From: Dongia rigui
GTDB taxonomy: Bacteria; Pseudomonadota; Alphaproteobacteria; Dongiales; Dongiaceae
Direction: 5' to 3'
NCBI RefSeq assembly: GCF_034044635.1
Contig: NZ_JAXCLX010000004.1
Span: 372,001 to 436,000 of the forward strand
Length of the DNA stretch: 64,000 nucleotides
Positions 1 to 64,000 of this stretch are shown here, piece by piece; within the stretch, counting starts at the first letter, position 1, and every line of letters begins with the position of its first letter. The position numbers were made by a program, and so were the translations under genes. The notes beneath the pieces are model-generated. The model had not been told where the DNA came from. It did no database searches and was given only the letters and a program-made list of their open reading frames with translations.

Positions 1-1
1 C

Positions 2-1096
2 GGCATCGTCCTCGGCCTCCTCATCGGCTATGTCGTTGCCAATCGCGGCATCGTCCGCCCGATCCGCAGTGTCACCGATGCGCTTCAGCGCCTCGCCAAT
101 GGTGATCTCAACATCCACGTGGTCGGCACCGATCGCCGCGACGAAGTGGGCGACATCGCCCGCACCATGGCGACCTTCAAGGAAAATGCCGAGGCCCGCG
201 CAAGACTGGCGGTCGAGGAAGAGCGTCAGCAGCGCGAGAAAATCGCCCAAGGCGAGCGGGTCGCCCGCCTGATCCAAACGTTCGAGCAACAGGCGACGCA
301 GGTTCTGGGGGTCATCAACGGCTCGGCCTCGACCCTTAACCAGACGGCCGACACGCTCTCGCGCGCTTCGGATGAAACATCGCACCAGACCTCGGCCGTC
401 GCCGCGGCATCCGAAGAGGCGACGCGCAATGTCCAGCTGGTCGCAGCGGCGACCGAGGAAATGACGGCCTCCATCCGCGAAATCGCCCAGCAGATGACCA
501 ATGCCCGGTCGGTCGCCAACGACGCCGCGACACGCGCTCAGGAAGCGCGCAACATGGTCCGCCAGCTGGAAGAATCCGGTACCAAGATCGGTGACGTCAT
601 CGGCCTCATCAACGATATCGCCAGCCAGACCAACCTCCTGGCGCTCAACGCCACGATCGAGGCGGCGCGGGCCGGCGAAGCCGGCCGCGGTTTTGCTGTC
701 GTGGCGACCGAGGTTAAATCCCTCGCCACCCAGACCGGGACCGCGACCGACGATATCCGCGCCCAGGTTGAAGGCATGCGCGGCAGCATTGCCACGGCGA
801 CCGATGTGATCACCGAGATTGCGACGGTCATCGACCGCCTTAATGAAATGGCAACGGCCGTCGCCGGCACCATCGAGCAGCAAACCGCCGCCACGCAGGA
901 AATCGGGCGGAACGCCACGGAAGCAGCCATGGGCACCCAGGAAGTGGCCAAGTCGATCGGCCATGTGTCGGTCGCGGCCGCCACGACGGCCGACGGCGCC
1001 GGCAAGGTCCTTGGCGCCGCCAATGGTCTCACCCAGCAGACCGACACCCTCCAACGCAGCATCGTCGACTTCATCAACGGGGTTCGCGCTGCCTAA
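2..1096 (+). CDS. Methyl-accepting chemotaxis protein, C-terminal part (5' end outside window)
   Basis: The frame is open from base 2, so the N-terminal sensor lies upstream of the window. The visible protein begins with the end of a transmembrane helix ([12 protein letters not shown]), then a HAMP linker (about the next 50 residues, with the [10 protein letters not shown] start and [10 protein letters not shown] end typical of HAMP), then a long coiled-coil signalling domain. The hairpin tip that contacts CheA/CheW is intact ([16 protein letters not shown]). The protein ends FINGVRAA, with no NWETF-type tether for CheR/CheB. It is an inner-membrane chemoreceptor relaying ligand signals to the flagellar motor. 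The ligand is unknown because the sensor domain is missing. Confidence 0.95.
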
Positions 1097-1132
1097 GGCC
1101 CAGCTGATTGTCACACTGTGAGAAATAGTGGA

Positions 1133-1171
1133 CCATGCCCGGAACAGAAGTCCCTGGGGTTCCGGGCATGG
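1133..1171. repeat. Inverted repeat after the chemoreceptor gene
   Basis: CCATGCCCGGAAC (1133-1145) is followed by its exact reverse complement (1159-1171) with a 13-base loop. No T tract follows, so it is not a clear intrinsic terminator on the plus strand. It may be a transcript-end stabiliser. Confidence 0.6.
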
Positions 1172-1214
1172 CGCTGCTACCCTGCTCCATCTTCTTTCGA
1201 AAATGGGGAACATC

Positions 1215-2162
1215 ATGGCCGACCGTCAGACTTCACCGCAGAATTCACCGCTCCGGGGCCGCGTCATCGGTGGCGGCACGCCGCTGATGAAGAAGTGGAA
1301 CCTCGCCTCCGAATCCGGCGCCCTCAAAGACGTGCTGCTCGGGCCGGCCGAGGGCTTCCGCTGGATGGGGCTGGAGAACGCGGCCTGGTCGTCGCTCGTC
1401 CGCGATACGATGCGCAAGGGCTACAAGTTCGACAAGCAGCTCGCCATGCGCCAGCACCGCGAGATGGTCAACGCCTATGAGGATGCCGGGGTCAATTGCC
1501 ATTTCCTGCCCCTCGACGAGCATAACCCCTACCAGGTCTATGCCCGCGACTCCTCCTTCATGACACCCTATGGCGCGGTCATCTGCCAGATGGCCAATCC
1601 GCGCCGCCGCGGCGAATACGCCTCCTGCCTGCGCTTCTACCTCGAAAACGATATCCCGGTTTACGACATGGTGAGCTCGGGCAATTTCGAAGGCGGCGAC
1701 TTCAACATCATCGCCGACAAGACCGCACTCATCGGCTACACCGATCATCGTTCGGAAGAGATTTCGGCGCGCCAGATTTCGGAATGGATGCGCGATGAAG
1801 GCTGGGAAATCAAATTTGCGCCGATCGACCAGTTCTATGTCCATATCGATCTGATGGTCTGCATGCTGAACGAGCATGTGGCCGCGGTCTGCCTCGAAAC
1901 GACCGAGGACGATATCATCGACTTCCTGAAACAGAAGAAGATCGAGATCATCCCCGCGACCTTCAAAGAAACCATGGCCCTGGGCTGCAATGTCGTGGCG
2001 CTGGGCAAGGATCGGATCCTTTCCACGCTAGGCGCCAAAGACCTCAACGCCAAGCTGCGCGCCAATGGCTTCACCGTCTACGACCCGGACATGACCATGT
2101 TCACCTGGGCCGGCGGCGGCGTCCATTGCATGTGCCAGCCCTTGAACCGCGAAGCCGCGTAA
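1215..2162 (+). CDS. Amidinotransferase/arginine deiminase-superfamily hydrolase (DDAH-like)
   Basis: The 315-residue protein has the amidinotransferase-fold active-site set: the NPYQVYARDSSF segment, EGGDF (residues 159-163), a catalytic-type His in YVHIDLMVC (His210), and a C-terminal nucleophile in GGGVHCM (Cys305). The family hydrolyses or transfers guanidino groups (arginine, methylarginines, related compounds). Which substrate is used here cannot be read from sequence. I place the start at 1215 because GGGGAA lies 4 bases upstream; the in-frame ATG at 1203 and upstream codons lack a ribosome site. It converges on the acyl-CoA synthetase gene with only 3 bases between stops. Together with nearby aminotransferase and GcvT-like genes it suggests nitrogenous-compound catabolism. 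Confidence 0.85.
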   Translation: MADRQTSPQNSPLRGRVIGGGTPLMKKWNLASESGALKDVLLGPAEGFRWMGLENAAWSSLVRDTMRKGYKFDKQLAMRQHREMVNAYEDAGVNCHFLPLDEHNPYQVYARDSSFMTPYGAVICQMANPRRRGEYASCLRFYLENDIPVYDMVSSGNFEGGDFNIIADKTALIGYTDHRSEEISARQISEWMRDEGWEIKFAPIDQFYVHIDLMVCMLNEHVAAVCLETTEDDIIDFLKQKKIEIIPATFKETMALGCNVVALGKDRILSTLGAKDLNAKLRANGFTVYDPDMTMFTWAGGGVHCMCQPLNREAA

Positions 2163-2165
2163 CGA

Positions 2166-4241
2166 TTAGCGCGCCGTTGCGACGATCAGCGCATCGACCG
2201 CAACGGCGCCCGTTTCATTGACGATCAACGGATTGACGTCCATCTCGCCGACCAGGCCCTCGAGGTCTGCCACCATCACCGCGAATGCCGCAAAGGCGCG
2301 CGCGAGCTTTTCGACATCCGCCGGCTTGGCGCCGCGCTTGCCATCCAGCAGTGGTCGTAAGGCCAACCCTTCAATGTGTCGCGCCGCCTCGATTGGACCG
2401 AAAGGCGGCAGCACAAAACGGCGGTCGGACATCATTTCGATCAGCACGCCGCCGGCCCCCACCATCACCACCGGGCCGAATTGCGGGTCCATTGTCATGC
2501 CAAAGGAGATCTCGACACCCTTCCCCGCCATCGGCATCAGCAGGACGCGGGGGCCCAGCCGCGCCTTGAGATCGGCATAGGCTGTTTCCAATTCCGCTGC
2601 GTTCTTGACGCCCAGCTTCACGCCGCCCACGTCTGATTTATGGAGGATGCCTGGCATTGCCGTCTTCAGCACGATGGGGTAGCCGATGCGATCGGCCGCC
2701 TCCTTTGCCGCATCAAGCGTCTCGGCGTGGACGTGGGCCACAACCGGCACGCCGTAATCGGCCAACAGGTCCAGCGCCTCAGCCTCCAAGAGGTCGCCTT
2801 GCGCCAGCCGCGGTGCCCATTTCTCCCGCAAGCCGGACGGCGCCACCGCCGCCACGTCCGGCGCCAACAACGCCCGGTCCCGCGCCGCCATCGCCTTCTT
2901 TACGACGCCGAGCATAGGTGCCACGCCGGAAAGAACCGGCACACCGTCATGGGCCAGCCGGGTAACGACATCCAGATTGGCATTGCTGCCGACATTGGTC
3001 GTGTAGAAGACCGGCTTTGTCGTGCGCGCCGCAACGCGGCGCAGGATATCGGCATAGCCGGCACTCAGATAATATTCATCGCGCGCCTCGACGCAGAGCG
3101 AGGCGAGCGCCGTATCCGGATCATCGACCAGCGCCTGCAGGCAATCCTCGAAGATCGCCGCCCAATCATTGCCGGTGCCCCAGGCATCCAGCGGATTAAT
3201 GGGCTCCAGGCCATAATCCAGCCGGGCCGCCAGTTTGGCTCGCGTCTCGTCGCTGATCTGGGCGAAGGGCACGCCGGCCTCGATGCCGAGATCCAGCACC
3301 AATTCGCGAAACCCGCCGGAATCATGCATCGTCGCCAGCCCGCCTGGCGCCAGCCGCCGCTCGCTGGAAAAGAGATGCAGCGCGTTCACCAGTTCATCCA
3401 TGTTGGCGACCTCGATCACGCCATAGCGATCGAACAGCGCCTGATAGGCCGCATGATTGCCGGCAACCGCCCCGGAATGCGAGACGGCAAGGGCCGCACT
3501 CTCGGCCGTGCGCCCGACCTTCAGCGCCACAACCGGGATCTCCATCCGCTGCGCCTTTAAGAGCGCCGCCTTGAACCCCGCCGGGTCACGCACGGTTTCG
3601 AGGAACAGCCCCACCACCTTGGTTGCCGGAATGTCGAGCGCGAAGTCGAGATAATCGGCCACATTGGTGGCCAGTTCCTGCCCTGCCGACACGGCTAGGC
3701 TGAAGCCGAAGCGCCGGTCGGTGTGGCAGAGCGCCGAGAAGGCCGAGCCCGAATGCGTGATGAAGGCGACATTGCCCTTGCGTATCCAGGCGGGCGGCGG
3801 GAAGCCGCAGACGCGCAGGCCGAAATCGAGATGGTAGAAACCCATGCAATTGCCGCCGCAAATGGCAACACCCGCCGCCCGTGCCTTCGCCGCGATGCGC
3901 TCGGTCAGCTTCGGCTCGGTATCGTTTTCGAGATACCCGCTGGCAAAGATCGTGACACCGCCGATGCCGCAGCCAATAGCCTCATCGAGTGCCGCTTCGA
4001 GCCGCACATTGGCGATGCCGAGCACGGCCATGTCGACCGTCTCCGGCAAGGCGCTCAGCGACGGATAGCAGCGCTGCCCGTCGATCTCCTGATAGGCTGG
4101 ATTGACGAAATAGATCTTCGGCAGCGTCCCCGCCATGCCGGTCGAAGTGATCATGCCGCGCCCGACCGACCCCTCCTTCGGGCTGGCACCCACAAGGGCC
4201 ACACTCCGGGGCCGCAGCAAACGGTCTAGTTTATGAGCCAT
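2166..4241 (-). CDS. Acetate--CoA ligase family protein (ADP-forming acyl-CoA synthetase)
   Basis: The 691-residue single-chain enzyme has the NDP-forming layout: an N-terminal CoA-binding Rossmann domain (LLRPRSVALVGASPKEGSVG), a succinyl-CoA-ligase-like middle, and a C-terminal ATP-grasp domain (about residues 470-691; ALDLLADYGVPVV, GYPIVLKT, HKSDVGGVKLGV). Such enzymes make an acyl-CoA from a carboxylate, CoA and ATP, releasing ADP and phosphate. The substrate is unknown. I chose the ATG at 4241 because GGGGCAGGGG sits just upstream; extension to 4253 needs a TTG. An intergenic palindromic repeat separates it from the TetR gene on the same strand, so co-transcription is possible but not shown. 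Confidence 0.88.
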   Translation of the reverse strand: MAHKLDRLLRPRSVALVGASPKEGSVGRGMITSTGMAGTLPKIYFVNPAYQEIDGQRCYPSLSALPETVDMAVLGIANVRLEAALDEAIGCGIGGVTIFASGYLENDTEPKLTERIAAKARAAGVAICGGNCMGFYHLDFGLRVCGFPPPAWIRKGNVAFITHSGSAFSALCHTDRRFGFSLAVSAGQELATNVADYLDFALDIPATKVVGLFLETVRDPAGFKAALLKAQRMEIPVVALKVGRTAESAALAVSHSGAVAGNHAAYQALFDRYGVIEVANMDELVNALHLFSSERRLAPGGLATMHDSGGFRELVLDLGIEAGVPFAQISDETRAKLAARLDYGLEPINPLDAWGTGNDWAAIFEDCLQALVDDPDTALASLCVEARDEYYLSAGYADILRRVAARTTKPVFYTTNVGSNANLDVVTRLAHDGVPVLSGVAPMLGVVKKAMAARDRALLAPDVAAVAPSGLREKWAPRLAQGDLLEAEALDLLADYGVPVVAHVHAETLDAAKEAADRIGYPIVLKTAMPGILHKSDVGGVKLGVKNAAELETAYADLKARLGPRVLLMPMAGKGVEISFGMTMDPQFGPVVMVGAGGVLIEMMSDRRFVLPPFGPIEAARHIEGLALRPLLDGKRGAKPADVEKLARAFAAFAVMVADLEGLVGEMDVNPLIVNETGAVAVDALIVATAR

Positions 4242-4260
4242 CCCCTGCCCCAACTTGCTT

Positions 4261-4340
4261 CGTCATCCCCGGGCTTGACCCGGGGATCCACCGGTGCCGC
4301 CTGTCGGCGTGGATGCCCGGATCAAGCCCGGGCATGACGT
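4261..4340. repeat. Intergenic palindromic repeat, family A copy 1
   Basis: An imperfect palindrome of about 80 bases: TCATCCCCGGGCTTGACC at the left and its counterpart ending GGGCATGACG at the right, with internal GGATCCA/TGGATGCC. The same architecture recurs at 10886-10977. It looks like a dispersed REP-like element between the TetR and acyl-CoA synthetase genes. Confidence 0.75.
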
Positions 4341-4349
4341 TCAGATTTT

Positions 4350-5345
4350 TTAGTCGGTCCCCTTTAGCGTCGCCAGCGCCGCCCTGTCGCGCATCGCCTG
4401 TTCCTGGGCACTGGCGAGGCGCGCCTCGAACAGGCGCTGCGCCTCGTCATGGATGGGGCCATAGATCTCCATCCACAGCTGCGCGTCGGTGGCGACGATG
4501 AGGCGCCCGATCTGCCACGAGCTCGGCTCGGCGCGGCCGTCGAGCCAGCTCTCCAGGATCTTCACCGAAATGCCGGCGGCAGCGGCCAGCACCTCGCGCC
4601 GCATGGGACCCACCGGTTCCAGGCGCTTGCGCAAGGCCGCGGCAAGGCGCGCGCGGTGCGCGTTGCGTCCCTGCACTTCCTGGTCGATGGCGAGCACCAC
4701 GGTATTGTCGTTGTCGCTCTTCCCCTTCTTCACACCGCCCGAGAAATGCGCCGGGAAGACGGAGGCGAGGTATTGCCGGCAGATGCGCTTGGCCTCCGCC
4801 CGGTTGAAGGCCTTGGGCTCCATCAGGCAGTCGAACCACATGCCGTCGATCATCGCGTTCAAGCCCGTGGCGACATCACCGGCCGATGCGCCTTCATAGC
4901 CGCCCTCCTGGATGATGCGCTGGCACAGGGTCTCGGTCTGGGCGAGGTAATCCTGTTCCAGCCGCGACACCACGTCATGATAGGCGGCATTGCCCCGCGC
5001 TTCCGCCCAGAAGGCGTACCAGATCGAGACCTTTTCCACGTTGCAGACGGTGGGATGGAAGTCGGCCTCGATCATCGCTTCGAGCCCGGCGGCCGGTGCC
5101 ACCTTGCCCTTGTTGATCGCCGCCTGCCAGAAGGCCGAGTATTCCTCGGCGATCTGTTCCAGTGTCGCGATCAGCAGTTGTTCCTTGGACTTGAAATAGA
5201 AATTGACGATGCCGGGCGACAAGCCGGCTTCGGAGGCCACATGGGTCAAGGTGGCATTGGCATAGCCGACCCGCCCGATTGCGCGAATTGTCGCGTCTAT
5301 CAATTGCTTACGGCGAACTTCCTTGACCGCTTCAGCTTTGGCCAT
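4350..5345 (-). CDS. TetR/AcrR regulator, BetI-like, with extra C-terminal Cro-like helix-turn-helix
   Basis: Residues 10-60 form a TetR DNA-binding domain (RRKQLIDATIRAIGRVGY, SEAGLSPGIVNFYFKSKEQLL). Residues 75-200 resemble the BetI-type C-terminal domain (WYAFWAEA, AMIDGMWFDCLMEP). The protein is 331 residues against about 200 for the family. The extension at residues 207-331 contains LAAAAGISVKILESWLDG followed by PSSWQIGRLIVATD (about 248-287), which reads like an XRE/Cro helix-turn-helix. It is divergent from the class III aminotransferase gene, with TGAAT-N4-ATTCA-like sites between them, so it probably represses that gene and itself. The inducer is unknown; BetI relatives respond to choline. 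Confidence 0.88.
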   Translation of the reverse strand: MAKAEAVKEVRRKQLIDATIRAIGRVGYANATLTHVASEAGLSPGIVNFYFKSKEQLLIATLEQIAEEYSAFWQAAINKGKVAPAAGLEAMIEADFHPTVCNVEKVSIWYAFWAEARGNAAYHDVVSRLEQDYLAQTETLCQRIIQEGGYEGASAGDVATGLNAMIDGMWFDCLMEPKAFNRAEAKRICRQYLASVFPAHFSGGVKKGKSDNDNTVVLAIDQEVQGRNAHRARLAAALRKRLEPVGPMRREVLAAAAGISVKILESWLDGRAEPSSWQIGRLIVATDAQLWMEIYGPIHDEAQRLFEARLASAQEQAMRDRAALATLKGTD

Positions 5346-5427
5346 GGGGCCCTTTAACCTTTCCGAGATCGGATGGGGGAATCGCGATAACTACATGATA
5401 TCTTTAACTTTGCTGCACTCGCAACAT

Positions 5428-5493
5428 TAAATAAGCATTCAATGAACTTGCCTCTCACTGAATCGCATGATAGATTTTTTATACAAACATTCA
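5428..5493. promoter_or_regulatory. Putative TetR operator sites between TetR and aminotransferase genes
   Basis: TAAATAAGCATTCA (5428-5441) is, on the other strand, TGAATGCTTATTTA: one base from the perfect palindrome found at 15646-15659. A weaker copy, TATACAAACATTCA, lies at 5480-5493, with centres 52 bases (about five helical turns) apart. Their place in the divergent promoter region suggests control by the adjacent TetR. Binding is inference. Confidence 0.55.
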
Positions 5494-5593
5494 ATGACTG
5501 GACGGTGACGAGCCGCTGATTCTGGCGTCGTTCGGCACCCAACCGGAGCGCGGGGCAACACCCGCATCACTTTGAGACTACGGAGATTTTCAC

Positions 5594-6967
5594 ATGACGA
5601 CGATAAAAACCGAGCGTCGCAAAATGGATAAGAGCCGGGCCCATTTCCGCGAGGCCATCAAGCATATGCCGCTCGGCGTCAGCTCGAACTTCCGCTATTG
5701 GGGCGATGACAACACGGTCTTCGTGAAGAACGGCAAGGGTGCGCGTCTCTGGGATATCGACGGCAACGAATACATCGATTACCGCCTCGGCTACGGCCCC
5801 GCCATCCTGGGCCATTGCAATGACATCGTCGACGCTGCCGCGCGTGAGGCGCAGTCGGTCGGCACGGTCTATGCGCTGGGCACCGAAAAGGAAGTGACTG
5901 TCGCCAAGCTCATCAAGGAGATGATGCCGGCGGCCGAACTGGTTCGCTTCTCGAACTCCGGCACCGAAGCCGTGATGGCCGCCTTGCGCCTGGCGCGCGG
6001 CTATACCGGCAAGGACAATTACGTGACGTTCGAAGGCTCGTATCACGGCCTCTTCGACGCCAGCATGTGGACGGCCGATCCCGAAGACATGAAGGATCAG
6101 ACCAAGCAGCCCAAGGTCATCCCTTATGGCGAGGGCATTCCGCAGCTGGTCCGCCAGCTCTTCTGGCAGGTGCCGTATAACGACGCGCAGCGCCTGGAAG
6201 AGGTGCTGAAGAAGAACCACGACACCATCGCCGCCGTGCTGATCGAGCCGATCCTCGGCAATTGCTGCGGCATCCCCTCGAAGCCGGAATTCATCAAGGC
6301 CGTCCGCGAGCTGTGCACCAAATACGGCGTGCTGATGATCGTCGACGAAGTGAAGACCGGTTTCCGCGTCGCCAAGGGCGGTGCCCAGGAACTCTATGGC
6401 ATCGAGGCCGACATCTTCACGGTGGCCAAGGCCGTGGCGAACGGCTACCCGATCTCGGCGATCGGCGGCAAGGAGGAGATCCTGCGCAAATACGGCAAGG
6501 GTGTGGCCCATGGCGGCACCTACACCGCCCAGGCGATGAGCCTGGCCGCTGCCGAGGCGACCTTGACCATCCTCAAGGACACCGACGCCCTGAAGAACAT
6601 CGCCTCTTATGGCCAGGCGATGCAGGACGGCATGGGGAAGGTCCTGACCAAGCGCGGCATCCCGCACAGCTTCACCGGCCACCAGTCGATGTCGGGCCTC
6701 TTCTTCAGCGCCGAGGCACCGACCACCTACCGCAACTGGAAGCTCTCCGACTACACCTTCTACGACACCATGGCCGGTATCCTCATCGACATGGGCATCA
6801 TGTGCGAGCCGGACAGCCGCGAACCCTGGTTCATCTCCTCGGCGCATGACCAGAAATGCCTGGAAGAAACCCTGGGCAAGTTCGAGGAAGCGGTCGATCT
6901 GACCCTCAATGAACTCGCCAAGGGCCGGGAGACGGAAAACAAGCTGATGCCCGGCATCAGCGGCTAG
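5594..6967 (+). CDS. Class III PLP-dependent aminotransferase (glutamate-1-semialdehyde aminomutase-like)
   Basis: The 457-residue protein carries class III hallmarks: SGTEAVMAALRLARG (phosphate-binding region, about 122-136), GSYHG (148-152), DEVKTGFR with the PLP pyridine-binding Asp251, and the Schiff-base Lys279 in TVAKAVANGYPISAIGG. GGAG lies 8 bases before the ATG. It resembles HemL-type aminotransferases, but a catabolic role is more likely given its TetR neighbour and shared operator motif. The amino donor and acceptor cannot be read from sequence. A strong terminator follows 22 bases after the stop, so it is probably a single-gene transcript. Confidence 0.9.
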   Translation: MTTIKTERRKMDKSRAHFREAIKHMPLGVSSNFRYWGDDNTVFVKNGKGARLWDIDGNEYIDYRLGYGPAILGHCNDIVDAAAREAQSVGTVYALGTEKEVTVAKLIKEMMPAAELVRFSNSGTEAVMAALRLARGYTGKDNYVTFEGSYHGLFDASMWTADPEDMKDQTKQPKVIPYGEGIPQLVRQLFWQVPYNDAQRLEEVLKKNHDTIAAVLIEPILGNCCGIPSKPEFIKAVRELCTKYGVLMIVDEVKTGFRVAKGGAQELYGIEADIFTVAKAVANGYPISAIGGKEEILRKYGKGVAHGGTYTAQAMSLAAAEATLTILKDTDALKNIASYGQAMQDGMGKVLTKRGIPHSFTGHQSMSGLFFSAEAPTTYRNWKLSDYTFYDTMAGILIDMGIMCEPDSREPWFISSAHDQKCLEETLGKFEEAVDLTLNELAKGRETENKLMPGISG

Positions 6968-6989
6968 AGATTGACGACCTGAATGCGTG

Positions 6990-7020
6990 AACGGCGCCGT
7001 GGCAACACGGCGCCGTTTTC
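6990..7020 (+). terminator. Rho-independent terminator after the aminotransferase
   Basis: A perfect 11-bp stem (ACGGCGCCGTG / CACGGCGCCGT, 6991-7001 and 7006-7016) with a GCAA loop is followed by TTTCG. Confidence 0.85.
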
Positions 7021-7245
7021 GTTTGTCACAGTGCCCGCACTTTCTGCCCATACCCACCCGCTACCGCAGCACGGCATGAGGCGCATCAAGGGTTTCGAGA
7101 CGACTGGCTTTTCAAGTTCCTCGCGCCATCACATCTGCGGTGACACCACGCCCCGACCGCAGCAATTTTCCACAAACACCTGAAATTGACCGCCGCAACC
7201 GCGCCCTGAAACGCTGCACCCCGTCACTCATCTGGGGAGGGCATG

Positions 7246-9345
7246 ATGCCGCAATATCAGAACGGAACGCCGCGCGCCGACATCCTGGTGGGCACCTGGT
7301 GGAACGACATCATCTATGGCGATGGCGGCCATGACGTCATCTATGGCGACCGTGGCAACGACATCCTGTCCGGCGATACCGGCAACGACATCCTCTGGGG
7401 CGGTGTCGGCGCCGACCAGCTCTTCGGCGATAACGGCTTCGACCATGGCTTCGATATCGCGGTCTACAAGACTTCCGCCGAGGCCGTGACCGTCAACCTC
7501 TCACAGATCACCCAATCCGGCGCTGGTGGCGAAGCCGAAGGCGATCAGTTGTTCGGCATTGAGGGCCTGGTCGGTTCAGCCCACCATGACAGACTTTTCG
7601 GCAATGCCCAGAACAACACCTTCCGTGGCGGTGCCGGCGGCGACTACATCGATGGCAGCGATGGCATCGACAAGGCGAGCTACGCCTATTCCAGCGCGGC
7701 CGTTCATGTCGACCTCACCCGCGGCGGCATCCAATTCGGCGGCGACGCCCAGGGCGATATCCTGCGCAACATCGAAAACCTGCAAGGCAGCGATTTCGAT
7801 GACCGCCTCATCGGCAACGACGCCCGCAATACCATCGCCGGCGGCAAGGGCGCCGATTACATCGATGGCGGCGGCGGCTATGACTTTGTCGATTACCGCG
7901 GCTCCAGTGCCGTTAACATCGACCTCAACCGCGCGACGCAGATCGGCGCCCACGCCCAGGGCGACCAGCTCGTCAATATCGAGAACATCCGCGGCACCAG
8001 CTTCAACGACGTCCTGGTCGGCACCACTGGCCATAACGAGTTGCTGGGTGACGAAGGCAATGACGTCATCGATGGCGGCGGCGGCAACGACATACTCAAA
8101 GGCATGAATGGCGATGACGTGGTCACGACCCGCAGCCAAGGCTTCGCCGATGGCGGCAATGGCGTCGACACACTCATTGTGCATTTTGATGAACGCGACC
8201 CCTATGACGGGGTCGAGGTCTATATCAACAGCAACAACTATCTCTCCAGCCGATACATGAGCGATTACGACCCACCCGCCGGCTACAATCTCAGCGCGAT
8301 GAATTTCGAGCGCGTCGAGCTCACCGGCACGCAATGGTCCGATTTCCTGATGGGGACCAGCGGCAACGATGTCTTGCGCGGCGGCGCCGGCGACGACTAC
8401 ATCCGCGGCGAAATGGGCGACTATCTCGACGGCGGCGGTGGCCGCGATGCAGTCGAGATCCACTACGATCCCACCAACATCATGACGGTGAACGTCGACT
8501 TCCAGGCGGGCTTTGCCACCGGCATGGCCGGCCTTGTCGGTTTCGAGGACCTCACCGTCTATACCGGCTGGGGCAACGACACCATCATCGGCGGGACGGA
8601 GTTCAACTACGTCAACACCCAGGCTGGCGGCGATTTCGTCCAGCTCTTCGGCCACCACAATTACGCCGACCTCAACCCCGGTGATTTCGACGACTTCGAC
8701 ACCTATATCGGCAGCGACGGCGTCGACCAGGTCTGGGTCGGCAAGCGCGGCGATGTCGATGGCGGCGGTGGCTCGGAAGACGTCCTGGGCATGCGCTTCT
8801 ATGGTCCCGACGCCGTCACGATGGATGTGCTGACCGGTACCTCATCGAGCGGCCTCACCTTCCGCAATTTCGAGCAATTCAACCTCTACCGCGAGGACAG
8901 CACGGCCGGAGACAACATCCGCCTCGGGCTGAGTCACGATTTCTACTCGGGCGCCGCCGGCGACGATTTCGTCGATGGTCGCGCCGGCAATGACATTCTG
9001 CGGGGCGGCGCCGGCCAGGATTCGCTCTCCGGTGGCGACGGCTCCGACCAGCTCTATGGCGATCTCGGCCATGACGACCTAACCGGTGGCGGCGGTGACG
9101 ACCGCTTCTATTTCAGCCAGGGCCACGATTACATCACCGACTTCAATGCCGCCGAAGGCGATCTCCTCATTATTCCGACTGATATGCAGGACGAGGCCCA
9201 CGACAGCTTCGCCGAACTGATGGCATCCGCCGAGGAAACGGCAGCCGGCCTCCGCCTTTACAGCAGCGATACCGGCTCCACCTTGCTGCTGGGTGGTATC
9301 ACCAAGGCAACCTTCAGCGAGAATTCGGTGGAGTTTTTGATCTAG
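7246..9345 (+). CDS. RTX (hemolysin-type) calcium-binding repeat protein
   Basis: The 699-residue protein is built largely of glycine/aspartate nonapeptides of the GGxGxDxLx type (for example GGAGDDYI, GRAGNDILRGGAGQDSL, GDLGHDDLTGGGGDDRF), which form calcium-binding parallel beta rolls outside the cell. Three successive modules of about 70 residues share the pattern AVxVDL...GDxLxxIExLxGSxxxDxLxGN (residues about 75-260). The C-terminus (HDYITDFNAAEGDLLIIP) matches the end region of type I secreted RTX proteins. There is no N-terminal signal peptide, so type I secretion is expected, but no such transporter lies in the window. Of two adjacent ATGs I chose 7246, which sits 5 bases after GGGGAGG. 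No enzyme domain is visible. Confidence 0.9.
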   Translation: MPQYQNGTPRADILVGTWWNDIIYGDGGHDVIYGDRGNDILSGDTGNDILWGGVGADQLFGDNGFDHGFDIAVYKTSAEAVTVNLSQITQSGAGGEAEGDQLFGIEGLVGSAHHDRLFGNAQNNTFRGGAGGDYIDGSDGIDKASYAYSSAAVHVDLTRGGIQFGGDAQGDILRNIENLQGSDFDDRLIGNDARNTIAGGKGADYIDGGGGYDFVDYRGSSAVNIDLNRATQIGAHAQGDQLVNIENIRGTSFNDVLVGTTGHNELLGDEGNDVIDGGGGNDILKGMNGDDVVTTRSQGFADGGNGVDTLIVHFDERDPYDGVEVYINSNNYLSSRYMSDYDPPAGYNLSAMNFERVELTGTQWSDFLMGTSGNDVLRGGAGDDYIRGEMGDYLDGGGGRDAVEIHYDPTNIMTVNVDFQAGFATGMAGLVGFEDLTVYTGWGNDTIIGGTEFNYVNTQAGGDFVQLFGHHNYADLNPGDFDDFDTYIGSDGVDQVWVGKRGDVDGGGGSEDVLGMRFYGPDAVTMDVLTGTSSSGLTFRNFEQFNLYREDSTAGDNIRLGLSHDFYSGAAGDDFVDGRAGNDILRGGAGQDSLSGGDGSDQLYGDLGHDDLTGGGGDDRFYFSQGHDYITDFNAAEGDLLIIPTDMQDEAHDSFAELMASAEETAAGLRLYSSDTGSTLLLGGITKATFSENSVEFLI

Positions 9346-9368
9346 TCAGCCTCACCGCCCACCAAATC

Positions 9369-10179
9369 TTAGTCGCCCAAGGTCCCCGGAAACAGCTTCC
9401 AGGCACCCACGGCATCGAGATAAGGCAGCGACGGATAGTCCGTGATGGTGAGCCCGCCATCGACGGTCAGCACCGTGCCGGTGACGAAACTCGCCTCGTC
9501 GGAGGCCAGGAACAGCACGGCCCGGGCGATCTCGTCCGGTGTGCCCATGCGCGCCAGCAACGACGCACCCTTCTCCCAATCCTCGGCGGCACCGCTGCCG
9601 CCCGTCGTCTCCGTCTTGATCCAGCCCGGCGAGACGGCGTTGGCTCGGATGCCATGTGGCGCACCTTCCGTCGCGAGTGCCCGGGTCAGGGATTCGAGGG
9701 CGGCTTTCGCCATGCCGTAGGAACCCCAATTGCCATGCAACGTCGCGGTCGAGGAGATGTTGACGATAACGCCCTTGCCAGCGGATTTGAGTGCCGGCAA
9801 GGCATAGGCCGAAACGAAATAGGCCGAATTGAGATTGGCCGACATGATCTTGGCCAGCCGCTCGCCCGGCGTGTCGCTGTTCTCCACGCCAGAGCGTCGC
9901 GCCCCGGCGCCGGCATTGTTGACGACCACATCCAACCGCCCGAAATGCCATCACATCCGCAATCAGCTTCTGTGCATTTGCCTCGACACCGATATCGGTG
10001 ACAAATGAGGCAGCATCGGCCCCATCGCGCTGCAGCTTCTCCACCGCCATACCGGCTTTCGCCGCATCCCGCCCGACGATCGCCACCTGCGCGCCTTCAT
10101 CCGCCGCCCGCTTGGCGATACCAAAGCCGATCCCGGTCGTGCCGCCGGTCACCAGAACAACCTTTCCCGCGAACCGCAT
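9369..10179 (-). pseudogene. Short-chain dehydrogenase/reductase with an internal frameshift
   Basis: The N-terminal half (MRFAGKVVLVTGGTTGIGFG, the TGxxxGIG cofactor motif) and the C-terminal half (VVVNNAGAG, catalytic Ser in NISSTATLHG, YGMAKAA, SPGWIKTE, LASDEASFVTG, TVDGG) are both intact but in different frames. The break is near 9945-9948: minus-strand GTGATGGCATTTCGGGCGG would read through as DVMA-HFGRLDVVV if two bases (for example GC in GCGCAT) were restored. It is either a recent pseudogene or a sequencing error. The ATG at 10179 is 8 bases after AGGGGGA. The TetR gene ends 24 bases upstream on the same strand, so they form a probable unit. Confidence 0.8.
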
Positions 10180-10203
10180 CGGCATTCCCCCTGTCATCGG
10201 ATC

Positions 10204-10866
10204 TCAGGCATCGGTCTTCTTCTTCTCGGCCGCCGCCAGCTTTTCGTTCTGATCGTAATAGAGATCGAGCAGCTTGACGAACGCCATGCAGGACCTGACC
10301 GCGTCCTTTGTCTTGAAGGTCTTGGGGTACAGCAGCGCCTGAAGCCAAAAGCCGTCGATCATCGCCGACAGGGCACCCGCCACACGCACGGCCACTTTCT
10401 TGGCCTGCGCCGCCGCGGCCGGGCGCGCGATGCAGATGTTGTAGATCTGGTGCTCCAGTTCCTTGACATAGCGGCGCTCGACCGCCGTCGCCGCTTCGCG
10501 GAACTTGTCCCGAAGCTGCGGGTCCGACCAAAAGGCGAACCAGACCGCGAGCTTGACGCCAGTAAAGACGTCGCGGTCGAAATAGGTCTGCACCATCGCC
10601 TCGAGCCGCGCCCAGGGTTCCGCCGAGGCTGCATTAACCCGCGTTGTCCAGACCTGCATGTATTCCGTGGCAAGGTATTTGAAAACTTCCTCGAACAGCT
10701 TGTCCTTGCTCTCGAAATGAAAGTTCATCAGGCCGACCGACACGTTGGCCGATTTCGCCACCCGGCTGACGGTCGTGCCGTGATAGCCGAAGGCCGCGAT
10801 CACATGAATGGTCGCCTCGATGATCTCTTTCTTGCGATTGCTGCGGATGCCGGCGTTCCGGGCCAT
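10204..10866 (-). CDS. TetR/AcrR transcriptional regulator, BetI-like
   Basis: A standard 220-residue TetR protein: helix-turn-helix at residues 12-56 (KKEIIEATIHVIAAFGYHGT, SVGLMNFHFESKDKLF) and a BetI-type ligand domain (VWFAFWSDPQLRD, AMIDGFWLQALLYPKTF). It is a clear relative of the TetR encoded at 4350-5345 in both domains but lacks the C-terminal extension. It is followed at once by the broken SDR gene and preceded on the same strand by the GcvT-like and flavoprotein genes, so it may control part of that cluster. No palindrome is evident right before it because a repeat element fills that space. Confidence 0.88.
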   Translation of the reverse strand: MARNAGIRSNRKKEIIEATIHVIAAFGYHGTTVSRVAKSANVSVGLMNFHFESKDKLFEEVFKYLATEYMQVWTTRVNAASAEPWARLEAMVQTYFDRDVFTGVKLAVWFAFWSDPQLRDKFREAATAVERRYVKELEHQIYNICIARPAAAAQAKKVAVRVAGALSAMIDGFWLQALLYPKTFKTKDAVRSCMAFVKLLDLYYDQNEKLAAAEKKKTDA

Positions 10867-10885
10867 GATCGAGCCTCAAATACGC

Positions 10886-10977
10886 TTGTCATCCCCCGCG
10901 AAGGCGGGGGATCCACGAGTTTCTTTCTTCAGTTGCCGGCAAACTCGTGGATGGCCCGCCTGCGCGGGCCATGACAA
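10886..10977. repeat. Intergenic palindromic repeat, family A copy 2
   Basis: TTGTCATCCCCCGCG...GGGGGATCCACGAG at the left mirrors CTCGTGGATGGCCCGCC...GGCCATGACAA at the right, the same layout as 4261-4340. It is nested inside a further 11-bp inverted repeat, ATGATCGAGCC (10864-10874) and GGCTCGATCAT (10982-10992); the inner arm overlaps the TetR start codon. Confidence 0.75.
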
Positions 10978-10997
10978 ATTCGGCTCGATCATAGGTC

Positions 10998-12188
10998 TCA
11001 CACAATCTCCTTCTTCCTGGGCGGGTCGAAGAACATGCGGTTCCGGGTCCAGCATTTCACCATGCTGCGCTCGATCTTCTTTTCCTTCGGATACCATATC
11101 TCGATCCACATTTCCGTGCCGGGCTTCGTATAGGCCGGCGGAATCTGCGCGAAGGCGATGTTCTTTTTCAAGAGCGGCGACCACATGGCCGAGGTGGTAA
11201 GCCCCAATTCCTTGGTCCCCTTCTCGTCGGCATAAAGGAAGGCACCGGGCGCCGGCTTGCGGCCCTCGATCTCGATCCCGCTCAGGATGAAGCGCGACGA
11301 CCCATCCGCCTTTTCCTTCTGCAAGGCGCGCTTGCCGACGAAATAGGCATCCTTCTTAAGGGCGACGGCCCAGCCGATCCCGGCCTCGATCGGCGAAATG
11401 CGCTGGGTCGGTCGAATAGCGTGATGCGAACCGATATAATCGACATCGACCAGAATGAAGCCCGCCTCGATCCGGGTCATTTCCAGGGCGTGACCGCCCA
11501 TGGGCGCAATCTTAAATGGATCGCCGGTGCGGAACAGGTTCTCCCACAGCCACAAGGCGTCCTGGGGCTTCACCCAGATTTCATAGCCCAGATCGCCGGT
11601 GAACCCGGCCCGGTCGATCCGCAGCCAATGCCCATCGACGGTGGTCTCCATGATGCCGAAATGCGGCAGCCTGCCGATGCCTGGAACACCCAGAACTTCC
11701 AGGATTGTCCGCGCATTCGGCCCTTGCAGCGACAAGCCGGCCAGCGTGTCCGACACCTCTTCGATCTCGACCTGGAAGCCATAGGCACTTTCGTTCAGCC
11801 AATGCAGCTGATGCAGCGCCGCATTGAGCAGGAAGTCGTTCTCGCCCAAGCGGAAGATCGTCCCTTCCTCGATCATGCGCCCGTCATCGTCGCACCAGGC
11901 GGTATAGGCGGCATTCATCGGTTTGATCTTGGTGAGATCGCGCGTCACCAGATAGTTGGCGAACTTTGCCGCGTCCCTGCCCTTGATCGCATATTTGATC
12001 AGCGGCGAAACATCATAGACCGTGGCACCGTTGCGGCATGCCATGTATTCCGACTGCGTCGAATCATAGAAGGCCGGCGAGTAAAAGCCCTGCCACCGGA
12101 TCCAGCCCGCCCCATGCATCATGGCCGACATCGGCTCATGGAACGGCGTCTTCTTCAGGAAGGGTTTGAGATGCTGAACGTGGGTCAT
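10998..12188 (-). CDS. GcvT-like folate-dependent aminomethyltransferase/demethylase family protein
   Basis: The 396-residue protein has the GcvT fold signatures: GATVYDVSPLIKY near the start, GLSLQGPNARTIL, RAGFTGDLGYEIW and ALEMTRIEAGFILVDVDY in the folate domain, then a C-terminal barrel. The family includes the glycine cleavage T-protein, dimethylglycine/sarcosine dehydrogenase C-terminal domains and DmdA demethylases, all moving a one-carbon unit to tetrahydrofolate. The glycine cleavage P and H genes are absent nearby, and it follows two FAD oxidoreductases, so demethylation of a substrate from that pathway fits better than glycine cleavage. This is inference. GGAG lies 8 bases before the ATG. 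Confidence 0.85.
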   Translation of the reverse strand: MTHVQHLKPFLKKTPFHEPMSAMMHGAGWIRWQGFYSPAFYDSTQSEYMACRNGATVYDVSPLIKYAIKGRDAAKFANYLVTRDLTKIKPMNAAYTAWCDDDGRMIEEGTIFRLGENDFLLNAALHQLHWLNESAYGFQVEIEEVSDTLAGLSLQGPNARTILEVLGVPGIGRLPHFGIMETTVDGHWLRIDRAGFTGDLGYEIWVKPQDALWLWENLFRTGDPFKIAPMGGHALEMTRIEAGFILVDVDYIGSHHAIRPTQRISPIEAGIGWAVALKKDAYFVGKRALQKEKADGSSRFILSGIEIEGRKPAPGAFLYADEKGTKELGLTTSAMWSPLLKKNIAFAQIPPAYTKPGTEMWIEIWYPKEKKIERSMVKCWTRNRMFFDPPRKKEIV

Positions 12189-12221
12189 GCAATGACTCCG
12201 GTATTGATCAATTGCTGGCAG

Positions 12222-12336
12222 TACCCCCCTCCCCGACCCTCCCCCTCAAGGGGGGACGGGGAAGTGAGGCGCGAGCTTGCAACGAGCTGGGTGCAGTCCT
12301 CTCCCCCCTTGAGGGGGAGAGCTAGAGAGGGGGGTA
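12222..12336. repeat. Intergenic repeat, family B copy 1
   Basis: A C/G-rich imperfect palindrome: CCCCCCTCCCCGACCCTCCC, a stem CCCCTCAAGGGGGGA, a central variable 45 bases, then CCCCCCTTGAGGGGGAGA and GAGAGGGGGGTA. The adjoining GTAGCGACCGC matches, in reverse complement, the GCGGTCGCTAC edge of the copy near 27.45 kb. It lies between two same-strand genes. Confidence 0.75.
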
Positions 12337-12353
12337 GCGACCGCGCCATTGCC

Positions 12354-13952
12354 TCACGCCGCATGGCCACGCCTCCCCTTCAAATCCTTCAAGATCTCAC
12401 GTGCCGCATTGGCGCCGGCAGCTCCTGAGACATTGCCGCCAGGATGGGCACCGGCGCCGCACAACCACAGGCCCGGCAGCGGCATCTTGTATTGCTGGAA
12501 CGAAGCCGCCGGTCGCAGGAAGAACACCTGATCGAGCGTCACTTCGCCCTGGTGCCACTGCCCGCCGGACAGGTTGAACTGGCTTTCCAGATCCTGCGGC
12601 GTCAGCACTTCCGACGCGGTCACTTGGTTCTTCACGCCGGGCGCGATCTGCTCCAGCACATTCAGCGTCCGCTCCAATACTTGCGTGCGGGCTTCATCCG
12701 CCGTGGTGGTACGCAGCTTGTAGGGCGCATACTGGCTCAGGATCGAGACGACATGCTTCCCGTTCGGCGCGAGGCTCGGATCAGTCAGCGTCGGCACCAC
12801 GATCTCCAGCGCCGGATTGTCGGCGACGCGGCCATATTTGGCGCAATCGAAGGCGCGCTCGACATAGTTCGTCGAAGGGGCAAAGATCATGCGGCCCTGG
12901 GCGTTACGGAACGCATCCGGCAGGTTTTCTAGCGCCAGATGCACCTTGGCGACGCAGCCGTTCATCCTGAGATGGCGCATGCGCCGCAGGAACTCGGTAT
13001 CGAGATTGCCGGGTTCCACCAGATGCAACAAGGTTCGCTGTGGATCGGCACTCGACGCCACGATGGGCGCGCGGATCTCCTCGCCGCTCGCCAGGACGAC
13101 GCCGACGGCCTGCTCCTTTTCGATCAGGATGCGACCGACCGGCGCCTGCGTGCGGATCGTGACACCGGCGGCCTTCGCCGCCTTCACCAGCGACTCTATG
13201 ACGGCGCCCATACCGCCCTGCGGCAGGAAATGGCCACCCTGCCCATGCTTGGTGTCCATCGACGCCAGCCGGTAAAGCAGGTTGAAAACAGTGTTGGGCG
13301 AGCGTGGCCCCAGATAGACACCAAGCGTTGCCTCGAGACCCAGCAGGCCTTTCAGGATATCGCTCTCGAAGAAATCATTGGCGAGATCGGCCACATTGAT
13401 GGTGAGGATGCGGGACAGTTCCAGCATGTCCTTCTTGCCCATCATGCGCAGCTTCAGCGCGAACATGCCCAAGGCCAGCTTGGTCTGGAAGTCGTTCGAG
13501 CTAGGCGACGGGCTGGGCGGCGTGCGCAGCAGGAAGCTGCCCAAGGCACCGGCCAGACGCACCAGCCGCTCCATGCGCGGGTGATAGGCCAGCGAATCCG
13601 CGGAGGAGAACTTGGCAATGGCTGCCTGCGTCGCCGCCTTGTCTGCCGTGATATCCAGCCGCGCCCCACCCGGCAGCATCGCCGAGGTGCCGACGGCCTT
13701 CTCTGCGATCTGCAACCCATGCTGCGTCAGATTGAGATCGGCGATGATCTTCGGGTGCAGAGCGTGCAGCAGATGTGCCACTGCCGAAACACGGTATCCC
13801 TTGGCGAATTCGCGCGTCTGTGCGGCCCCGCCCGGCTGTTCACCGGCTTCCACCAGCAGCACCTTCTGCCCGGCTTTGGCGAGATAGGTGGATGTCACCA
13901 GGCCGTTATGGCCGGCGCCGATGACAATGACGTCATAAGTGTTGGCGGCCAT
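12354..13952 (-). CDS. FAD-dependent oxidoreductase, phytoene desaturase/PYROXD2-like (second of pair)
   Basis: The 532-residue protein starts with a Rossmann FAD site (YDVIVIGAGHNGLVTSTYLAKAG, then a glutamate-ending strand VLLVEAG) and ends with LWLCGAGAHPGGNVSGA, the C-terminal FAD-contact block typical of this family. The ATG at 13952 comes one base after the preceding gene's stop, so the two are translationally close and almost certainly in one operon. The paralogue upstream shares both terminal motifs. The family removes hydrogen from carbon-carbon or carbon-nitrogen bonds; no substrate can be assigned. No signal peptide is seen. Confidence 0.87.
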   Translation of the reverse strand: MAANTYDVIVIGAGHNGLVTSTYLAKAGQKVLLVEAGEQPGGAAQTREFAKGYRVSAVAHLLHALHPKIIADLNLTQHGLQIAEKAVGTSAMLPGGARLDITADKAATQAAIAKFSSADSLAYHPRMERLVRLAGALGSFLLRTPPSPSPSSNDFQTKLALGMFALKLRMMGKKDMLELSRILTINVADLANDFFESDILKGLLGLEATLGVYLGPRSPNTVFNLLYRLASMDTKHGQGGHFLPQGGMGAVIESLVKAAKAAGVTIRTQAPVGRILIEKEQAVGVVLASGEEIRAPIVASSADPQRTLLHLVEPGNLDTEFLRRMRHLRMNGCVAKVHLALENLPDAFRNAQGRMIFAPSTNYVERAFDCAKYGRVADNPALEIVVPTLTDPSLAPNGKHVVSILSQYAPYKLRTTTADEARTQVLERTLNVLEQIAPGVKNQVTASEVLTPQDLESQFNLSGGQWHQGEVTLDQVFFLRPAASFQQYKMPLPGLWLCGAGAHPGGNVSGAAGANAAREILKDLKGRRGHAA

Positions 13953-13953
13953 G

Positions 13954-15609
13954 TCACACCACCCCGTGCTTGAAGTCTTTGAGCATTTCGCGTGCGGCAT
14001 TGGCGCCAGGTGCCCCCATCACGCCGCCGCCGGGATGTGTACCCGATCCGCACATATAGAAATTGTCGAACGGCCCGCGATATTGCCCAAGGCCCGGGAA
14101 CGGGCGGTTGAACAGCATCTGGTCCAGCGTCAACTCGCCCTGGAAGATGTTGCCTTCGGTGAGGCCCACTTCGTTCTCGATGTCCCAGGGCGTGCGCGTC
14201 TGGCAATGCAGGATCAGTTTCTTGAACCCCGGCGCGTTCATCTCGATCGTGTCGAGCACGTCCGCCTCGAACTTCGCCTTCATCTCCGGCGTCCAGGGCT
14301 GCTCGGCCAGCTTATAGGGCACGTATTGCACGAAGACCGACATGAAATGCTTGCCCGGCGGCGCCATGGTCGGATCGACCGTGGTTGGGATGACGATGTC
14401 GAGGAACGGCCGCTTCGACCAAGAACCGTATTTGTAATCGTCATAGGCGCGTTCGATGTAATCGAAATCGCCGCCGATATCGATCGTGCCCCAGGCCGAT
14501 TCCTTCGGCAGGCCAGCAAATTGCGGCAACCCGTCGAGGGCGATGTTGAGCTTGCCCGACGACCCACGGATCTTGAAGTTCTTGGCGTAGGTATGAATGT
14601 CGGGATCGATCGCATCGAGATCCGATTTCTCGATCAGCTTCAGATAGGTGCGCTTCGGATCGGCGTTGCTGACGACGGTTCGCGCGTAGATTTCCTCACC
14701 ATTGGCCAGTGTCACGCCGACCGCCTTGCCGCCCCGGATGATGAGCTTGGCCACCTCCGCATTGGTGCGGATCTCGACGCCGGCCTCGGTCGCTGCCGAG
14801 GCGATGGCCTTCGACACCGAGCCCATGCCGCCGCGCGCAAAGCCCCAGGCGCCGATCTGCCCGTCAACCTCGCCCATATAGTGGTGCAACAGCACATAAG
14901 CCGTGCCCGGTGAATACGGCCCCAAGGCCGTGCCGATGATCGACGATGCGGCTGAGAAGCCCTTCCACCGCGGCGTCTCGAAATATTCGTCGAGGAAATC
15001 GCCGATCGACATGGTCCAGAAGCGCAGGATCTCATACATCTGCTTCTCGCCCATGCGGCCGAACTCGCGCGCGATCTTCAGCAGGCCTTCCAGATCGGTA
15101 CGCTTGCCCCAGGGATTGATCTTGTTCTGCGCAAACGGGTTGAGCTGAGTGGGGTCCGGCGGCGTGATCATCAGCAGCGGCTTGATGAAGCGGCACTGCC
15201 GGCTGATCTCGGCGGCATAGTGATCGTAAGCCTCGGCATCCTTGATCGAATGCCGACGCAGCGATTCACGCGTGCGGTCATGGTCCGAATAGGTGACGAT
15301 CCCCTCGCCCTCATAATTGGGCGACGAGTTGATTTCATAGGGGATGACCTGCAATCCGTGACGCGGCAGGTCAAGGAAGCGGAAGATCTCGGGCCTCAGC
15401 AGCGAGCAGACATAGGAGCAGGTCGAATAGGTGAAGCCGGGGTAGATTTCCTCCGACATCGCCGCACCGCCCACCTTGTGGTAGCGCTCCAGCACCAGCA
15501 CTTTCAGTTTGTTCTTGCCCTCCTTCTCGCCCCCCTTGGCGAGATAGGCTGCTGTGACCAACCCGTTATGTCCGCCGCCGATCACAATGGCATCGTATTT
15601 GGTCGCCAT
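13954..15609 (-). CDS. FAD-dependent oxidoreductase, phytoene desaturase/PYROXD2-like (first of pair)
   Basis: The 551-residue flavoprotein has the N-terminal dinucleotide-binding motif (YDAIVIGGGHNGLVTAAYLAKGG), a basic strand end (VLVLERYHKVGGAAMSEE) and the C-terminal family block FYMCGSGTHPGGGVMGAPGAN. I start it at 15609 because a G-rich ribosome site precedes that ATG and the predicted operator palindromes (15627-15659) would otherwise fall in coding sequence. It is the first gene of a minus-strand run with its paralogue, the GcvT-like gene and a TetR gene. The shared TGAAT-N4-ATTCA motif links it to the aminotransferase locus 10 kb away. Substrate unknown. Confidence 0.87.
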   Translation of the reverse strand: MATKYDAIVIGGGHNGLVTAAYLAKGGEKEGKNKLKVLVLERYHKVGGAAMSEEIYPGFTYSTCSYVCSLLRPEIFRFLDLPRHGLQVIPYEINSSPNYEGEGIVTYSDHDRTRESLRRHSIKDAEAYDHYAAEISRQCRFIKPLLMITPPDPTQLNPFAQNKINPWGKRTDLEGLLKIAREFGRMGEKQMYEILRFWTMSIGDFLDEYFETPRWKGFSAASSIIGTALGPYSPGTAYVLLHHYMGEVDGQIGAWGFARGGMGSVSKAIASAATEAGVEIRTNAEVAKLIIRGGKAVGVTLANGEEIYARTVVSNADPKRTYLKLIEKSDLDAIDPDIHTYAKNFKIRGSSGKLNIALDGLPQFAGLPKESAWGTIDIGGDFDYIERAYDDYKYGSWSKRPFLDIVIPTTVDPTMAPPGKHFMSVFVQYVPYKLAEQPWTPEMKAKFEADVLDTIEMNAPGFKKLILHCQTRTPWDIENEVGLTEGNIFQGELTLDQMLFNRPFPGLGQYRGPFDNFYMCGSGTHPGGGVMGAPGANAAREMLKDFKHGVV

Positions 15610-15626
15610 CGCCCCCCCCTTGAAGC

Positions 15627-15659
15627 TGAATGCTTGTTCAATTATTGAATGCTTATTCA
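15627..15659. promoter_or_regulatory. Tandem palindromic operator upstream of flavoprotein operon
   Basis: Two copies, TGAATGCTTGTTCA (15627-15640) and TGAATGCTTATTCA (15646-15659), lie 19 bases apart. The second is a perfect inverted repeat TGAAT-N4-ATTCA. Size and symmetry suit a TetR-family dimer, and the same motif lies beside the TetR gene at 4350-5345. Confidence 0.7.
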
Positions 15660-15751
15660 GTTTCAAGCGTCCTGTCCAGAGCCCCATTGACGCTGCCTCC
15701 CCACCCCTTTACCAAGGCCCCCAGGGACGCTGAAAAAATCTAGGACTTTCA

Positions 15752-16816
15752 ATGAAGATTAAGATCGGCCTGGCAGCCGCCCTCCTCACCGCAGCCTTCC
15801 TCATCCCGGCCGAGGCCAAGACCAAGAATCCGCTGCAGCCGCCGCCGCCCGCCGTTCCGGTCGGCAATGTCGAAGCTCAACCGCTCGATGCGCCGACGCC
15901 ACCGACCTTGGAAGGCACCGGCCAGGCCATTGATGGCGATGAAATCGCCATTGGCGACGTGATCTTCAAGCTCGACGGCATCGCCGCACCCTTGATGACC
16001 GTGCCGATGGGCCCGGAAGCACGTGTCGCGCTGCAGGCCCTCATCGATGGCCAGCGCCTTACCTGCGACGTGCTCGATCGCGGTGAGGATGCGAGGCATC
16101 TCTCCGGCGTGTGCAGAATCGGCAAGGATGATGTCGCCGAAGCGATGCTGGCCGGCGGCATGGCGGCGGTCTATCGCCAGACCAACTCGCAGAATGCGGA
16201 TCAGCGGGAACGTGCTGCGCGCTATGATGCGGCCGAAACCGAGGCCCGTGGCCGCAACAGCGGCATTTGGACCAAGCCCGCCGCCGAGGATGTCGAAATC
16301 GAGCAGGCGCCGGCGGCACCGGAGCCGGCGATGGACAAAGATCTCCTGCGCGGCTGGCTCATCCAGATTCCGATCATTGCCTTCCTGGCGCTGGCCGGGC
16401 TGACGGCCTTGGTCGTCAGCACGCAGCGCAACCGGGCGGAAAGGAAAGCGGCAGAGGCCGACATGCAGGCGCTGCTCGCCATTCTGCTGGGCGAAGTGCT
16501 GTCGGTCCGCGCGGCGGCCCAGGCGGCGTTCGACGGCACGGCGAGCCTCATTCAGGATCTGCCCATTCCGACGGCGCAACTGGCAAGCCTCGCCTTGCCG
16601 CCGATGACGGTCTTCGAGGCCAATGCCGACAAGCTGGCCTCGTTACCGCGCGAGGTTTCGGTCGACATGGTCCAATTCCATGCCCGCCACCAGATCGTCG
16701 GCAAGGTCCTGGCGCAGGCATCGACCCTGCGCTGCGAGCAGCTGCGTGCGGCGTTTGAAGCCCTGGTCCAGGCCGCCGATGAGCCGATGAACCGCGCGGA
16801 AAAGCTGCTCGACTAG
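15752..16816 (+). CDS. Membrane-anchored protein with degenerate staphylococcal-nuclease-like domain
   Basis: The 354-residue protein has a signal sequence (1-22), a proline-rich linker, an SNase-like domain (about 55-173), a transmembrane helix (about 203-224) and a roughly 130-residue helical cytoplasmic tail. The SNase core motif appears as AIDGDEIAIGDVIFKLDGIAAP, but the nuclease Arg and the Glu of the usual RLxGIDAPE are replaced (Lys and Leu), so catalysis is doubtful. Two cysteines (Cys105, Cys121) could form a periplasmic disulfide. The function is unknown; a binding or scaffold role is possible. Its stop overlaps that of the convergent ABC permease gene by three bases. Confidence 0.75.
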   Translation: MKIKIGLAAALLTAAFLIPAEAKTKNPLQPPPPAVPVGNVEAQPLDAPTPPTLEGTGQAIDGDEIAIGDVIFKLDGIAAPLMTVPMGPEARVALQALIDGQRLTCDVLDRGEDARHLSGVCRIGKDDVAEAMLAGGMAAVYRQTNSQNADQRERAARYDAAETEARGRNSGIWTKPAAEDVEIEQAPAAPEPAMDKDLLRGWLIQIPIIAFLALAGLTALVVSTQRNRAERKAAEADMQALLAILLGEVLSVRAAAQAAFDGTASLIQDLPIPTAQLASLALPPMTVFEANADKLASLPREVSVDMVQFHARHQIVGKVLAQASTLRCEQLRAAFEALVQAADEPMNRAEKLLD

Positions 16817-17592
16817 GCGTGCTGCGGGAAGCGCCGCTCGAGATGGCGGGCGAGCCAAGTCAGGAGGATCAGGATCGCCATGTATTCGAGGGCGAGGAAG
16901 GTATAGATCTCCATCGGATGCAGGATCTGCGTCTGCGAGAGCATCGCCCGGCGTGTGATCTCCATGACGCCGATGGCGCCGCCCAGCGATGAATCCTTCA
17001 CAATCGAGATGAACTGGCTGGTCATCGGCGGCAGCATGCGGCGGACGGCCTGGGGCAGGATGATCCGGCGCATGAGCAGCGCCCGCGACATGCCGAAGGC
17101 GAAGCCAGCATCGATCTGCTGCTTGGAGACGCTTTCAATGCCGGCCCGGAAGATCTCGACCAGGAAGGCGCCGGCATTCAGCGACAGGCCGATACAGGCG
17201 GCCGTAAAGGGCGTCATCTGGCTGAGCGCATCGAGCCCCGGCAGCGAGCGCAGGTTGTCCGGCAGCTCGCTGATGGCGATCGGCAGCGCGTAATACATCC
17301 ACAGCAGCAGAACGAAGAGCGGCACCATGCGGAAGCCTTCCACATAGAGCCAGACCGCGCGACGCACGAGGCGATACTTGCTGCGCGACAGAATGGCACC
17401 GGCAAGCCCCAGGACCGAGCCGCAGACTATGGCATAGAGTGACAGCAACAGCGTGAACTGGAACCCAGAGATCAGGAACCAGAAATATTTGTCACCGGTC
17501 GGCGTTCCCGGCGTCAACGGCGTCCAATCGCCGCAACCACTCAGGACAAGCGGCACAAAGAGCGCAACAGTAGGTTTGGCAGCATACTTCAC
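16813..17592 (-). CDS. Polar amino acid ABC transporter permease (HisM/GlnP type)
   Basis: The protein has about five membrane segments and the permease EAA-like loop (IDAGFAFGMSRALLMRRIILPQAVRRMLPP) that docks the ATPase. VEGFRMVPLFVLLLWMYYALP and NAGAFLVEIFRAGIESV are typical of amino acid permeases. The start is uncertain: the frame is open to an ATG at 17712, but those 40 residues look non-coding. A GTG at 17592 preceded by GAGG is my choice, giving 259 residues. Curiously the GTG start yields a lipobox-like N-terminus (VPLVLSGC). The partner binding protein is probably that at 22300-23100, separated by a three-gene insert. No ATPase gene is in the window. Confidence 0.82.
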   Translation of the reverse strand: MKYAAKPTVALFVPLVLSGCGDWTPLTPGTPTGDKYFWFLISGFQFTLLLSLYAIVCGSVLGLAGAILSRSKYRLVRRAVWLYVEGFRMVPLFVLLLWMYYALPIAISELPDNLRSLPGLDALSQMTPFTAACIGLSLNAGAFLVEIFRAGIESVSKQQIDAGFAFGMSRALLMRRIILPQAVRRMLPPMTSQFISIVKDSSLGGAIGVMEITRRAMLSQTQILHPMEIYTFLALEYMAILILLTWLARHLERRFPQHA

Positions 17593-17853
17593 GGCCTCAT
17601 GAGGCCAGGGCGGAACCAGCCGCCCAAGATTTGTCCACGATAAGCCCAATGAACGGTTCCCACGAAAAAAGCGCCAAGTATCAAAGCGGAAAGTGGTGTC
17701 ATAGCAGTACAAGCCGGGAATTCAACCTACCCATGCGTGCCAATGATTAACTTCTTCCCGTTTTGCGGCTGTCACTTTTGGTGGTATGGTGTTCTATTAC
17801 TCCACTTAAAACACTCGCTTCGGCGAAACATGGCAAGATGACGGGGGGAGCGT

Positions 17854-19659
17854 ATGGCACCTTTGCCGGAGTTGTGTCGTGCTCGGCAGTTACTAATTTG
17901 CGCGTTGCTATCTGGCATCTTAGGCGGTTGCCTGCCGCTGTACTTGCATAAAGACTCTTACGAAAAGGAGACGGCGGATGTTCAGAAGGCCGTCAATGCT
18001 CTGGATGTGGAGGCCGGCTACAAAATCCTGATAGCGGATGCAAAAGAGATTGCCGACAAGGAAGACAGTGCGGCCGCAGATGCCGTGATCGCGACGCGCA
18101 ACGCCGATCTGGTCGGCTTGATTGAGCCCTTTCCCGGCGAGCTGAGCGACGCACGCGTAAACGGCGCTGCCACCCGTTTCCACAGCATTATTCAGGCAGA
18201 CATTTCGGCGCTCACCAACGGCAAGACGACGCTTTTGGCGGATGTCCCCGGCACCATCAGCGCCAAGCATTTGGAAAGCGTTTTCGCCAAAGCCAACGAA
18301 CGGGAATCTGCCGTCGCCCAGTTTATTCAAGGTTTGCGCTCCATCTACGCGATCAAAACAGCGCATCAGGGCGACATTGAGATTCCAGCTTGGACCTGCG
18401 AGGACGCCAAGGTTGCCAAAGCAAATGCATCATCGATGGTTCTGCCATTGCAAATTCTTGCACCAGAATCCGCGACTGACCGAGACAACGAAACCGCAGC
18501 TGAATTTCAAGCACGCCTTGAGCGCAACAAGGCCAGCCTAAGCCTGCACTGCCAGGAACGCCGAGAAGCCTGGGGTGAGCGAGCTGAGTTTTTAAGGCGC
18601 CTTGGCGCTGAAGACAAACTGCCAGATTCAGCGGGCAGCATTCCCAGATCCGCCGCCGATCTCTATGCCAAGCTAGCTCAGAGGCAGACTTTCATTCGGG
18701 ATGCCGAGAAAACTCGCGCCGATCTCGAGAAATTATTAAGCAGCGTTCTTAAGAAGAATGACAAGTCAGCCATTCAGAACGCGATAGAAAGGTTTAAAAA
18801 GACGGTACCAGAGGTAAATGCGCTGGCTCAAGCGGCTGGCTGGAAAACCCTGTTGACCTACACACAATGTGGTTTGGGAGCCGAGTTGCTCGCCTTCAGC
18901 GCAAGTGACGAGAAAGGCAGCGATGCGGCAGGCGACAGCTCCGCAAGGACGGATGCCGTAAACGCTGTCGCCAACACCGAGAAGCCCGTCGAGGGCGCAG
19001 ATAAGAACAAGCTGACGACCATTGCCTGCGAGGCCGGAAAATCGGGCATCCAAGTGGGTAAGGATGGCGAAGCCAATCCCCTCATCCTGGACGTTGCGCG
19101 TGCGATCATTGGCGTTGAGCGCGACGCCAAGATCCTTGGTCTGCTGGAGAGATTAAATGCGGAAATCATGGCGATCGCTGAGCTGAGGCAGCGTGCCGAC
19201 ATTGCTGAGGCTCAGGCGCGCTTCGGTGGGATCAACATCCAACTGTTAAAGGCGAGGCTCCATGCATTGTTGGAACAGATCCGTTTGGACAAAGTCGCAG
19301 CGGAGGAATTGGGCAAGTTGGAGCCCATCGAGCATCCGGGCACACAGACAGATCGCACCTCGCTGACAGATTTCAAGGCCAGTTCTCAACACTATTACCG
19401 CGTCGTGGCGGCATTGACCGCTTATGCCCAATCCTGGGACAGCGGGCGAATTCCAGTCGTGCTGCTGAACTACCGAGTGATTCAAGCGCAGCGCAATCTC
19501 GACATCGATATCGCGACGCTCACGGCGAAGAACTACAAGGAGCTACTCAAACCAATCGTCGATGCCCTCGCTGCCTACGGTGCTGGTGGCATTCCCGCCG
19601 AGTTGTTGGGCCAAATCCTCGGCAATGCCGCAATCATCACTGGCATCGGCACATTTTGA
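17854..19659 (+). CDS. Large hypothetical lipoprotein, first gene of three-gene cassette
   Basis: I do not recognise this 601-residue protein. It has a lipoprotein signal with lipobox ILGGC (Cys26), then a long mostly helical body with heptad-like stretches (for example residues 220-330 and 410-500) and only a few cysteines. It should be tethered on the periplasmic side of a membrane. GGGGGGAG sits 4 bases before the ATG. Codon choice is more relaxed and AT-richer than in flanking genes, suggesting acquisition. The next gene starts 12 bases after its stop, so it is the promoter-proximal member of an operon with another lipoprotein and a Tat-type amidohydrolase. Confidence 0.75.
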   Translation: MAPLPELCRARQLLICALLSGILGGCLPLYLHKDSYEKETADVQKAVNALDVEAGYKILIADAKEIADKEDSAAADAVIATRNADLVGLIEPFPGELSDARVNGAATRFHSIIQADISALTNGKTTLLADVPGTISAKHLESVFAKANERESAVAQFIQGLRSIYAIKTAHQGDIEIPAWTCEDAKVAKANASSMVLPLQILAPESATDRDNETAAEFQARLERNKASLSLHCQERREAWGERAEFLRRLGAEDKLPDSAGSIPRSAADLYAKLAQRQTFIRDAEKTRADLEKLLSSVLKKNDKSAIQNAIERFKKTVPEVNALAQAAGWKTLLTYTQCGLGAELLAFSASDEKGSDAAGDSSARTDAVNAVANTEKPVEGADKNKLTTIACEAGKSGIQVGKDGEANPLILDVARAIIGVERDAKILGLLERLNAEIMAIAELRQRADIAEAQARFGGINIQLLKARLHALLEQIRLDKVAAEELGKLEPIEHPGTQTDRTSLTDFKASSQHYYRVVAALTAYAQSWDSGRIPVVLLNYRVIQAQRNLDIDIATLTAKNYKELLKPIVDALAAYGAGGIPAELLGQILGNAAIITGIGTF

Positions 19660-19671
19660 CGGGAGACAGAT

Positions 19672-20544
19672 ATGAACACGGCGACGCTGCATCTGTCGGC
19701 CACAATGCTGGCCATCATGCTGTGCGGATGCGTGGGGGAGGATGATGCCCAGCGCTTGGCAGCAAAGGCTTCGACCGGCGTCAATGACTTGAAGCTACAC
19801 GTCGACCGAACTATCGGCGACTATCAGTTTGCAAGGGCCGAGGATTACGATCGGCTGTCGGCTCTCCAAGCAATGGCCGTCGATACGGAAAGCCAGACAA
19901 ACGCCAGAATGGCGACTTGGGAAGTGACCGGCGACAAGAGCAAATCGGACCTTCTCAAAACCTATAAGGCTATGACGCCCAAGGCCGCCCTAAGTGCATC
20001 CGCTGCTGCTCTCCTGATTCAACCAGTGCCCCCGTTTCAGCCACCATCACTGGACGAGAAAGCCATGAACAGCTTAGTTGCCAAACTAGGTTCGTTGGCA
20101 AAGGACCCCACACTCGTCGACCGCTTGGTAGACGCGACCGATTACTTTCTGAAAGTGCAGGCCGCATACGGCAAGACTGTGGAAGCTGCGAAGAAGAAGC
20201 CGGGTGGATCGGCTGCGGTCGGAAAGGACAAAGCCGACACCAGCGATGCTCTTGTCGTCTCCATGTCGAAAGCAGTACCTGACAAAGTTCCAGACAATAC
20301 GATCCTCACCAGCTACCTGGATGCTACCGCTGTACAAGATGTCGCCTTTCAAACACAGGATGAGGAAAGTCGGGCAGCCCTGAAAGGTGCCGCAATTGAA
20401 TCGATATCGGTTGACGCCATGCAGTGGTCATTCATGGGACCCACAGCGCCAAAGCCAGCTTTGCCCAGCCAGGACTTCTCCGGACGGCGGAACAGCGCGC
20501 CAGTCACGGACCTGCTGATCCAGAATCTCTTCCAGACACCATGA
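19672..20544 (+). CDS. Hypothetical lipoprotein, second gene of cassette
   Basis: The 290-residue protein has a short lipoprotein signal ending MLCGC (Cys20). The rest is charged and probably helical, with a proline patch (PVPPFQPPS) near residue 120. No known domain is recognised. GGGAG precedes the ATG by 7 bases. Its stop overlaps the start of the amidohydrolase gene (ATGA), implying translational coupling and a joint function. Codon use matches the first cassette gene rather than the chromosome around it. Confidence 0.75.
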   Translation: MNTATLHLSATMLAIMLCGCVGEDDAQRLAAKASTGVNDLKLHVDRTIGDYQFARAEDYDRLSALQAMAVDTESQTNARMATWEVTGDKSKSDLLKTYKAMTPKAALSASAAALLIQPVPPFQPPSLDEKAMNSLVAKLGSLAKDPTLVDRLVDATDYFLKVQAAYGKTVEAAKKKPGGSAAVGKDKADTSDALVVSMSKAVPDKVPDNTILTSYLDATAVQDVAFQTQDEESRAALKGAAIESISVDAMQWSFMGPTAPKPALPSQDFSGRRNSAPVTDLLIQNLFQTP

Positions 20545-22238
20545 AGATGTTCCGCGCGCTAGGGACCGACAGACGGCATTTCCTGGGTGGCGGTGCGTCG
20601 TTGCTGGCTGCATCGCTTGTGGGTGCATGCCAGCTGAGGTTGCCTCAGATACCAACGCAATTGGCGGAACTGATCGACGTTCATGCCCACGCATTCAACG
20701 CCAGCGATCTGCCGGTCGAACGCTTCATCCGTCTGGTCCTACTAAAGCTTGATCTACCCGCCGACAGCGACGACGCAAAGAAGTTGGGCAATGCTGACTA
20801 TGTCGATGCGCTGATAGGGTTGCTAACCTGGCTGCTCGGTGTTGAGCGAGCACCCACGGCTGCTGCAGAAATTCGTGTGCTGCAGGGACGTGCCGCGCCA
20901 GCTCCCGGCAGCAGCGAAAGCGGTGTAGAAAGACTGTTCGTCCGTCGGTTGACGAGCTATTTGGAGCGCAACGCTGAGGTGCAAGAGCAAGGCGCATCAG
21001 CGCGCGACGGTGAGGCGGACCTGCGCGCCGATCTTTTTGAGGCAGGTGGCTCGCCCCCACCTTCAGATTTTGAATCCAACATGATGCGTTTGGCGCCACA
21101 AGCACGGCTGGGAGGCTTAGGTGCTATCGCGGCTAACGCCTTCCTATCTAATAGCTTGGTCGGACGAGTGTTGCGCTGGTTCGCGCTCTTTAAAATGTAT
21201 CGTCATGCGCTGATTGATCGGTGGGTTAGGGATCAGCGCGCGTTGGGTGCAGAGCCACTGCTCATGGCGCCGGCTACAATCGACTTTTCTTGCTGGTTGC
21301 AGCAAACAGTGGAATCCAAGCTACCTGATCAGGCGCGCGTTATGGGTCTGATTGCAGCACAACGCCGGGACGTCGCAGTGCATGGGTACATCGCGTTCGA
21401 CCCGCTGCGTGCTGCCTATTTTCGGCACGGCTTGCCCGAAGCCGAGTTCGATCCCCTCTCCGTCGTGAGAGAAGCACTGACTCAGCATGGATTCCTAGGC
21501 GTCAAGCTCTATCCGCCAATGGGCTTCAAACCGTGGGACAACAACAGCAGCACAAAGGAGGATTTCCCGCTGCATGTCCGCCGGAAACTGGGCAACGTCG
21601 GCGCCGAACTCGATCAATCACTGGAAGACTTGTATCGCTTGTGTGAGAGGTTCGATGCGCCGATCCTGGCTCACGCTACGGATTCGAACAGCTCGCACGT
21701 TGGGTATGAGTTGCGAGCCGACCCCTATTACTGGCGACCGGTCTTCGACAATCATCCCCATTTACGTGTTTGCCTGGCGCATTTCGGCCGCTTCAAGGCG
21801 AAGTCCGCCGGCACGACCGAGGTGAATATGCCGGCAGCGAGTTGGGAGTGGAATCTGGGGGCGTACGTGGCGGCCCATCGCGACTCATCGGTCTATGCCG
21901 ACCTCAGCTTCTGGTCGGAAGCACTTGTTCGCGACAGGAACGCGCGCACGGCACTAGCCCAAAACATGAGGGATTTCATTCGCCAATTTGACCCCGAGCT
22001 GAAGAGACTGATGTTCGGGACTGATTGGATCATGACCGGTATCGTCAAGGACTACCGGCTGTATGCGCAATCGATCGTCCACTTCCTGCAAGAGGACTGC
22101 CAGTTGAGCGATACAGAGATACACGCGATCTTGGTTGATAATCCGCGGCGCTTCATGGGACTGAACGAAGGTTCGGTGGCCTTTACCCGCCTACAAGCCT
22201 TCTATGCCGCCAGTGACCGAGAAATGCCCGCATTCTAA
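20541..22238 (+). CDS. Tat-exported amidohydrolase-superfamily lipoprotein, third gene of cassette
   Basis: The 565-residue protein starts with a twin-arginine signal (TDRRHFLGGGASLLAASLVGAC) that also carries a lipobox (Cys30). The mature part is an amidohydrolase_2-type barrel: HxH at the first strand (IDVHAHAF, His48/His50), GVKLYPPMG, a strand-5-like His (PILAHATDSN), a strand-6 His (VCLAHFGRF) and the catalytic Asp (MFGTDWIM). All metal ligands appear present, so it should be an active metal-dependent hydrolase folded in the cytoplasm before export. An insertion of about 200 residues separates the first motif from the rest. I chose the ATG at 20541 because it overlaps the previous stop and starts the Tat signal. 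Substrate unknown. Confidence 0.85.
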   Translation: MKMFRALGTDRRHFLGGGASLLAASLVGACQLRLPQIPTQLAELIDVHAHAFNASDLPVERFIRLVLLKLDLPADSDDAKKLGNADYVDALIGLLTWLLGVERAPTAAAEIRVLQGRAAPAPGSSESGVERLFVRRLTSYLERNAEVQEQGASARDGEADLRADLFEAGGSPPPSDFESNMMRLAPQARLGGLGAIAANAFLSNSLVGRVLRWFALFKMYRHALIDRWVRDQRALGAEPLLMAPATIDFSCWLQQTVESKLPDQARVMGLIAAQRRDVAVHGYIAFDPLRAAYFRHGLPEAEFDPLSVVREALTQHGFLGVKLYPPMGFKPWDNNSSTKEDFPLHVRRKLGNVGAELDQSLEDLYRLCERFDAPILAHATDSNSSHVGYELRADPYYWRPVFDNHPHLRVCLAHFGRFKAKSAGTTEVNMPAASWEWNLGAYVAAHRDSSVYADLSFWSEALVRDRNARTALAQNMRDFIRQFDPELKRLMFGTDWIMTGIVKDYRLYAQSIVHFLQEDCQLSDTEIHAILVDNPRRFMGLNEGSVAFTRLQAFYAASDREMPAF

Positions 22239-22240
22239 AA

Positions 22241-22276
22241 GAAAATTGGTCCAGTTCATGTGAACTGGACCAATTT
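22241..22276. terminator. Bidirectional terminator between cassette and ABC binding-protein gene
   Basis: AAATTGGTCCAGTTCA and its exact complement are separated by TG (22243-22276). On the minus strand the stem is followed by TCTTTTAG, on the plus strand only by a short T run, so it serves the binding-protein gene best and may also end the cassette transcript. Confidence 0.8.
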
Positions 22277-22299
22277 CGTCACGCGCGATCGAGGACAGC

Positions 22300-23100
22300 T
22301 CAGCTACCCGCGATCCATTTGGCAAAGAGGGCATCGAAAAAGCCGGACTGGGCCTTCATGCCGATCCAGGTATCGAGCCAGTTCTGCCAGATATAGTCAC
22401 CGCGCACCGTCATCATGGCGTTGGGCTGGCCTTCGATGGCATGGGTCGGATCGACGGCGACGAGCTTGTCCGAATACTGCGCCAGCGCCTTTTTGATGAA
22501 GACGGTGTCGGTGATGGCGGCATCGACCTTGCCGGCCAGCAGTTCCTGATAGTCGAGCGCCGGGGCCACGATCGGGACGATCTCGGCCTTGGTGAAGTTC
22601 TTCTTGGCCGATTCCTCGGCCGAGGTGCCGGACTGCACGGCGATGCGGATGCCTTGTTTGTCGAGGTCGCGCCAGGCGGCGTATTTGGCGCCGTCCTCGA
22701 CCTGGACCAGCGGCACCAGCGGTGAATCGAGATAGGGCGCCGAGAAGCCGATGCTCTTCAGCCGATCGAGGGTAAGCGTGATGCCGGAGGCAGCGACGTC
22801 ATACTTGCCGGCCTGGATGCCGGCCGCCAGCGTTTCCCAGGTGGTCGGGACGAACTCGACCTTCACGCCGAGATCGGCGGCGAGCTGGGTGACGACGTCG
22901 ATTTCGTAGCCCTTATAGGTGTTGTTCGAGGGGTCGAGCTCGGAATAAGGCGGATAGTCGCCGGTCGTGCCGACGCGCAGCGTGCCGCGGTCGAGAATCT
23001 GATCCAAAAGGGATTTCGCCTCGTCGGCCTTGGCCTGGAGCGGCAGGACCATGGCGAGGGCCATCAGCCCGGCTGCCAGCCCGGTCAGAATTTTGCGCAT
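22300..23100 (-). CDS. ABC transporter substrate-binding protein, family 3 (polar amino acid type)
   Basis: The 266-residue periplasmic protein has a cleavable signal (to about residue 25, LQAKADEA) and the SBP_bac_3 pattern: GTLRVGTTGDYPPYSELD, GYEIDVVTQLAADLGV, WETLAAGIQAGKYDVAASGITLTLDR and IRIAVQSGTSAEE. Such proteins deliver amino acids or similar small acids to a HisM-type permease; some relatives are periplasmic cyclohexadienyl dehydratases. GGGAG lies before the ATG. The nearest permease gene on this strand is 4.7 kb downstream, beyond the cassette, suggesting that the transporter operon was split. No ATPase gene is nearby. Confidence 0.9.
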   Translation of the reverse strand: MRKILTGLAAGLMALAMVLPLQAKADEAKSLLDQILDRGTLRVGTTGDYPPYSELDPSNNTYKGYEIDVVTQLAADLGVKVEFVPTTWETLAAGIQAGKYDVAASGITLTLDRLKSIGFSAPYLDSPLVPLVQVEDGAKYAAWRDLDKQGIRIAVQSGTSAEESAKKNFTKAEIVPIVAPALDYQELLAGKVDAAITDTVFIKKALAQYSDKLVAVDPTHAIEGQPNAMMTVRGDYIWQNWLDTWIGMKAQSGFFDALFAKWIAGS

Positions 23101-23341
23101 TTATGTCTCCCTGGAGAAAGTTTCGCCCATGGATAGCGCGCCGACGCGCCGCTGCCAAGGATAACGGCATGAGAATTTCACGCCTTTCCCGAGAAAATAA
23201 GTTCATTTTCATATCTCCTTAGGCGTTTTTACCGCTCCGCTTCATCCCTTGTTAACGATGAATCGCCGAATATCAGGCCCGAAAAGAAGGTTAAAAGCGG
23301 ACACACTTTCATTCCATTCCAATCGGAGCAGGCTGGGGGCG

Positions 23342-25060
23342 ATGGCCGTTCATTTGACAGATCGATTGCGTGAGGAACGGGACCGCTTTGTCGGCTTCGC
23401 CTTTTCCAATGCCGACGTGCTGCTGGAAATGGACGACACGACCAAGGTGCTGTGGGCTGGCGGGGCCGTAAAATCGATCCTCGGCGTGGATACCGCTCAA
23501 TTAACCGGCCGGCCGCTCGCCAATCTGCTCACCACCGCTGACGCCATCTTGCTGAAGACGGCGCTGCGCAACCTTTTGCCCGGTCAACGGCGGCGCGATC
23601 TGAACTTGGTGCTGGCCGATGAGGGCGGCGCCCCCCGCACCGAAGGCGGTGTTGAAAAACGGCTGACCATTTCGACCTGCATTAACCGCTCCCTGAAGAA
23701 GGACGGTCCCCATTTCTTCCTGAGCATCAGCAGCGCGGCGCTCAATGCCATCCCGCATAGCGGCGCCCGCCGGCGCGACCGGGTCACCGGCCTCACTGAG
23801 GCGGTCGAATTCACCTATGCCGCATCGCGTACCGTGCGCGAGGCCCGCCAGTCGGGCAAGTCAGCCTGCCTGACGCTGCTGGAGATCTGCGAGATCGAGG
23901 AGCTCAACCGCGTCATGGGCGCGGCACGCGCTGAATCACTGATGGCCGAAATCGGCGCCCAGTTGAAGCTCCATGCGCTGGATCCCGATTCCGCCGCCAA
24001 GCTCGGCGACGGCAAGTTCGGCGTGACGCATCTGGAAAGTGCCGCCCCCGACCTGATCGTCGACGCCATCAACCGTGTCGGCGACAGTTATGACCTCGAC
24101 CCGGAAACGATGCATGCCAGCAGCAAGACCATTTCTTTCCATGGCAGCTCCCTGGGCGACGATGATGTCGAGAGCATCCTTTCTTACGTCGTCAACAAGT
24201 TCTCAAGCGAAGGCGTCAACAATTTCGATGTGACCGCGGCTGACCAGTACTTCAAGCGCATGACGGCGGAAGTTCTCAGTCGCGTCGTTGCGATGCGCGA
24301 CCTCATCCACCAGCACCGCATCAACCTGCATTTCCAGCCGATCGTGCACCTGGCCGACCGCAGCCCGCATCACTATGAAGTGTTGCTGCGCTTCGAGGAC
24401 GGCCGTTCGCCCTTCGCCGACATCATGTTCGCCGAAGAGATCAACATCGTCCATGAGATCGACCTGGCGGTGGCGTTTGGCGCCATCAACCGGATCGCGC
24501 AGTCAGCGGCACAGAAACGCGATCTGCACCTTGCCATCAACATGTCGGCACGGTCGCTCCTCAACGACAATTTCATCAGCATGTTCGATGAACTGGCGGC
24601 GAAGCTGGGCAAGCAGCGCAGCAATCTCATTGTCGAGGTGACGGAATCGGCAAAGCTTGAAGACCTGCCGAAAGCGGCCCGCGCGGTTGACCATCTGCGG
24701 AGCGCCGGCCACCAGGTCTGCCTCGACGATTTCGGTGCCGGTGCCTCGTCCCTGCCCTATCTTCAGCAATTGCAGGTCGATTTTGTGAAGATCGATGGCG
24801 CCTATATCCGCAGCATCACGGAATCCCTGCGCGAACGAGCCATCGTTCAGGGCGTGCTGACGACCTGCCGCTGCCTCAACATCAAGACCGTGGCGGAGAT
24901 GATCGAGAAGGAAGACCAGCACAAATGCCTGCTGGAGCTCGGCACCGACCTGGGCCAGGGTTGGCTCTACGGCCGGCCGTCGCCGAACATCCCGGTCCCC
25001 ACCATCACGAACCCGGCGCGCCTGGGCAAGAGACAAGGCGCTAAGGATCAGTGGGGCTGA
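23342..25060 (+). CDS. PAS / degenerate GGDEF / EAL domain protein (probable c-di-GMP phosphodiesterase)
   Basis: The 572-residue cytoplasmic protein has a PAS-like N-terminus (about 15-140), a GGDEF-like domain in which the signature has decayed to LGDGKFGV (about 221-228), and a C-terminal EAL domain (about 315-550). The EAL catalytic set looks intact: FQPIVHL, YEVLLRF (an EVL variant), INMSARSL, EVTESAK, CLDDFGAGASSLPYL, FVKIDGAYI, AEMIEKEDQ and GWLYGRPSP. It should hydrolyse c-di-GMP and so favour motility. The degenerate GGDEF may be regulatory. I chose the ATG at 23342, directly after GGGGG; an upstream in-frame ATG at 23249 would add 31 unlikely residues. Confidence 0.88.
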   Translation: MAVHLTDRLREERDRFVGFAFSNADVLLEMDDTTKVLWAGGAVKSILGVDTAQLTGRPLANLLTTADAILLKTALRNLLPGQRRRDLNLVLADEGGAPRTEGGVEKRLTISTCINRSLKKDGPHFFLSISSAALNAIPHSGARRRDRVTGLTEAVEFTYAASRTVREARQSGKSACLTLLEICEIEELNRVMGAARAESLMAEIGAQLKLHALDPDSAAKLGDGKFGVTHLESAAPDLIVDAINRVGDSYDLDPETMHASSKTISFHGSSLGDDDVESILSYVVNKFSSEGVNNFDVTAADQYFKRMTAEVLSRVVAMRDLIHQHRINLHFQPIVHLADRSPHHYEVLLRFEDGRSPFADIMFAEEINIVHEIDLAVAFGAINRIAQSAAQKRDLHLAINMSARSLLNDNFISMFDELAAKLGKQRSNLIVEVTESAKLEDLPKAARAVDHLRSAGHQVCLDDFGAGASSLPYLQQLQVDFVKIDGAYIRSITESLRERAIVQGVLTTCRCLNIKTVAEMIEKEDQHKCLLELGTDLGQGWLYGRPSPNIPVPTITNPARLGKRQGAKDQWG

Positions 25061-25069
25061 CGCCCGCGC

Positions 25070-26020
25070 CTAGCGCACGCCTGGCATCAGGGCTTGCAGC
25101 GCGATAGCGTCGGCTTTTTCCACGAAGCTCGGCCCCGTCGCATAGAGGCCGTCCGGCACGACCGGCTGCAGCTTGTAGCGCTTAAGGAGATCGAACATGA
25201 CGACGGGCACGTAGCCCATCAGATAGGGCTGCGCGTCGATGGTCCACGTCATGCGCCCATCGGCAATGGCGGCGAGAACCTTGGGCGAGATGTCGAAAGC
25301 GGCGATTTGCGGCCGGCGATCGGCCGGCAGGTTCTGCACCACATCGATGGCGGATTCAGCGACCACGGTGCCCAAACCCAGGACGAAATCCGTTTGCGGG
25401 TTCGCCGTGAGATAATCGGCAAGGTCACGCTGCACTGCGCCGGCCCGCAAGGTCGTCTCGAGGACCGGGACATTGGCACCAAGACCACTGCTGAAGCCGT
25501 GGCAACGTGCTTCAAGGCTGACATTGCCGACCTCGTGATCGATGCAGACCGCATGCTTGATATTGAGCTCCCGCGCGCGGTGCCCGGCTTCAATGCCGGC
25601 GCCGAATTCCGACTGGCCCATGAAGAACAACGCCCCCAGCTTCTTGGCCAGGGAGGGACTGCCGGAATCGATGATGATGACTGGAATCCCCGCGGTCGTC
25701 GCCGCTTTGACGGCTGGCTCCAGGGCCTTTTCATCGGGGATCGATACGACAAGGCCATCAGGGCGCGATGCAATCGCCTCGTTGATCAAGTCATTCATTT
25801 GCGCGATGTCGAACCCTGGCGGTGCATGGTACTCGACTGTCGCGCCGAGTTTTTCAGCGGCGTCGTTCATGCCGTTCTGGATGATCGTCCAATAGGGGTC
25901 ACTGGGCTGGCCATGCGTGACGAAGACCACGTGCATTCCGGCATCGGCCTGAGCCAGCCCCGCTGTCGGCATCAACAGCAGAAATGCGAGCAATCGCTTT
26001 ATCAACCATACGCGACTCAT
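25070..26020 (-). CDS. Periplasmic sugar-binding-like protein (Peripla_BP_4), orphan
   Basis: The 316-residue protein has a signal peptide (RLLAFLLLMPTAGLAQA) and a type 1 periplasmic-binding fold: MHVVFVTHGQPSDPYWTIIQNGMNDAAEKLG, NDLINEAIASRPDGLVVSIPD and GIPVIIIDSG. Members bind sugars, autoinducer-like compounds or other small ligands for ABC uptake or for sensing. No permease or ATPase gene is adjacent, and it converges with the EAL gene with only 9 bases between stops, so a sensory role is possible. GAGGTGG stands 7 bases before the ATG at 26020. A perfect 7-bp inverted repeat lies about 55 bases upstream. Confidence 0.85.
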   Translation of the reverse strand: MSRVWLIKRLLAFLLLMPTAGLAQADAGMHVVFVTHGQPSDPYWTIIQNGMNDAAEKLGATVEYHAPPGFDIAQMNDLINEAIASRPDGLVVSIPDEKALEPAVKAATTAGIPVIIIDSGSPSLAKKLGALFFMGQSEFGAGIEAGHRARELNIKHAVCIDHEVGNVSLEARCHGFSSGLGANVPVLETTLRAGAVQRDLADYLTANPQTDFVLGLGTVVAESAIDVVQNLPADRRPQIAAFDISPKVLAAIADGRMTWTIDAQPYLMGYVPVVMFDLLKRYKLQPVVPDGLYATGPSFVEKADAIALQALMPGVR

Positions 26021-26075
26021 CAGTCGCCACCTCATATGCCTTGGACCGCCTGATCATACCGGCGGCTTCGTTAAG

Positions 26076-26091
26076 AACATCCTGGGATGTT
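26076..26091. promoter_or_regulatory. Inverted repeat upstream of orphan binding-protein gene
   Basis: AACATCC-TG-GGATGTT, flanked by TTAA on both sides, lies between crcB and the binding-protein gene. There is no T tract, so an operator is more likely than a terminator. Confidence 0.4.
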
Positions 26092-26182
26092 ATTAAGCCT
26101 TGGCGAAATTTCTCCGACAGCAGCGACATCTTTCGCCGTCAAATCTGTACCGTCGAGGACAATGATCCTTTGAGAGCGGCTG

Positions 26183-26560
26183 TCACGGGAGGTTGGACCG
26201 CATGACCGCGAGGCCAAGGAAGACCGCGCCAATCGAGAGCAACACGGATGCACAAACATAGAAGGCCACCTGGCCGATCGCCCCGCGTTCGTAGAGCATC
26301 GCCGTGTCGAGCGAGAACGCCGAGAAGGTGGTGAAGCCGCCAAGGATGCCGGTGGTGAGGAATAGCCGCCACGCCTGATCCGCTTCGCCCTTCAAGGCGA
26401 AGTACCCGGCGACGAGCCCCATCGCCAGCGACCCGATGATATTGATGATGAGCGTCCACCAGGGAAAGTCCGGGCCTAGGGCGCGCATGGTGAGCGTGTT
26501 GATACCATGGCGCATGGCGCCGCCAACGCCAGCGCCCACGAAGACGATGAGATAGTTCAT
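26183..26560 (-). CDS. crcB: Fluoride ion channel CrcB/Fluc
   Basis: This is a 125-residue protein with four predicted membrane helices, the usual size for Fluc. Typical blocks are present: GAGVGGAMRHG at the start, WWTLIINIIGSLAMGL with the conserved Asn, and GILGGFTTFSAFSLDT with the TTFS fluoride-path residues. It exports fluoride as a dual-topology dimer in the inner membrane. I start it at 26560; the frame is open further upstream but that part is not CrcB-like. The leader before it was examined for a fluoride riboswitch with a partial, unconvincing match. Confidence 0.92.
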   Translation of the reverse strand: MNYLIVFVGAGVGGAMRHGINTLTMRALGPDFPWWTLIINIIGSLAMGLVAGYFALKGEADQAWRLFLTTGILGGFTTFSAFSLDTAMLYERGAIGQVAFYVCASVLLSIGAVFLGLAVMRSNLP

Positions 26561-26744
26561 GGTCGACCTCTGCCCTTTTCTGCTGGACGAATAGTGGTGG
26601 ACGAACGGCCCCTTCCGCAAGGGCCCAGCCAACCGCCGGCATGCAACCAAGATCGATGGGGATGCCGTTGACGCAAGGCTCATCGCATTGACGGGCATCG
26701 CGGTGTGTCCCTAGCCTGGAGACGAGTGCAAACGGAGATCACCG

Positions 26745-27437
26745 ATGGAACGCCCGGATTGGTACTATGTCGACATGCGCCAGGTTGGTCTTGATTTTGC
26801 CGACCCAGCCCAGGTGGCCAGCTATGATGAAAGGCAAGGCGGGGATCCCACTGCGGATCGCGAACTGCTCGAGCGGATGGGTGTCGGTCCGGGGCAGGTC
26901 ATCGCCGATATCGGCTGCGGCACTGGCCTCATGGCATGCGAAGCGGCGCGGCTGGGTGCGACAGTGCACGTGGTCGACGTCTCGGCCGAGATGCTGGCAA
27001 CAACCATGGCCCGGGCCAAGGCGCTGGGTACCGACCGTGTCATCCCGCATCACGCGGGATTCCTGAGCCATGCCATCGCCCCGGAATCGCTGGACGTCGC
27101 CCTGTCAAAATTTGCCCTGCACCACCTGCCCGACCTGTGGAAAGGCGTGGCGCTCGCCCGGCTCAACCGCGCCTTGAAGCCGGGCGGCCGGTTGTTCCTG
27201 CGCGACGTCGTCTTCGTCTGCGACCCAGCAGAGATGCCGGCCGTGGCCGAGGAATGGATCACCTGGATGGGCCATAACACCGGGTATGACCGCGCTGAGG
27301 TGGCAACCCATATCCGCGACGAGCACAGCACCTATTCCTGGATCATGGCCGGCCTCATCGAACGCGCTGGGTTTCGCATCGAGCATGCGGAATACAGCCA
27401 GAAGATCTATGCGGATTATTGGGCGGAGAAGGTTTGA
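26745..27437 (+). CDS. Class I SAM-dependent methyltransferase
   Basis: The 230-residue cytoplasmic protein has the SAM-binding motif I VIADIGCGTGLMACEAARLG (about residues 51-70), the acidic end of strand 2 (VHVVDVSAEML), the motif LDVALSKFALHHLPD and LKPGGRLFLRDVVF. These are typical of small-molecule methyltransferases of the Methyltransf_11/25 type. The substrate is unknown. The gene is divergent from crcB and stands alone; a family B repeat follows its stop. Confidence 0.85.
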   Translation: MERPDWYYVDMRQVGLDFADPAQVASYDERQGGDPTADRELLERMGVGPGQVIADIGCGTGLMACEAARLGATVHVVDVSAEMLATTMARAKALGTDRVIPHHAGFLSHAIAPESLDVALSKFALHHLPDLWKGVALARLNRALKPGGRLFLRDVVFVCDPAEMPAVAEEWITWMGHNTGYDRAEVATHIRDEHSTYSWIMAGLIERAGFRIEHAEYSQKIYADYWAEKV

Positions 27438-27453
27438 GGAGCGGTCGCTACGC

Positions 27454-27580
27454 GCCCCCTCTCCCTAGCCCTCCCCCACGTAGGGGGGAGGGAATTCTAG
27501 CCAGCTTGAACGCAGTCGCTCTCGCGAAACTGGATAGGGCTCCCTCCCCCCTACGTGGGGGAGGGTTGGGGAGAGGGGGT
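27454..27580. repeat. Intergenic repeat, family B copy 2
   Basis: CCCCCTCTCCCTAGCCCTCC and a CCCCCACGTAGGGGG stem at the left mirror CCCCCTACGTGGGGG and AGGGTTGGGGAGAGGGGG at the right. It matches the layout of 12222-12336 including the outer GCGGTCGCTAC. It separates convergent genes and runs up to the stop codon of the DUF6285-type gene. Confidence 0.75.
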
Positions 27581-27981
27581 TACACCGCTGATTCCGCCCC
27601 CCGGCCGCGTTGGCGTTGGGCGAGGTATTTGGTGTTGGTGAGGCGGAGTTCGGTGGTCGTGGTTTCGACCAGGTGATCGATGAGGCGCGTTTCTTCCGCT
27701 GTGCCGGGTTTGAAGCGGCGGGCGCGGATGTCGGCGGCGAGTTGGCGGCGCAAGGCGGTGAGGTCGTCGCCGACATCGCGGCCATAGAGGCGCGAGAGGC
27801 TTTGCAGTTCGCTGTGGCGGGAGTTCGCGGCGTTGGCCATATCCTGCTTTGCCACAGAAATTGCGCGGGCGATCATGGCGGCCTGGAATTTCTGCCGGCC
27901 GCTCAATGTCGGCAGCAGATCTTCCTGCAAGGTCGCAAGTGCTGCATCGAGAAGGGCTTCGGCACCGGGGCGTTGCTTCAT
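27580..27981 (-). CDS. DUF6285-type small protein (LvaB-like partner of the kinase)
   Basis: The 133-residue soluble helical protein (LDAALATLQEDLLPTLSGRQKFQAAMIARAI...) resembles the small DUF6285 proteins found beside APH-type kinases and acyl-CoA dehydrogenases. In Pseudomonas putida the small LvaB is needed with LvaA to phosphorylate 4-hydroxyacyl-CoA. The correspondence here is inferred from position and size. Its ATG overlaps the kinase stop by 4 bases (ATGA), supporting a complex. It is the last gene of the SDR-ACAD-kinase operon. Confidence 0.7.
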   Translation of the reverse strand: MKQRPGAEALLDAALATLQEDLLPTLSGRQKFQAAMIARAISVAKQDMANAANSRHSELQSLSRLYGRDVGDDLTALRRQLAADIRARRFKPGTAEETRLIDHLVETTTTELRLTNTKYLAQRQRGRGAESAV

Positions 27982-29042
27982 GCTGCGTCTCCATCTTCCT
28001 GGCGCTTCTTCGGCGCGGGCTTGAAACCGGGCAAACGCAGATCGACCAGCAGATCGTATTCCATTTCCAATGCGACCAGGCCGGTCAGCGCCAGCTCGAT
28101 CGATCGCTCGCGCCCAGAGAGGTGCCGCTCCGCCTGCTCCAGCGCCATGATGGCCCAGCGCAAGGCAGCCATCTGCTCCCAGAAGCGAACCTTGCCGTCA
28201 TCGACTGTGTCGCCGCCCGCCTCTTCATAGCCGGCATAGAAGGCGGCACGTTGACCGACACCGCCGGCTTCAGCCCCATACATGCCGAAGCGCCAGCAGC
28301 GGGCGCAGAACCAGCCGAAGTCTTCATATGGGTCCGACCAGCCGGCGAACTCGAAATCGAGCACGCCCACCAGATGCGCATTTTCGACCAGGTAGTTGCC
28401 AGTGCGGAAGTCGCGGTGGCAGAGGCGGATCGCATCTGGGCCGCGCGCGTAAGTGGATGCTTCGTCTTCAAGGCGGTTGATCGCCCATTCGAGAACCGGC
28501 TGCGCTTCCGGCAATGCATCCAGGCGGTGGCGAAACTCGGCGAGGCGCGCGGCGACGATGTCGGCGGGCGGCTGCGGCAGGAAGGCCAGTTCGGCAGGCG
28601 ACTTGGCGGGTGTCAGACGGTGCAGCTTGGCAAGCTCCGCGCCGAGTTCGCGGGCGAGGGCATCCCCCTCCTCTTCCTCCAGCGCGCGCACGAGCTTGCG
28701 CGGATCGGCCGAACCCGGGAGGCGCGCGGTGATGTGGAAGGGTTGACCAATGACACTGCCCGTCGGCTCCAGCCACAAGGCCTGCGGCGCTTTCATGCCA
28801 GCTGCATGCGCCACTTTGAGCAGGGCGAATTCCTGTTCCTTGCCCCAGCTTTCATCGATGCCCGATGGCGCGTCGGCACGCAGCACGGCCGCGACAGATT
28901 TGCCGTCGATGTCGATGTCGGTGGCCCAGTTCTCCTGGATGGCGCCGCCGCCCAGGCGGCCGACGAGCTTGACGGCAACGTCGCGCGCGCCGGTTTCACG
29001 GCGGAGGAAGTCTGCAATGGCAGGGATCTTGTTTGCCAGCAC
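27978..29042 (-). CDS. APH-fold phosphotransferase (LvaA/ACAD10-11 kinase-like)
   Basis: The 354-residue protein has a protein-kinase-like fold: catalytic loop LCHRDFRTGNYLVEN (HxDxxxxN) and metal-binding VLDFEFAGWSDPYEDFGW. It is annotated by family as aminoglycoside phosphotransferase-like, but in an acyl-CoA dehydrogenase operon the better model is LvaA of Pseudomonas or the kinase domain of mammalian ACAD10/11, which phosphorylate 4-hydroxyacyl-CoA. The gene overlaps the DUF6285-type gene by 4 bases and follows the dehydrogenase by 6 bases. Antibiotic resistance is unlikely from context. Confidence 0.82.
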   Translation of the reverse strand: MLANKIPAIADFLRRETGARDVAVKLVGRLGGGAIQENWATDIDIDGKSVAAVLRADAPSGIDESWGKEQEFALLKVAHAAGMKAPQALWLEPTGSVIGQPFHITARLPGSADPRKLVRALEEEEGDALARELGAELAKLHRLTPAKSPAELAFLPQPPADIVAARLAEFRHRLDALPEAQPVLEWAINRLEDEASTYARGPDAIRLCHRDFRTGNYLVENAHLVGVLDFEFAGWSDPYEDFGWFCARCWRFGMYGAEAGGVGQRAAFYAGYEEAGGDTVDDGKVRFWEQMAALRWAIMALEQAERHLSGRERSIELALTGLVALEMEYDLLVDLRLPGFKPAPKKRQEDGDAA

Positions 29043-29048
29043 GATGCT

Positions 29049-30248
29049 TTAGCCCCATTTCCAGAAATCGGCGCCTTCACTGGCGAGATGCTGCGCCAGC
29101 ACCATCTTATGCACTTCCGAGGCGCCGTCGACCAGGCGCGCCTGGCGCGCATAGCGATAGATCCATTCGAGGATCGTGTCCTTCGAATAGCCCTTGGCGC
29201 CAAGGAGCTGGATCGCGGTATCGGCGGCCTTGTGCAGGCAGTCGGCCACCGCCACCTTGGCCATCGACACCTCCTTGCGGGCGCGGTGGCCGAGATCGAG
29301 CTGATAGGCGGCGTTGAAGGTGAGCAAGCGCCCCATCTGCACCTGCATCGCCGCTTCGCCCAGCATCCACTGGACCCCTTCATGTTCCATCAGCTTGGTG
29401 CCAAAGGCTTCGCGGGTGCCGACATGCTTGACCGCGATATCGAGGCAGCGCTTGGAGAGGCCCAGCCAGCGCATGCAATGCGTGAGGCGGGCAATGCCGA
29501 GGCGAATCTGCACGGCCTTCAACCCCTCGCCCACCCCCATCAAGCGGTCGGCATCGTCGATCTCAAGACCGTCGAAAATGAGCTCGCAATGGCCGCCATG
29601 TTCTTCCGGGCCCATGATCGGGATGCGGCGTTCGATGCGCCAGCCGGGCTGGCTGCGGTCGAAGAGAAAGGCCGTCAAGCCGCGGCGCGGATCGTCGGAG
29701 GTGCGGGCCAGGAGAATGAAATGCTCGGCCACCTCGCCCCCGGTGATGAACCATTTGTGGCCGCGGATGACCCATTTGTTGCCACGCTTCTCGGCCGTGG
29801 TGCGCATCATGCCGGCGGGGTCGGAGCCGGAGCCCGGCGCCGGCTCGGTCATGACGATGGAGGAGCGCACCTCGCCATGGACGATCGGCATCAGCCAGCG
29901 CTGCTGCTGCTCGGGCGTCGCCACGCGGGCAAGGAGATGGATGTTGCCGTCATCAGGCGCCGCGATGTTGAAGCAGGTGGGGCCGAAGATGGAGCGGCCG
30001 GCGGCTTCATAGATCGGCACAAGCTCGGTGAATTTGAGCCCCTTGCCGCCGAGATGTTCCGGCAGCTGGAAGTTCCACAGGCCCGCCGCCAGGGCCTTGG
30101 CATGGAGTTGCTGCAGCAGTTCCTCGCGGATGTTCTCACCGGCATCGAAGCTCGCACGCTCGCTTTCCAGCGGGATCACGTGCTCATCGAGGAAGGCATC
30201 GATGCGGCGGACATAGTCGGCAGCGCGGGGGCTGAGCGAGAAATCCAT
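29049..30248 (-). CDS. Acyl-CoA dehydrogenase (ACAD10/11-, LvaC-like)
   Basis: The 399-residue flavoenzyme shows the acyl-CoA dehydrogenase three-domain order: helical start (MDFSLSPRAADYVRRIDAFLDEHV), the FAD/substrate region (SSIVMTEPAPGSGSDPAGMMRT, KWVIRGHKWFITGG) and the C-terminal helical domain ending RYARQARLVDGASEVHKMVLA. Relatives beside APH-type kinases remove phosphate from 4-phosphoacyl-CoA and help turn 4-hydroxyacyl-CoA into a beta-oxidation intermediate. It lies between the SDR gene (12 bases) and the kinase gene (6 bases). Confidence 0.88.
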   Translation of the reverse strand: MDFSLSPRAADYVRRIDAFLDEHVIPLESERASFDAGENIREELLQQLHAKALAAGLWNFQLPEHLGGKGLKFTELVPIYEAAGRSIFGPTCFNIAAPDDGNIHLLARVATPEQQQRWLMPIVHGEVRSSIVMTEPAPGSGSDPAGMMRTTAEKRGNKWVIRGHKWFITGGEVAEHFILLARTSDDPRRGLTAFLFDRSQPGWRIERRIPIMGPEEHGGHCELIFDGLEIDDADRLMGVGEGLKAVQIRLGIARLTHCMRWLGLSKRCLDIAVKHVGTREAFGTKLMEHEGVQWMLGEAAMQVQMGRLLTFNAAYQLDLGHRARKEVSMAKVAVADCLHKAADTAIQLLGAKGYSKDTILEWIYRYARQARLVDGASEVHKMVLAQHLASEGADFWKWG

Positions 30249-30260
30249 GGGTAGGGCTTT

Positions 30261-31025
30261 CTAGAGGCTGGAATTGAGATGGCCGCCGTCGACCGTCAAG
30301 ACGGTACCGGTCATGTAGCGCGAGGCGTCGGCGGCCAGCAGCAGCAACGGGCCGTCGAGATCCTGAGGCGTACCCAGCCGCCGTTGCGGAATGCGCTTGA
30401 CCAGCGCGGCGCCGGCTTCGGTGTTGAAGAAGTCATCGTTGAGGGCGGTGCGGATATAGCCCGGCGCCAAGGCATTGACGCGGATGTTGTGGCGCGCCCA
30501 TTCCAGCGACAGGGCCTTGGTCATTTGAATCATGCCGGCCTTCGAGACGGCATAGGGCAGCGTCTGGCTGGCGACACGCTGGCCCAGGATCGAGGCAATG
30601 TTGATGATGTTGCCAGGGCGCTTGGCGCCGATCCAGCGCCGCGCGGCTTCCTGGGCTGCGAGCCAGGCCCCTTTGAGATTGGTGTCCATGACCTGGTCCC
30701 AATCTTTGTCCTCGAGTTCCAGCGACGGTGTGGTGAGCGACACGCCGGCATTGTTGACGAGGAGCGAGATCGGCCCCAGCTCGCTCTCGGCCGCGGCGAA
30801 GGCGGCGTTGAGGCCCTTGGGCAATGTGATGTCGCCGGTAACGGAGGCCGCCTTGAAGCCGCGGGCGCGGAGCTTCTCCGCCTCGGCCGCAACGATGTCG
30901 CCGCGCCGCGCCATGAGCGCCACGGCTGCACCCGCTTCCGCCAAAACGGCCGCGAAATGCCGCCCGAGATCGCCGGAGGCACCGGTCACAAGAGCCACCT
31001 GTCCGGTAAGATCGAACGCCGCCAT
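30261..31025 (-). CDS. Short-chain dehydrogenase/reductase (LvaD-like), first gene of the operon
   Basis: The 254-residue classical SDR has a TGASGDLG cofactor motif (14-21), NNAG (91-94), catalytic Ser145 (INIASILG), Tyr158 and Lys162 (YAVSK), and TVDGGH near the end. It is predicted to oxidise or reduce a hydroxyl or keto group with NAD(P). In the levulinate pathway an SDR (LvaD) acts with LvaA/B/C on the 3- or 4-hydroxyacyl-CoA pool; that role is inferred from gene order. Its start is 80 bases after an intrinsic terminator that ends a structured leader, so read-through control is plausible. Confidence 0.85.
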   Translation of the reverse strand: MAAFDLTGQVALVTGASGDLGRHFAAVLAEAGAAVALMARRGDIVAAEAEKLRARGFKAASVTGDITLPKGLNAAFAAAESELGPISLLVNNAGVSLTTPSLELEDKDWDQVMDTNLKGAWLAAQEAARRWIGAKRPGNIINIASILGQRVASQTLPYAVSKAGMIQMTKALSLEWARHNIRVNALAPGYIRTALNDDFFNTEAGAALVKRIPQRRLGTPQDLDGPLLLLAADASRYMTGTVLTVDGGHLNSSL

Positions 31026-31104
31026 CCTTGCCCCTGATCTTTTTTATCTGTGCGCTGTTCGCACTATGCCCGGCGTGTGCGGCCAAGGGAAAGACTTCAG
31101 GGCC

Positions 31105-31144
31105 AAAAAATGAAACCCGCCGCGGCCTCGGCCCGGCGAGTTTC
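31105..31144 (-). terminator. Intrinsic terminator (minus strand) before the SDR gene
   Basis: On the minus strand GAAACTCGCCG pairs with CGGCGGGTTTC (one G-U wobble) and is followed by ATTTTTTGG. No protein-coding gene ends just upstream of it; the pyrophosphatase gene, 380 bases away, has its own hairpin. Confidence 0.8.
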
Positions 31145-31446
31145 GCTTTTAGATGTCGCAGGGATCTAAATGGACGGATCGGGATTGAGGAGAACCCTCG
31201 TTTCGCCGCCGCCCTCAGGCCTTGGACTGCTGTCCGGGAAAAGGCCCCTCGGTATCCCTGGTTCTCAGATGAGAGATATCAATCTGCTGTGGTAGCCAGA
31301 TTGTCAGGTCTTATCGCCGGTGGAGTCATGGTTCTTAATCACCCTCCTTGGCTCGGGTTGCGGGCGTCACCTTCCGCAAAGCCAGCTTTGCCCCCACCTC
31401 CTGTGCAGGGGAAGCGGCGCTGGAAGATCCAGATCGCGCGCTTCCC
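31105..31446 (-). ncRNA. Candidate structured leader RNA or ncRNA upstream of the lva-like operon
   Basis: No protein gene fits 31026-31526, but the minus strand is dense in paired segments, 5' to 3': CCTGTGCA/TGCACAGG enclosing GGGAAGCG/CGCTTCCC and CTGGA/TCCAG (31400-31459); GCAAAG/CTTTGC (near 31380); GATTGA/TCAATC enclosing GAGAACC/GGTTCTC, an unpaired bubble and GGCCTT...GGAC/GTCC...AAGGCC (31185-31286); TTTAGAT/ATCTAAA (31148-31170); and a terminator (31105-31144). A possible promoter TTGACT-N16-CACAAT is at 31474-31447. It ends just before the SDR start. I could not match it to 6S, RNase P, tmRNA or a known riboswitch. Strand and ends are inferred. Confidence 0.5.
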
Positions 31447-31503
31447 ATTGTGCACAGGATCGACCTGAAGTCAAGAATTACGCAACAAATATGCGCGTTT
31501 TGC

Positions 31504-31526
31504 GCAATATTTATTCCGAATATTGC
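31504..31526 (-). terminator. Hairpin right after the pyrophosphatase stop
   Basis: GCAATATT/AATATTGC with a 7-base loop abuts the ppa stop codon, and a second small stem GCGC-GTTTT-GCGC overlaps it. The T tract is weak, so it may be a transcript-end stabiliser. Confidence 0.5.
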
Positions 31527-32054
31527 TTACTTCTTGCCGGCCTCGATCGCCTTGCGGATGAGGTCGACCGCCTCTTCCGGCTCTGCCCAGCGCGAGAACT
31601 TGACCCATTTGCCCTTCTCCAGATCCTTGTAATGGCTGAAGAAATGGCGGACCTGCTCGCGCAGGACCTCAGGCAGGTCGCGGTACGAACTGACGTTCGA
31701 ATAGAAGGGATGCAGCTTGTCGACGGGGACGGCGATGATCTTCTCGTCGCCACCCGCTTCATCTTCCATCATCAGGCAGCCCACCGGGCGCGAGCGCACC
31801 ACGGCGCCCGGGACGACCGGGGTGGGGCCAAGGACGATGATGTCCAAGGGATCGCCGTCGCCGCCCAACGTGTGGGGGATGAAGCCGTAATTGCCGGGAT
31901 AGAACATCGCCGTGTAGAGGAATCGGTCGACGAACATCGCCCCGGAATCCTTGTCGAGCTCGTATTTCACCGGCGTGCCGCCGAGCGGAATCTCGATGAT
32001 CGCGTTGAGGTCGTAGGGCGGGTTCTCGCCGATCTTGATCTTGCTGATATCCAT
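31527..32054 (-). CDS. ppa: Inorganic pyrophosphatase, family I
   Basis: The 175-residue enzyme has family I motifs: PPYDLNAIIEIP, KYELDKDSGAMFVDR, MFYPGNYGFIPHTLGGDGDPLDIIVL (metal-binding aspartates) and EDEAGGDEKIIAV. It hydrolyses pyrophosphate in the cytoplasm, driving biosynthetic reactions forward. The length is normal. The ATG at 32054 is preceded by a purine-rich site; an in-frame extension upstream lacks family similarity. Confidence 0.96.
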   Translation of the reverse strand: MDISKIKIGENPPYDLNAIIEIPLGGTPVKYELDKDSGAMFVDRFLYTAMFYPGNYGFIPHTLGGDGDPLDIIVLGPTPVVPGAVVRSRPVGCLMMEDEAGGDEKIIAVPVDKLHPFYSNVSSYRDLPEVLREQVRHFFSHYKDLEKGKWVKFSRWAEPEEAVDLIRKAIEAGKK

Positions 32055-32170
32055 GATGGTCTCTTTTTCGGGGCTGCGGCCAACCTGCTGGCAGGCCTTT
32101 GCTGCACTGCAAATAAAGACCAATCCCCCGCCTCTGCAAGGAAAAAGCACGGCGAAACCGGAAGGTCACA

Positions 32171-32210
32171 AAAAAACCCCGCTTCGGCCGAGGCCGCAGC
32201 GGGGTTTTCT
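32171..32210 (-). terminator. Intrinsic terminator after glycine-zipper lipoprotein gene
   Basis: AAACCCCGCT (32174-32183) pairs with AGCGGGGTTT (32198-32207) around an inner GGCC/GGCC stem. On the minus strand a run of six T follows. Confidence 0.88.
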
Positions 32211-32225
32211 TGAAAAATCCGGAGG

Positions 32226-32606
32226 TTAGTTGAGGACGTTGTAGCCCCGACCAGCCATGCAGCGGCGATAGACATCGCGCTGGTTCTGGACGCCGGTGAC
32301 CGCACCGCCGCCAAGGCCCAAGGCACCACCGGAAGCGGCACCGAAGGCAGCGCCTTCGCCGGCGCTGACACCGCCCACCAGGGCGCCGGTGATGGCACCA
32401 AGTGCTGCACCAGCGGCGGCACCGCCCACGGCGCCGACAGCGGCATCACCGACCGGGCTGACCTGGTTGGCGTATTGCTCGCACTCGTAATTGTCCTGGG
32501 AATAGCGCGACTGATCGACCCCCTTGGTGTCGACCATCGGCTGGCTGTAGCTGGAGCACGCTGCCAGCATCGACGCCGTCATCACGACCGCCACAATACG
32601 CTTCAT
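32226..32606 (-). CDS. Glycine-zipper outer-membrane lipoprotein (tandem copy 1)
   Basis: The 126-residue protein has a lipoprotein signal ending MLAAC (Cys17). It then has a short domain with a cysteine (YECEQYANQVSPV) and about 60 residues of glycine/alanine zipper (AAVGAVGGAAAGAALGA) likely to pack in a membrane, closing with YRRCMAGRGYNVLN. The two non-lipobox cysteines may form a disulfide. Glycine-zipper lipoproteins are common in alphaproteobacterial envelopes, with unclear roles. It is a close paralogue of the next gene. Confidence 0.82.
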   Translation of the reverse strand: MKRIVAVVMTASMLAACSSYSQPMVDTKGVDQSRYSQDNYECEQYANQVSPVGDAAVGAVGGAAAGAALGAITGALVGGVSAGEGAAFGAASGGALGLGGGAVTGVQNQRDVYRRCMAGRGYNVLN

Positions 32607-32777
32607 CTCGGTTGTCCTTTCCTGCTTCTCGTCCCGGCACCAGCCCATGAGGGTCCGGTTTGCCAGATAGCGTCAAATCACACGCATTATAGAGCGGTTC
32701 CCTGCCGCCCCGCACACTCAAATTTAAGTGAACGAGGCCCCGCCGAATGCCCAAAAATGGGCGGGATTTCAATGAAC

Positions 32778-33152
32778 TTAGTAGTAGGTGCTGTAGCCGC
32801 GACCACGCATGCAGTTGTTGAGCACCTGCTTCTGGTTCTGGGTCCCGGTATAGGCACCGCCAGCCAGGCCCAGAACGCCACCGGCAGCGGCGCCGACCGC
32901 CGCACCTTCACCGACCGAGACGCCCTTGAAGAGGGCGCCAGACAGGGCACCCAAGGCGGCACCGCCGGCAGCGCCACCCAGGGCACCGACCGCGGCGTCC
33001 TGCACCGGGCTCACCTGATTGGCATAGGCCTGGCACTCGGCCAGATCCTGGTTGTAGGTGTTGGCACCGGCCTGCTGGTAAGGCTGATAGGTCTGCGCGA
33101 CAGCGGCCTGGCTCACCAACGTGAAGGCGGCAACAAGAAGAATGCGTTTCAT
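32778..33152 (-). CDS. Glycine-zipper envelope protein (tandem copy 2)
   Basis: The 124-residue paralogue of the adjacent gene has the same pattern: ECQAYANQVSPVQDAAVGALGG, a long glycine zipper, then NNCMRGRGYSTYY. The key difference is the N-terminus: a cleavable signal ending QAAVAQ instead of a lipobox, so this copy is not lipidated. Both genes lie on the same strand with 171 bases between, indicating duplication followed by divergence in anchoring. Confidence 0.8.
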   Translation of the reverse strand: MKRILLVAAFTLVSQAAVAQTYQPYQQAGANTYNQDLAECQAYANQVSPVQDAAVGALGGAAGGAALGALSGALFKGVSVGEGAAVGAAAGGVLGLAGGAYTGTQNQKQVLNNCMRGRGYSTYY

Positions 33153-33311
33153 GATCTGATCCCTTTCCCAACCGGATGGAGCGTCGTTGCTCCCTTGCCT
33201 TGAGACTTAAGGGTTGGCCGGGATTTCCGCAGTGACCCGCAACACAAGTTCGGCGTGATAGCGCGCACAGAATCGGGGCAAAAGAGGGTTCAGCGCCCTT
33301 TCCGGGCTGAA

Positions 33312-33770
33312 TCAGTCCCAATGCGGGGTCAGCACGACCATCAGCTGGTCCACCTTGGCGCCGTCCGAGGATTGCGGCAGAACCACGAACTCGTAGCGGA
33401 TGATGCGGCCGGCATAGGGCACCTTGCGCTGATAGTATTGGGGCCGCCCCTCGGCAACGGTGCGGCCGTAGCTCTCGACCGCCAGGGCGTAATAATCGGC
33501 CGGAAAGCAGTCGTCGAGATAACGCTGCGAACAATCGACCCCGAACAGCTCGACCTGCCGCGTGCCGTCGAGGCGGCACCAATAGCGGCGCGGATTCTCT
33601 TCGACATCGTAAAGGCTGATGTCGCCCAGCGCGTATTTCATCTCGATAGGATCGAAATCCGCACGGCTCGGCCACACCCGGCCAGCGCGCTTCTCGTCCC
33701 AGAGCGCAATCAAGCGCTTGAGCACGGGATGCTCGGCTGCGGCAAGAATGCCGGCGACGTGTTCATCCAT
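33312..33770 (-). CDS. PAS-domain (PAS_5-like) protein
   Basis: The 152-residue single-domain protein (HPVLKRLIALWDEKRAGRVWPSRADFDPIEMKYALGDISLYDVEENPRRYWCRLDGT) matches the stand-alone PAS_5 proteins common in Rhodospirillales and Rhizobiales. There is no output domain, signal or membrane segment. It is presumably a sensory or binding protein; the ligand is unknown. I start it at 33770; upstream in-frame sequence is not PAS-like. Confidence 0.75.
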   Translation of the reverse strand: MDEHVAGILAAAEHPVLKRLIALWDEKRAGRVWPSRADFDPIEMKYALGDISLYDVEENPRRYWCRLDGTRQVELFGVDCSQRYLDDCFPADYYALAVESYGRTVAEGRPQYYQRKVPYAGRIIRYEFVVLPQSSDGAKVDQLMVVLTPHWD

Positions 33771-33939
33771 GTTTCGCTTACCCGCCCCAGAAGATGGCGG
33801 AGTATGGACGTCATTTCGCCGCCAAATCCAGTGCGCAAAACCACGCACGCATCGGCACAGCTATATACAGCTCTATTGACAGGCCCGGCTGGCAGGATAG
33901 AGAGGGATCAGACAAAGAATCCGAGGTTTCATTTCGACC

Positions 33940-34668
33940 ATGCGCAAGAACGGCAGCACCAAGAAGGCGGTCGCACGACCCAGCAAGACCGCCGCCGCAG
34001 CCGGCGGGCGCAACGGGGTTTCGCCGACCCAGATCTATGAGCAATTGCGCCAGCGCATCGCCACGCGCCTCTACGCGCCGGGCACGCGCCTCAGCGAATC
34101 GGAACTGGCGACGGAATTCGGCCTCAGCCGCACGCCCGTGCGCCAGGCCCTGCAGCGCCTGGCAACGGATGGACTGGTCAGCATCAAGAACGGCGTCGGC
34201 GTGACGGTGACCGATCTCGACCGCACCGAGATCGACCAGGCCTATTACCTGCGCTGCCAGCTGGCGGCGATGATCGGCCATACCAATCCGCGCCCGTTAT
34301 CGGACGCCGATCTTGCGGCACTGAAGTCATTGCACGCACGCGTCAAGGCCATGCTGGCCAAACGCAGCGCCATACCGCTCGCCGAGTTTTCGGAGCTGTG
34401 CGAGCGCTTCCACAATGTCGTCAACAATGTGATCGGCTCGCGCATGCTGCGCGATTTCATCGAGATCCTCTATCACCAGACGGACCGTTTCTGGTTCGGC
34501 TGGATGAGCGAGGCCGACATGCGGGACGAGGTCACCCATTTTCTCCACGAACTGGAAGAAACGCAGCGCGCGCTGGAGATCAACGATTTCGAAGCCGTGG
34601 GCTATATCCGGCGCAACCACATCACCATGATGCTGGCGCGCATGGCGGCGTTCCGGGACAGGTCTTAA
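33940..34668 (+). CDS. GntR-family transcriptional regulator (FadR/FCD type)
   Basis: The 242-residue protein has a lysine-rich start, a winged helix-turn-helix (QIYEQLRQRIATRLYAPGTRLSESELATEFGLSRTPVRQALQRLATDGLV, about 30-80) and an FCD-type all-helical ligand domain (ELCERFHNVVNNVIGS, EETQRALEINDFEAVGYIRRNH) with metal-binding-type His residues. Such regulators sense organic acids or sugars. No catabolic gene is directly adjacent, so the target is unknown. Confidence 0.88.
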   Translation: MRKNGSTKKAVARPSKTAAAAGGRNGVSPTQIYEQLRQRIATRLYAPGTRLSESELATEFGLSRTPVRQALQRLATDGLVSIKNGVGVTVTDLDRTEIDQAYYLRCQLAAMIGHTNPRPLSDADLAALKSLHARVKAMLAKRSAIPLAEFSELCERFHNVVNNVIGSRMLRDFIEILYHQTDRFWFGWMSEADMRDEVTHFLHELEETQRALEINDFEAVGYIRRNHITMMLARMAAFRDRS

Positions 34669-35112
34669 CTATGTCCCACGCTGCTTGGTCCACACATAGG
34701 ATCGCGTGACATAAGTCACGACGGCGGTTGTAATGAACGAACTCACTGCGATTGCGACCATCTGCAGCGCGGTACCGTCCACGCCGTCTCCATCCACACC
34801 AAAGACCGCAGCATCGACAACTCGATCAATCTTGCCGAGGAGATACCCGGTCAGAATGGCAGAAACGGTTTTGCCGACGCCGAGCAAGCGCTTCGACTCT
34901 CCAGCGGTATAGGGCGTTGCAAGTATACCAGCACCCCAGCCAAGTACCCCAGACATAACCAGGATTAGGACGCAATTGGCTTGTTTTTCGCTAGAGACGC
35001 CGAAGTAAATGATCCATCCAATGATTCCGATCACCACGAGCAAGACAAGCGCTGCGATCATGACGTCCCAAATATCACCCCCATAGGAAGAAGAGCGTGC
35101 GCCGTCAGCCAT
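34669..35112 (-). CDS. Hypothetical small integral membrane protein
   Basis: The 147-residue protein has about four hydrophobic segments (near 15-37, 45-64, 77-94 and 115-135) and no recognisable family. I use the ATG at 35112, preceded by AAGGTGGAG. Codon use is AT-richer than in flanking genes, as in the divergently transcribed hydrolase gene with which it shares a 120-base promoter region. The two may form a functional pair of foreign origin. Its end converges on the GntR gene with no gap. Confidence 0.65.
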   Translation of the reverse strand: MADGARSSSYGGDIWDVMIAALVLLVVIGIIGWIIYFGVSSEKQANCVLILVMSGVLGWGAGILATPYTAGESKRLLGVGKTVSAILTGYLLGKIDRVVDAAVFGVDGDGVDGTALQMVAIAVSSFITTAVVTYVTRSYVWTKQRGT

Positions 35113-35156
35113 GACTCCACCTTGCAATTCCCTTGATATCTATATGCCCTTTTTAG

Positions 35157-35173
35157 TATATTGATACAATATA
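35157..35173. promoter_or_regulatory. Perfect palindrome in the divergent promoter region
   Basis: TATATTG-ATA-CAATATA is an exact 7-bp inverted repeat with a 3-base spacer, midway between the starts of the membrane protein and the NlpC/P60-like hydrolase genes. It suits a dimeric repressor. The cognate regulator is unknown. Confidence 0.5.
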
Positions 35174-35233
35174 AATCTCCCATTTATCGCACCTCGACCT
35201 TTTGAACTGACTCTCTATAAGGGAGACGCGGTG

Positions 35234-36397
35234 ATGCCCGAACTCTATCTCGATCTAGCCGAAGTTCGTCCATTCGACATTTTGTTAACAAGCGAGAAAA
35301 CTTGGCAATCAATTGCGATAAACGCGATCCAAACGCTGGACCGACGTCGCAGGAGCAAATACTCCCACGCCGCCCTCTTTCTAGCGCCTAGTCTGCTCGT
35401 CGAATCCGATGCGGCGATCACTTTCCGGAGTGTCACTCACCGCTGGAAAGACCGGTTAAATTCCGAACCCATAATGATCTTTTGCCGACGTAACGGAGTT
35501 TCGACGATTCTTGTCCCATTGCAGAACTGTCGTGCGGCGACGGTCCTGCGCGTAAAAGACCAAAGCACCGGCATCTCCTTTGCGACTATCGAGAAGCCTT
35601 TGGAAGCGGCGCTCTATCGACAATATGATTATTCTCGCATTCCTGCGGCGCTCGGATTTCTTTCTCCACGGATAGCCGCTCTTCTGACAGATATATACCG
35701 CAAATTCGTTCGAGTGACGCACGCAGGTCCATTTTGCTCGGAGTTCGTGCAGACAATGATGGCGTCAATCGGCCTCACCTTTGCGAAAGGGCGGCCCCTT
35801 TTGCCTTCAGACTTTTGTGATGACAAACAACTTACCGAGATCAGATCTGCCGTCTTTGTCTCAAGCCACGACCAGGACATAGAGGAAATTGGCCCCCAGC
35901 AAAGCACCAGATTCTCAAGCTTGCTGATTCCGCCTTTACTCTGGCAAGCGATGCCCGATGTTGCGTTGGCCGCATTCACTATCGACAAAGTGGAGCGGAC
36001 TCTAGGTGCCAATCCACGGGATCTGCCAGATCCTAGTCAATCGGCAAAACAACTTGCGCAGTGGCATACCGAAGTGATCGAACGCTGGACGTCGATCAGT
36101 GAGCGCTTCTGGTTCTACTTTAAGGAGAGTCGCAAATGCTTTGACAAATGCCCTTCACACAAAGACTCTGCGCGGGCGAAGAGAGAGTGGCGCCCGCGGC
36201 TGCGTTTCCCAAACACAACGAACACACTCTCCCCATCAACTGAGACGAGATGTAGATCTGCCAACGACTGTTACGTCATCAGCCCTTACTACGAGGAAAT
36301 CGACGAACAGAGAAGTCAGTTACTAAAAGAGATATGTCTCGCGTCGACACAACGTTTTGTGGACGCTAAGAAAGCCTCATCATCTTTTCCAGATTGA
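35234..36397 (+). CDS. Permuted NlpC/P60 (YiiX/YebB-like) papain-fold hydrolase
   Basis: The 387-residue protein opens with the permuted papain-like order: RPFDILLTS, then the His motif KYSHAALFL (His45) with a following acidic VESDA, and the Cys motif GPFCSEFVQTM (Cys168). Relatives act on peptide or acyl bonds, including in lipids and peptidoglycan. The C-terminal half (about 200-387) is not recognised and holds several cysteines (CFDKCPSH, CRSANDCY). There is no clear signal peptide. The ATG at 35234 is 8 bases after GGGAG. Codon use is strikingly unlike the chromosome, indicating transfer. It is divergent from the small membrane protein gene. Confidence 0.72.
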   Translation: MPELYLDLAEVRPFDILLTSEKTWQSIAINAIQTLDRRRRSKYSHAALFLAPSLLVESDAAITFRSVTHRWKDRLNSEPIMIFCRRNGVSTILVPLQNCRAATVLRVKDQSTGISFATIEKPLEAALYRQYDYSRIPAALGFLSPRIAALLTDIYRKFVRVTHAGPFCSEFVQTMMASIGLTFAKGRPLLPSDFCDDKQLTEIRSAVFVSSHDQDIEEIGPQQSTRFSSLLIPPLLWQAMPDVALAAFTIDKVERTLGANPRDLPDPSQSAKQLAQWHTEVIERWTSISERFWFYFKESRKCFDKCPSHKDSARAKREWRPRLRFPNTTNTLSPSTETRCRSANDCYVISPYYEEIDEQRSQLLKEICLASTQRFVDAKKASSSFPD

Positions 36398-36626
36398 ACA
36401 ATCCGCATTGTCGGCAAATTGGAACCGGCAGAGCAGAGGTGGATCACGTCACCGCACTTGAGGAACCAGTCGAGTTTCGCCTTTGTCTCCAAGAGGGTCA
36501 GCGGACCCTCAGAAAAATAGCGGTCGATACCGGCATCTCAATCGAGCGCAAAAAGCGGCCGCAGATCGTCAGGCCGTACTCGACGCAGGACAACTTAGTT
36601 AGTCTCCAGCACCGGCATGGAGCGGG

Positions 36627-37700
36627 TCAGCCGCGGACCAGCGACAGGTGGTTGTCCCATTGCAGGGGATCGAGGCGCAGCGCCTCCGGCAGGGCGACGA
36701 TGCCCTCGACCGGATCGATATGGATCGGCAGGCGCGCACCATGTCCGGAACTGAGCAGGAAGTCCCCTGCCCCCGGGCCGCCGGCGGCGCCGCAGGTATC
36801 CGGGAGATCGATGGTGTCGATATAGTGGCCATCGATCGCCGACCAAACGACCGCCAGCCCCCCGCGCGGTGAGGTCGCGCAAATATAGGCACCGCTGGGA
36901 TCGACGGCGACACTGCCGATATAGCCCATGAGGCGGCGGTGAACGGCGGCTGGTAGATCGAGGGCAGTGACACGCCCAGCGGAATCGGCAAGGAACACCA
37001 ACGGTCGCAGACCGGTCGCAAAATCCTGGTCCTGGACGCCGCACACGACCCGGCCATCGCCAAGGCGCGCGATGTGCCGCAGCGACAAGGTTTCATTGTC
37101 TTCGTCGAGCACCACCCTGCCCAGGAGGTCGCCGGTTGCAGCATCGAGCCACACCAGGCTCGACGTGATGGGGTCGGTGGAATTGCGGTCGAGTATGCCG
37201 CCATTGCCGATGGCGAGCGTCTTCGCATCGGCCCAGAGCAGTTCATGCGGCTCGATGCCCTGGCTGGAAAAGCTGTGGGCGATCGCACCGCTGGCGACGT
37301 CATAGATCACGACATGGCCGATCTGCGCCTTGCCCTGGCTTTGCGTCGTATAGAGGTTGGCGCCATCACCTGAAAAGACGGCATGGCCGTCGAATGTGCA
37401 GCCCGGCAGCGGGTGCAACCTGCGCAGCGCCTCGCCACTTGCCAGGTCGCACAGCAGTGCCTCGTGCCCCGGCTTGCGGCCGATGATGGCGCAGATTTCT
37501 CGCGCCGGATCGGCGATCACGTCATGTGCCCGCCAGCCGAGTGCTTGGCGCCACACTTGACGCCCGCTGTCGCTGACCGCAATCGCCGCGAATGTCGCTT
37601 TGCCACCGGCATTGTCGCCAACGGCCAGGAGATGCGCCGGGATCTCCGCCCGATGATCGAGCGCCTGCGCGCGGCGCTTCAGGAAACGATCGATGCTCAT
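36627..37700 (-). CDS. DUF1513 beta-propeller-like protein of the iron operon
   Basis: The 357-residue protein has repeated beta-strand blades with phrases such as SRQ/GRQVWRQALGWRAHDVIADP, TFDGHAVFSGDGANLYTTQ, GIEPHELLWADAKTLAIGNGGI and IGSVAVDPSGAYICATSPRGG. The pattern fits the DUF1513 family, which accompanies imelysin and DUF1111 genes in iron-uptake loci. No strong signal peptide is evident in this start. Its ATG overlaps the upstream imelysin stop by 4 bases, and it is the last gene of the operon. The biochemical role is not established. Confidence 0.82.
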   Translation of the reverse strand: MSIDRFLKRRAQALDHRAEIPAHLLAVGDNAGGKATFAAIAVSDSGRQVWRQALGWRAHDVIADPAREICAIIGRKPGHEALLCDLASGEALRRLHPLPGCTFDGHAVFSGDGANLYTTQSQGKAQIGHVVIYDVASGAIAHSFSSQGIEPHELLWADAKTLAIGNGGILDRNSTDPITSSLVWLDAATGDLLGRVVLDEDNETLSLRHIARLGDGRVVCGVQDQDFATGLRPLVFLADSAGRVTALDLPAAVHRRLMGYIGSVAVDPSGAYICATSPRGGLAVVWSAIDGHYIDTIDLPDTCGAAGGPGAGDFLLSSGHGARLPIHIDPVEGIVALPEALRLDPLQWDNHLSLVRG

Positions 37701-38872
37701 GTCTCTTTCAGATCCGGGACGAGGCTGATGGCCTCAGCTAAGTCGGTTTGCATGAGTTTGCGTAGATCAGCGACCGCGCGGCGCAGATCGTCGAACTGAA
37801 GTCTGATTTTTTCGCTCCGCGCCTCCGCGCGCTTGCGTTCATCCTCGATCATGTCAGTCGTGCAAAAGCAGCACATGCCAAAGTGCCCGCCGCTTCGCAA
37901 CACCCAGCCGGGATAGCCACCCGCCTCATACCCAAGACTGAGCGCTGTCGCGCTGGTGCTGAGCAGCGACGCCTTCAGCGCACTCTGATCGTCTCGCAAC
38001 AATGCGCCAAAACCGGCTGACGACTGGAGCGACGTATTAACAACCTCCAGAGCGTTGATGAGGCCACTCTCGCGTCGCGCATCCGACGCCACCTCATCCC
38101 CGTGCCCAAGTGCAAACGGGACGGGCCGGAGTTCGCGCCGGAGCAACCTCCCCAGCACATTGATCTGAGCGCCCAGGAACTGAGCCGTCATCCGGCGCGG
38201 GGTTATACCCGCTGGCCGTTCCATCTCGGCGATTTTGGCCCAAGCCTGTCCTGCTGCTGCCGCTTCGGATTGCATATGGTCGACGAGTACTTGCAGCAAT
38301 TTCGTGCGTGTCGGGCCGTTCTCCGCCACGTAGAAGTCATGCATGATGTGTGCGTCCTTACCATCAGGCAGCAGAAGGTGATCCATGACCTCAAGGCTGT
38401 GCTGTCCAATGAGAGATGTCCGAACCAGCTCCGGCGACAGATCTTCAGGTGTCGAACGCGCAAGTAGGGCGTCCACATCCTGATACAGGCCAGCAGGTCC
38501 GCGCGCCCATCCGGCCAACTCCATCTCACGCTTTTGTGATGGCCCGGGGAGGTACATGAAGGGCTCCGCCGCCATCCAATTGTCCCAGATCTCGTCATCT
38601 CGGCGGCCCATCATATCGACCTTGCCTGCCGAAGGCTGGTGCACGGCCGGTGCAATTCGCTCGCTCCATGCCGCGCATGTTGCTGCCAGTCTGGTGAAGC
38701 GGGGAACAATGACTTCAGCGATGTAGCGCCGATTAAAGCCGGCAAAATCAAAGGAAACTGCAAATCCATGGCGGGGTGCCAAAGCGGCGAGACCCGCGCC
38801 ACCGAGCAGTGCCAGCGCATGTCGGCGCGGCAGTCTCTTTCGCTCAGCGATATGCCGATCATGAGTCGTCAT
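37697..38872 (-). CDS. Imelysin-family protein (third copy), Tat-type signal
   Basis: The 391-residue protein has a twin-arginine-like leader (LPRRHALALLGGAGLAAL). The imelysin HxxE iron-site motif is present as GQHSLEVMDHLLLP. An unusual CCFC cluster (GMCCFCTTDM) near residue 340 could bind metal. Imelysins are periplasmic or lipid-anchored helical-bundle proteins implicated in iron capture, despite their peptidase name. Codon use is somewhat less GC-biased than in its neighbours. It overlaps the DUF1513 gene by 4 bases. Confidence 0.8.
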   Translation of the reverse strand: MTTHDRHIAERKRLPRRHALALLGGAGLAALAPRHGFAVSFDFAGFNRRYIAEVIVPRFTRLAATCAAWSERIAPAVHQPSAGKVDMMGRRDDEIWDNWMAAEPFMYLPGPSQKREMELAGWARGPAGLYQDVDALLARSTPEDLSPELVRTSLIGQHSLEVMDHLLLPDGKDAHIMHDFYVAENGPTRTKLLQVLVDHMQSEAAAAGQAWAKIAEMERPAGITPRRMTAQFLGAQINVLGRLLRRELRPVPFALGHGDEVASDARRESGLINALEVVNTSLQSSAGFGALLRDDQSALKASLLSTSATALSLGYEAGGYPGWVLRSGGHFGMCCFCTTDMIEDERKRAEARSEKIRLQFDDLRRAVADLRKLMQTDLAEAISLVPDLKET

Positions 38873-38943
38873 GGCCCGTGCCCCCACCTATTCGATCACT
38901 CTTGATGAGAGCGCAGGCAGGGTTCCTCTGCAAGCCCCGATCG

Positions 38944-40062
38944 TCAGGAGCCATCGCCGTCCAACTCGTTGAAGCCCAGGGTCACACCAAGGGCCGGTGG
39001 CATTTGCTGGCGCAGCAGATCGCGTAGATGGTTGACCTTGACCAGGAGCGCCGTCACCGGCTTGCGGTGATCTTGATGCGTCACGGCGGCGGAAAGATCA
39101 CTGCCAGCCGCCTTGGTGGCGGCGATGGCGTCATCGAAAGCTTTGGTGACGCTGTCCTGGAGGGCGGCTTGGTCGGATGGCAGAAGATCGGCAAAGCCCC
39201 CCGGCGCCAAGACCGAGTTCCTGGCGGTCTCGAGGTTGAGCTGAATGTTTCGCAAAGACCTGCCCGAGCGCCATTGTTCCGCCGCCTTGGGCTTGGCGTT
39301 GGCGGCATCGGCACCGCCCAGGGGCGCGCCGAGTTTCTGATCGGCCACGATCTGGGTGATGGTGAGGAGATTGGTGTAGGCTTGCGCGATGCCTTCGCCT
39401 GGATTGGCGGCAAAGATGTTCGCGGCCTTGGCCGGATCCTTGATGTTAGCAGCCCAAATGCCTTGCGCGTCTGCGGCGATCGATTTGAGGTTGCGGGCGA
39501 TCGCCACGACGATGGCACGGCGCCGTTCCGCTTCGTCGCCCGCCAGCAAGTGCTGACCCTTGTCCTCGCCATAGAGAATGCGCTCAAGGACCGGCAGGCC
39601 TTGGACGGCGACGCTGCCATTGGCCAATTGGTCGGGCGCCAAGCCGTCCTGGCCTTTGCCGGCCAGCAAGGCGTTGATCTGCTTTTCGACGACGTTGCGC
39701 CGTTCCGGCCAATAGGCGAAGCGCTCCGCGCGCTGCTCCTGCGCCAGGGCGCCGATGCGGAACTGCTGGGTCAAGGCCCAGGCATCGGCAACATCGTTGA
39801 AGCCCTTTTTCACCGCCTCGAGGCCAGCAGCATCGGGCGTGGCGGCGAAGGCATCGGCGGTCTTGGCAAAGGCTGCCGTGATCTCGACCAGATGATCGAA
39901 CGCCGGCAGCACGATCTTTTGCGCGAAGGCAGCATTGAAGGCGCCAAAATCCGGTGCGCCTGCAGCATCGGCCGGGCGCGCCACGGCCGGCACCATGCCG
40001 GCGGCGATCAAGGCGGCCAGGGTCTGGCGGCGAGAGATCTTGTCGTTGGATTGATCCGTCAT
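38944..40062 (-). CDS. Imelysin-family protein (second copy), Tat-type signal
   Basis: The 372-residue protein begins with a Tat-like signal (ISRRQTLAALIAAGMVPAVARPADA). The helical-bundle imelysin region carries VQGLPVLERILYGED where the first copy has GYHAIEFLLWGQD, so the His of HxxE is missing in this class. That variant is typical of the imelysin found beside DUF1111 proteins. It is predicted periplasmic, with a role in iron binding or assembly rather than proteolysis. It starts 12 bases after the DUF1111 gene's stop. Confidence 0.87.
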   Translation of the reverse strand: MTDQSNDKISRRQTLAALIAAGMVPAVARPADAAGAPDFGAFNAAFAQKIVLPAFDHLVEITAAFAKTADAFAATPDAAGLEAVKKGFNDVADAWALTQQFRIGALAQEQRAERFAYWPERRNVVEKQINALLAGKGQDGLAPDQLANGSVAVQGLPVLERILYGEDKGQHLLAGDEAERRRAIVVAIARNLKSIAADAQGIWAANIKDPAKAANIFAANPGEGIAQAYTNLLTITQIVADQKLGAPLGGADAANAKPKAAEQWRSGRSLRNIQLNLETARNSVLAPGGFADLLPSDQAALQDSVTKAFDDAIAATKAAGSDLSAAVTHQDHRKPVTALLVKVNHLRDLLRQQMPPALGVTLGFNELDGDGS

Positions 40063-40073
40063 GAGACGCGCTT

Positions 40074-41450
40074 TCACAGACTGGAGAGGAAGGAGATTAG
40101 GGCTTGCCGGTCGCCCGGTGACAGGTTGGCAACATGGTCGCGTGCCGGCAAGGCCTCGCCGCCATGCCACAGGATGGCTTCGAGGATGGTGCGCGCGCGG
40201 CCGTCATGCAACAGGGCGCCCTGGCCGTGGTGATCGACAGCCCAGCGCAGGCCCCAGAGCGGCGACGTGCGCCATTCACGGCCTTTGGCGTTTTCTTCGA
40301 TCAGATCTTCGGCCAGGCCATCGCCCATGTCGTGGAGCAGCAGGTCGGTATAGGGTGAGATATGGCGCGTTTTAGACGCGCCTTTGGGCCATTCGACGTC
40401 ATAGCTGGGATTGTGGCAAGCCTGGCAGCCAGCCGAGGCAAAGAGCGCACGGCCGCGTTCCAGCATGACCGGATCGGCCTGGGATTTGGGGCCGGCGGGC
40501 AGGACCGCTTCGGCCACAAAACGGTCTAGCACCTTGACCAGCGTGCTGGTCACTTCGAGATCTTCGAATTGCGGCGAGGCACCGCTGGGGGCCGCACGGC
40601 AAGCCTTCTGGCGCGCCGTGCATTCGCCATAGGCATCGGTGAAGAGCGGCGTCGACAATCCCATATCGGCGAAGAAGGCATGCGAGTTCTGCGCCTCAAG
40701 GCTGGGCATGATCGCCTTCCAGCCGAAGCGGCCGAAGGTTTTCTGCTCGGCATCCAGCCAATGAATGCGGCCGGATATGCCGTCGCCGTCCTTGTCGTCC
40801 GGATCGGCGCGCGCAATGATCGATGCCGCAGGAATGGCGTCCAGCGGCCCCATGCCGTGAATGGCGGGAGCAAGGCGCAATCCCGTCACCGTGTCGGGTG
40901 CCACGGGACCATCGGCCATGTCGTGCAAGGTGACCACCGGGCGCCGCAGCGGAACAATGGTGCCATCGGCGAGCTTTGTTTCGGAAAGCGCATAGTCGAT
41001 GGAGAAGCGCCCTTCGGGCGGTACGCCGCGCGCCGCCTCGGTCTGCAACTGGTTGCCATAGACCGGATCGGCGGCACCGTCATTTTTGGCGCCCAGGCGC
41101 ACGAGCAGCGATGGACTCTGCGAGCCGTCCTTGTTGACCAGCGTCCCATGGGCACCACCCGGATGGCAGGCGGCACAGGAGCGCGCATTGAACATCGGTC
41201 CCAAGCCGTCCGCGGCCTCGGTCGATGAAGGTGCTGAAACCCAGATGCGCTCGAAGATCGATTGGCCGATGACATTTTCCATGCGCGCCACAGCATCGTC
41301 GCCAAGCGCCGGGTCGCGAATGACTTTCACGACGTGCTTGGGCTTGGTGGTGTCGTCGGCTTTCGTCCAGAGGGCACCGGTCGTGAGAACCGTGGCACAG
41401 ATGGCGAGACCGAGAACGGTGGCGAGTGCCGCTTTAAACCTACGCGACAC
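40074..41450 (-). CDS. Di-heme oxidoreductase family protein (DUF1111), c-type cytochrome
   Basis: The 458-residue protein has an N-terminal membrane/signal segment (to about residue 30) and two covalent heme sites, SCAACH (92-96) and GCQACH (342-346). The second heme domain ends SPLWGLRWAVDHHGQGALLHDGRARTILEAILWHGGEA, a block typical of DUF1111. It is related to di-heme peroxidases and is found with imelysins in iron-uptake operons, where it may change the iron redox state in the periplasm. It overlaps the multicopper oxidase gene by 11 bases. Confidence 0.9.
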   Translation of the reverse strand: MSRRFKAALATVLGLAICATVLTTGALWTKADDTTKPKHVVKVIRDPALGDDAVARMENVIGQSIFERIWVSAPSSTEAADGLGPMFNARSCAACHPGGAHGTLVNKDGSQSPSLLVRLGAKNDGAADPVYGNQLQTEAARGVPPEGRFSIDYALSETKLADGTIVPLRRPVVTLHDMADGPVAPDTVTGLRLAPAIHGMGPLDAIPAASIIARADPDDKDGDGISGRIHWLDAEQKTFGRFGWKAIMPSLEAQNSHAFFADMGLSTPLFTDAYGECTARQKACRAAPSGASPQFEDLEVTSTLVKVLDRFVAEAVLPAGPKSQADPVMLERGRALFASAGCQACHNPSYDVEWPKGASKTRHISPYTDLLLHDMGDGLAEDLIEENAKGREWRTSPLWGLRWAVDHHGQGALLHDGRARTILEAILWHGGEALPARDHVANLSPGDRQALISFLSSL

Positions 41451-42945
41451 GATATATACCCATCATGCCGGTTTCCTGGTGTTCGATGATGTGGCAGTGG
41501 ATCATCCAGTCGCCCGGATTGTCCGCCACGAAGGCAACCTTCACCCGTTCCTTCGGCGCCACGATGGTGGTGTCGGCCCAATGCGGAACGACATCGCCCT
41601 TGCTGGAGCCAATCACCTTGAAGGTGTGGCCATGCAGATGAATGGGGTGGATGTGCGGCGTCTGGTTGATGATTTCGACGATATAGGTCTTGCCGCGCTG
41701 GAAGGTGACGAGTGGCGGCGGTAGCACTTCATGCGAGGCGCTGGGCCAGGGCTGGCCGTTGAGCGCCCAGAAGGTCTTGGGCGACAGGCACAGGGCATCG
41801 GCATAGCGCAGCACCGAACCATCGGGCAGAACCAGATCGGGCGGCAAATCCGCCGGTGCTGAACTGGCGCTGAGGCGGAGTTGAAATGTCTCGGCGCCGT
41901 CGATCTGCGGCTCCGGGATGGAGGCCGGCTTCAACGCCGCTGGCACGAAGGCTGGCCGGTCGAGGGGTGTCCCTTCCGCTTCGAGTTCCGCCATCACGAT
42001 TGGCTGTGCCGAATAATAGTTCACCAGCTGGATACGGGTCCCTGCCACGTGCGGCATGCGCAAGGTGAGATCGGCGCGCATGGCCGGACCCAGCCGCCAG
42101 GATTTCAGTTTCTGTGGCGGCAGCGGATTGCCGTCGGTCGCAATCACCCAGGCGTCGGCACCGACGATTCCGAGATCGACCACGCGCGACATGTCGACAT
42201 TGAGGAAACGCACGCGAACATCGCCGCCCGCCGGCACCTTGAAGACCGGCTGCACCTGGTCGTTGATGGTGCGGTGATCGCCGAAGGTCCCTGCCTTGCT
42301 GGCCCCAGCATCGGTCATCAGCGGCTGATATTTGCCGTCCTTGTCGATGCGCCAGTCGCGATAGACGCAGACCAGGTCATGATCATGCGGCCGTACTTCA
42401 TCGCCTTCGACAATGAGGATACCGGCAAGGCCATGGCCCAGCTGCTCGACCGTGCTGCAATGAGGATGAAAAAAGAAGGTGCCGGTATCGGGCGGCTGGA
42501 AACGGTAGGTGAAACTCTCGCCCGGCATCACCGGCGCCTGCGTCAGATACGGCACGCCATCCATTGCGTTCGGCAGGCGAATGCCGTGCCAGTGAATGGT
42601 CGAGTGTTCATGCAGGCGGTTGGTGAAGGCGGCTTCCAGCCATTCGCCCTGCTGCAGGCGAATGATGGTCGGGCCGTCGCTGTAGCCCAGAATATCGGTG
42701 GGTGGTGCGGGAGGTGCCGCCAATTGCCGCGATCGCCGTATCGCGGTGAGGGTTTGCTTGTGCACCTTCGCATCTGCCGGCATGACGGGCGCCTGCGGAT
42801 AGGTCTGGCTGCCCTTCCCGCCCTTGGCTAGCGCGCACCCGCCGGCATAGCCCAAACCAGCCGCCAGAACGACGCCGCCGAGCGAGTAGATCGCTCGGCG
42901 GCGGGTGACTGGGTTTTGACCCGGTAATCTTGGCATCACTCGCAA
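41440..42945 (-). CDS. Multicopper oxidase with Tat signal, probable ferroxidase
   Basis: The 501-residue protein has a twin-arginine start (TRRRAIYSLGG). All four copper motifs are present: HWHGIR, FFHPHCSTVEQLGHG, HPIHLHGH and HCHIIEHQETGMM; the last supplies the type 1 copper Cys-His-Met set. Such enzymes oxidise Fe(II), Cu(I) or phenols with reduction of oxygen. Its place in an imelysin/DUF1111 operon points to ferroxidase activity. It lacks a methionine-rich loop like that of CueO. A gap of 57 bases separates it from the upstream imelysin gene. Confidence 0.92.
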   Translation of the reverse strand: MRVMPRLPGQNPVTRRRAIYSLGGVVLAAGLGYAGGCALAKGGKGSQTYPQAPVMPADAKVHKQTLTAIRRSRQLAAPPAPPTDILGYSDGPTIIRLQQGEWLEAAFTNRLHEHSTIHWHGIRLPNAMDGVPYLTQAPVMPGESFTYRFQPPDTGTFFFHPHCSTVEQLGHGLAGILIVEGDEVRPHDHDLVCVYRDWRIDKDGKYQPLMTDAGASKAGTFGDHRTINDQVQPVFKVPAGGDVRVRFLNVDMSRVVDLGIVGADAWVIATDGNPLPPQKLKSWRLGPAMRADLTLRMPHVAGTRIQLVNYYSAQPIVMAELEAEGTPLDRPAFVPAALKPASIPEPQIDGAETFQLRLSASSAPADLPPDLVLPDGSVLRYADALCLSPKTFWALNGQPWPSASHEVLPPPLVTFQRGKTYIVEIINQTPHIHPIHLHGHTFKVIGSSKGDVVPHWADTTIVAPKERVKVAFVADNPGDWMIHCHIIEHQETGMMGIYRVA

Positions 42946-43002
42946 GATCCTGTCCTGCGATCGTCCTTGGGCTTGGTGCTCAGTGGGCGATCTGTCGCCT
43001 TA

Positions 43003-44286
43003 TTACTGGCCCACGGCCGAAGGATTGTCGAGGCTGTCCGAACCCTCGACGGTGATCTTGAGACCAAGTGCCGCAACTGCGGCTTCGACCGCATGGGCCT
43101 GCGCCACGAGCGTCGTCACCACGTTCTCGATGATCTTGTTGCCGGCAGCATTGTCGGCACCGATCATCTGGTCATAAGATTCCTTGCCGCTGTCGGCCGT
43201 GTCCTTCATGACCTGCATCGCCTTGCTGGTGTCGGCCAGAGCCGCCACGACCCGCTTGCCGACCTTCTTGTCCTTGGCGGCGACCAGATCCTTCACACTG
43301 GCACCTTTCACAACCGTGCCATCGAGCCGCTTGTAGGTGCCCTTGTAGATGTCGACCATGCCGACCTGGTCGTAATAATGCGAGTTGTGAGTGTTGTCGC
43401 TGAAGCAATCATGCTCTTCCTCGGGATCGTGGAGCATGAGGCCGAGCTTGGTGCGCTCGCCGGCGAGTTCGCCATAGGACAGGCTGCCGAGACCGGTGAG
43501 GATGCCGGCGATGCCCGCATTGGCATCGCCCGTGAGGAGACGCTGACGCGCTGCACCATCCTTGGTCCAGATCGCATGCATCTGGCCGAGGTCTTCGATC
43601 AGCAGATCGGTTGCGGCCTTCAGGTAAGCGCCGCGGCGATCGCAATTGCCGTTGCTGCAGTTCTTGGTGTCGTAATCGGTCGCCGGCCGGTTGCCGGCAC
43701 CCGGACCCGTGCCATTGAGATCCTGGCCCCACAGCAGGAATTCGATGGCATGGTAGCCGATCGCCACATTGGCCTCGTTCTCGCCCACTTCCTGCAGCGA
43801 CTGCAGCAGCTTCTTGTCGATGACCGACGCGTCGACCTTGTCGGCGCCGATCTGGATCTCTTTATTGGCGATGACGTTCAGCGTGTAGAACGGGTTGCTG
43901 TCGGAGCTCTCGCCATAGGATGCCTTGTCGACGTAATCGATGAGGCCCTCGTCGAGCGGCCAGGCATTGACCAGGCCCTCGAGATCGTCGACTTCCGGGT
44001 TGCCGAAGCGGAAGCCTTCGGTGCGCATATAGGCCGGGCGGGAATCGATCCAGGCCTTGCGGGCGGCTTTCAGATTGGCATCGGTGGGGTCGGCGATCAG
44101 CTTGTCGACGGCCTTCTGCAGGTCACCGGCCGTGGTGATCGCATCGGCATACATCGCCTCGGCGATGTCGGAATAGTTCGTCAGCACGGCCTTGGCGTCC
44201 GGCGCCTTGGCTTCTGCGACACCCGCGAATGCGCTGAGCCCCAGAATCACGGCGGATCCCGCCAGAATTTTCCGACCTTTGGTCAT
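43003..44286 (-). CDS. Imelysin-family protein (first copy, IrpA-like)
   Basis: The 427-residue protein has a standard signal peptide (ILGLSAFAGVAEA). It carries the full imelysin signature GYHAIEFLLWGQDLNGTGPGAGNRPATD and AGERTKLGLMLHDPEEEHDCFSDNTH, close to IrpA of cyanobacteria, whose loss limits growth without iron. It is the first gene of a six-gene minus-strand operon. A Fur-like site about 70 bases upstream of the ATG (44286) suggests induction on iron limitation. Confidence 0.93.
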   Translation of the reverse strand: MTKGRKILAGSAVILGLSAFAGVAEAKAPDAKAVLTNYSDIAEAMYADAITTAGDLQKAVDKLIADPTDANLKAARKAWIDSRPAYMRTEGFRFGNPEVDDLEGLVNAWPLDEGLIDYVDKASYGESSDSNPFYTLNVIANKEIQIGADKVDASVIDKKLLQSLQEVGENEANVAIGYHAIEFLLWGQDLNGTGPGAGNRPATDYDTKNCSNGNCDRRGAYLKAATDLLIEDLGQMHAIWTKDGAARQRLLTGDANAGIAGILTGLGSLSYGELAGERTKLGLMLHDPEEEHDCFSDNTHNSHYYDQVGMVDIYKGTYKRLDGTVVKGASVKDLVAAKDKKVGKRVVAALADTSKAMQVMKDTADSGKESYDQMIGADNAAGNKIIENVVTTLVAQAHAVEAAVAALGLKITVEGSDSLDNPSAVGQ

Positions 44287-44354
44287 TTGCCCCTCTTTGG
44301 AAATGCGAATGGAAATGCGACGCATGAGCAACTCTCTAGCCCATGCGGTCTACG

Positions 44355-44376
44355 TTTGCAACTCATTCGCATTAAC
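44355..44376 (-). promoter_or_regulatory. Putative Fur-type site upstream of the imelysin operon
   Basis: Plus-strand TTTGCAACTCATTCGCATTAAC resembles the TGCAA-ATGATTCGCA-TT variant of Fur boxes seen in Proteobacteria. Against the classical 19-base Fur consensus about 12 positions agree on the minus strand. The location before an iron operon supports it. Confidence 0.5.
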
Positions 44377-44409
44377 AGAAACCTGGGTTTCCAGCCGGTG
44401 GGCGTGGCC

Positions 44410-44967
44410 TTAGGCGGCCTTGGCTTCCTTGGCCTGCAGCGCCGTCATGCGCTCGATCTCGCTCCAGGAGGTGCGGACGGTCTTGTCGGCCTCCGGGCTG
44501 CTCTCCTTGCGCATGTATTCGCGCAATCCCCGATGAAAGGCGCGGATATGCTTGTCGACCTCCAGCTTGTTCCGGCGCAGGAAGTCACGGCGGAACAGGA
44601 TGCGTTTGATGAGGTCGAGGGACATTTCCTCGTCCTGGACCGAACTGACGATGGCAAACGCGGCGCTGACAAGGGCAAAGCGCTGGGCCGATTCATTCTG
44701 CATTTCGTAGAGGGAATCGAGCATGTGGCCTTCTTGCTTGGCCTCTTTCTCGGCAATCAATTCCGCCATGGCCTCAGCAGGAGCCTGGTGCATGCGCTCG
44801 TTATACTCGAATTCAAGCGACATCACGGCCTGCTCGGCACGCTTCACTTCCTCATAGGCGAGGTCGAGTTCGGCCTTGGCTTCTTCGATGAGATGATGAC
44901 GCCGGATCGCCAACCAGAATGCTCCCTGCTCAGGACGCCCTTTTGGGCCCTGATCCGCGAGCAGCAT
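44410..44967 (-). CDS. Hypothetical coiled-coil protein behind a CtrA-type box
   Basis: This 185-residue, charged, almost wholly helical protein has coiled-coil stretches (about 25-75, EEAKAELDLAYEEVKRAEQAV, and 110-165). There is no signal peptide or membrane segment and no recognised family. A perfect CtrA box lies 13-27 bases before the ATG, which is very close. A TTG about 20 codons in (encoding LAIRRHHLIEEAK), preceded by CAGGGAG, may be the real start. The CtrA site suggests a motility or cell-cycle connection. Confidence 0.6.
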   Translation of the reverse strand: MLLADQGPKGRPEQGAFWLAIRRHHLIEEAKAELDLAYEEVKRAEQAVMSLEFEYNERMHQAPAEAMAELIAEKEAKQEGHMLDSLYEMQNESAQRFALVSAAFAIVSSVQDEEMSLDLIKRILFRRDFLRRNKLEVDKHIRAFHRGLREYMRKESSPEADKTVRTSWSEIERMTALQAKEAKAA

Positions 44968-44979
44968 GCCAGCAGGCCG

Positions 44980-44994
44980 TTAAAGCGAGGTTAA
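44980..44994. promoter_or_regulatory. CtrA-type box upstream of coiled-coil gene
   Basis: TTAA-AGCGAGG-TTAA exactly fits the alphaproteobacterial CtrA consensus TTAA-N7-TTAA. Confidence 0.6.
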
Positions 44995-45022
44995 ACGGCG
45001 CAAGCTAACCCTCTGAACAGGA

Positions 45023-45955
45023 TCAATATCCTTTCCTGACATCAACCTGATTGAGCAACGGCCGGCCGGACATGGCACGGCGGTAGTTCTCCAGAATGTC
45101 ATCCGCCCCGGTCCCCGCCCGGGTAATCGCGGCGACATGGGGTGTGAGGGTGATTTGCGGATGGCGCCAGAAGCCATGGGTCGCGGGCAGCGGCTCCTCG
45201 CGGAAAACGTCCAATACCGCCCGGCGGAGGCGCCCCTCCGCCAAAGCCGCCAGCAAATCCGCCTCGTTGAGCTGCGCGCCGCGCCCGACATTGATGAGGA
45301 CGGCACCCTGGGGCAGATGCCCGAAGAGCTTGGCGTCCAGAATATTCTCCGTTTCCGCTGTCAGCGGCAGCAGGCAGATCAGGATGTGGAGATCGCCCAG
45401 AAAGGTAGGCAGGCTGTCCGCCCCGCCGAAGCTGCGGATATTGCCACCCGGCTCTTTTGCCGACCGGCTCCACCCGCTGACCGAAAAGCCCAGGCCGGCG
45501 AGCTTCTGCGCAATATCGCTGCCCAGCGTGCCGAGGCCCAGGATGCCCACCCGGCAATCCTTGGCAAGACGCGGCATGGTCTCGACCCAGCGCGCATCAC
45601 GTTGCGCCGCGCGCAGTTCCGGCCCACGGCGCCATTCGTCGAGCACCTGATAGACGACGAACTCGGTCATGCTGCCCGTGAGGCCCCGGTCGACCATGCG
45701 CGCGATGGGCACGCCCTGCGGCAGGCCCGGCGAGCGCAGCAGGTGATTGACCCCGGCCCAGGTCGATTGGATCGCCTTGAGCTTCGGAAAGATCGAAAGA
45801 TCGCCCGGCGATCGCCCGCCGACGACGACAAAATCGACGGTCGCCGGATCACCCCATTCCGGCCAGAAGCGAATGTCGAGGCCGGGATCGAGCGCCCGCA
45901 GCGAGTCCGTCCATTGCGCCGCCTCGTCGGCTTCCGCCGCATAGAGAATCGTCAT
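45023..45955 (-). CDS. ghrA: Glyoxylate/hydroxypyruvate reductase A-type dehydrogenase
   Basis: The 310-residue D-isomer-specific 2-hydroxyacid dehydrogenase has the NAD(P) motif GILGLGTLGSDIAQKLAGLG, the serine/arginine (GWSRSAKE) typical of NADPH preference, the catalytic Arg/Glu/His set (NVGRGAQLNE, DVFREEPLP, LTPHVAAIT) and the N-terminal WAGVNHLL signature of GhrA. It reduces glyoxylate and hydroxypyruvate in the cytoplasm. I start it at 45955 (MTILYAAEADE); upstream in-frame residues are not part of the fold. It is divergent from the aminotransferase gene with 79 bases between, suggesting shared 2-oxoacid/amine metabolism. Confidence 0.87.
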   Translation of the reverse strand: MTILYAAEADEAAQWTDSLRALDPGLDIRFWPEWGDPATVDFVVVGGRSPGDLSIFPKLKAIQSTWAGVNHLLRSPGLPQGVPIARMVDRGLTGSMTEFVVYQVLDEWRRGPELRAAQRDARWVETMPRLAKDCRVGILGLGTLGSDIAQKLAGLGFSVSGWSRSAKEPGGNIRSFGGADSLPTFLGDLHILICLLPLTAETENILDAKLFGHLPQGAVLINVGRGAQLNEADLLAALAEGRLRRAVLDVFREEPLPATHGFWRHPQITLTPHVAAITRAGTGADDILENYRRAMSGRPLLNQVDVRKGY

Positions 45956-46034
45956 CCTAATCCCTGCCCGCCCTTGACTTGCGGTCCACCACCTTGGCAT
46001 GACCGCTGGGCATAGCAGCCAAAGGGAGCATTGA

Positions 46035-47402
46035 ATGTCAACCGCGGCAAGACGCGACAAGGTGATGGATTGGGAACCAGGCACCTTGCCCAAGGTCGAT
46101 TACGGGGCAGGCTGCTATATCTTCGACACCGATGGCCGGCGCTATCTGGATGGGTCGGCTGGTCCCGCCGTCTACGCCCTGGGCCACGCGCATCCCGAGG
46201 TCAACGAGGCCATCAAGAAGCAGCTCGACCGCATCGCCCACGGCTATCGCTACACCTTCACCAGCGCGCCACTCGAGGAACTGACGGCGATCGTCGCCGC
46301 GCGTTGCGGCGGTGGCCTCAACAACATGACCTTCAACAGCAGCGGCTCGGAAGCGATCGAATCGGCGATCAAGATCGCGCTGCAGTACCAGACCGCCATC
46401 GGCCAGAAGAGCCGGCGCCTGTTCATCAGCCGCGAACGCTCATGGCATGGCAACACGATGGGTGCCACGTCCATTTCGGGATTTGCCGCCCGGCGTGCGG
46501 CGTTCGAGGGGGCGCTGATGCCGTCCAATCTGATTTCGCCAGCCAATGTCTATCGCCCGCCGTCGGGTTATCTCGCCAAAAGCGGCGGCAAGATCGATCC
46601 GGTCGAGGTCGGGAAGTATTGCGCGCAGGAGCTTGAGGACAAGATCCTTGAATTGGGCGCCGAGCGGGTCGCCGCTTTCGTCTTCGAGCCGGTGGTGGGC
46701 GCTGCCGGGGGCTGCGTCCCCGCCCCGCCGGGCTATGCGGCCCTGGTGCGCGCGATCTGCGACAAACACGGCGTGCTGATGATTGCCGACGAGGTCATGT
46801 GCGGCTCGGGCCGGACGGGAACTTGGCGCGCCCTCGCCCATGACGGCGTCGAGCCGGACATCATGACGGTCGCCAAGGGGCTGGGGGCCGGCTATGTGCC
46901 GCTGGGCGGCACCATCTATCACGACCGCCTCAAAGGGCCGATGTTCGCCAAGGATGGCGGGCTGCTGACCGGGCACACATTCACCGGCCATACCTTGGCT
47001 TGTGCCGCCGCCGTCGCCGTGCAGAACGTGATCACCCGCGACCATCTGGTGGAAAAGGTCCATGACGACGGGCTGCATTTCGAGCAGCTGCTGCGGCGGG
47101 CCTTTGCCGACAACCCACATGTCGGCGACGTGCGTGGCCGGGGCTTCTTCTGGGCGATCGAGATCGTCAAAGACAAGCTGACCAAGGCGCCATTCGATCC
47201 GTCGCTGGCGGTCTATCAGCGCTTCCGGGATCGGTGCTTTGCCAACGGCCTCATCTGCTATCCAGTCGGCGGCAATGTCGACGGCAAGGCCGGCGATATC
47301 GCCATCTTCTCACCGCCCTATATTGCGACGCGGGACGAACTGGCCACGATCGCCGATATCGCCAAGGCAAGCCTCGATCAGGTTCTGGCCGACCTGGCGT
47401 AA
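46035..47402 (+). CDS. Class III aminotransferase (omega-amino acid/aspartate aminotransferase family)
   Basis: The 455-residue PLP enzyme has NSSGSEAIESAIKIA (101-115), WHGN (137-140), DEVMCGSGRTG with Asp252, and the PLP lysine Lys281 in TVAKGLGAGYVPLGG. The GYRYTFTSAPLEELT and TGHTFTGHTLACAAA segments are typical of the subgroup using omega-amino acids or amines with pyruvate or 2-oxoglutarate. It is only distantly similar to the aminotransferase at 5594-6967. GGGAG precedes the start. The exact substrate is unknown. Confidence 0.9.
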   Translation: MSTAARRDKVMDWEPGTLPKVDYGAGCYIFDTDGRRYLDGSAGPAVYALGHAHPEVNEAIKKQLDRIAHGYRYTFTSAPLEELTAIVAARCGGGLNNMTFNSSGSEAIESAIKIALQYQTAIGQKSRRLFISRERSWHGNTMGATSISGFAARRAAFEGALMPSNLISPANVYRPPSGYLAKSGGKIDPVEVGKYCAQELEDKILELGAERVAAFVFEPVVGAAGGCVPAPPGYAALVRAICDKHGVLMIADEVMCGSGRTGTWRALAHDGVEPDIMTVAKGLGAGYVPLGGTIYHDRLKGPMFAKDGGLLTGHTFTGHTLACAAAVAVQNVITRDHLVEKVHDDGLHFEQLLRRAFADNPHVGDVRGRGFFWAIEIVKDKLTKAPFDPSLAVYQRFRDRCFANGLICYPVGGNVDGKAGDIAIFSPPYIATRDELATIADIAKASLDQVLADLA

Positions 47403-47497
47403 GTAAGCCTAGGCCGACGTCATTTCCGCGCATTTCTGCACACGATGATGGAAGCAGGGTTATCCTTTTTCAAGGAATCGCCTGTTATAGTTCTGGC

Positions 47498-47604
47498 GTG
47501 GCGGTTCAGGGGTCGTGCCCTGCAGCTGCCAGACAGTTCCACAGACCATCTCGACCCCCTTAAGCAACTCGCCGGCATCCCCCCGATGCCGGCGTTTTCT
47601 TTTT
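47498..47604 (+). ncRNA. Candidate small RNA between aminotransferase and GNAT genes
   Basis: An extended -10 element (TGTTATAGT, -10 hexamer 47486-47491) precedes about 107 bases that end in a strong intrinsic terminator, with no open frame that looks coding. The -35 region is poor. It could equally be only the 3' end of the aminotransferase transcript. Confidence 0.3.
47570..47604 (+). terminator. Rho-independent terminator
   Basis: CGCCGGCATC pairs with GATGCCGGCG (47570-47579, 47585-47594) over a C5 loop and is followed by TTTTCTTTTT. Confidence 0.92.
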
Positions 47605-47629
47605 GGAAGGAAGGGATCATGATGTTTCG

Positions 47630-48169
47630 ATGCAAGCCGACCAGGACAGGCCGATAGCCAGCATACGCCTTGCTCAAGCCGAGGATGCGGCTGGCATTGC
47701 CCGGGTCCATGTTGAAAGCTGGCGCGACGCCTATTCCGGCGTCCTCCCCGACCGGCACCTGCTGAACCTCGATCCCGAACGCCACGCCATCGGCTGGACA
47801 CGCAGCCTCGCCCGCGCTGACGACAGACGCCACACCTTGGTCGCCGTCGCCGATGATGAAGTCGTGGGCTTTGCGACCTTCGGCCCGGCGCGCGAAGGGC
47901 GGCCAAGTGCCGAGGGCGAAATATACATGCTCTATGTCGCCACCGATTGGCGGGAACTTGGTATCGGCCGCCAACTGGTGCAAGCCGCGTTCGTTGCCAT
48001 GTGGGAGATGGGCAGCAAGGCCGCCAGCATCTGGTGCCTCGAGGAGAATCACGCGGCGATCGGCTTTTATAAGCGCATCGACGGCAAGCGAATATCCGCG
48101 CCGCGCCAAGAGCGCGTCGGTGGCGCCGACTTTCCAGTGATTGGATTCAGTTGGTCGCTGTTCAATTGA
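47630..48169 (+). CDS. GNAT-family N-acetyltransferase
   Basis: The 179-residue protein has the GNAT pattern: IRLAQAEDAAGIARVHVESWRDAY (motif C/D), a central strand EIYMLYVATDWRELGIGRQLVQAAF containing the acetyl-CoA loop (R/Q-x-x-G-x-G/A as RELGIGRQ), and CLEENHAAIGFYKRIDGKR. It transfers an acetyl group from acetyl-CoA to an amine of unknown identity. I chose the ATG at 47630; a TTG at 47603 is in frame but lies in the preceding terminator's T tract. GGAAGGGA upstream is somewhat distant. Confidence 0.88.
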   Translation: MQADQDRPIASIRLAQAEDAAGIARVHVESWRDAYSGVLPDRHLLNLDPERHAIGWTRSLARADDRRHTLVAVADDEVVGFATFGPAREGRPSAEGEIYMLYVATDWRELGIGRQLVQAAFVAMWEMGSKAASIWCLEENHAAIGFYKRIDGKRISAPRQERVGGADFPVIGFSWSLFN

Positions 48170-48244
48170 GCGGGAGCGGAAGCCTGCTTTCGCCCGTTCG
48201 GGCTTCAGAGCGGCAGCCTTCACTCGGCTCTCGCGAGCGGAGGG

Positions 48245-48320
48245 TGGTGGGCGATGACGGACTCGAACCGCCGACATTCTCGGTGTAAACGAGACGCTCT
48301 ACCAACTGAGCTAATCGCCC
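48245..48320 (-). tRNA. tRNA-Val (anticodon TAC)
   Basis: The minus strand folds as a complete cloverleaf: acceptor GGGCGAT/ATCGCCC, D-arm AGCTCAGTTGGTAGAGC, anticodon stem TCTCG/CGAGA around loop TTTACAC (anticodon TAC), T-arm GGCGGTTCGAACCCGTC, and encoded CCA. It lies just after hupB on the same strand. Confidence 0.97.
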
Positions 48321-48327
48321 CCAGGCA

Positions 48328-48350
48328 GCAGGCTCTATGACAGAGCCTGC
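48328..48350 (-). terminator. Hairpin between hupB and tRNA-Val
   Basis: GCAGGCTCT pairs with AGAGCCTGC over a 5-base loop, without a T tract. It ends 8 bases before the tRNA, so it may be a processing signal rather than a full terminator. Confidence 0.55.
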
Positions 48351-48366
48351 ACCGGTAATCGTAACC

Positions 48367-48639
48367 TTAGTTGATCGCGTCCTTGAGGCCCTTGCCGGCC
48401 TTGAACTTGGGCTGCTTGGACGCGGGAATCTGGATCTCTTCACCCGTGCGCGGGTTGCGGCCGACGCTGGCTTCGCGCTTGGCGACATGGAAGTTGCCGA
48501 AGCCAACGAGGCGTACTTCCTGCTCAGCCTTCAGCGAGCGGGTGATCGAATCGAAAACGGAATCGACGGCCTTGGCGGCATCAGCCTTGGAGAGGCCGGT
48601 CTCCTGCGAGACTTCGGCGATGAGATCATTCTTATTCAC
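48367..48639 (-). CDS. hupB: DNA-binding protein HU
   Basis: The 90-residue histone-like protein has the usual order: NKNDLIAEVSQETGLSKADAAKAVDSVF dimerisation helices, VRLVGFGNFHVAKREASVGRNPRTGEEIQIPAS (beta arm with the conserved Pro) and the C-terminal helix. It binds and bends DNA as a dimer in the nucleoid. It lies downstream of lon on the same strand, with a terminator between, the common alphaproteobacterial arrangement. Confidence 0.97.
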   Translation of the reverse strand: MNKNDLIAEVSQETGLSKADAAKAVDSVFDSITRSLKAEQEVRLVGFGNFHVAKREASVGRNPRTGEEIQIPASKQPKFKAGKGLKDAIN

Positions 48640-48724
48640 GGGTAACCCCTTTTCTTACTGGATCGGTCAAACCTGCTCGCCCATCCCCGCAAGAAGGTGC
48701 GCGGATATTAGAACCGGCTCGCTC

Positions 48725-48776
48725 CAAAAATCAATCACGGCACCAGGGGTTTTTCGCCCTGGCGCCGCGATTTTAT
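48725..48776 (-). terminator. Intrinsic terminator after lon
   Basis: On the minus strand ATCGCGGCGCCAGGG pairs with CCCTGGTGCCGTGAT (two wobbles) over a short loop and is followed by TGATTTTTGG. Confidence 0.85.
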
Positions 48777-48796
48777 TGAGATAAATCAGCGCTAGA

Positions 48797-51208
48797 TCAA
48801 TGGGTCACGATGCCGCCGACGTCATCCTCGCCGTCTTTCTTGACGGTGTGGTCGACTTCCGGCGGTTCAACCCATTCAATCGGCGTCAGCGGGTTGACGA
48901 GCGCGTTCTTCAACACTTCGTCCACCGTCTGCACCGGAATGATGGTCAGACCCTTTTTGACGTTCTCGGGAATGTCGGCGAGATCCTTTTCATTTTCACT
49001 TGGGATCAGCGCCGTCTTGATGCCGGCACGCAACGCGGCCAACAGCTTTTCCTTCAAACCACCAATCGGCAGCACGCGACCACGCAGGGTGACTTCGCCG
49101 GTCATGGCCACATCACGCCGCACCGGATTGCCGGTGAGAACAGAGACGATGGTGGTGACCATGGCGATACCCGCCGATGGGCCGTCCTTTGGCGTTGCAC
49201 CTTCCGGCACGTGGACGTGGATGTCCTTGCGGTTGAACAGGGTCGGCTTGATGCCGAATTCAACCGCACGGGACTTCACGAAGGATTCGGCGGCCTGCAC
49301 CGATTCCTTCATCACATCGCCGAGTTTGCCGGTCGCAATGACACGCCCCTTGCCAGGCACGGTCACGGCTTCGATCGTCAGAATCTCGCCGCCGACTTCC
49401 GTCCAGGCAAGACCGGTGGTGACACCGACCATGTCGGTCGTCTCCGCCTCGCCGTAGCGGAACTTGCGCACGCCAGCATATTTGGCGAGGTTGCGCCGGC
49501 TGATCGAGACCTTCTTCAGATCCTTCATCAGGATCTCTTTGATCGACTTGCGCGCAAGGTTCGCGATCTCGCGTTCCAGGCTACGCACACCGGCTTCGCG
49601 CGTGTAGTAACGCACGAGGTCGCGAATGGCGTCCTCCGAGAGCACCCACTCGCCCTTCTTCAGACCGTGGTCCTTGATCTGCTTGGGCAGCAGATGGCGC
49701 ATGGCAATTTCGACCTTCTCATCCTCGGTGTAGCCGGGGATGCGGATGATCTCCATACGATCCAAAAGCGGCTGCGCCATGCGCAGGCTGTTGGCGGTCG
49801 TGATGAACATGACATCCGAGAGGTCGTAATCGACTTCCAGGTAATGGTCGTTGAAGTTGACGTTCTGCTCCGGGTCCAAGACCTCAAGCAATGCCGCCGA
49901 CGGATCGCCCCGGTAATCGGAGCCCATCTTGTCGATCTCGTCCAAGAGGAACAGCGGATTCGACGACTTCGCCTTCTTCATCGCCTGGATGATCTTGCCC
50001 GGCATCGAACCGATATAGGTCCGGCGGTGACCGCGAATCTCAGCCTCGTCACGCACACCGCCCAGGCTGATACGCGAGAACGTACGGCCCGTGGCACGCG
50101 CGATCGACTTGCCGAGCGAGGTCTTGCCGACGCCCGGAGGACCGACCAAGCACAGGATCGGGCCTTTGATCTTCTTCTGGCGCTGCTGCACGGCCAAGTA
50201 TTCGAGGATGCGCTCCTTGACCTTCTCGAGACCGTAATGGTCTTCGTTCAGCACTTTCTCGGCCAGCTTGATGTCGCGCTTCACCTTGGTCGGCTTGTTC
50301 CAAGGAATCGACAGCAGCCAGTCGAGATAGTTGCGCACGACCGTCGCTTCCGCCGACATGGGGCTCATGGTGCGAAGCTTCTTCACCTCGGCCATCGCCT
50401 TTTCGGCGGCTTCCTTGGAGAACTTGGTCTTCTTGATCTTGTCTTCGATTTCGGCCACTTCGTCGCGGCCTTCCTCGCCCTCGCCGAGTTCCTTCTGAAT
50501 GGCCTTCATCTGCTCATTCAAATAGTACTCGCGCTGGGTCTTCTCCATCTGGCGCTTCACGCGGCTGCGGATGCGCTTTTCCACCTGGAGAACGCCGATC
50601 TCGCCTTCCATGAAGGCATAGACCTTCTCCAACCGCTCGGCGACGGTCTGGCATTCGAGGATTTCCTGCTTCTCAGGAATCTTCAGTGCCAGATGCGAGG
50701 CGACCGTGTCGGCAAGCTTGGCTGCGTCTTCGATCTGGTTGATCGAGACGAGGACTTCCGGCGGGATCTTCTTGTTGAGCTTGATGTACTGCTCGAACTG
50801 CGAAACGACGGAGCGGGCAAGCGCCTCGATCTCCTTGCCTTCGATGGGCGCATCGACGATCACCGCCGCTTCGGCCACGAAGAACGTATCGTTATCGACA
50901 AATTTGGTGATGCGCGCGCGCTGACCGCCTTCGACCAGCACTTTCACAGTGCCGTCGGGCAGTTTCAGCAGCTGGAGAACGGTACCAACCGTGCCGACCT
51001 CATAGATATCGCCGGCGCCGGGGTCATCCTGGGCGGCGTTCTTCTGGGTGGCCAAGAGGATTTGCTTGTCCTCCTTCATCACGTCTTCGAGGGCCCGCAC
51101 TGATTTCTCGCGGCCAACGAAGAGCGGCACGATCATGTGTGGGAACACGACGATGTCGCGCAAGGGGAGGACTGGGTAGTTCTGGGTCTTCGGCGTTGTC
51201 TCGGACAT
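48797..51208 (-). CDS. lon: ATP-dependent protease La (Lon)
   Basis: The 803-residue cytoplasmic protease has an N-terminal substrate-binding domain (NYPVLPLRDIVVFPHMIVPLFVGR), a coiled coil, an AAA+ module (Walker A GPPGVGKTSLGKS, Walker B PLFLLDEIDKMG) and the C-terminal Ser-Lys protease domain (VPEGATPKDGPSAGIAM with the catalytic Ser; GLKEKLLAALRAGIKT with Lys). It degrades misfolded and regulatory proteins; in alphaproteobacteria these include CcrM and DnaA. The length is standard. The 361-base upstream region holds its promoter; I could not identify a convincing heat-shock site. Confidence 0.98.
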   Translation of the reverse strand: MSETTPKTQNYPVLPLRDIVVFPHMIVPLFVGREKSVRALEDVMKEDKQILLATQKNAAQDDPGAGDIYEVGTVGTVLQLLKLPDGTVKVLVEGGQRARITKFVDNDTFFVAEAAVIVDAPIEGKEIEALARSVVSQFEQYIKLNKKIPPEVLVSINQIEDAAKLADTVASHLALKIPEKQEILECQTVAERLEKVYAFMEGEIGVLQVEKRIRSRVKRQMEKTQREYYLNEQMKAIQKELGEGEEGRDEVAEIEDKIKKTKFSKEAAEKAMAEVKKLRTMSPMSAEATVVRNYLDWLLSIPWNKPTKVKRDIKLAEKVLNEDHYGLEKVKERILEYLAVQQRQKKIKGPILCLVGPPGVGKTSLGKSIARATGRTFSRISLGGVRDEAEIRGHRRTYIGSMPGKIIQAMKKAKSSNPLFLLDEIDKMGSDYRGDPSAALLEVLDPEQNVNFNDHYLEVDYDLSDVMFITTANSLRMAQPLLDRMEIIRIPGYTEDEKVEIAMRHLLPKQIKDHGLKKGEWVLSEDAIRDLVRYYTREAGVRSLEREIANLARKSIKEILMKDLKKVSISRRNLAKYAGVRKFRYGEAETTDMVGVTTGLAWTEVGGEILTIEAVTVPGKGRVIATGKLGDVMKESVQAAESFVKSRAVEFGIKPTLFNRKDIHVHVPEGATPKDGPSAGIAMVTTIVSVLTGNPVRRDVAMTGEVTLRGRVLPIGGLKEKLLAALRAGIKTALIPSENEKDLADIPENVKKGLTIIPVQTVDEVLKNALVNPLTPIEWVEPPEVDHTVKKDGEDDVGGIVTH

Positions 51209-51569
51209 GATAGGTTTTTGCGCCTTTCTCGATAAGCAGCAGACTAGCCCCTGGGACCTACGACCCGCAACTGCGCGACCGTTAGCCTCACTCGTTCAAG
51301 CACGGAACATGCGGCGCACCGTGGCCTCGAACTCTCGGGAAGAAAGTACCGCCCTTCCGTTAACAATCTGGTCAATCCTTAACGCGCATTCAAGGGGTAC
51401 GGCATGGATGGGCCAGTGCCTTGGAATCATGACCTATTTTTACAAGCAATTCTCGGGCCGCGGCGCCCAAGCCGGGCGACTCCGGCACTGATCGCCGGAC
51501 TGGTTTGCTGCAAATACAAGGTTTGGCGGCGCATCATTCCAGTGTGACGCGAGGTGAAGTCGGGGGAAC
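51209..51569. other. Intergenic region upstream of lon, no confident gene
   Basis: A 361-base stretch between lon (promoter side) and the end of the COQ10-like gene. On the plus strand a 47-codon frame (51404-51547) follows AAGGGG, and an overlapping 20-codon frame starts at 51429 (MTYFYKQFSGRGAQAGRLRH). Neither has recognisable similarity. No strong hairpin is seen. Confidence 0.4.
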
Positions 51570-52022
51570 TTACGCCACCCCCGGGCCATATAGCTGACGC
51601 GCCCGGCCCTCGAATGCCGCCACCATGCGCTTCACTGCCTCGTGAAAGAGCACGCCGATCAATTTCTGCAGCATGACCGATTTGAACTCAAACTCGAGAT
51701 AGAAGCCGACGCGGCACTTGCCGTCGCCGGTATCGGTGAAGGTCCAGTGGTTCTTCAAGTATCGAAACGGGCCGTCGACGAATTCGACATCGATGCGCAT
51801 GTCGGGGCGGTTGAGCCAGACCTTGCTGGTGAATTTCTCGCGCACCATCTTGAAGCCGATCATGAGATCGGCCAGCACCATGTCAGGCCGCGTCTCGCGA
51901 ATGCGGGCACCGGTGCACCAGGGCAGGAACTCGGGATACTTCCCGACATCCGCCACCAAATCGAAAATCTGGTCGGCGCGATAAGGAAAAATTCGGTCTT
52001 CGGTATGAATGCGCGCGGTCAT
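51570..52022 (-). CDS. COQ10/RatA-family START-domain protein
   Basis: The 150-residue single START-like domain (RIHTEDRIFPYRADQIFDLVADVGKYPEFLPWCTGARI, FLYEFEFKSVMLQKLIG-like end, AFEGRARQLYG) matches the polyketide-cyclase/COQ10 family. In alphaproteobacteria and mitochondria this protein binds ubiquinone and aids respiration. The E. coli RatA annotation (ribosome association toxin) belongs to the same family but is less likely here. It lies 12 bases after lipA on the same strand, as commonly seen. Confidence 0.9.
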   Translation of the reverse strand: MTARIHTEDRIFPYRADQIFDLVADVGKYPEFLPWCTGARIRETRPDMVLADLMIGFKMVREKFTSKVWLNRPDMRIDVEFVDGPFRYLKNHWTFTDTGDGKCRVGFYLEFEFKSVMLQKLIGVLFHEAVKRMVAAFEGRARQLYGPGVA

Positions 52023-52034
52023 AAGGGATTGATA

Positions 52035-52982
52035 TCAGCTGGCTGCCGCCAATTGTGCTTCACGGGCGGCGCGAAGGCGCTGGAAATCCTCGCCGGCATG
52101 GTGCGACGAACGGGTCAGCGGCGATGACGCCACAAGCAGGAAGCCCTTCCCCTGCCCCATCCGCTTCATCTGGCCGAACTCGTCCGGCGTCACGAAACGG
52201 TCGACATGGTGATGCTTCTTCGTGGGCTGCAAGTACTGGCCGATGGTCATGAAGTCGACTTCGGCAGCGCGCAGATCGTCCATCACTTGGCCCACTTCAT
52301 CCAGCGTCTCGCCAAGTCCTACCATGATGCCGGATTTGGTGAAGAGCGAGGGGTTGATCTCTTTGGCGCGGTTGAGGAGACGCAACGAATTGTAATAGCG
52401 GGCACCCGGCCGCACATTGCGATAGAGCCGCGGTACGGTTTCGAGGTTGTGGTTGAAGACGTCGGGTGCCGCGTTGGCGACGATCTCGATCGAACCTGGC
52501 TTCCTGAGGAAATCGGGGGTCAGCACCTCGATCGTGGTCGAGGGCGTCAGCGCGCGAATGCGCTTAATGGTCTCGGCGAAATGGGCGGCACCACCGTCTT
52601 CGAGGTCGTCACGATCGACCGAGGTGATGACGATATGCTTGAGCCCGAGGCTCGCACAGGCTTCGGCGACATGCGCCGGCTCATGCGGATCGAGCTTGTC
52701 CGGGCGGCCGGTCGCCACGTTGCAGAAGGCGCAGGCGCGGGTGCAGACCGACCCCAGGATCATGACGGTCGCATGCTTCTGCGACCAGCATTCGCCGATA
52801 TTGGGACACGCGGCTTCCTCGCACACCGTGTTGAGGCCGAGCTTGCGCATGAGGGTACGCGTGTTGTTGTACTCCTCACCGCCCGGCGCCTTGACACGGA
52901 TCCAGTCCGGCTTGCGCTGGACGGGCGTGTCGGGCCGGTTCGCCTTTTCAGGGTGACGTTGCGCCGCGCTCGGTTCAGTCAA
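52035..52982 (-). CDS. lipA: Lipoyl synthase
   Basis: The 315-residue radical-SAM enzyme carries both iron-sulfur motifs: the auxiliary cluster [13 protein letters not shown] (Cys54, 59, 65) and the radical-SAM CTRACAFC (Cys80, 84, 87). [10 protein letters not shown] near the C-terminus supplies the conserved Ser ligand. It inserts sulfur into octanoyl groups to form lipoate. Its place after the pyruvate dehydrogenase genes fits, since E2 and E1-beta here both carry lipoyl domains. Confidence 0.98.
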
Positions 52983-52991
52983 GTTCGTTCC

Positions 52992-53210
52992 TCAATCGAC
53001 AAAGCCATCGTCGGGGCGGCCACCGCGTTCGACCGGCCAGGTCGATAGAGCGAACACCCAGAGCATGATGAAGTTCAGCACCGGCACCAGGCCAGTGAGG
53101 ACCCACCAGCCTGAATAGCCAGCCTTCTGGACGATCCGGACATAGGGGTAAAGCATGGCAAGACTGAACAGGATGATCAGCAGATGCCAGATCGAAAAAC
53201 CTGATTCCAT
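52992..53210 (-). CDS. Small two-helix membrane protein
   Basis: The 72-residue protein has two hydrophobic segments (about 6-28 and 34-57; IWHLLIILFSLAMLYPYVRI, GWWVLTGLVPVLNFIMLWVF) joined by KAGYSG, and a short charged tail. The pattern recurs in small YhaH/DUF805-like proteins, but I do not assign a family. It sits between lpdA and lipA on the same strand with small gaps, so it is probably co-transcribed. Confidence 0.7.
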   Translation of the reverse strand: MESGFSIWHLLIILFSLAMLYPYVRIVQKAGYSGWWVLTGLVPVLNFIMLWVFALSTWPVERGGRPDDGFVD

Positions 53211-53239
53211 GAACTACCCCCCTTTTCTATGCCACGAAA

Positions 53240-54640
53240 CTAGATATGGATCGCCCGGCCGTAGGCCGCAAGAACGCTCTCATGCATCATCTCAGACAAC
53301 GTCGGATGCGGGAAGACGGTGTGCATCAGTTCCTGTTCGGTCGTCTCCAGCGTTCTTGCCACCGTATAGCCCTGGATCAGTTCGGTCACCTCGGCGCCGA
53401 TCATATGGGCGCCCAATAGCTCGCCAGTCTTGGCATCGAACACAGTCTTCACCAAACCTTCGGGCTCGCCCAGCGCAATCGCCTTGCCGTTGCCGATGAA
53501 GGGGAAGCGACCGACCTTGACCTCATGGCCCTTATCCTTGGCGGCCTGTTCGGTGAGGCCGACGGAGGCCACCTGCGGCATGCAATAGGTGCAGCCCGGA
53601 ATGTTCCTGGTGTCGAGAGGGTGCACGCCTTTGACGCCGGCGATCTTCTCGACGCAGATGACGCCTTCATGGCTGGCCTTGTGGGCGAGCCAAGGTGCCC
53701 CGGTGAGGTCGCCGATGGCATAGACGCCGGGTTCGCCGGTGGCGCCGTAGCCGTCGGTGATGATGTGGGTCTTCTCCACCTTCACCTTGGTGCCCTCAAG
53801 GCCCAGATTCTCGACATTGCCGACAATGCCGACCGCGAGGATGACCCGGTCGAAGGTCTGATCCTCGGTCTTGCCGCCAGCCTCGATCGTTGCCGTCACA
53901 TTGTCGGCGCCCTTCTTGAAGGCCTTCACATTGGCGCCGGTCATGATCTTCATGCCCTGCTTCTCGAAGGACTTCTGCGCGAAGGCCGAAATCTCGGCAT
54001 CCTCGACGGGGAGGATGCGCGGCATGACCTCGACCACCGTCACCTTGGCGCCGAGGTTATGATAGAAACTCGCAAACTCGATGCCGATGGCGCCGGAACC
54101 GACGACCAGCAGCGATTTCGGCATCACGGTCGGCACCATCGCTTCCTTATAGGTCCAGATGAGCTTGCCGTCGGGTTCAAGCCCCGGGAAGACGCGGGCA
54201 CGCGCACCGGTCGCAAGGATGATGTTCTTGGCGGCAAGATCGGCGACCGGCTTGCCGTCCTTCTCGACCTTCACCTTGCCGGCACCGGCGAGCTTCCCTT
54301 GCCCGTCGAAGACCGCGACCTTGTTCTTCTTCAGCAGATGTTTGACGCCGCCAGAAAGCTGGCCCGCCACTTTGCGCGAGCGGTCGACGATCTTGGCGAG
54401 GTCGAAGGTGACATTGCTGGCCGAGAAGCCATAGGCGTCGGCGTGCTTCAGGAGATGGCCGACTTCGGCCGAGCGCAGCAGCGCCTTGGTCGGGATGCAG
54501 CCCCAATTGAGGCAGATACCGCCCAGATGCTCGCGCTCGACCACCGCGGTCTTCAAGCCGAGCTGGGCCGCGCGAATGGCCGCCACATAGCCGCCCGGGC
54601 CACCACCGATCACGACGAGATCGAAAGACGTATCCGACAT
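53240..54640 (-). CDS. lpdA: Dihydrolipoyl dehydrogenase (E3)
   Basis: The 466-residue flavoenzyme has the FAD motif LVVIGGGPGGYVAAIRAAQLG, the redox disulfide GGICLNWGCIP (Cys43-Cys48), an NAD motif (LLVVGSGAIGIEFASFY) and the C-terminal HTVFPHPTLSEMMHE with the catalytic His-Glu pair. It reoxidises dihydrolipoyl groups of the pyruvate dehydrogenase complex. It follows pdhC after two small genes, so it is the dedicated complex E3. Confidence 0.97.
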   Translation of the reverse strand: MSDTSFDLVVIGGGPGGYVAAIRAAQLGLKTAVVEREHLGGICLNWGCIPTKALLRSAEVGHLLKHADAYGFSASNVTFDLAKIVDRSRKVAGQLSGGVKHLLKKNKVAVFDGQGKLAGAGKVKVEKDGKPVADLAAKNIILATGARARVFPGLEPDGKLIWTYKEAMVPTVMPKSLLVVGSGAIGIEFASFYHNLGAKVTVVEVMPRILPVEDAEISAFAQKSFEKQGMKIMTGANVKAFKKGADNVTATIEAGGKTEDQTFDRVILAVGIVGNVENLGLEGTKVKVEKTHIITDGYGATGEPGVYAIGDLTGAPWLAHKASHEGVICVEKIAGVKGVHPLDTRNIPGCTYCMPQVASVGLTEQAAKDKGHEVKVGRFPFIGNGKAIALGEPEGLVKTVFDAKTGELLGAHMIGAEVTELIQGYTVARTLETTEQELMHTVFPHPTLSEMMHESVLAAYGRAIHI

Positions 54641-54653
54641 TGCGAGCTTCCCT

Positions 54654-55007
54654 CTATTGGGCCGTCAATTCCTGGATGCAGGCGAGTTCCGCCGCATCGG
54701 TCTGTTCTTCCGTGATGTCGCTCGGCTTCAGCTTGCCGTCGACCGCATAGGTGTCGATCACGCGGTTCACGGCGCAAGCGCAAACCTGGTTCATCTGCTC
54801 GGGCGGCAGGCTGGTTGCCGACTGTGCCTTCTTCAGCACCTCCGGCATGCGCACCTTGCACCCAAGCACCATGGCTTCCATCTGTTGCGCCCGCGCCTCC
54901 GGCGTCGAGACGTCGATCGCGCGCTGCATGCCCCAGACGAATGCCAACGCCGCCAAGACGATGACGGCAACAACCGTGACCAGCAGAATCCGCGCGAAGA
55001 TCTTCAT
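54654..55007 (-). CDS. Small cysteine-containing periplasmic/membrane protein (copy 1) between E2 and E3
   Basis: The 117-residue protein has an N-terminal hydrophobic segment (LLVTVVAVIVLAALAFVWG) that may stay as an anchor. A soluble domain follows with Cys residues at LGCKVRMPE, QVCACAVNRVID and ELACIQEL. The CxC plus flanking cysteines recur in the next upstream gene, so the two look like distant paralogues. Function unknown. It lies between the E2-side small gene and lpdA, in the same transcription unit. Confidence 0.7.
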   Translation of the reverse strand: MKIFARILLVTVVAVIVLAALAFVWGMQRAIDVSTPEARAQQMEAMVLGCKVRMPEVLKKAQSATSLPPEQMNQVCACAVNRVIDTYAVDGKLKPSDITEEQTDAAELACIQELTAQ

Positions 55008-55021
55008 CGCCCGGCCTGTCC

Positions 55022-55357
55022 CTATTTGCCCTGACACTGGGCAAAGAAGGGCTTCATCTTCGAGGCCCCCGGTTCGCTTTCCGGGTTGTTGGCAAAGGCG
55101 ATGATTTCACCTGCCGACAGATGGCTGACCACCGCCTGGGAGGTGCAGGCGCAGTAATTCTCGATGCTTTCGCCGAGCCCGCCTTGATCCAGTTTCTTGC
55201 CACGCGCCTGGGCCTGGGTCTTCAGGGCGCTGTCGCACTCTCCGGCAAAGTAATCGAAGAACTGCTTTTCCAGCGGCGGGCGCAAATCATCCGCGCGTGC
55301 CGACACCGTTGCTGCTGCCAGAATGGCTGCACTCACCATCAAACCAATCCGCATCAT
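55022..55357 (-). CDS. Small secreted cysteine-containing protein (copy 2) between E2 and E3
   Basis: The 111-residue protein has a cleavable signal (VSAAILAAATVSARADD) and four cysteines: GECDSAL, NYCACTSQAVVSHLS, and AQCQGK. The CAC motif and a following helix match the neighbouring small protein. Its ATG overlaps the last base of the E2 stop (TAATG), so translation is coupled to pdhC; a second ATG is at 55354. A periplasmic protein coupled to a cytoplasmic complex operon is odd. Function unknown. Confidence 0.72.
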   Translation of the reverse strand: MMRIGLMVSAAILAAATVSARADDLRPPLEKQFFDYFAGECDSALKTQAQARGKKLDQGGLGESIENYCACTSQAVVSHLSAGEIIAFANNPESEPGASKMKPFFAQCQGK

Positions 55358-56643
55358 TACACCAGCATCGCCAGCGGCTGTTCGATGAGGCGCTTGAACG
55401 CGGCGAGGAATTCGGCGCCGATCGCACCATCGACGGCACGGTGGTCGACCGAGAGCGTGCAGGTCATGACATTTGCGACCGTGAGCTGGCCGTTCTTCAC
55501 CACAGCCCGCTCTTCGCCGGCACCGACGGCAAGGATGCAAGCCTGCGGCGGGTTGATGACGGCGCTGAACGACTTGATGCCGAACATGCCGAGATTGGAA
55601 ACAGAGAAGCTGCCGCCGGTGTAGTCCTCCGGCTTCAGCTTGCCTTGCTTGGCGCGGCCGGCGAGTTCCTTCATCTCCATCGAGAGTTCGGTGATGCGCT
55701 TCTTGTCGGCATGGCGCAGGATCGGCGTGATGAGGCCGCCCGGAATGGCAACCGCCACCGAGATGTCGGCGGATTTGTACATCTTGACGCCGTCATCCGA
55801 CCACGAGGCATTGGCCGTCGGCACCTGCATGAGCGCCACGGCCGAGGCCTTGATGACGAAATCGTTGACCGAAACCTTGTAGGCGCCGGGGCCGTCCTTG
55901 GGCGAGGCGGCGTTCACCTCCTCGCGCAGTTTGAGCAGCTTGTCGATTTCGCAATCGACTGAGAGATAGAAGTGCGGGACGAACTGTTTCGATTCCTGCA
56001 GCCGGCGCGCGATGGTCTTGCGCATCGAGGTATGCGGGATGAGGTCGAATTCCGGCTCGCCGAATTGTGCGGCACTGGAAATCACCGGCGCAGCGCTGGG
56101 CGCCTTGGCAGCCGCCGCCGGTGCGGGCTTGGCGCCACCCTTGGGCGCGCCTTCAACATCAGCCTTCACGATGCGGCCGTTGGGGCCGCTGCCCTTGATG
56201 GCGGAAAGATCTATGCCCTGCTGTTCGGCAATGCGCTTGGCAAGCGGGCTTGCGATGACACGGCCGCCGCCGGTCGCGGGTGCCGCGGCAGGCTTCGCCG
56301 CGGGGGCGGCGTCGGCCTTGGCAGGCGCAGCGGACGGTGTGACGGATGGCGCAGGCGCTGCCTTGGTTGCCGGTGCCGCGCCAACGGCGCTGGCGTCCTC
56401 GCCCTCTTCGATCAGGACCGCGATGACATCGTTCACCTTGACGCCCTGGGCCCCACCGGGAACCAGGATCTTGGCGAGCGTGCCTTCGTCGACGGCTTCG
56501 ACTTCCATCGTCGCCTTGTCGGTTTCGATCTCGGCCAACACGTCGCCGGCCTTGACCGCGTCGCCTTCCTTCTTCAACCACTTCGCCAGATTGCCTTCCG
56601 TCATGGTCGGCGACAGGGCGGGCATCAGGATATTGATCGGCAT
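55357..56643 (-). CDS. pdhC: Pyruvate dehydrogenase E2 (dihydrolipoamide acetyltransferase)
   Basis: The 428-residue protein has one lipoyl domain (residues 1-80; [10 protein letters not shown] with lipoyl Lys43), an alanine/proline-rich linker, an E1/E3-binding domain (IASPLAKRIAEQQGIDLSAIKGSGPNGRI) and a C-terminal catalytic domain ending in the active-site block CTLSVDHRAVDGAIGAEFL. It forms the core of the complex and moves acetyl groups from E1 to CoA. The start is ATG 56643; the codon before it is TTG. Pyruvate rather than 2-oxoglutarate specificity is taken from the E1 genes beside it. Confidence 0.96.
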   Translation of the reverse strand: MPINILMPALSPTMTEGNLAKWLKKEGDAVKAGDVLAEIETDKATMEVEAVDEGTLAKILVPGGAQGVKVNDVIAVLIEEGEDASAVGAAPATKAAPAPSVTPSAAPAKADAAPAAKPAAAPATGGGRVIASPLAKRIAEQQGIDLSAIKGSGPNGRIVKADVEGAPKGGAKPAPAAAAKAPSAAPVISSAAQFGEPEFDLIPHTSMRKTIARRLQESKQFVPHFYLSVDCEIDKLLKLREEVNAASPKDGPGAYKVSVNDFVIKASAVALMQVPTANASWSDDGVKMYKSADISVAVAIPGGLITPILRHADKKRITELSMEMKELAGRAKQGKLKPEDYTGGSFSVSNLGMFGIKSFSAVINPPQACILAVGAGEERAVVKNGQLTVANVMTCTLSVDHRAVDGAIGAEFLAAFKRLIEQPLAMLV

Positions 56644-56658
56644 CAAGCCCTCCCTGGC

Positions 56659-58017
56659 TTAGCGGTAGCAGACGCGCTTGGCGGCATCGACAACCCATTC
56701 GGGCTGCGGCAGCGCCAGCTTTTCGAGATTGGCGGCGTAAGGCAGCGGCACGTCGGCACCGCTGACACGCAACACCGGCGCGTCGAGATCGTCGAAGGCC
56801 TGTTCCATCATCACCGAGGCAATCTCGGAACCGATGCCGGAATAGGCCCAGCCCTCTTCCACCGTCACCAGGCGATTGGTCTTCTTGACCGAGGCGATGA
56901 TCGTCGCGGTATCGAGCGGACGAATCGTGCGCAGGTCGATGACCTCCGCCTCGATACCGTCCTTGGCGAGGATGTCGGCAGCAGCAAGCGCCACGGCGAC
57001 CATCTTGGAGAAGGCCGTGATCGTCACATGCTTGCCGGGGCGCACGACGCGCGCTTTGCCGATTGGCACGATGAATTCGGGGTCGGTCGGCACCTCGAAC
57101 GATTGGCCATAGAGAAGTTCATTCTCGAGGAAGATGACCGGGTTGGGATCGCGGATCGCCGACTTCAAAAGGCCCTTGGCATCGGCCGCCGAATAGGGCG
57201 ACACAACTTTGAGGCCCGGCACATGGGCGTACCAGCTGGCATAGCATTGCGAATGCTGGGCGGCGACACGGGAGGCGGCACCGTTGGGACCACGGAAGAC
57301 GATCGGGCAACCCATCTGGCCGCCCGACATATAGAGCGTCTTGGCAGCCGAGTTGATGATGTGGTCGATCGCCTGCATGGCGAAGTTGAAGGTCATGAAC
57401 TCGACGATCGGGCGCAGGCCACCAAAGGCCGCACCGACCGCAAGGCCGGCAAAGCCGTGCTCGGTGATCGGCGTGTCGATGACGCGCTTCGGGCCGAACT
57501 CTTCGAGCAGGCCTTGGCTCACCTTATAGGCACCCTGATACTCGGCGACTTCCTCGCCCATCAGGAAGACCTTGGGGTCGCGTCGCATTTCCTCGGCCAT
57601 CGCGTCGCGCAGGGCCTCACGCACGGTATGCGTCGCCGTAGCGCCGGTATATTCGGGTTCGGCCGCCACTTGATGCTGGACGATCGTCGGCGCCTGGGGT
57701 GCTGCCGCCGCTGCATCGGCCTTTGCTTCCACCTTGGGCGCCGCACTCTTCACCGGAGCTGCACCGGCAGCTTCGTCTTCCCCGCGCAGGATCGCAATGG
57801 GCGCGTTCACCGCCACATTCTCGGTCCCGGCTTCCACCAGGATCTTCTCGAGGATGCCTTCGTCGACGGCTTCGACTTCCATCGTCGCCTTATCGGTTTC
57901 GATCTCAGCCAGGATATCGCCGGGCTTCACCGCATCGCCGGCATTCTTCAACCACTTGGCCAGCTTGCCTTCGGTCATGGTCGGCGACAGAGCGGGCATC
58001 AAAATTTCGGTCGGCAT
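56659..58017 (-). CDS. pdhB: Pyruvate dehydrogenase E1 beta with N-terminal lipoyl domain
   Basis: The 452-residue protein begins with a full lipoyl domain ([17 protein letters not shown], lipoyl Lys43), nearly the same as that of the E2, then a linker and a standard E1-beta subunit ([54 protein letters not shown]). The lipoyl fusion on E1-beta is a known trait of alphaproteobacterial complexes and supports the taxonomic call. It lies 15 bases after pdhA and 15 before pdhC. Confidence 0.96.
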
Positions 58018-58032
58018 GTCTGCTCCCTCCCC

Positions 58033-59040
58033 TTACGCGTCTACCAGAATGTCGGTCCACAGTTCCGACGGATCCGGCTCGGGCGAGGATTGGGCGAATT
58101 CGGTGGCAGCTGAAACGATGTCCTTGATCTCGCGATCGATGTTCTTGAGGCCGGCTTCATCGATCACCTTCTCGGCGAGCAGGCGTTCGCGGAGGCGATC
58201 GATCGGGTCGTGCTCCTGGCGCATCTTGGCGACTTCTTCCTTGGTGCGGTATTTCGCGGGGTCGGACATAGAATGGCCGCGATAGCGATAGGTGTTCATT
58301 TCAAGAATGAAGGGGCCTTCGCCGGAGCGGGCATGCGCCAGCGCCAGCGCCGCCGCTTCCTTCACTTTCACCACGTCCATGCCATCGACCTGCTGGCCGG
58401 GAATGCCGTAGGCGGCACCGCGATCGCACAGCTTGAGGCCAGCGGCCGAACGCGCCACGGAGGTGCCCATGGCGTATTGGTTGTTCTCGATCACATAGAC
58501 GACCGGCAGCTTCCAGAGTGCCGCCATGTTGAAGCTTTCATAGACCTGGCCCTGATTGAGCGCGCCATCGCCGAAATAGGCCATGTTGACGCCGCTATCT
58601 TCGCTGTACTTGTGCGCGAAGCCGAGGCCGGTGCCGATCGGCACCTGGGCCGCAACGATACCGTGGCCGCCGTAGAATTTCTTCTCGCGGCTGAACATGT
58701 GCATCGACCCGCCCTTGCCCTTCGAGTAACCGCCACGACGACCGGTCAGTTCGGCCATGACGCCCTTGGGGTCCATGCCGCAGGCCAGCATGTGTCCGTG
58801 ATCACGGTAGGAGGTGATGACGCTGTCCTGGGGTTCTGCGGCCGCCTGCATGCCGACCACCACGGCCTCCTGGCCGATATAGAGGTGGCAGAAGCCGCCG
58901 ATGAGGCCCATGCCGTAAAGCTGGCCGGCCTTCTCCTCGAAGCGTCGGATCAGCAGCATGTCGCGATAAAATTGGATGAGTTCTTGTGGAGTAACCTGCG
59001 CGCCGGCTTTGGATGCCATGCGGGACGCTGACTTGGCCAT
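58033..59040 (-). CDS. pdhA: Pyruvate dehydrogenase E1 alpha
   Basis: The 335-residue subunit has the thiamine diphosphate motif GDGALNQGQVYESFNMAAL...VIENNQYAMGTS, and the phosphorylation-loop-like YRGHSMSDP. It decarboxylates pyruvate with E1 beta. It opens the pdhABC operon, with a G-rich ribosome site at 59045-59050 and a good promoter 30 bases upstream of the ATG. Confidence 0.96.
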   Translation of the reverse strand: MAKSASRMASKAGAQVTPQELIQFYRDMLLIRRFEEKAGQLYGMGLIGGFCHLYIGQEAVVVGMQAAAEPQDSVITSYRDHGHMLACGMDPKGVMAELTGRRGGYSKGKGGSMHMFSREKKFYGGHGIVAAQVPIGTGLGFAHKYSEDSGVNMAYFGDGALNQGQVYESFNMAALWKLPVVYVIENNQYAMGTSVARSAAGLKLCDRGAAYGIPGQQVDGMDVVKVKEAAALALAHARSGEGPFILEMNTYRYRGHSMSDPAKYRTKEEVAKMRQEHDPIDRLRERLLAEKVIDEAGLKNIDREIKDIVSAATEFAQSSPEPDPSELWTDILVDA

Positions 59041-59069
59041 TCGACCCCCCTGACTGGGTTTTGGCGTTT

Positions 59070-59097
59070 ACTATAGGCCGCTGAAACGGGCTGTCGA
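59070..59097 (-). promoter_or_regulatory. Sigma-70-type promoter for the pdh operon
   Basis: On the minus strand TCGACA (-35, 59097-59092) and TATAGT (-10, 59075-59070) are separated by 16 bases. Transcription would start near 59063, giving a leader of about 23 bases. The region farther upstream (59130-59230) is AT-rich. Confidence 0.55.
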
Positions 59098-59308
59098 CCG
59101 CTGCTGCGTACCCCGATGAATAAGCGGATTATCGTGGTTAACATGCTTCAAATCAACCGCGATCAAATTATTGATTTTATGACATAAATCGCACTTTAAC
59201 CGATTTTCAGTTAACTCTACGCCATCGCCAGCGGATTTGAGTGCGGTGCAGCATAGGAAAACGCGCCGAAAAAGCGCGCTCACAGCATCTGAAGCGGGGA
59301 TTTCTGAC

Positions 59309-59665
59309 CTAGTTGACGGCCGACGAGGCGGGCGCTGGCGCGGTGTCGTCCTGACCGTTCAGGAAGATGATGAGATCATCCGGGTGGGCGTAATTGAGCA
59401 TCACCCGCGCGCGTTCCTCGAGCATGTCGAGGTCAAGGGAGTTATTGGACAGCAGGGTCACACGCCGTTCCATGGCCGTGCGGTCGTCAGCCGCCTGGAC
59501 GGCCTCGGCGGTTGCTGCCTTGAGCTCCTGATTGAGGCGCAGCCAGGCCAGGATGCCACGATCACCATGGATCGCGTGGAACACGAAATAGGCGGAGAGA
59601 CACGCCCCCAAAAGGGGCAATGCAACCTGGCGCAAACGACGCCGTATTTCGCGGCCAATTTCCAT
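59309..59665 (-). CDS. ftsB: Septum formation initiator FtsB/DivIC
   Basis: The 118-residue protein has one membrane helix (about 15-33), then a coiled coil (about 38-70, RLNQELKAATAEAVQAADDRTAMERRV) and the short conserved region LDLDMLEERARVMLNYAHPDDLIIF. It is a bitopic divisome protein acting with FtsL and FtsQ. The location between enolase and pdhA genes is the standard alphaproteobacterial one. Confidence 0.92.
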   Translation of the reverse strand: MEIGREIRRRLRQVALPLLGACLSAYFVFHAIHGDRGILAWLRLNQELKAATAEAVQAADDRTAMERRVTLLSNNSLDLDMLEERARVMLNYAHPDDLIIFLNGQDDTAPAPASSAVN

Positions 59666-59772
59666 GAGCCTAGCGAATCACACTCCGATTCCCACCGTCA
59701 ATAGAAAAGCGATTCAAGACGTTAGAAACGGTGGCTTGAGTCGAAAATGAGAGTCGCGCCTTCACACCAAGC

Positions 59773-61101
<1,329 letters not shown>

Positions 61102-61148
61102 TTATAGGGGGCCGACGGCGCCCTATAAAGGGAAAATGCCGTGTAACG

Positions 61149-62447
61149 TCAGATTGCGTCGATACTCTTCAGCGCGGCGGCCACCGTTTCATCGAGCGCC
61201 GCCTTCTCGGTTTCAGCAATTCGGCGCATCAGCGGATCGACCAGGGGTACCACCTCTTCCAGCGTCTCGCCCAGGGCAATGCCCAAATGGTGGCAGACAT
61301 CATGGATGGTGAAGGTGCTGAGGTCGCGGGCGAGAATCCAGCGACCATTGTCCGATTTGGCAATCAGGCGATGGGATTTGAGCGTGTCCAGCAACCAGAC
61401 CAGGCGCCCTGGGTCGGCGGCAAGACTGTGGACCAGTTGTTCCGTGCGAATGCCGGCGCCATGGGAATGCGCCTTGGCCAGTTCGGCAAATGTGCCAAGG
61501 GACAGGCTGAGCATATCTCCCCGGCGCAGCGTTTCGCCGACCTGCCGGCGCCCTGATCGCCATTCGGGCAATGCCGCCGCTATTTCCGCGCCGATCAGCA
61601 CGGTGACCCAGACGAGATAAGTCCAGATCAGGAAGATCGGCACCGTTGCCAGGGCACCATAGACGACCTGATAGGAGCCGAAGAATTGGAGGTAGAGGCC
61701 AAAGCCGCGCTTCAATATCTCGAACAGCACCGCAGCGGTGATGGCGCCGATGCCGGCGTCGACCAACCGCACCGGGCGGGTTGGGATCAGGCGATAGAAC
61801 AGGGTGAAGCCCGCTGTCTCGAGCAGGAACGGCAATATGGCGGTGACGATCTTCAGGCCAGCGGAGAGGCCATAGAACTCGCCCTTATTGGCCAGAGAGA
61901 AGACATAGGTCGAGATTGAAAGGGAGGCGCCAAAGAGCAGCGGCCCCAAGGTGATGATCGCCCAATAGACCGGAAAGCGATGCAGCTTGTTGCGCGCGTT
62001 GACGACACCCCAGATCTTGTCGAAGGCCGTCTGAATTGTATTGATCAGGAGGATCGCCGTGACGCCGATACCGATGACACCGGCAACGGATGTGCCACCG
62101 GCATTGTTGATGAACGTGCCGAGGTAGTCGTTCACAACATTGGCAAGATCGGGAGCCAGATTCTGGGCGAGGATGATGATGAAATCGTCACGCAAGTCGC
62201 GGAGCGGCGGAAAGGCCGCGAACATCGCCAGGCCGATCGCCAGGGTGGGCACGATCGCGAGGAGCGATGTATAGCTGAGCCCTGAGGCAACGCCCGTGCA
62301 GCCGTCCGCCTGGAAGCGTCGCCACACATAGGGCACGAAACTCATCGTGGCACCCTTCGCGCGGACGGCGATCGCGCGCGCGCGATCAGCGGCCGGCACT
62401 TCCCTATCCTGTGACTGATCCTGCACTTGCTCCGACGAGCCTTCCAT
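61149..62447 (-). CDS. YihY/BrkB-family inner membrane protein
   Basis: The 432-residue protein has a charged N-terminal tail, then the YihY core with about six membrane helices (GVASGLSYTSLLAIVPTLAIGLAMFAAFP, AGVIGIGVTAILLINTIQTAFDKIW, YWAIITLGPLLFGASLSIS, VYGALATVPIFLIWTYLVWVTVLIGAEIAAALPEWR). A soluble C-terminal domain of about 140 residues looks winged-helix-like (MLSLSLGTFAELAKAHSHGAGIRTEQLVH). Despite the old ribonuclease BN label, family members are membrane proteins of uncertain transport function. Confidence 0.9.
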   Translation of the reverse strand: MEGSSEQVQDQSQDREVPAADRARAIAVRAKGATMSFVPYVWRRFQADGCTGVASGLSYTSLLAIVPTLAIGLAMFAAFPPLRDLRDDFIIILAQNLAPDLANVVNDYLGTFINNAGGTSVAGVIGIGVTAILLINTIQTAFDKIWGVVNARNKLHRFPVYWAIITLGPLLFGASLSISTYVFSLANKGEFYGLSAGLKIVTAILPFLLETAGFTLFYRLIPTRPVRLVDAGIGAITAAVLFEILKRGFGLYLQFFGSYQVVYGALATVPIFLIWTYLVWVTVLIGAEIAAALPEWRSGRRQVGETLRRGDMLSLSLGTFAELAKAHSHGAGIRTEQLVHSLAADPGRLVWLLDTLKSHRLIAKSDNGRWILARDLSTFTIHDVCHHLGIALGETLEEVVPLVDPLMRRIAETEKAALDETVAAALKSIDAI

Positions 62448-62598
62448 CACGACGCCTTCCGAGGTGAATCAGTCCTAACAACTTATAGCATGCTGTGGGT
62501 CCATGCCGCGAATGTCGGGAAGTCGGACTTTCCGCCATCATCACCAACGCCAATACCGACTGTCCTAGAATAATTCCAAGTAACAACGACAAGGAATA

Positions 62599-62613
62599 TT
62601 AACCTGTTTTTAA
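62599..62613. promoter_or_regulatory. CtrA-type box upstream of sensor protein-MCP pair
   Basis: TTAA-CCTGTTT-TTAA fits the CtrA consensus exactly, about 70 bases before the start of the chemotaxis-linked pair. CtrA commonly controls motility genes in alphaproteobacteria. Confidence 0.65.
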
Positions 62614-62681
62614 GCACAGAAATCATTTCTTTACCAGTTGCGCGCAGGCTGAACGTGACTCCAATTGCATTGAGAGCTGTC

Positions 62682-63479
62682 ATGTTCCAACCGCATCGTT
62701 TCAGTACCATCGCATTCGCAGCCAGCGCGCTGACATTTTCCGCGATGACCGCCGCTTTCGCCCAAGAAGCCACAACGACGGCTGCACCGGTGGCTGCGGA
62801 TCCGGCTGCACCGGCAACTGCGCCCGCAGCGGCAGCGGCAGCAGCACCTGCGGCGGCAGCGGCACCTGCAGCGACAACCGCTAGCGTGCCGGCGCCGGCG
62901 GCACCAGCTGCTGCACCAGCCGCAGCGGAACAGACGGCCGCGTCGGCAGCACCTATTTCCGCCAGCATCATCACCCCCGAGATCATCAAGGATATGCGTG
63001 ATCGCATCTTGCAGCCCGTCGCGATCATGTCGATCGAGGCGGCGAGCAAGAAGCATGAAGGTGTCGATCAGGCGACGATCGATAAAATGGACGAGGCATG
63101 GAAGGCAGAGGCGAAGTCGGACGACCAGCCCTTCATCGCCGAGATCCTGAGCAGCCCACTCTCCAACTATCTCCTTTACATCCAGGCAAGCTCAGCCGGC
63201 CTTTTCACCGAGATTTTCGTCATGGACAAATTCGGCCTCAACGTTGGGCAAAGCTCGGTCACGTCAGATTACTGGCAAGGCGACGAGGACAAGTATCAAA
63301 AGACATTTGCCGTCGGACCCGATGCCGTCTTCGTTGACGAACCGGAATTTGACGATGCAACGAAGACCTGGCGGACGCAGGTCAATTTCACCGCCGTCGA
63401 TCCGGCGACCAAGGAAGCGATTGGCGCCGTGACCGTTGAATTCAATCTGACCGAAATGCAGCGCAGGCTGCAGAGCTGA
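62682..63479 (+). CDS. Periplasmic PDC/Cache-like sensor protein with Ala/Pro-rich linker
   Basis: The 265-residue protein has a signal peptide (AFAASALTFSAMTAAFAQEA), an alanine/proline-rich linker of about 70 residues, and a domain with features of a PDC/Cache fold: IAEILSSPLSNYLLYIQASSAGLFTEIFVMDKFGLNVGQSS, DYWQGDEDKYQKTF and IGAVTVEFNLTEM. Such domains normally form the sensor of a receptor; here it is a separate secreted protein whose gene is followed 19 bases later by a chemoreceptor. A partner role as ligand-binding protein is inferred. I chose the ATG at 62682 (MFQPHRF); the fold call is from pattern only. Confidence 0.7.
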   Translation: MFQPHRFSTIAFAASALTFSAMTAAFAQEATTTAAPVAADPAAPATAPAAAAAAAPAAAAAPAATTASVPAPAAPAAAPAAAEQTAASAAPISASIITPEIIKDMRDRILQPVAIMSIEAASKKHEGVDQATIDKMDEAWKAEAKSDDQPFIAEILSSPLSNYLLYIQASSAGLFTEIFVMDKFGLNVGQSSVTSDYWQGDEDKYQKTFAVGPDAVFVDEPEFDDATKTWRTQVNFTAVDPATKEAIGAVTVEFNLTEMQRRLQS

Positions 63480-63498
63480 TAGAAGCGGAGAGAAGAAA

Positions 63499-64000
63499 AT
63501 GAACTTTGCCAACCTTTCCGTTGCCAAGAAGCTCATCATCGCGTTTTCGCTGCTGGGTCTGGTCATCATCATCTCCGGCGCGATCTCGATCATGCTGACA
63601 GCGCGTATCGACGAAGCCAATTCGGTCAATGACGCCGCCGAACGTCAGGCAAGCTCGATCAATGCGACACTTGCCGAGGCGTCGAAGATGCAGACGGCCA
63701 TTCGCGGCCTGCTGGTTACCGGCAGCTCGGACTATACAAAGAGCTATCAGGCCTTCAGCGCGAATTTCGATCAGTTGCTGCAGGCAGCGATTGCCAACGC
63801 GGCTGGCGACCAGAACCTCCTGGCGCCACTCGATAAGATTGGCAGCGCCATGAAAGACTGGCGCGACGGCCCCGCCGCCCAGCAGTTGAAGCTGATGCGT
63901 CACCCATCAACGGTCAATGAAGCCCGCGCCATCGAAGTCACCGGCGCCGGCGAAGAACTGACGGACAAGCTGGAGGCTGCCGGCAAGGAAGTCTCGGAAG
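63499..64000 (+). CDS. Methyl-accepting chemotaxis protein, N-terminal part (runs off the window)
   Basis: The frame is open from the ATG at 63499 to the window end (167 codons). It starts NFANLSVAKKLIIAFSLLGLVIIISGAISIMLTAR, a first transmembrane helix, followed by a helical periplasmic region (SVNDAAERQASSINATLAEASKMQTAIRGLLVTGSSDYTKSYQ) typical of four-helix-bundle or CHASE3-type sensors. GGAGAGAAG precedes the start. The HAMP and signalling domains lie beyond the window. It is coupled to the upstream sensor protein, probably in one operon. Confidence 0.88.
   Translation, partial: MNFANLSVAKKLIIAFSLLGLVIIISGAISIMLTARIDEANSVNDAAERQASSINATLAEASKMQTAIRGLLVTGSSDYTKSYQAFSANFDQLLQAAIANAAGDQNLLAPLDKIGSAMKDWRDGPAAQQLKLMRHPSTVNEARAIEVTGAGEELTDKLEAAGKEVSE

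Follow-up and report, generated by a model that had tools for sequence, protein, structure and literature searches.

A probable stand-alone RNA family of alphaproteobacteria with a core hairpin that may cage a Pro-Pro mini-gene

Within the window, the whole 64,000-nucleotide stretch of Dongia rigui DNA analysed here, the minus strand between a pyrophosphatase gene (32054-31527) and an SDR/acyl-CoA dehydrogenase operon (SDR start at 31025) carries what is very probably a stand-alone conserved RNA. This RNA probably belongs to an alphaproteobacterial RNA family that is apparently undescribed. The best explanation, to which we give an even chance, is a family of stand-alone sRNAs whose ribosome-binding site is caged and whose mini-gene is translated. 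The sequence features on which this explanation is based are: a conserved layout; varied neighbouring genes; covariation at one pair of the hairpin; and an excess of early in-frame stops. Transcription, translation, slowing of the ribosome at Pro-Pro codons and regulation in trans are what we infer. The features of the locus are collected in Table 1.

Table 1. Features of the RNA locus in the window.
Feature	Positions	Strand	Remarks
Array of TTGCGC-like half sites upstream of the -35	31478..31526	-	candidate regulator-binding site
Promoter-like TTGACT-N16-CACAAT	31447..31474	-	sole one in 1.5 kb scanned; 0.3 expected
Predicted small RNA, ~337 bases	31105..31441	-	start placed from the promoter position
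Helix P2, ATCTTCC (31428-31422) with GGAAGGT (31375-31369)	31369..31428	-	almost invariant in 6 species
Core hairpin holding Shine-Dalgarno GGAGG and AUG	31322..31347	-	part common to the class
Mini-ORF MTPPAIRPDNLATTAD, 16 codons and TGA	31279..31329	-	starts inside the core hairpin
Hairpin P3, CAATCTG/CAGATTG, 7 pairs	31280..31303	-	paired anew in g5
Hairpin P4	31263..31277	-	CTCAG/CTGAG in relatives
3' domain, helix P5 (CAGGGAT 31260-31254 with ATCCCTG 31165-31159) and enclosed hairpins	31159..31260	-
Intrinsic terminator, stem 31144-31112, T run to 31105	31105..31144	-	conserved
Promoter-like block TTTCCC-N18-CATAGT between terminator and SDR start	31063..31092	-	by reading

The original prediction had the RNA begin at a promoter-like TTGACT-N16-CACAAT. 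This site is found on the minus strand, and its position is kept in most of the window's genus (g1, which includes Dongia mobilis; NCBI: Rhodospirillales, Dongiaceae). The distance from TTGAC to the GGAGG of the core is 124-132 bases in 5/7 genus species, in both genomes of a second genus, g5, and in all six copies of family f51: it is 124-128 in the five g1 species, and 130 and 132 in the two g5 genomes. The locus L018 has TTGAC 161 bases before GGAGG, and L010 has TTGAT instead. Among the 37 family members read, 29 have TTGAC at most 220 bases from GGAGG, at varied distances.

Upstream of this promoter, the sequence GCGCATNTTTNTTGCGTA occurs exactly once per genome in six of the seven genus genomes, at the RNA promoter, and is absent from G005 (L018); the longer upstream pattern TTGCGCANNANGCGCATNTTTNTTGCGTA fits 5/7. 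Elsewhere in the seven genus genomes, the TTGCGC element is not repeated exactly (nine places match with two mismatches), and for this reason no regulon is assigned to it. The pyrophosphatase gene had been credited with a hairpin of its own. That hairpin lacks a T run and looks like part of the repeated TTGCGC element.

At the other end, the intrinsic terminator predicted 80 bases before the SDR start is present on the minus strand. As the scan for such sites is barely above its shuffles (3 terminator-like sites vs 1.3 +/- 1.4), the support for this terminator is its conservation. A script placed a terminator in 27/37 family members and in none of the other 10, a count in which L194 (among the 10) ends with its contig and the placement in L147 is evidently wrong. 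Stems followed by T are readable in several of the 10.

Both a stand-alone ncRNA and a riboswitch or attenuator for the acyl operon had been proposed. The RNA's own promoter-like site and terminator, and the occurrence of the same core beside different genes, support the former. In the latter, the RNA would be a cis-acting riboswitch or leader-peptide attenuator of the SDR/acyl-CoA dehydrogenase operon, as the position of the terminator 80 bases before the SDR gene and an SDR-like gene downstream in the genus loci read would suggest; in the distant relative L162, too, an SDR gene lies 288 bases downstream of the RNA. Set against this, the RNA ends in that terminator and a further promoter-like block, TTTCCC-N18-CATAGT, follows it; a 207-codon gene stands between the RNA and the SDR-like gene in L018; ppa and the SDR-like gene adjoin without the RNA in L017; and the same core is found beside other genes elsewhere, including the g5 genomes, where by reading an aldehyde-dehydrogenase-like gene lies upstream of the RNA and there is no SDR operon. 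A cis-acting element is thus highly improbable. The promoter-like block is itself a possible separate start of the SDR operon, judged by sequence: CATAGT is present in all five sequences read (window, L009, L010, L011 and L012; L005 was read to a point short of it), preceded at N18 by TTTCCC in the window, L009 and L012, by TTTCAC in L011 and by neither in L010. The promoter scan did not list this block as sigma-70-like.

The wider family gives the same picture of varied neighbours. At 29 loci, a simple ORF script listed 49 neighbouring proteins of >= 90 residues, 37 of which were Pfam-scanned; 29 of these matched Pfam (IPP transferase, RecO, CbiJ, cation efflux, luciferase-like, glutamine synthetase, MscS and others). 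A common neighbour was seen only within one genus, an M28 peptidase on the opposite strand in L155 and L162. The flanking genes overall have no common theme, and a link to one kind of downstream gene is not kept, with L162 as the exception. Two further observations concern the surroundings of the locus. Adjacent similar small reading frames at 32226-32648 and 32778-33152 of the window have, by reading, lipoprotein-like starts and glycine-zipper-like repeats; a Pfam scan of the first gave no match. In L012 (a MAG), the ppa frame at 4001-4528 is interrupted by an in-frame stop close to codon 129.

The RNA is present in 7/7 genomes of g1. The core pattern was found in none of 10 other genomes of the family and, in the class sample, in 5/385 genomes, all of them g1; Dongia deserti (L016; Dongia per NCBI) has no copy in the 8.5 kb locus around ppa. 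A covariance model of the core, R1, finds the two g5 genomes of the same family (E 3.5e-6 and 3.1e-5); these two have the same core, a re-paired P3, a terminator and other neighbours. Two broader models, R2 (built on nine sequences) and R3 (built on 27 core sequences), reach 27/385 class genomes in 20/276 genera and 32/385 in 23/276, respectively, at E <= 0.01, where E-values are per genome and rough, about 4 chance matches are expected over 385 genomes, and weak matches are also lost to the filtering applied when many genomes are scanned. At E <= 1e-5, R3 retains 22 of its 32 genomes, 5 in g1 and 17 others in 9 families; most of these strong matches are not independent, since R3 was trained mostly on R2 hits. 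Eight of the ten genomes new with R3 were read (the places in G206 and G331 are not among them), and all eight have GGAGG or TGAGG, then a start codon (ATG in 5; TTG, CTG and ACG in 1 each), then AnnCCnCC.

Not every match was retained. The R2 matches L164, L165, L167 and L168 were judged false or the start of a protein, a number close to the chance expectation. Also left out were L169, which nearly duplicates L147, L200, which is the place already represented by L166, and L202, a chance match within coding sequence. L150, whose genome R3 does not recover, was retained on reading. Over 80 named loci, R3 found only the 5 of the window's genus. When the window RNA was compared with plasmids by BLAST, 7 Azospirillum records matched over 27-33 bases; all were set aside as chance, because at the two places inspected the matching bases fall inside a long reading frame or opposite one. 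Viral contigs contained the pattern 4 times, in frames of 28-82 codons, and on reading none of these had the layout of the RNA. Searching plasmids and phages with the relatives produced no named homologue, with some matches of 27-35 bases only.

G066 has three copies of the RNA, two of them in tandem ~330 bases apart (L170/L171, G066:C1:2336095-2336516); by reading, a GTG frame upstream begins alike in L170, L171 and L148. In L152 (1501-1567 and the preceding 100 bases), what is apparently a single transcript contains two Shine-Dalgarno/mini-ORF units, one for MTPPGH and one for MTPPDQIARGA; R3 scores the first unit too. In G245, the RNA copies L147 and L169 are nearly identical and near contig ends, which suggests a repeat or an assembly duplicate.

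The suggested check against all Rfam families, 6S included, yields no family that matches. With Rfam 15 at the gathering threshold, the window contains only a tRNA, and in E-value mode the stretch 30900-31700 has 2 weak matches, both well under the cut-off; L144 and L145 have nothing at the RNA (E <= 2), and 20 relatives (L147-L171 set) have one tRNA only. The genome's one alpha tmRNA match (RF01849) and its one 6S RNA match (RF00013) lie elsewhere, at C1:432219 and C2:741422, and ARAGORN finds no tmRNA in the window. The small mRNAs rreB/rreR, with an extended 17-base Shine-Dalgarno, a GTG start and 14 or 18 residues, resemble the Dongia RNA as small conserved alphaproteobacterial transcripts with a strong Shine-Dalgarno and a very short ORF. 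The long Shine-Dalgarno, the GTG start and the peptide length set them apart from it in description, and they may be identical with part of the RNA family.

Other alphaproteobacterial sRNAs resemble the Dongia RNA in part, as far as the portions consulted describe them. NfeR1 (alpha-r14) of Sinorhizobium meliloti, 123 nt long with CCUCCUCCC in three hairpins, is likewise a stand-alone sRNA with a sigma-70 promoter, several hairpins, an invariant motif and a conserved upstream box (PMC10746234). Unlike NfeR1, the Dongia RNA has one caged Shine-Dalgarno/start hairpin and a mini-ORF, and CCUCCUCCC is absent from the window RNA, which is therefore not assigned to alpha-r14. The small RNA rnTrpL/peTrpL of S. 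meliloti has a 14-codon ORF and acts in trans; it is a product of trpE(G) attenuation and starts at its own AUG (PMC7298713), whereas the Dongia RNA begins with a leader, has its start codon caged and is not followed by any constant operon. As far as they are described there, neither alpha-r14 nor rnTrpL/peTrpL has the Dongia core. SisA-D (alpha-r8), stand-alone sRNAs in four copies, and the Caulobacter sponge CrfA, compared by description, are pairing sRNAs for which the portions consulted mention no mini-ORF (PMC12559287). As weak evidence, the RNA is not described in the parts consulted of open-licence PubMed Central texts, including PMC5082802, PMC10746234, PMC12559287, PMC7298713 and PMC2245857. 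It is best classed as a small RNA with a short ORF that is not a member of a named family.

The dense RNA structure claimed for this stretch is borne out on the minus strand. Positions 31105-31474 fold at -161.2 kcal/mol (z -4.65; 0/100 shuffles as stable), with a weaker value from the predicted start at 31441 (z only -2.38; 1/100 shuffles as stable); the plus strand of 31105-31474 also folds well (z -3.18). The entire RNA is alignable in six genus species. In its fixed helices, 14 pairs changed on both sides, vs 5.5 in shuffles (0/500) and at most 3 in slid controls, the structure being derived from the same six-species alignment. Covariation, which had been named as a check, is therefore found: in these genus helices, in P3 and at one pair of the core hairpin.

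The individual helices differ in how they are kept. P2 is invariant in 6 species except for one base missing in L009, and in the most diverged species, L018, it reads GACTTCC/GGAAGTC, with two double, compensatory changes. Between the window's genus and g5, both bases differ at 5 of the P3 pairs, a comparison in which the alignment was fitted to the structure and which represents a single split of two lineages. P4 is shortened in the window and L009, and in L018 one of its pairs has changed on both sides. Depending on the species, one P5 pair is A-U, G-C or U-A, and 10/19 of the pairs enclosed by P5 show change on both sides; P5 itself is not kept in L018. The stems first read from the window alone fared differently. 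By reading of the alignments, the CCTGTGCA stem is not conserved, its pair being absent from relatives; because it overlaps the -10 box, it would also lie outside the RNA if the promoter is right. The GGGAAGCG stem pairs only in the window and L009, and the TTTAGAT stem only in the window. The CTGGA/TCCAG stem could not be confirmed: L005 and L018 have lost it, and it is in competition with ATCTTCC/GGAAGGT. Helices of the RNA outside this set are conserved.

The part common to the class is the core hairpin. By hand alignment, it reads GGAG-G-RUG-N4-loop-N4'-CAU-GA-nUCC-n-CC, often with GUAARA as the loop; in the fold, GGAG pairs with CUCC, and RUG-N with N'-CAU. GGAGG is present in 35/37 members, with GGGGG and TGAGG in the remaining two. 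The N4-N4' position is paired in 22 of 26 representatives, as compared to a shuffle mean of 12.3 (0/10,000 shuffles), in a test that ignores the kinship of the sequences and omits near copies and L150, L166 and L197, where the arrangement is absent. All four Watson-Crick types occur (CG 11, TA 4, GC 3, AT 2; TG in a further 2), of which CG, TA and AT recur in different families and GC is seen only in family f56. The next position pairs in 3/26, as by chance, and in 6/7 genus sequences, the window included, the N4 pair is missing. The seven pairs of GGAG/CUCC and RUG/CAU have no double changes and some are broken, so that the covariation evidence for the core hairpin amounts to one pair. The constancy of the seven pairs could be imposed by the Shine-Dalgarno, the start codon and the Pro codons. 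For family f51, a pseudoknot pairing the hairpin loop with UUACU was weighed but not retained, as by reading it was not seen elsewhere.

The frame that starts inside this hairpin was first noted in the window as MTPPAIRPDNLATTAD behind AAGGAGGG, and it has the claimed 16 codons in 7/7 genus species. M-x-P-P (x = T, S, N or I) is encoded in 36/37 members, with MEDTPP in L150; examples are MTPPALT, MTPPIHR, MTPPEES, MTPPTQW, MSPPAIT and MTPPGHF, each followed by a stop. The start codon is ATG in 33 members, TTG in 2, CTG in 1 and ACG in 1 (L193, where the hairpin pair is kept). The frames have 7 codons in 13 members, 11 in 6 and 16 in the seven of g1, within an overall range of 5-34 and mostly 5-20; the long ones are L195 (27 codons) and L196 (34), and that of L194 runs off its contig. 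Across the 37 members, the two Pro codons vary only at third positions, a pattern that is partly built in because CCnCC was required for reading members.

In 18 of 23 representatives, hand-picked from the 37, a stop follows at most 7 codons after Pro-Pro, vs a dinucleotide shuffle mean of 4.9 (0/2000), and the other two frames give 5/23 and 8/23 by the same criterion. Early stops and frame controls, as sequence statistics, are thus what is expected of a small RNA with a short ORF under selection, and the mini-ORF is rather likely to be translated. Against this reading, GGAGG lies 12-14 bases from the start codon in 32/37 members, longer than the usual spacing of 5-9. Within the genus, constraint on the RNA sequence goes further than a peptide would require, as the 10 codons besides ATG that keep their amino acid in 7 species show zero synonymous change, as compared to 39/129 amino-acid-keeping codons unchanged in ppa (6 species).

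Some lineages have a second, upstream mini-ORF. In L152, this is MTPPGH. L153 and L159 have MTIETPPDGAHTTREGG and MSNLTPPDGAPTFREGG, with frame, stop and TPPDGA kept; L155 and L162 have the TTG-started TVKTPPTQWAAE and KVKSPRTQWAAK, with frame, stop and TQWAA kept and the Pro-Pro lost in L162. TPPTQW is also the main peptide in family f87. By reading, neither a GTG-initiated frame nor the upstream frames seen in the genus are conserved from species to species.

The main rival to a translated mini-gene, itself rather unlikely, is an untranslated trans-acting sRNA, in which the conserved stretch around CUCCACC would base-pair with target mRNAs, with the internal GGAGG as its mask and M-x-P-P as a by-product. 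Core nucleotides unchanged over diverged genus species, the hairpin covariation, an hfq gene in the genome and the missing start codon of L193 would all be consistent with such an RNA. The excess of early in-frame stops argues against it, as does the base between the two CC pairs: a full anti-Shine-Dalgarno, UCCUCC, needs U, and this base is A in 31/37 members, G in 6/37 and never U. A search of the seven genomes with the 19-base core complement (<= 3 mismatches) also found no place common to more than 2 besides the RNA itself, with 15 places at 2-3 mismatches vs 5 for the reversed control.

GGAGG could alternatively act as a decoy that binds ribosomes or an RNA-binding protein, the peptide being irrelevant. 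Its near-constancy in the family (35/37) and the two unit copies in one stretch of L152 fit this proposal, which we consider quite improbable and which leaves the early in-frame stops unexplained. A CsrA sponge in particular is unlikely, because csrA (PF02599) was not found in this genome; PF02599 is detected in 3/14 control genomes.

Returning to the caged mini-gene, the anatomy shared by the family comprises: usually a sigma-70-type promoter; a leader of variable length; the caging hairpin; the mini-ORF; one or more further hairpins; and an intrinsic terminator. The RNA would be made on its own. The hairpin would cage both the Shine-Dalgarno and the start codon, with the mini-ORF beginning inside it, and a ribosome would load only once the hairpin opens. 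The early Pro-Pro codons may then slow the ribosome, and ribosome occupancy may set the stability of the RNA or its choice of pairing partner. This gating mechanism is tentative. More doubtful still is a broader reading as a widespread ribosome-sensing RNA, in which free ribosomes, temperature or a protein would open the hairpin and the Pro-Pro pause, perhaps dependent on EF-P or proline supply, would switch trans activity; in some lineages, two such units would stand in tandem in one RNA.

Outside the window's own family, the conserved RNA gene is found in nine sampled families of Alphaproteobacteria, with no match among 4227 Rfam families for the members scanned. The RNA family would fill a gap in the regulatory map of this major bacterial class. 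Should the caged mini-gene be true, the RNA would be unusual among free-standing RNAs in that a ribosome-binding site, and not a pairing seed, forms its conserved core, and the role of very short Pro-Pro frames would become directly testable. The alphaproteobacteria would thereby gain an unstudied RNA that ribosomes may open and read.
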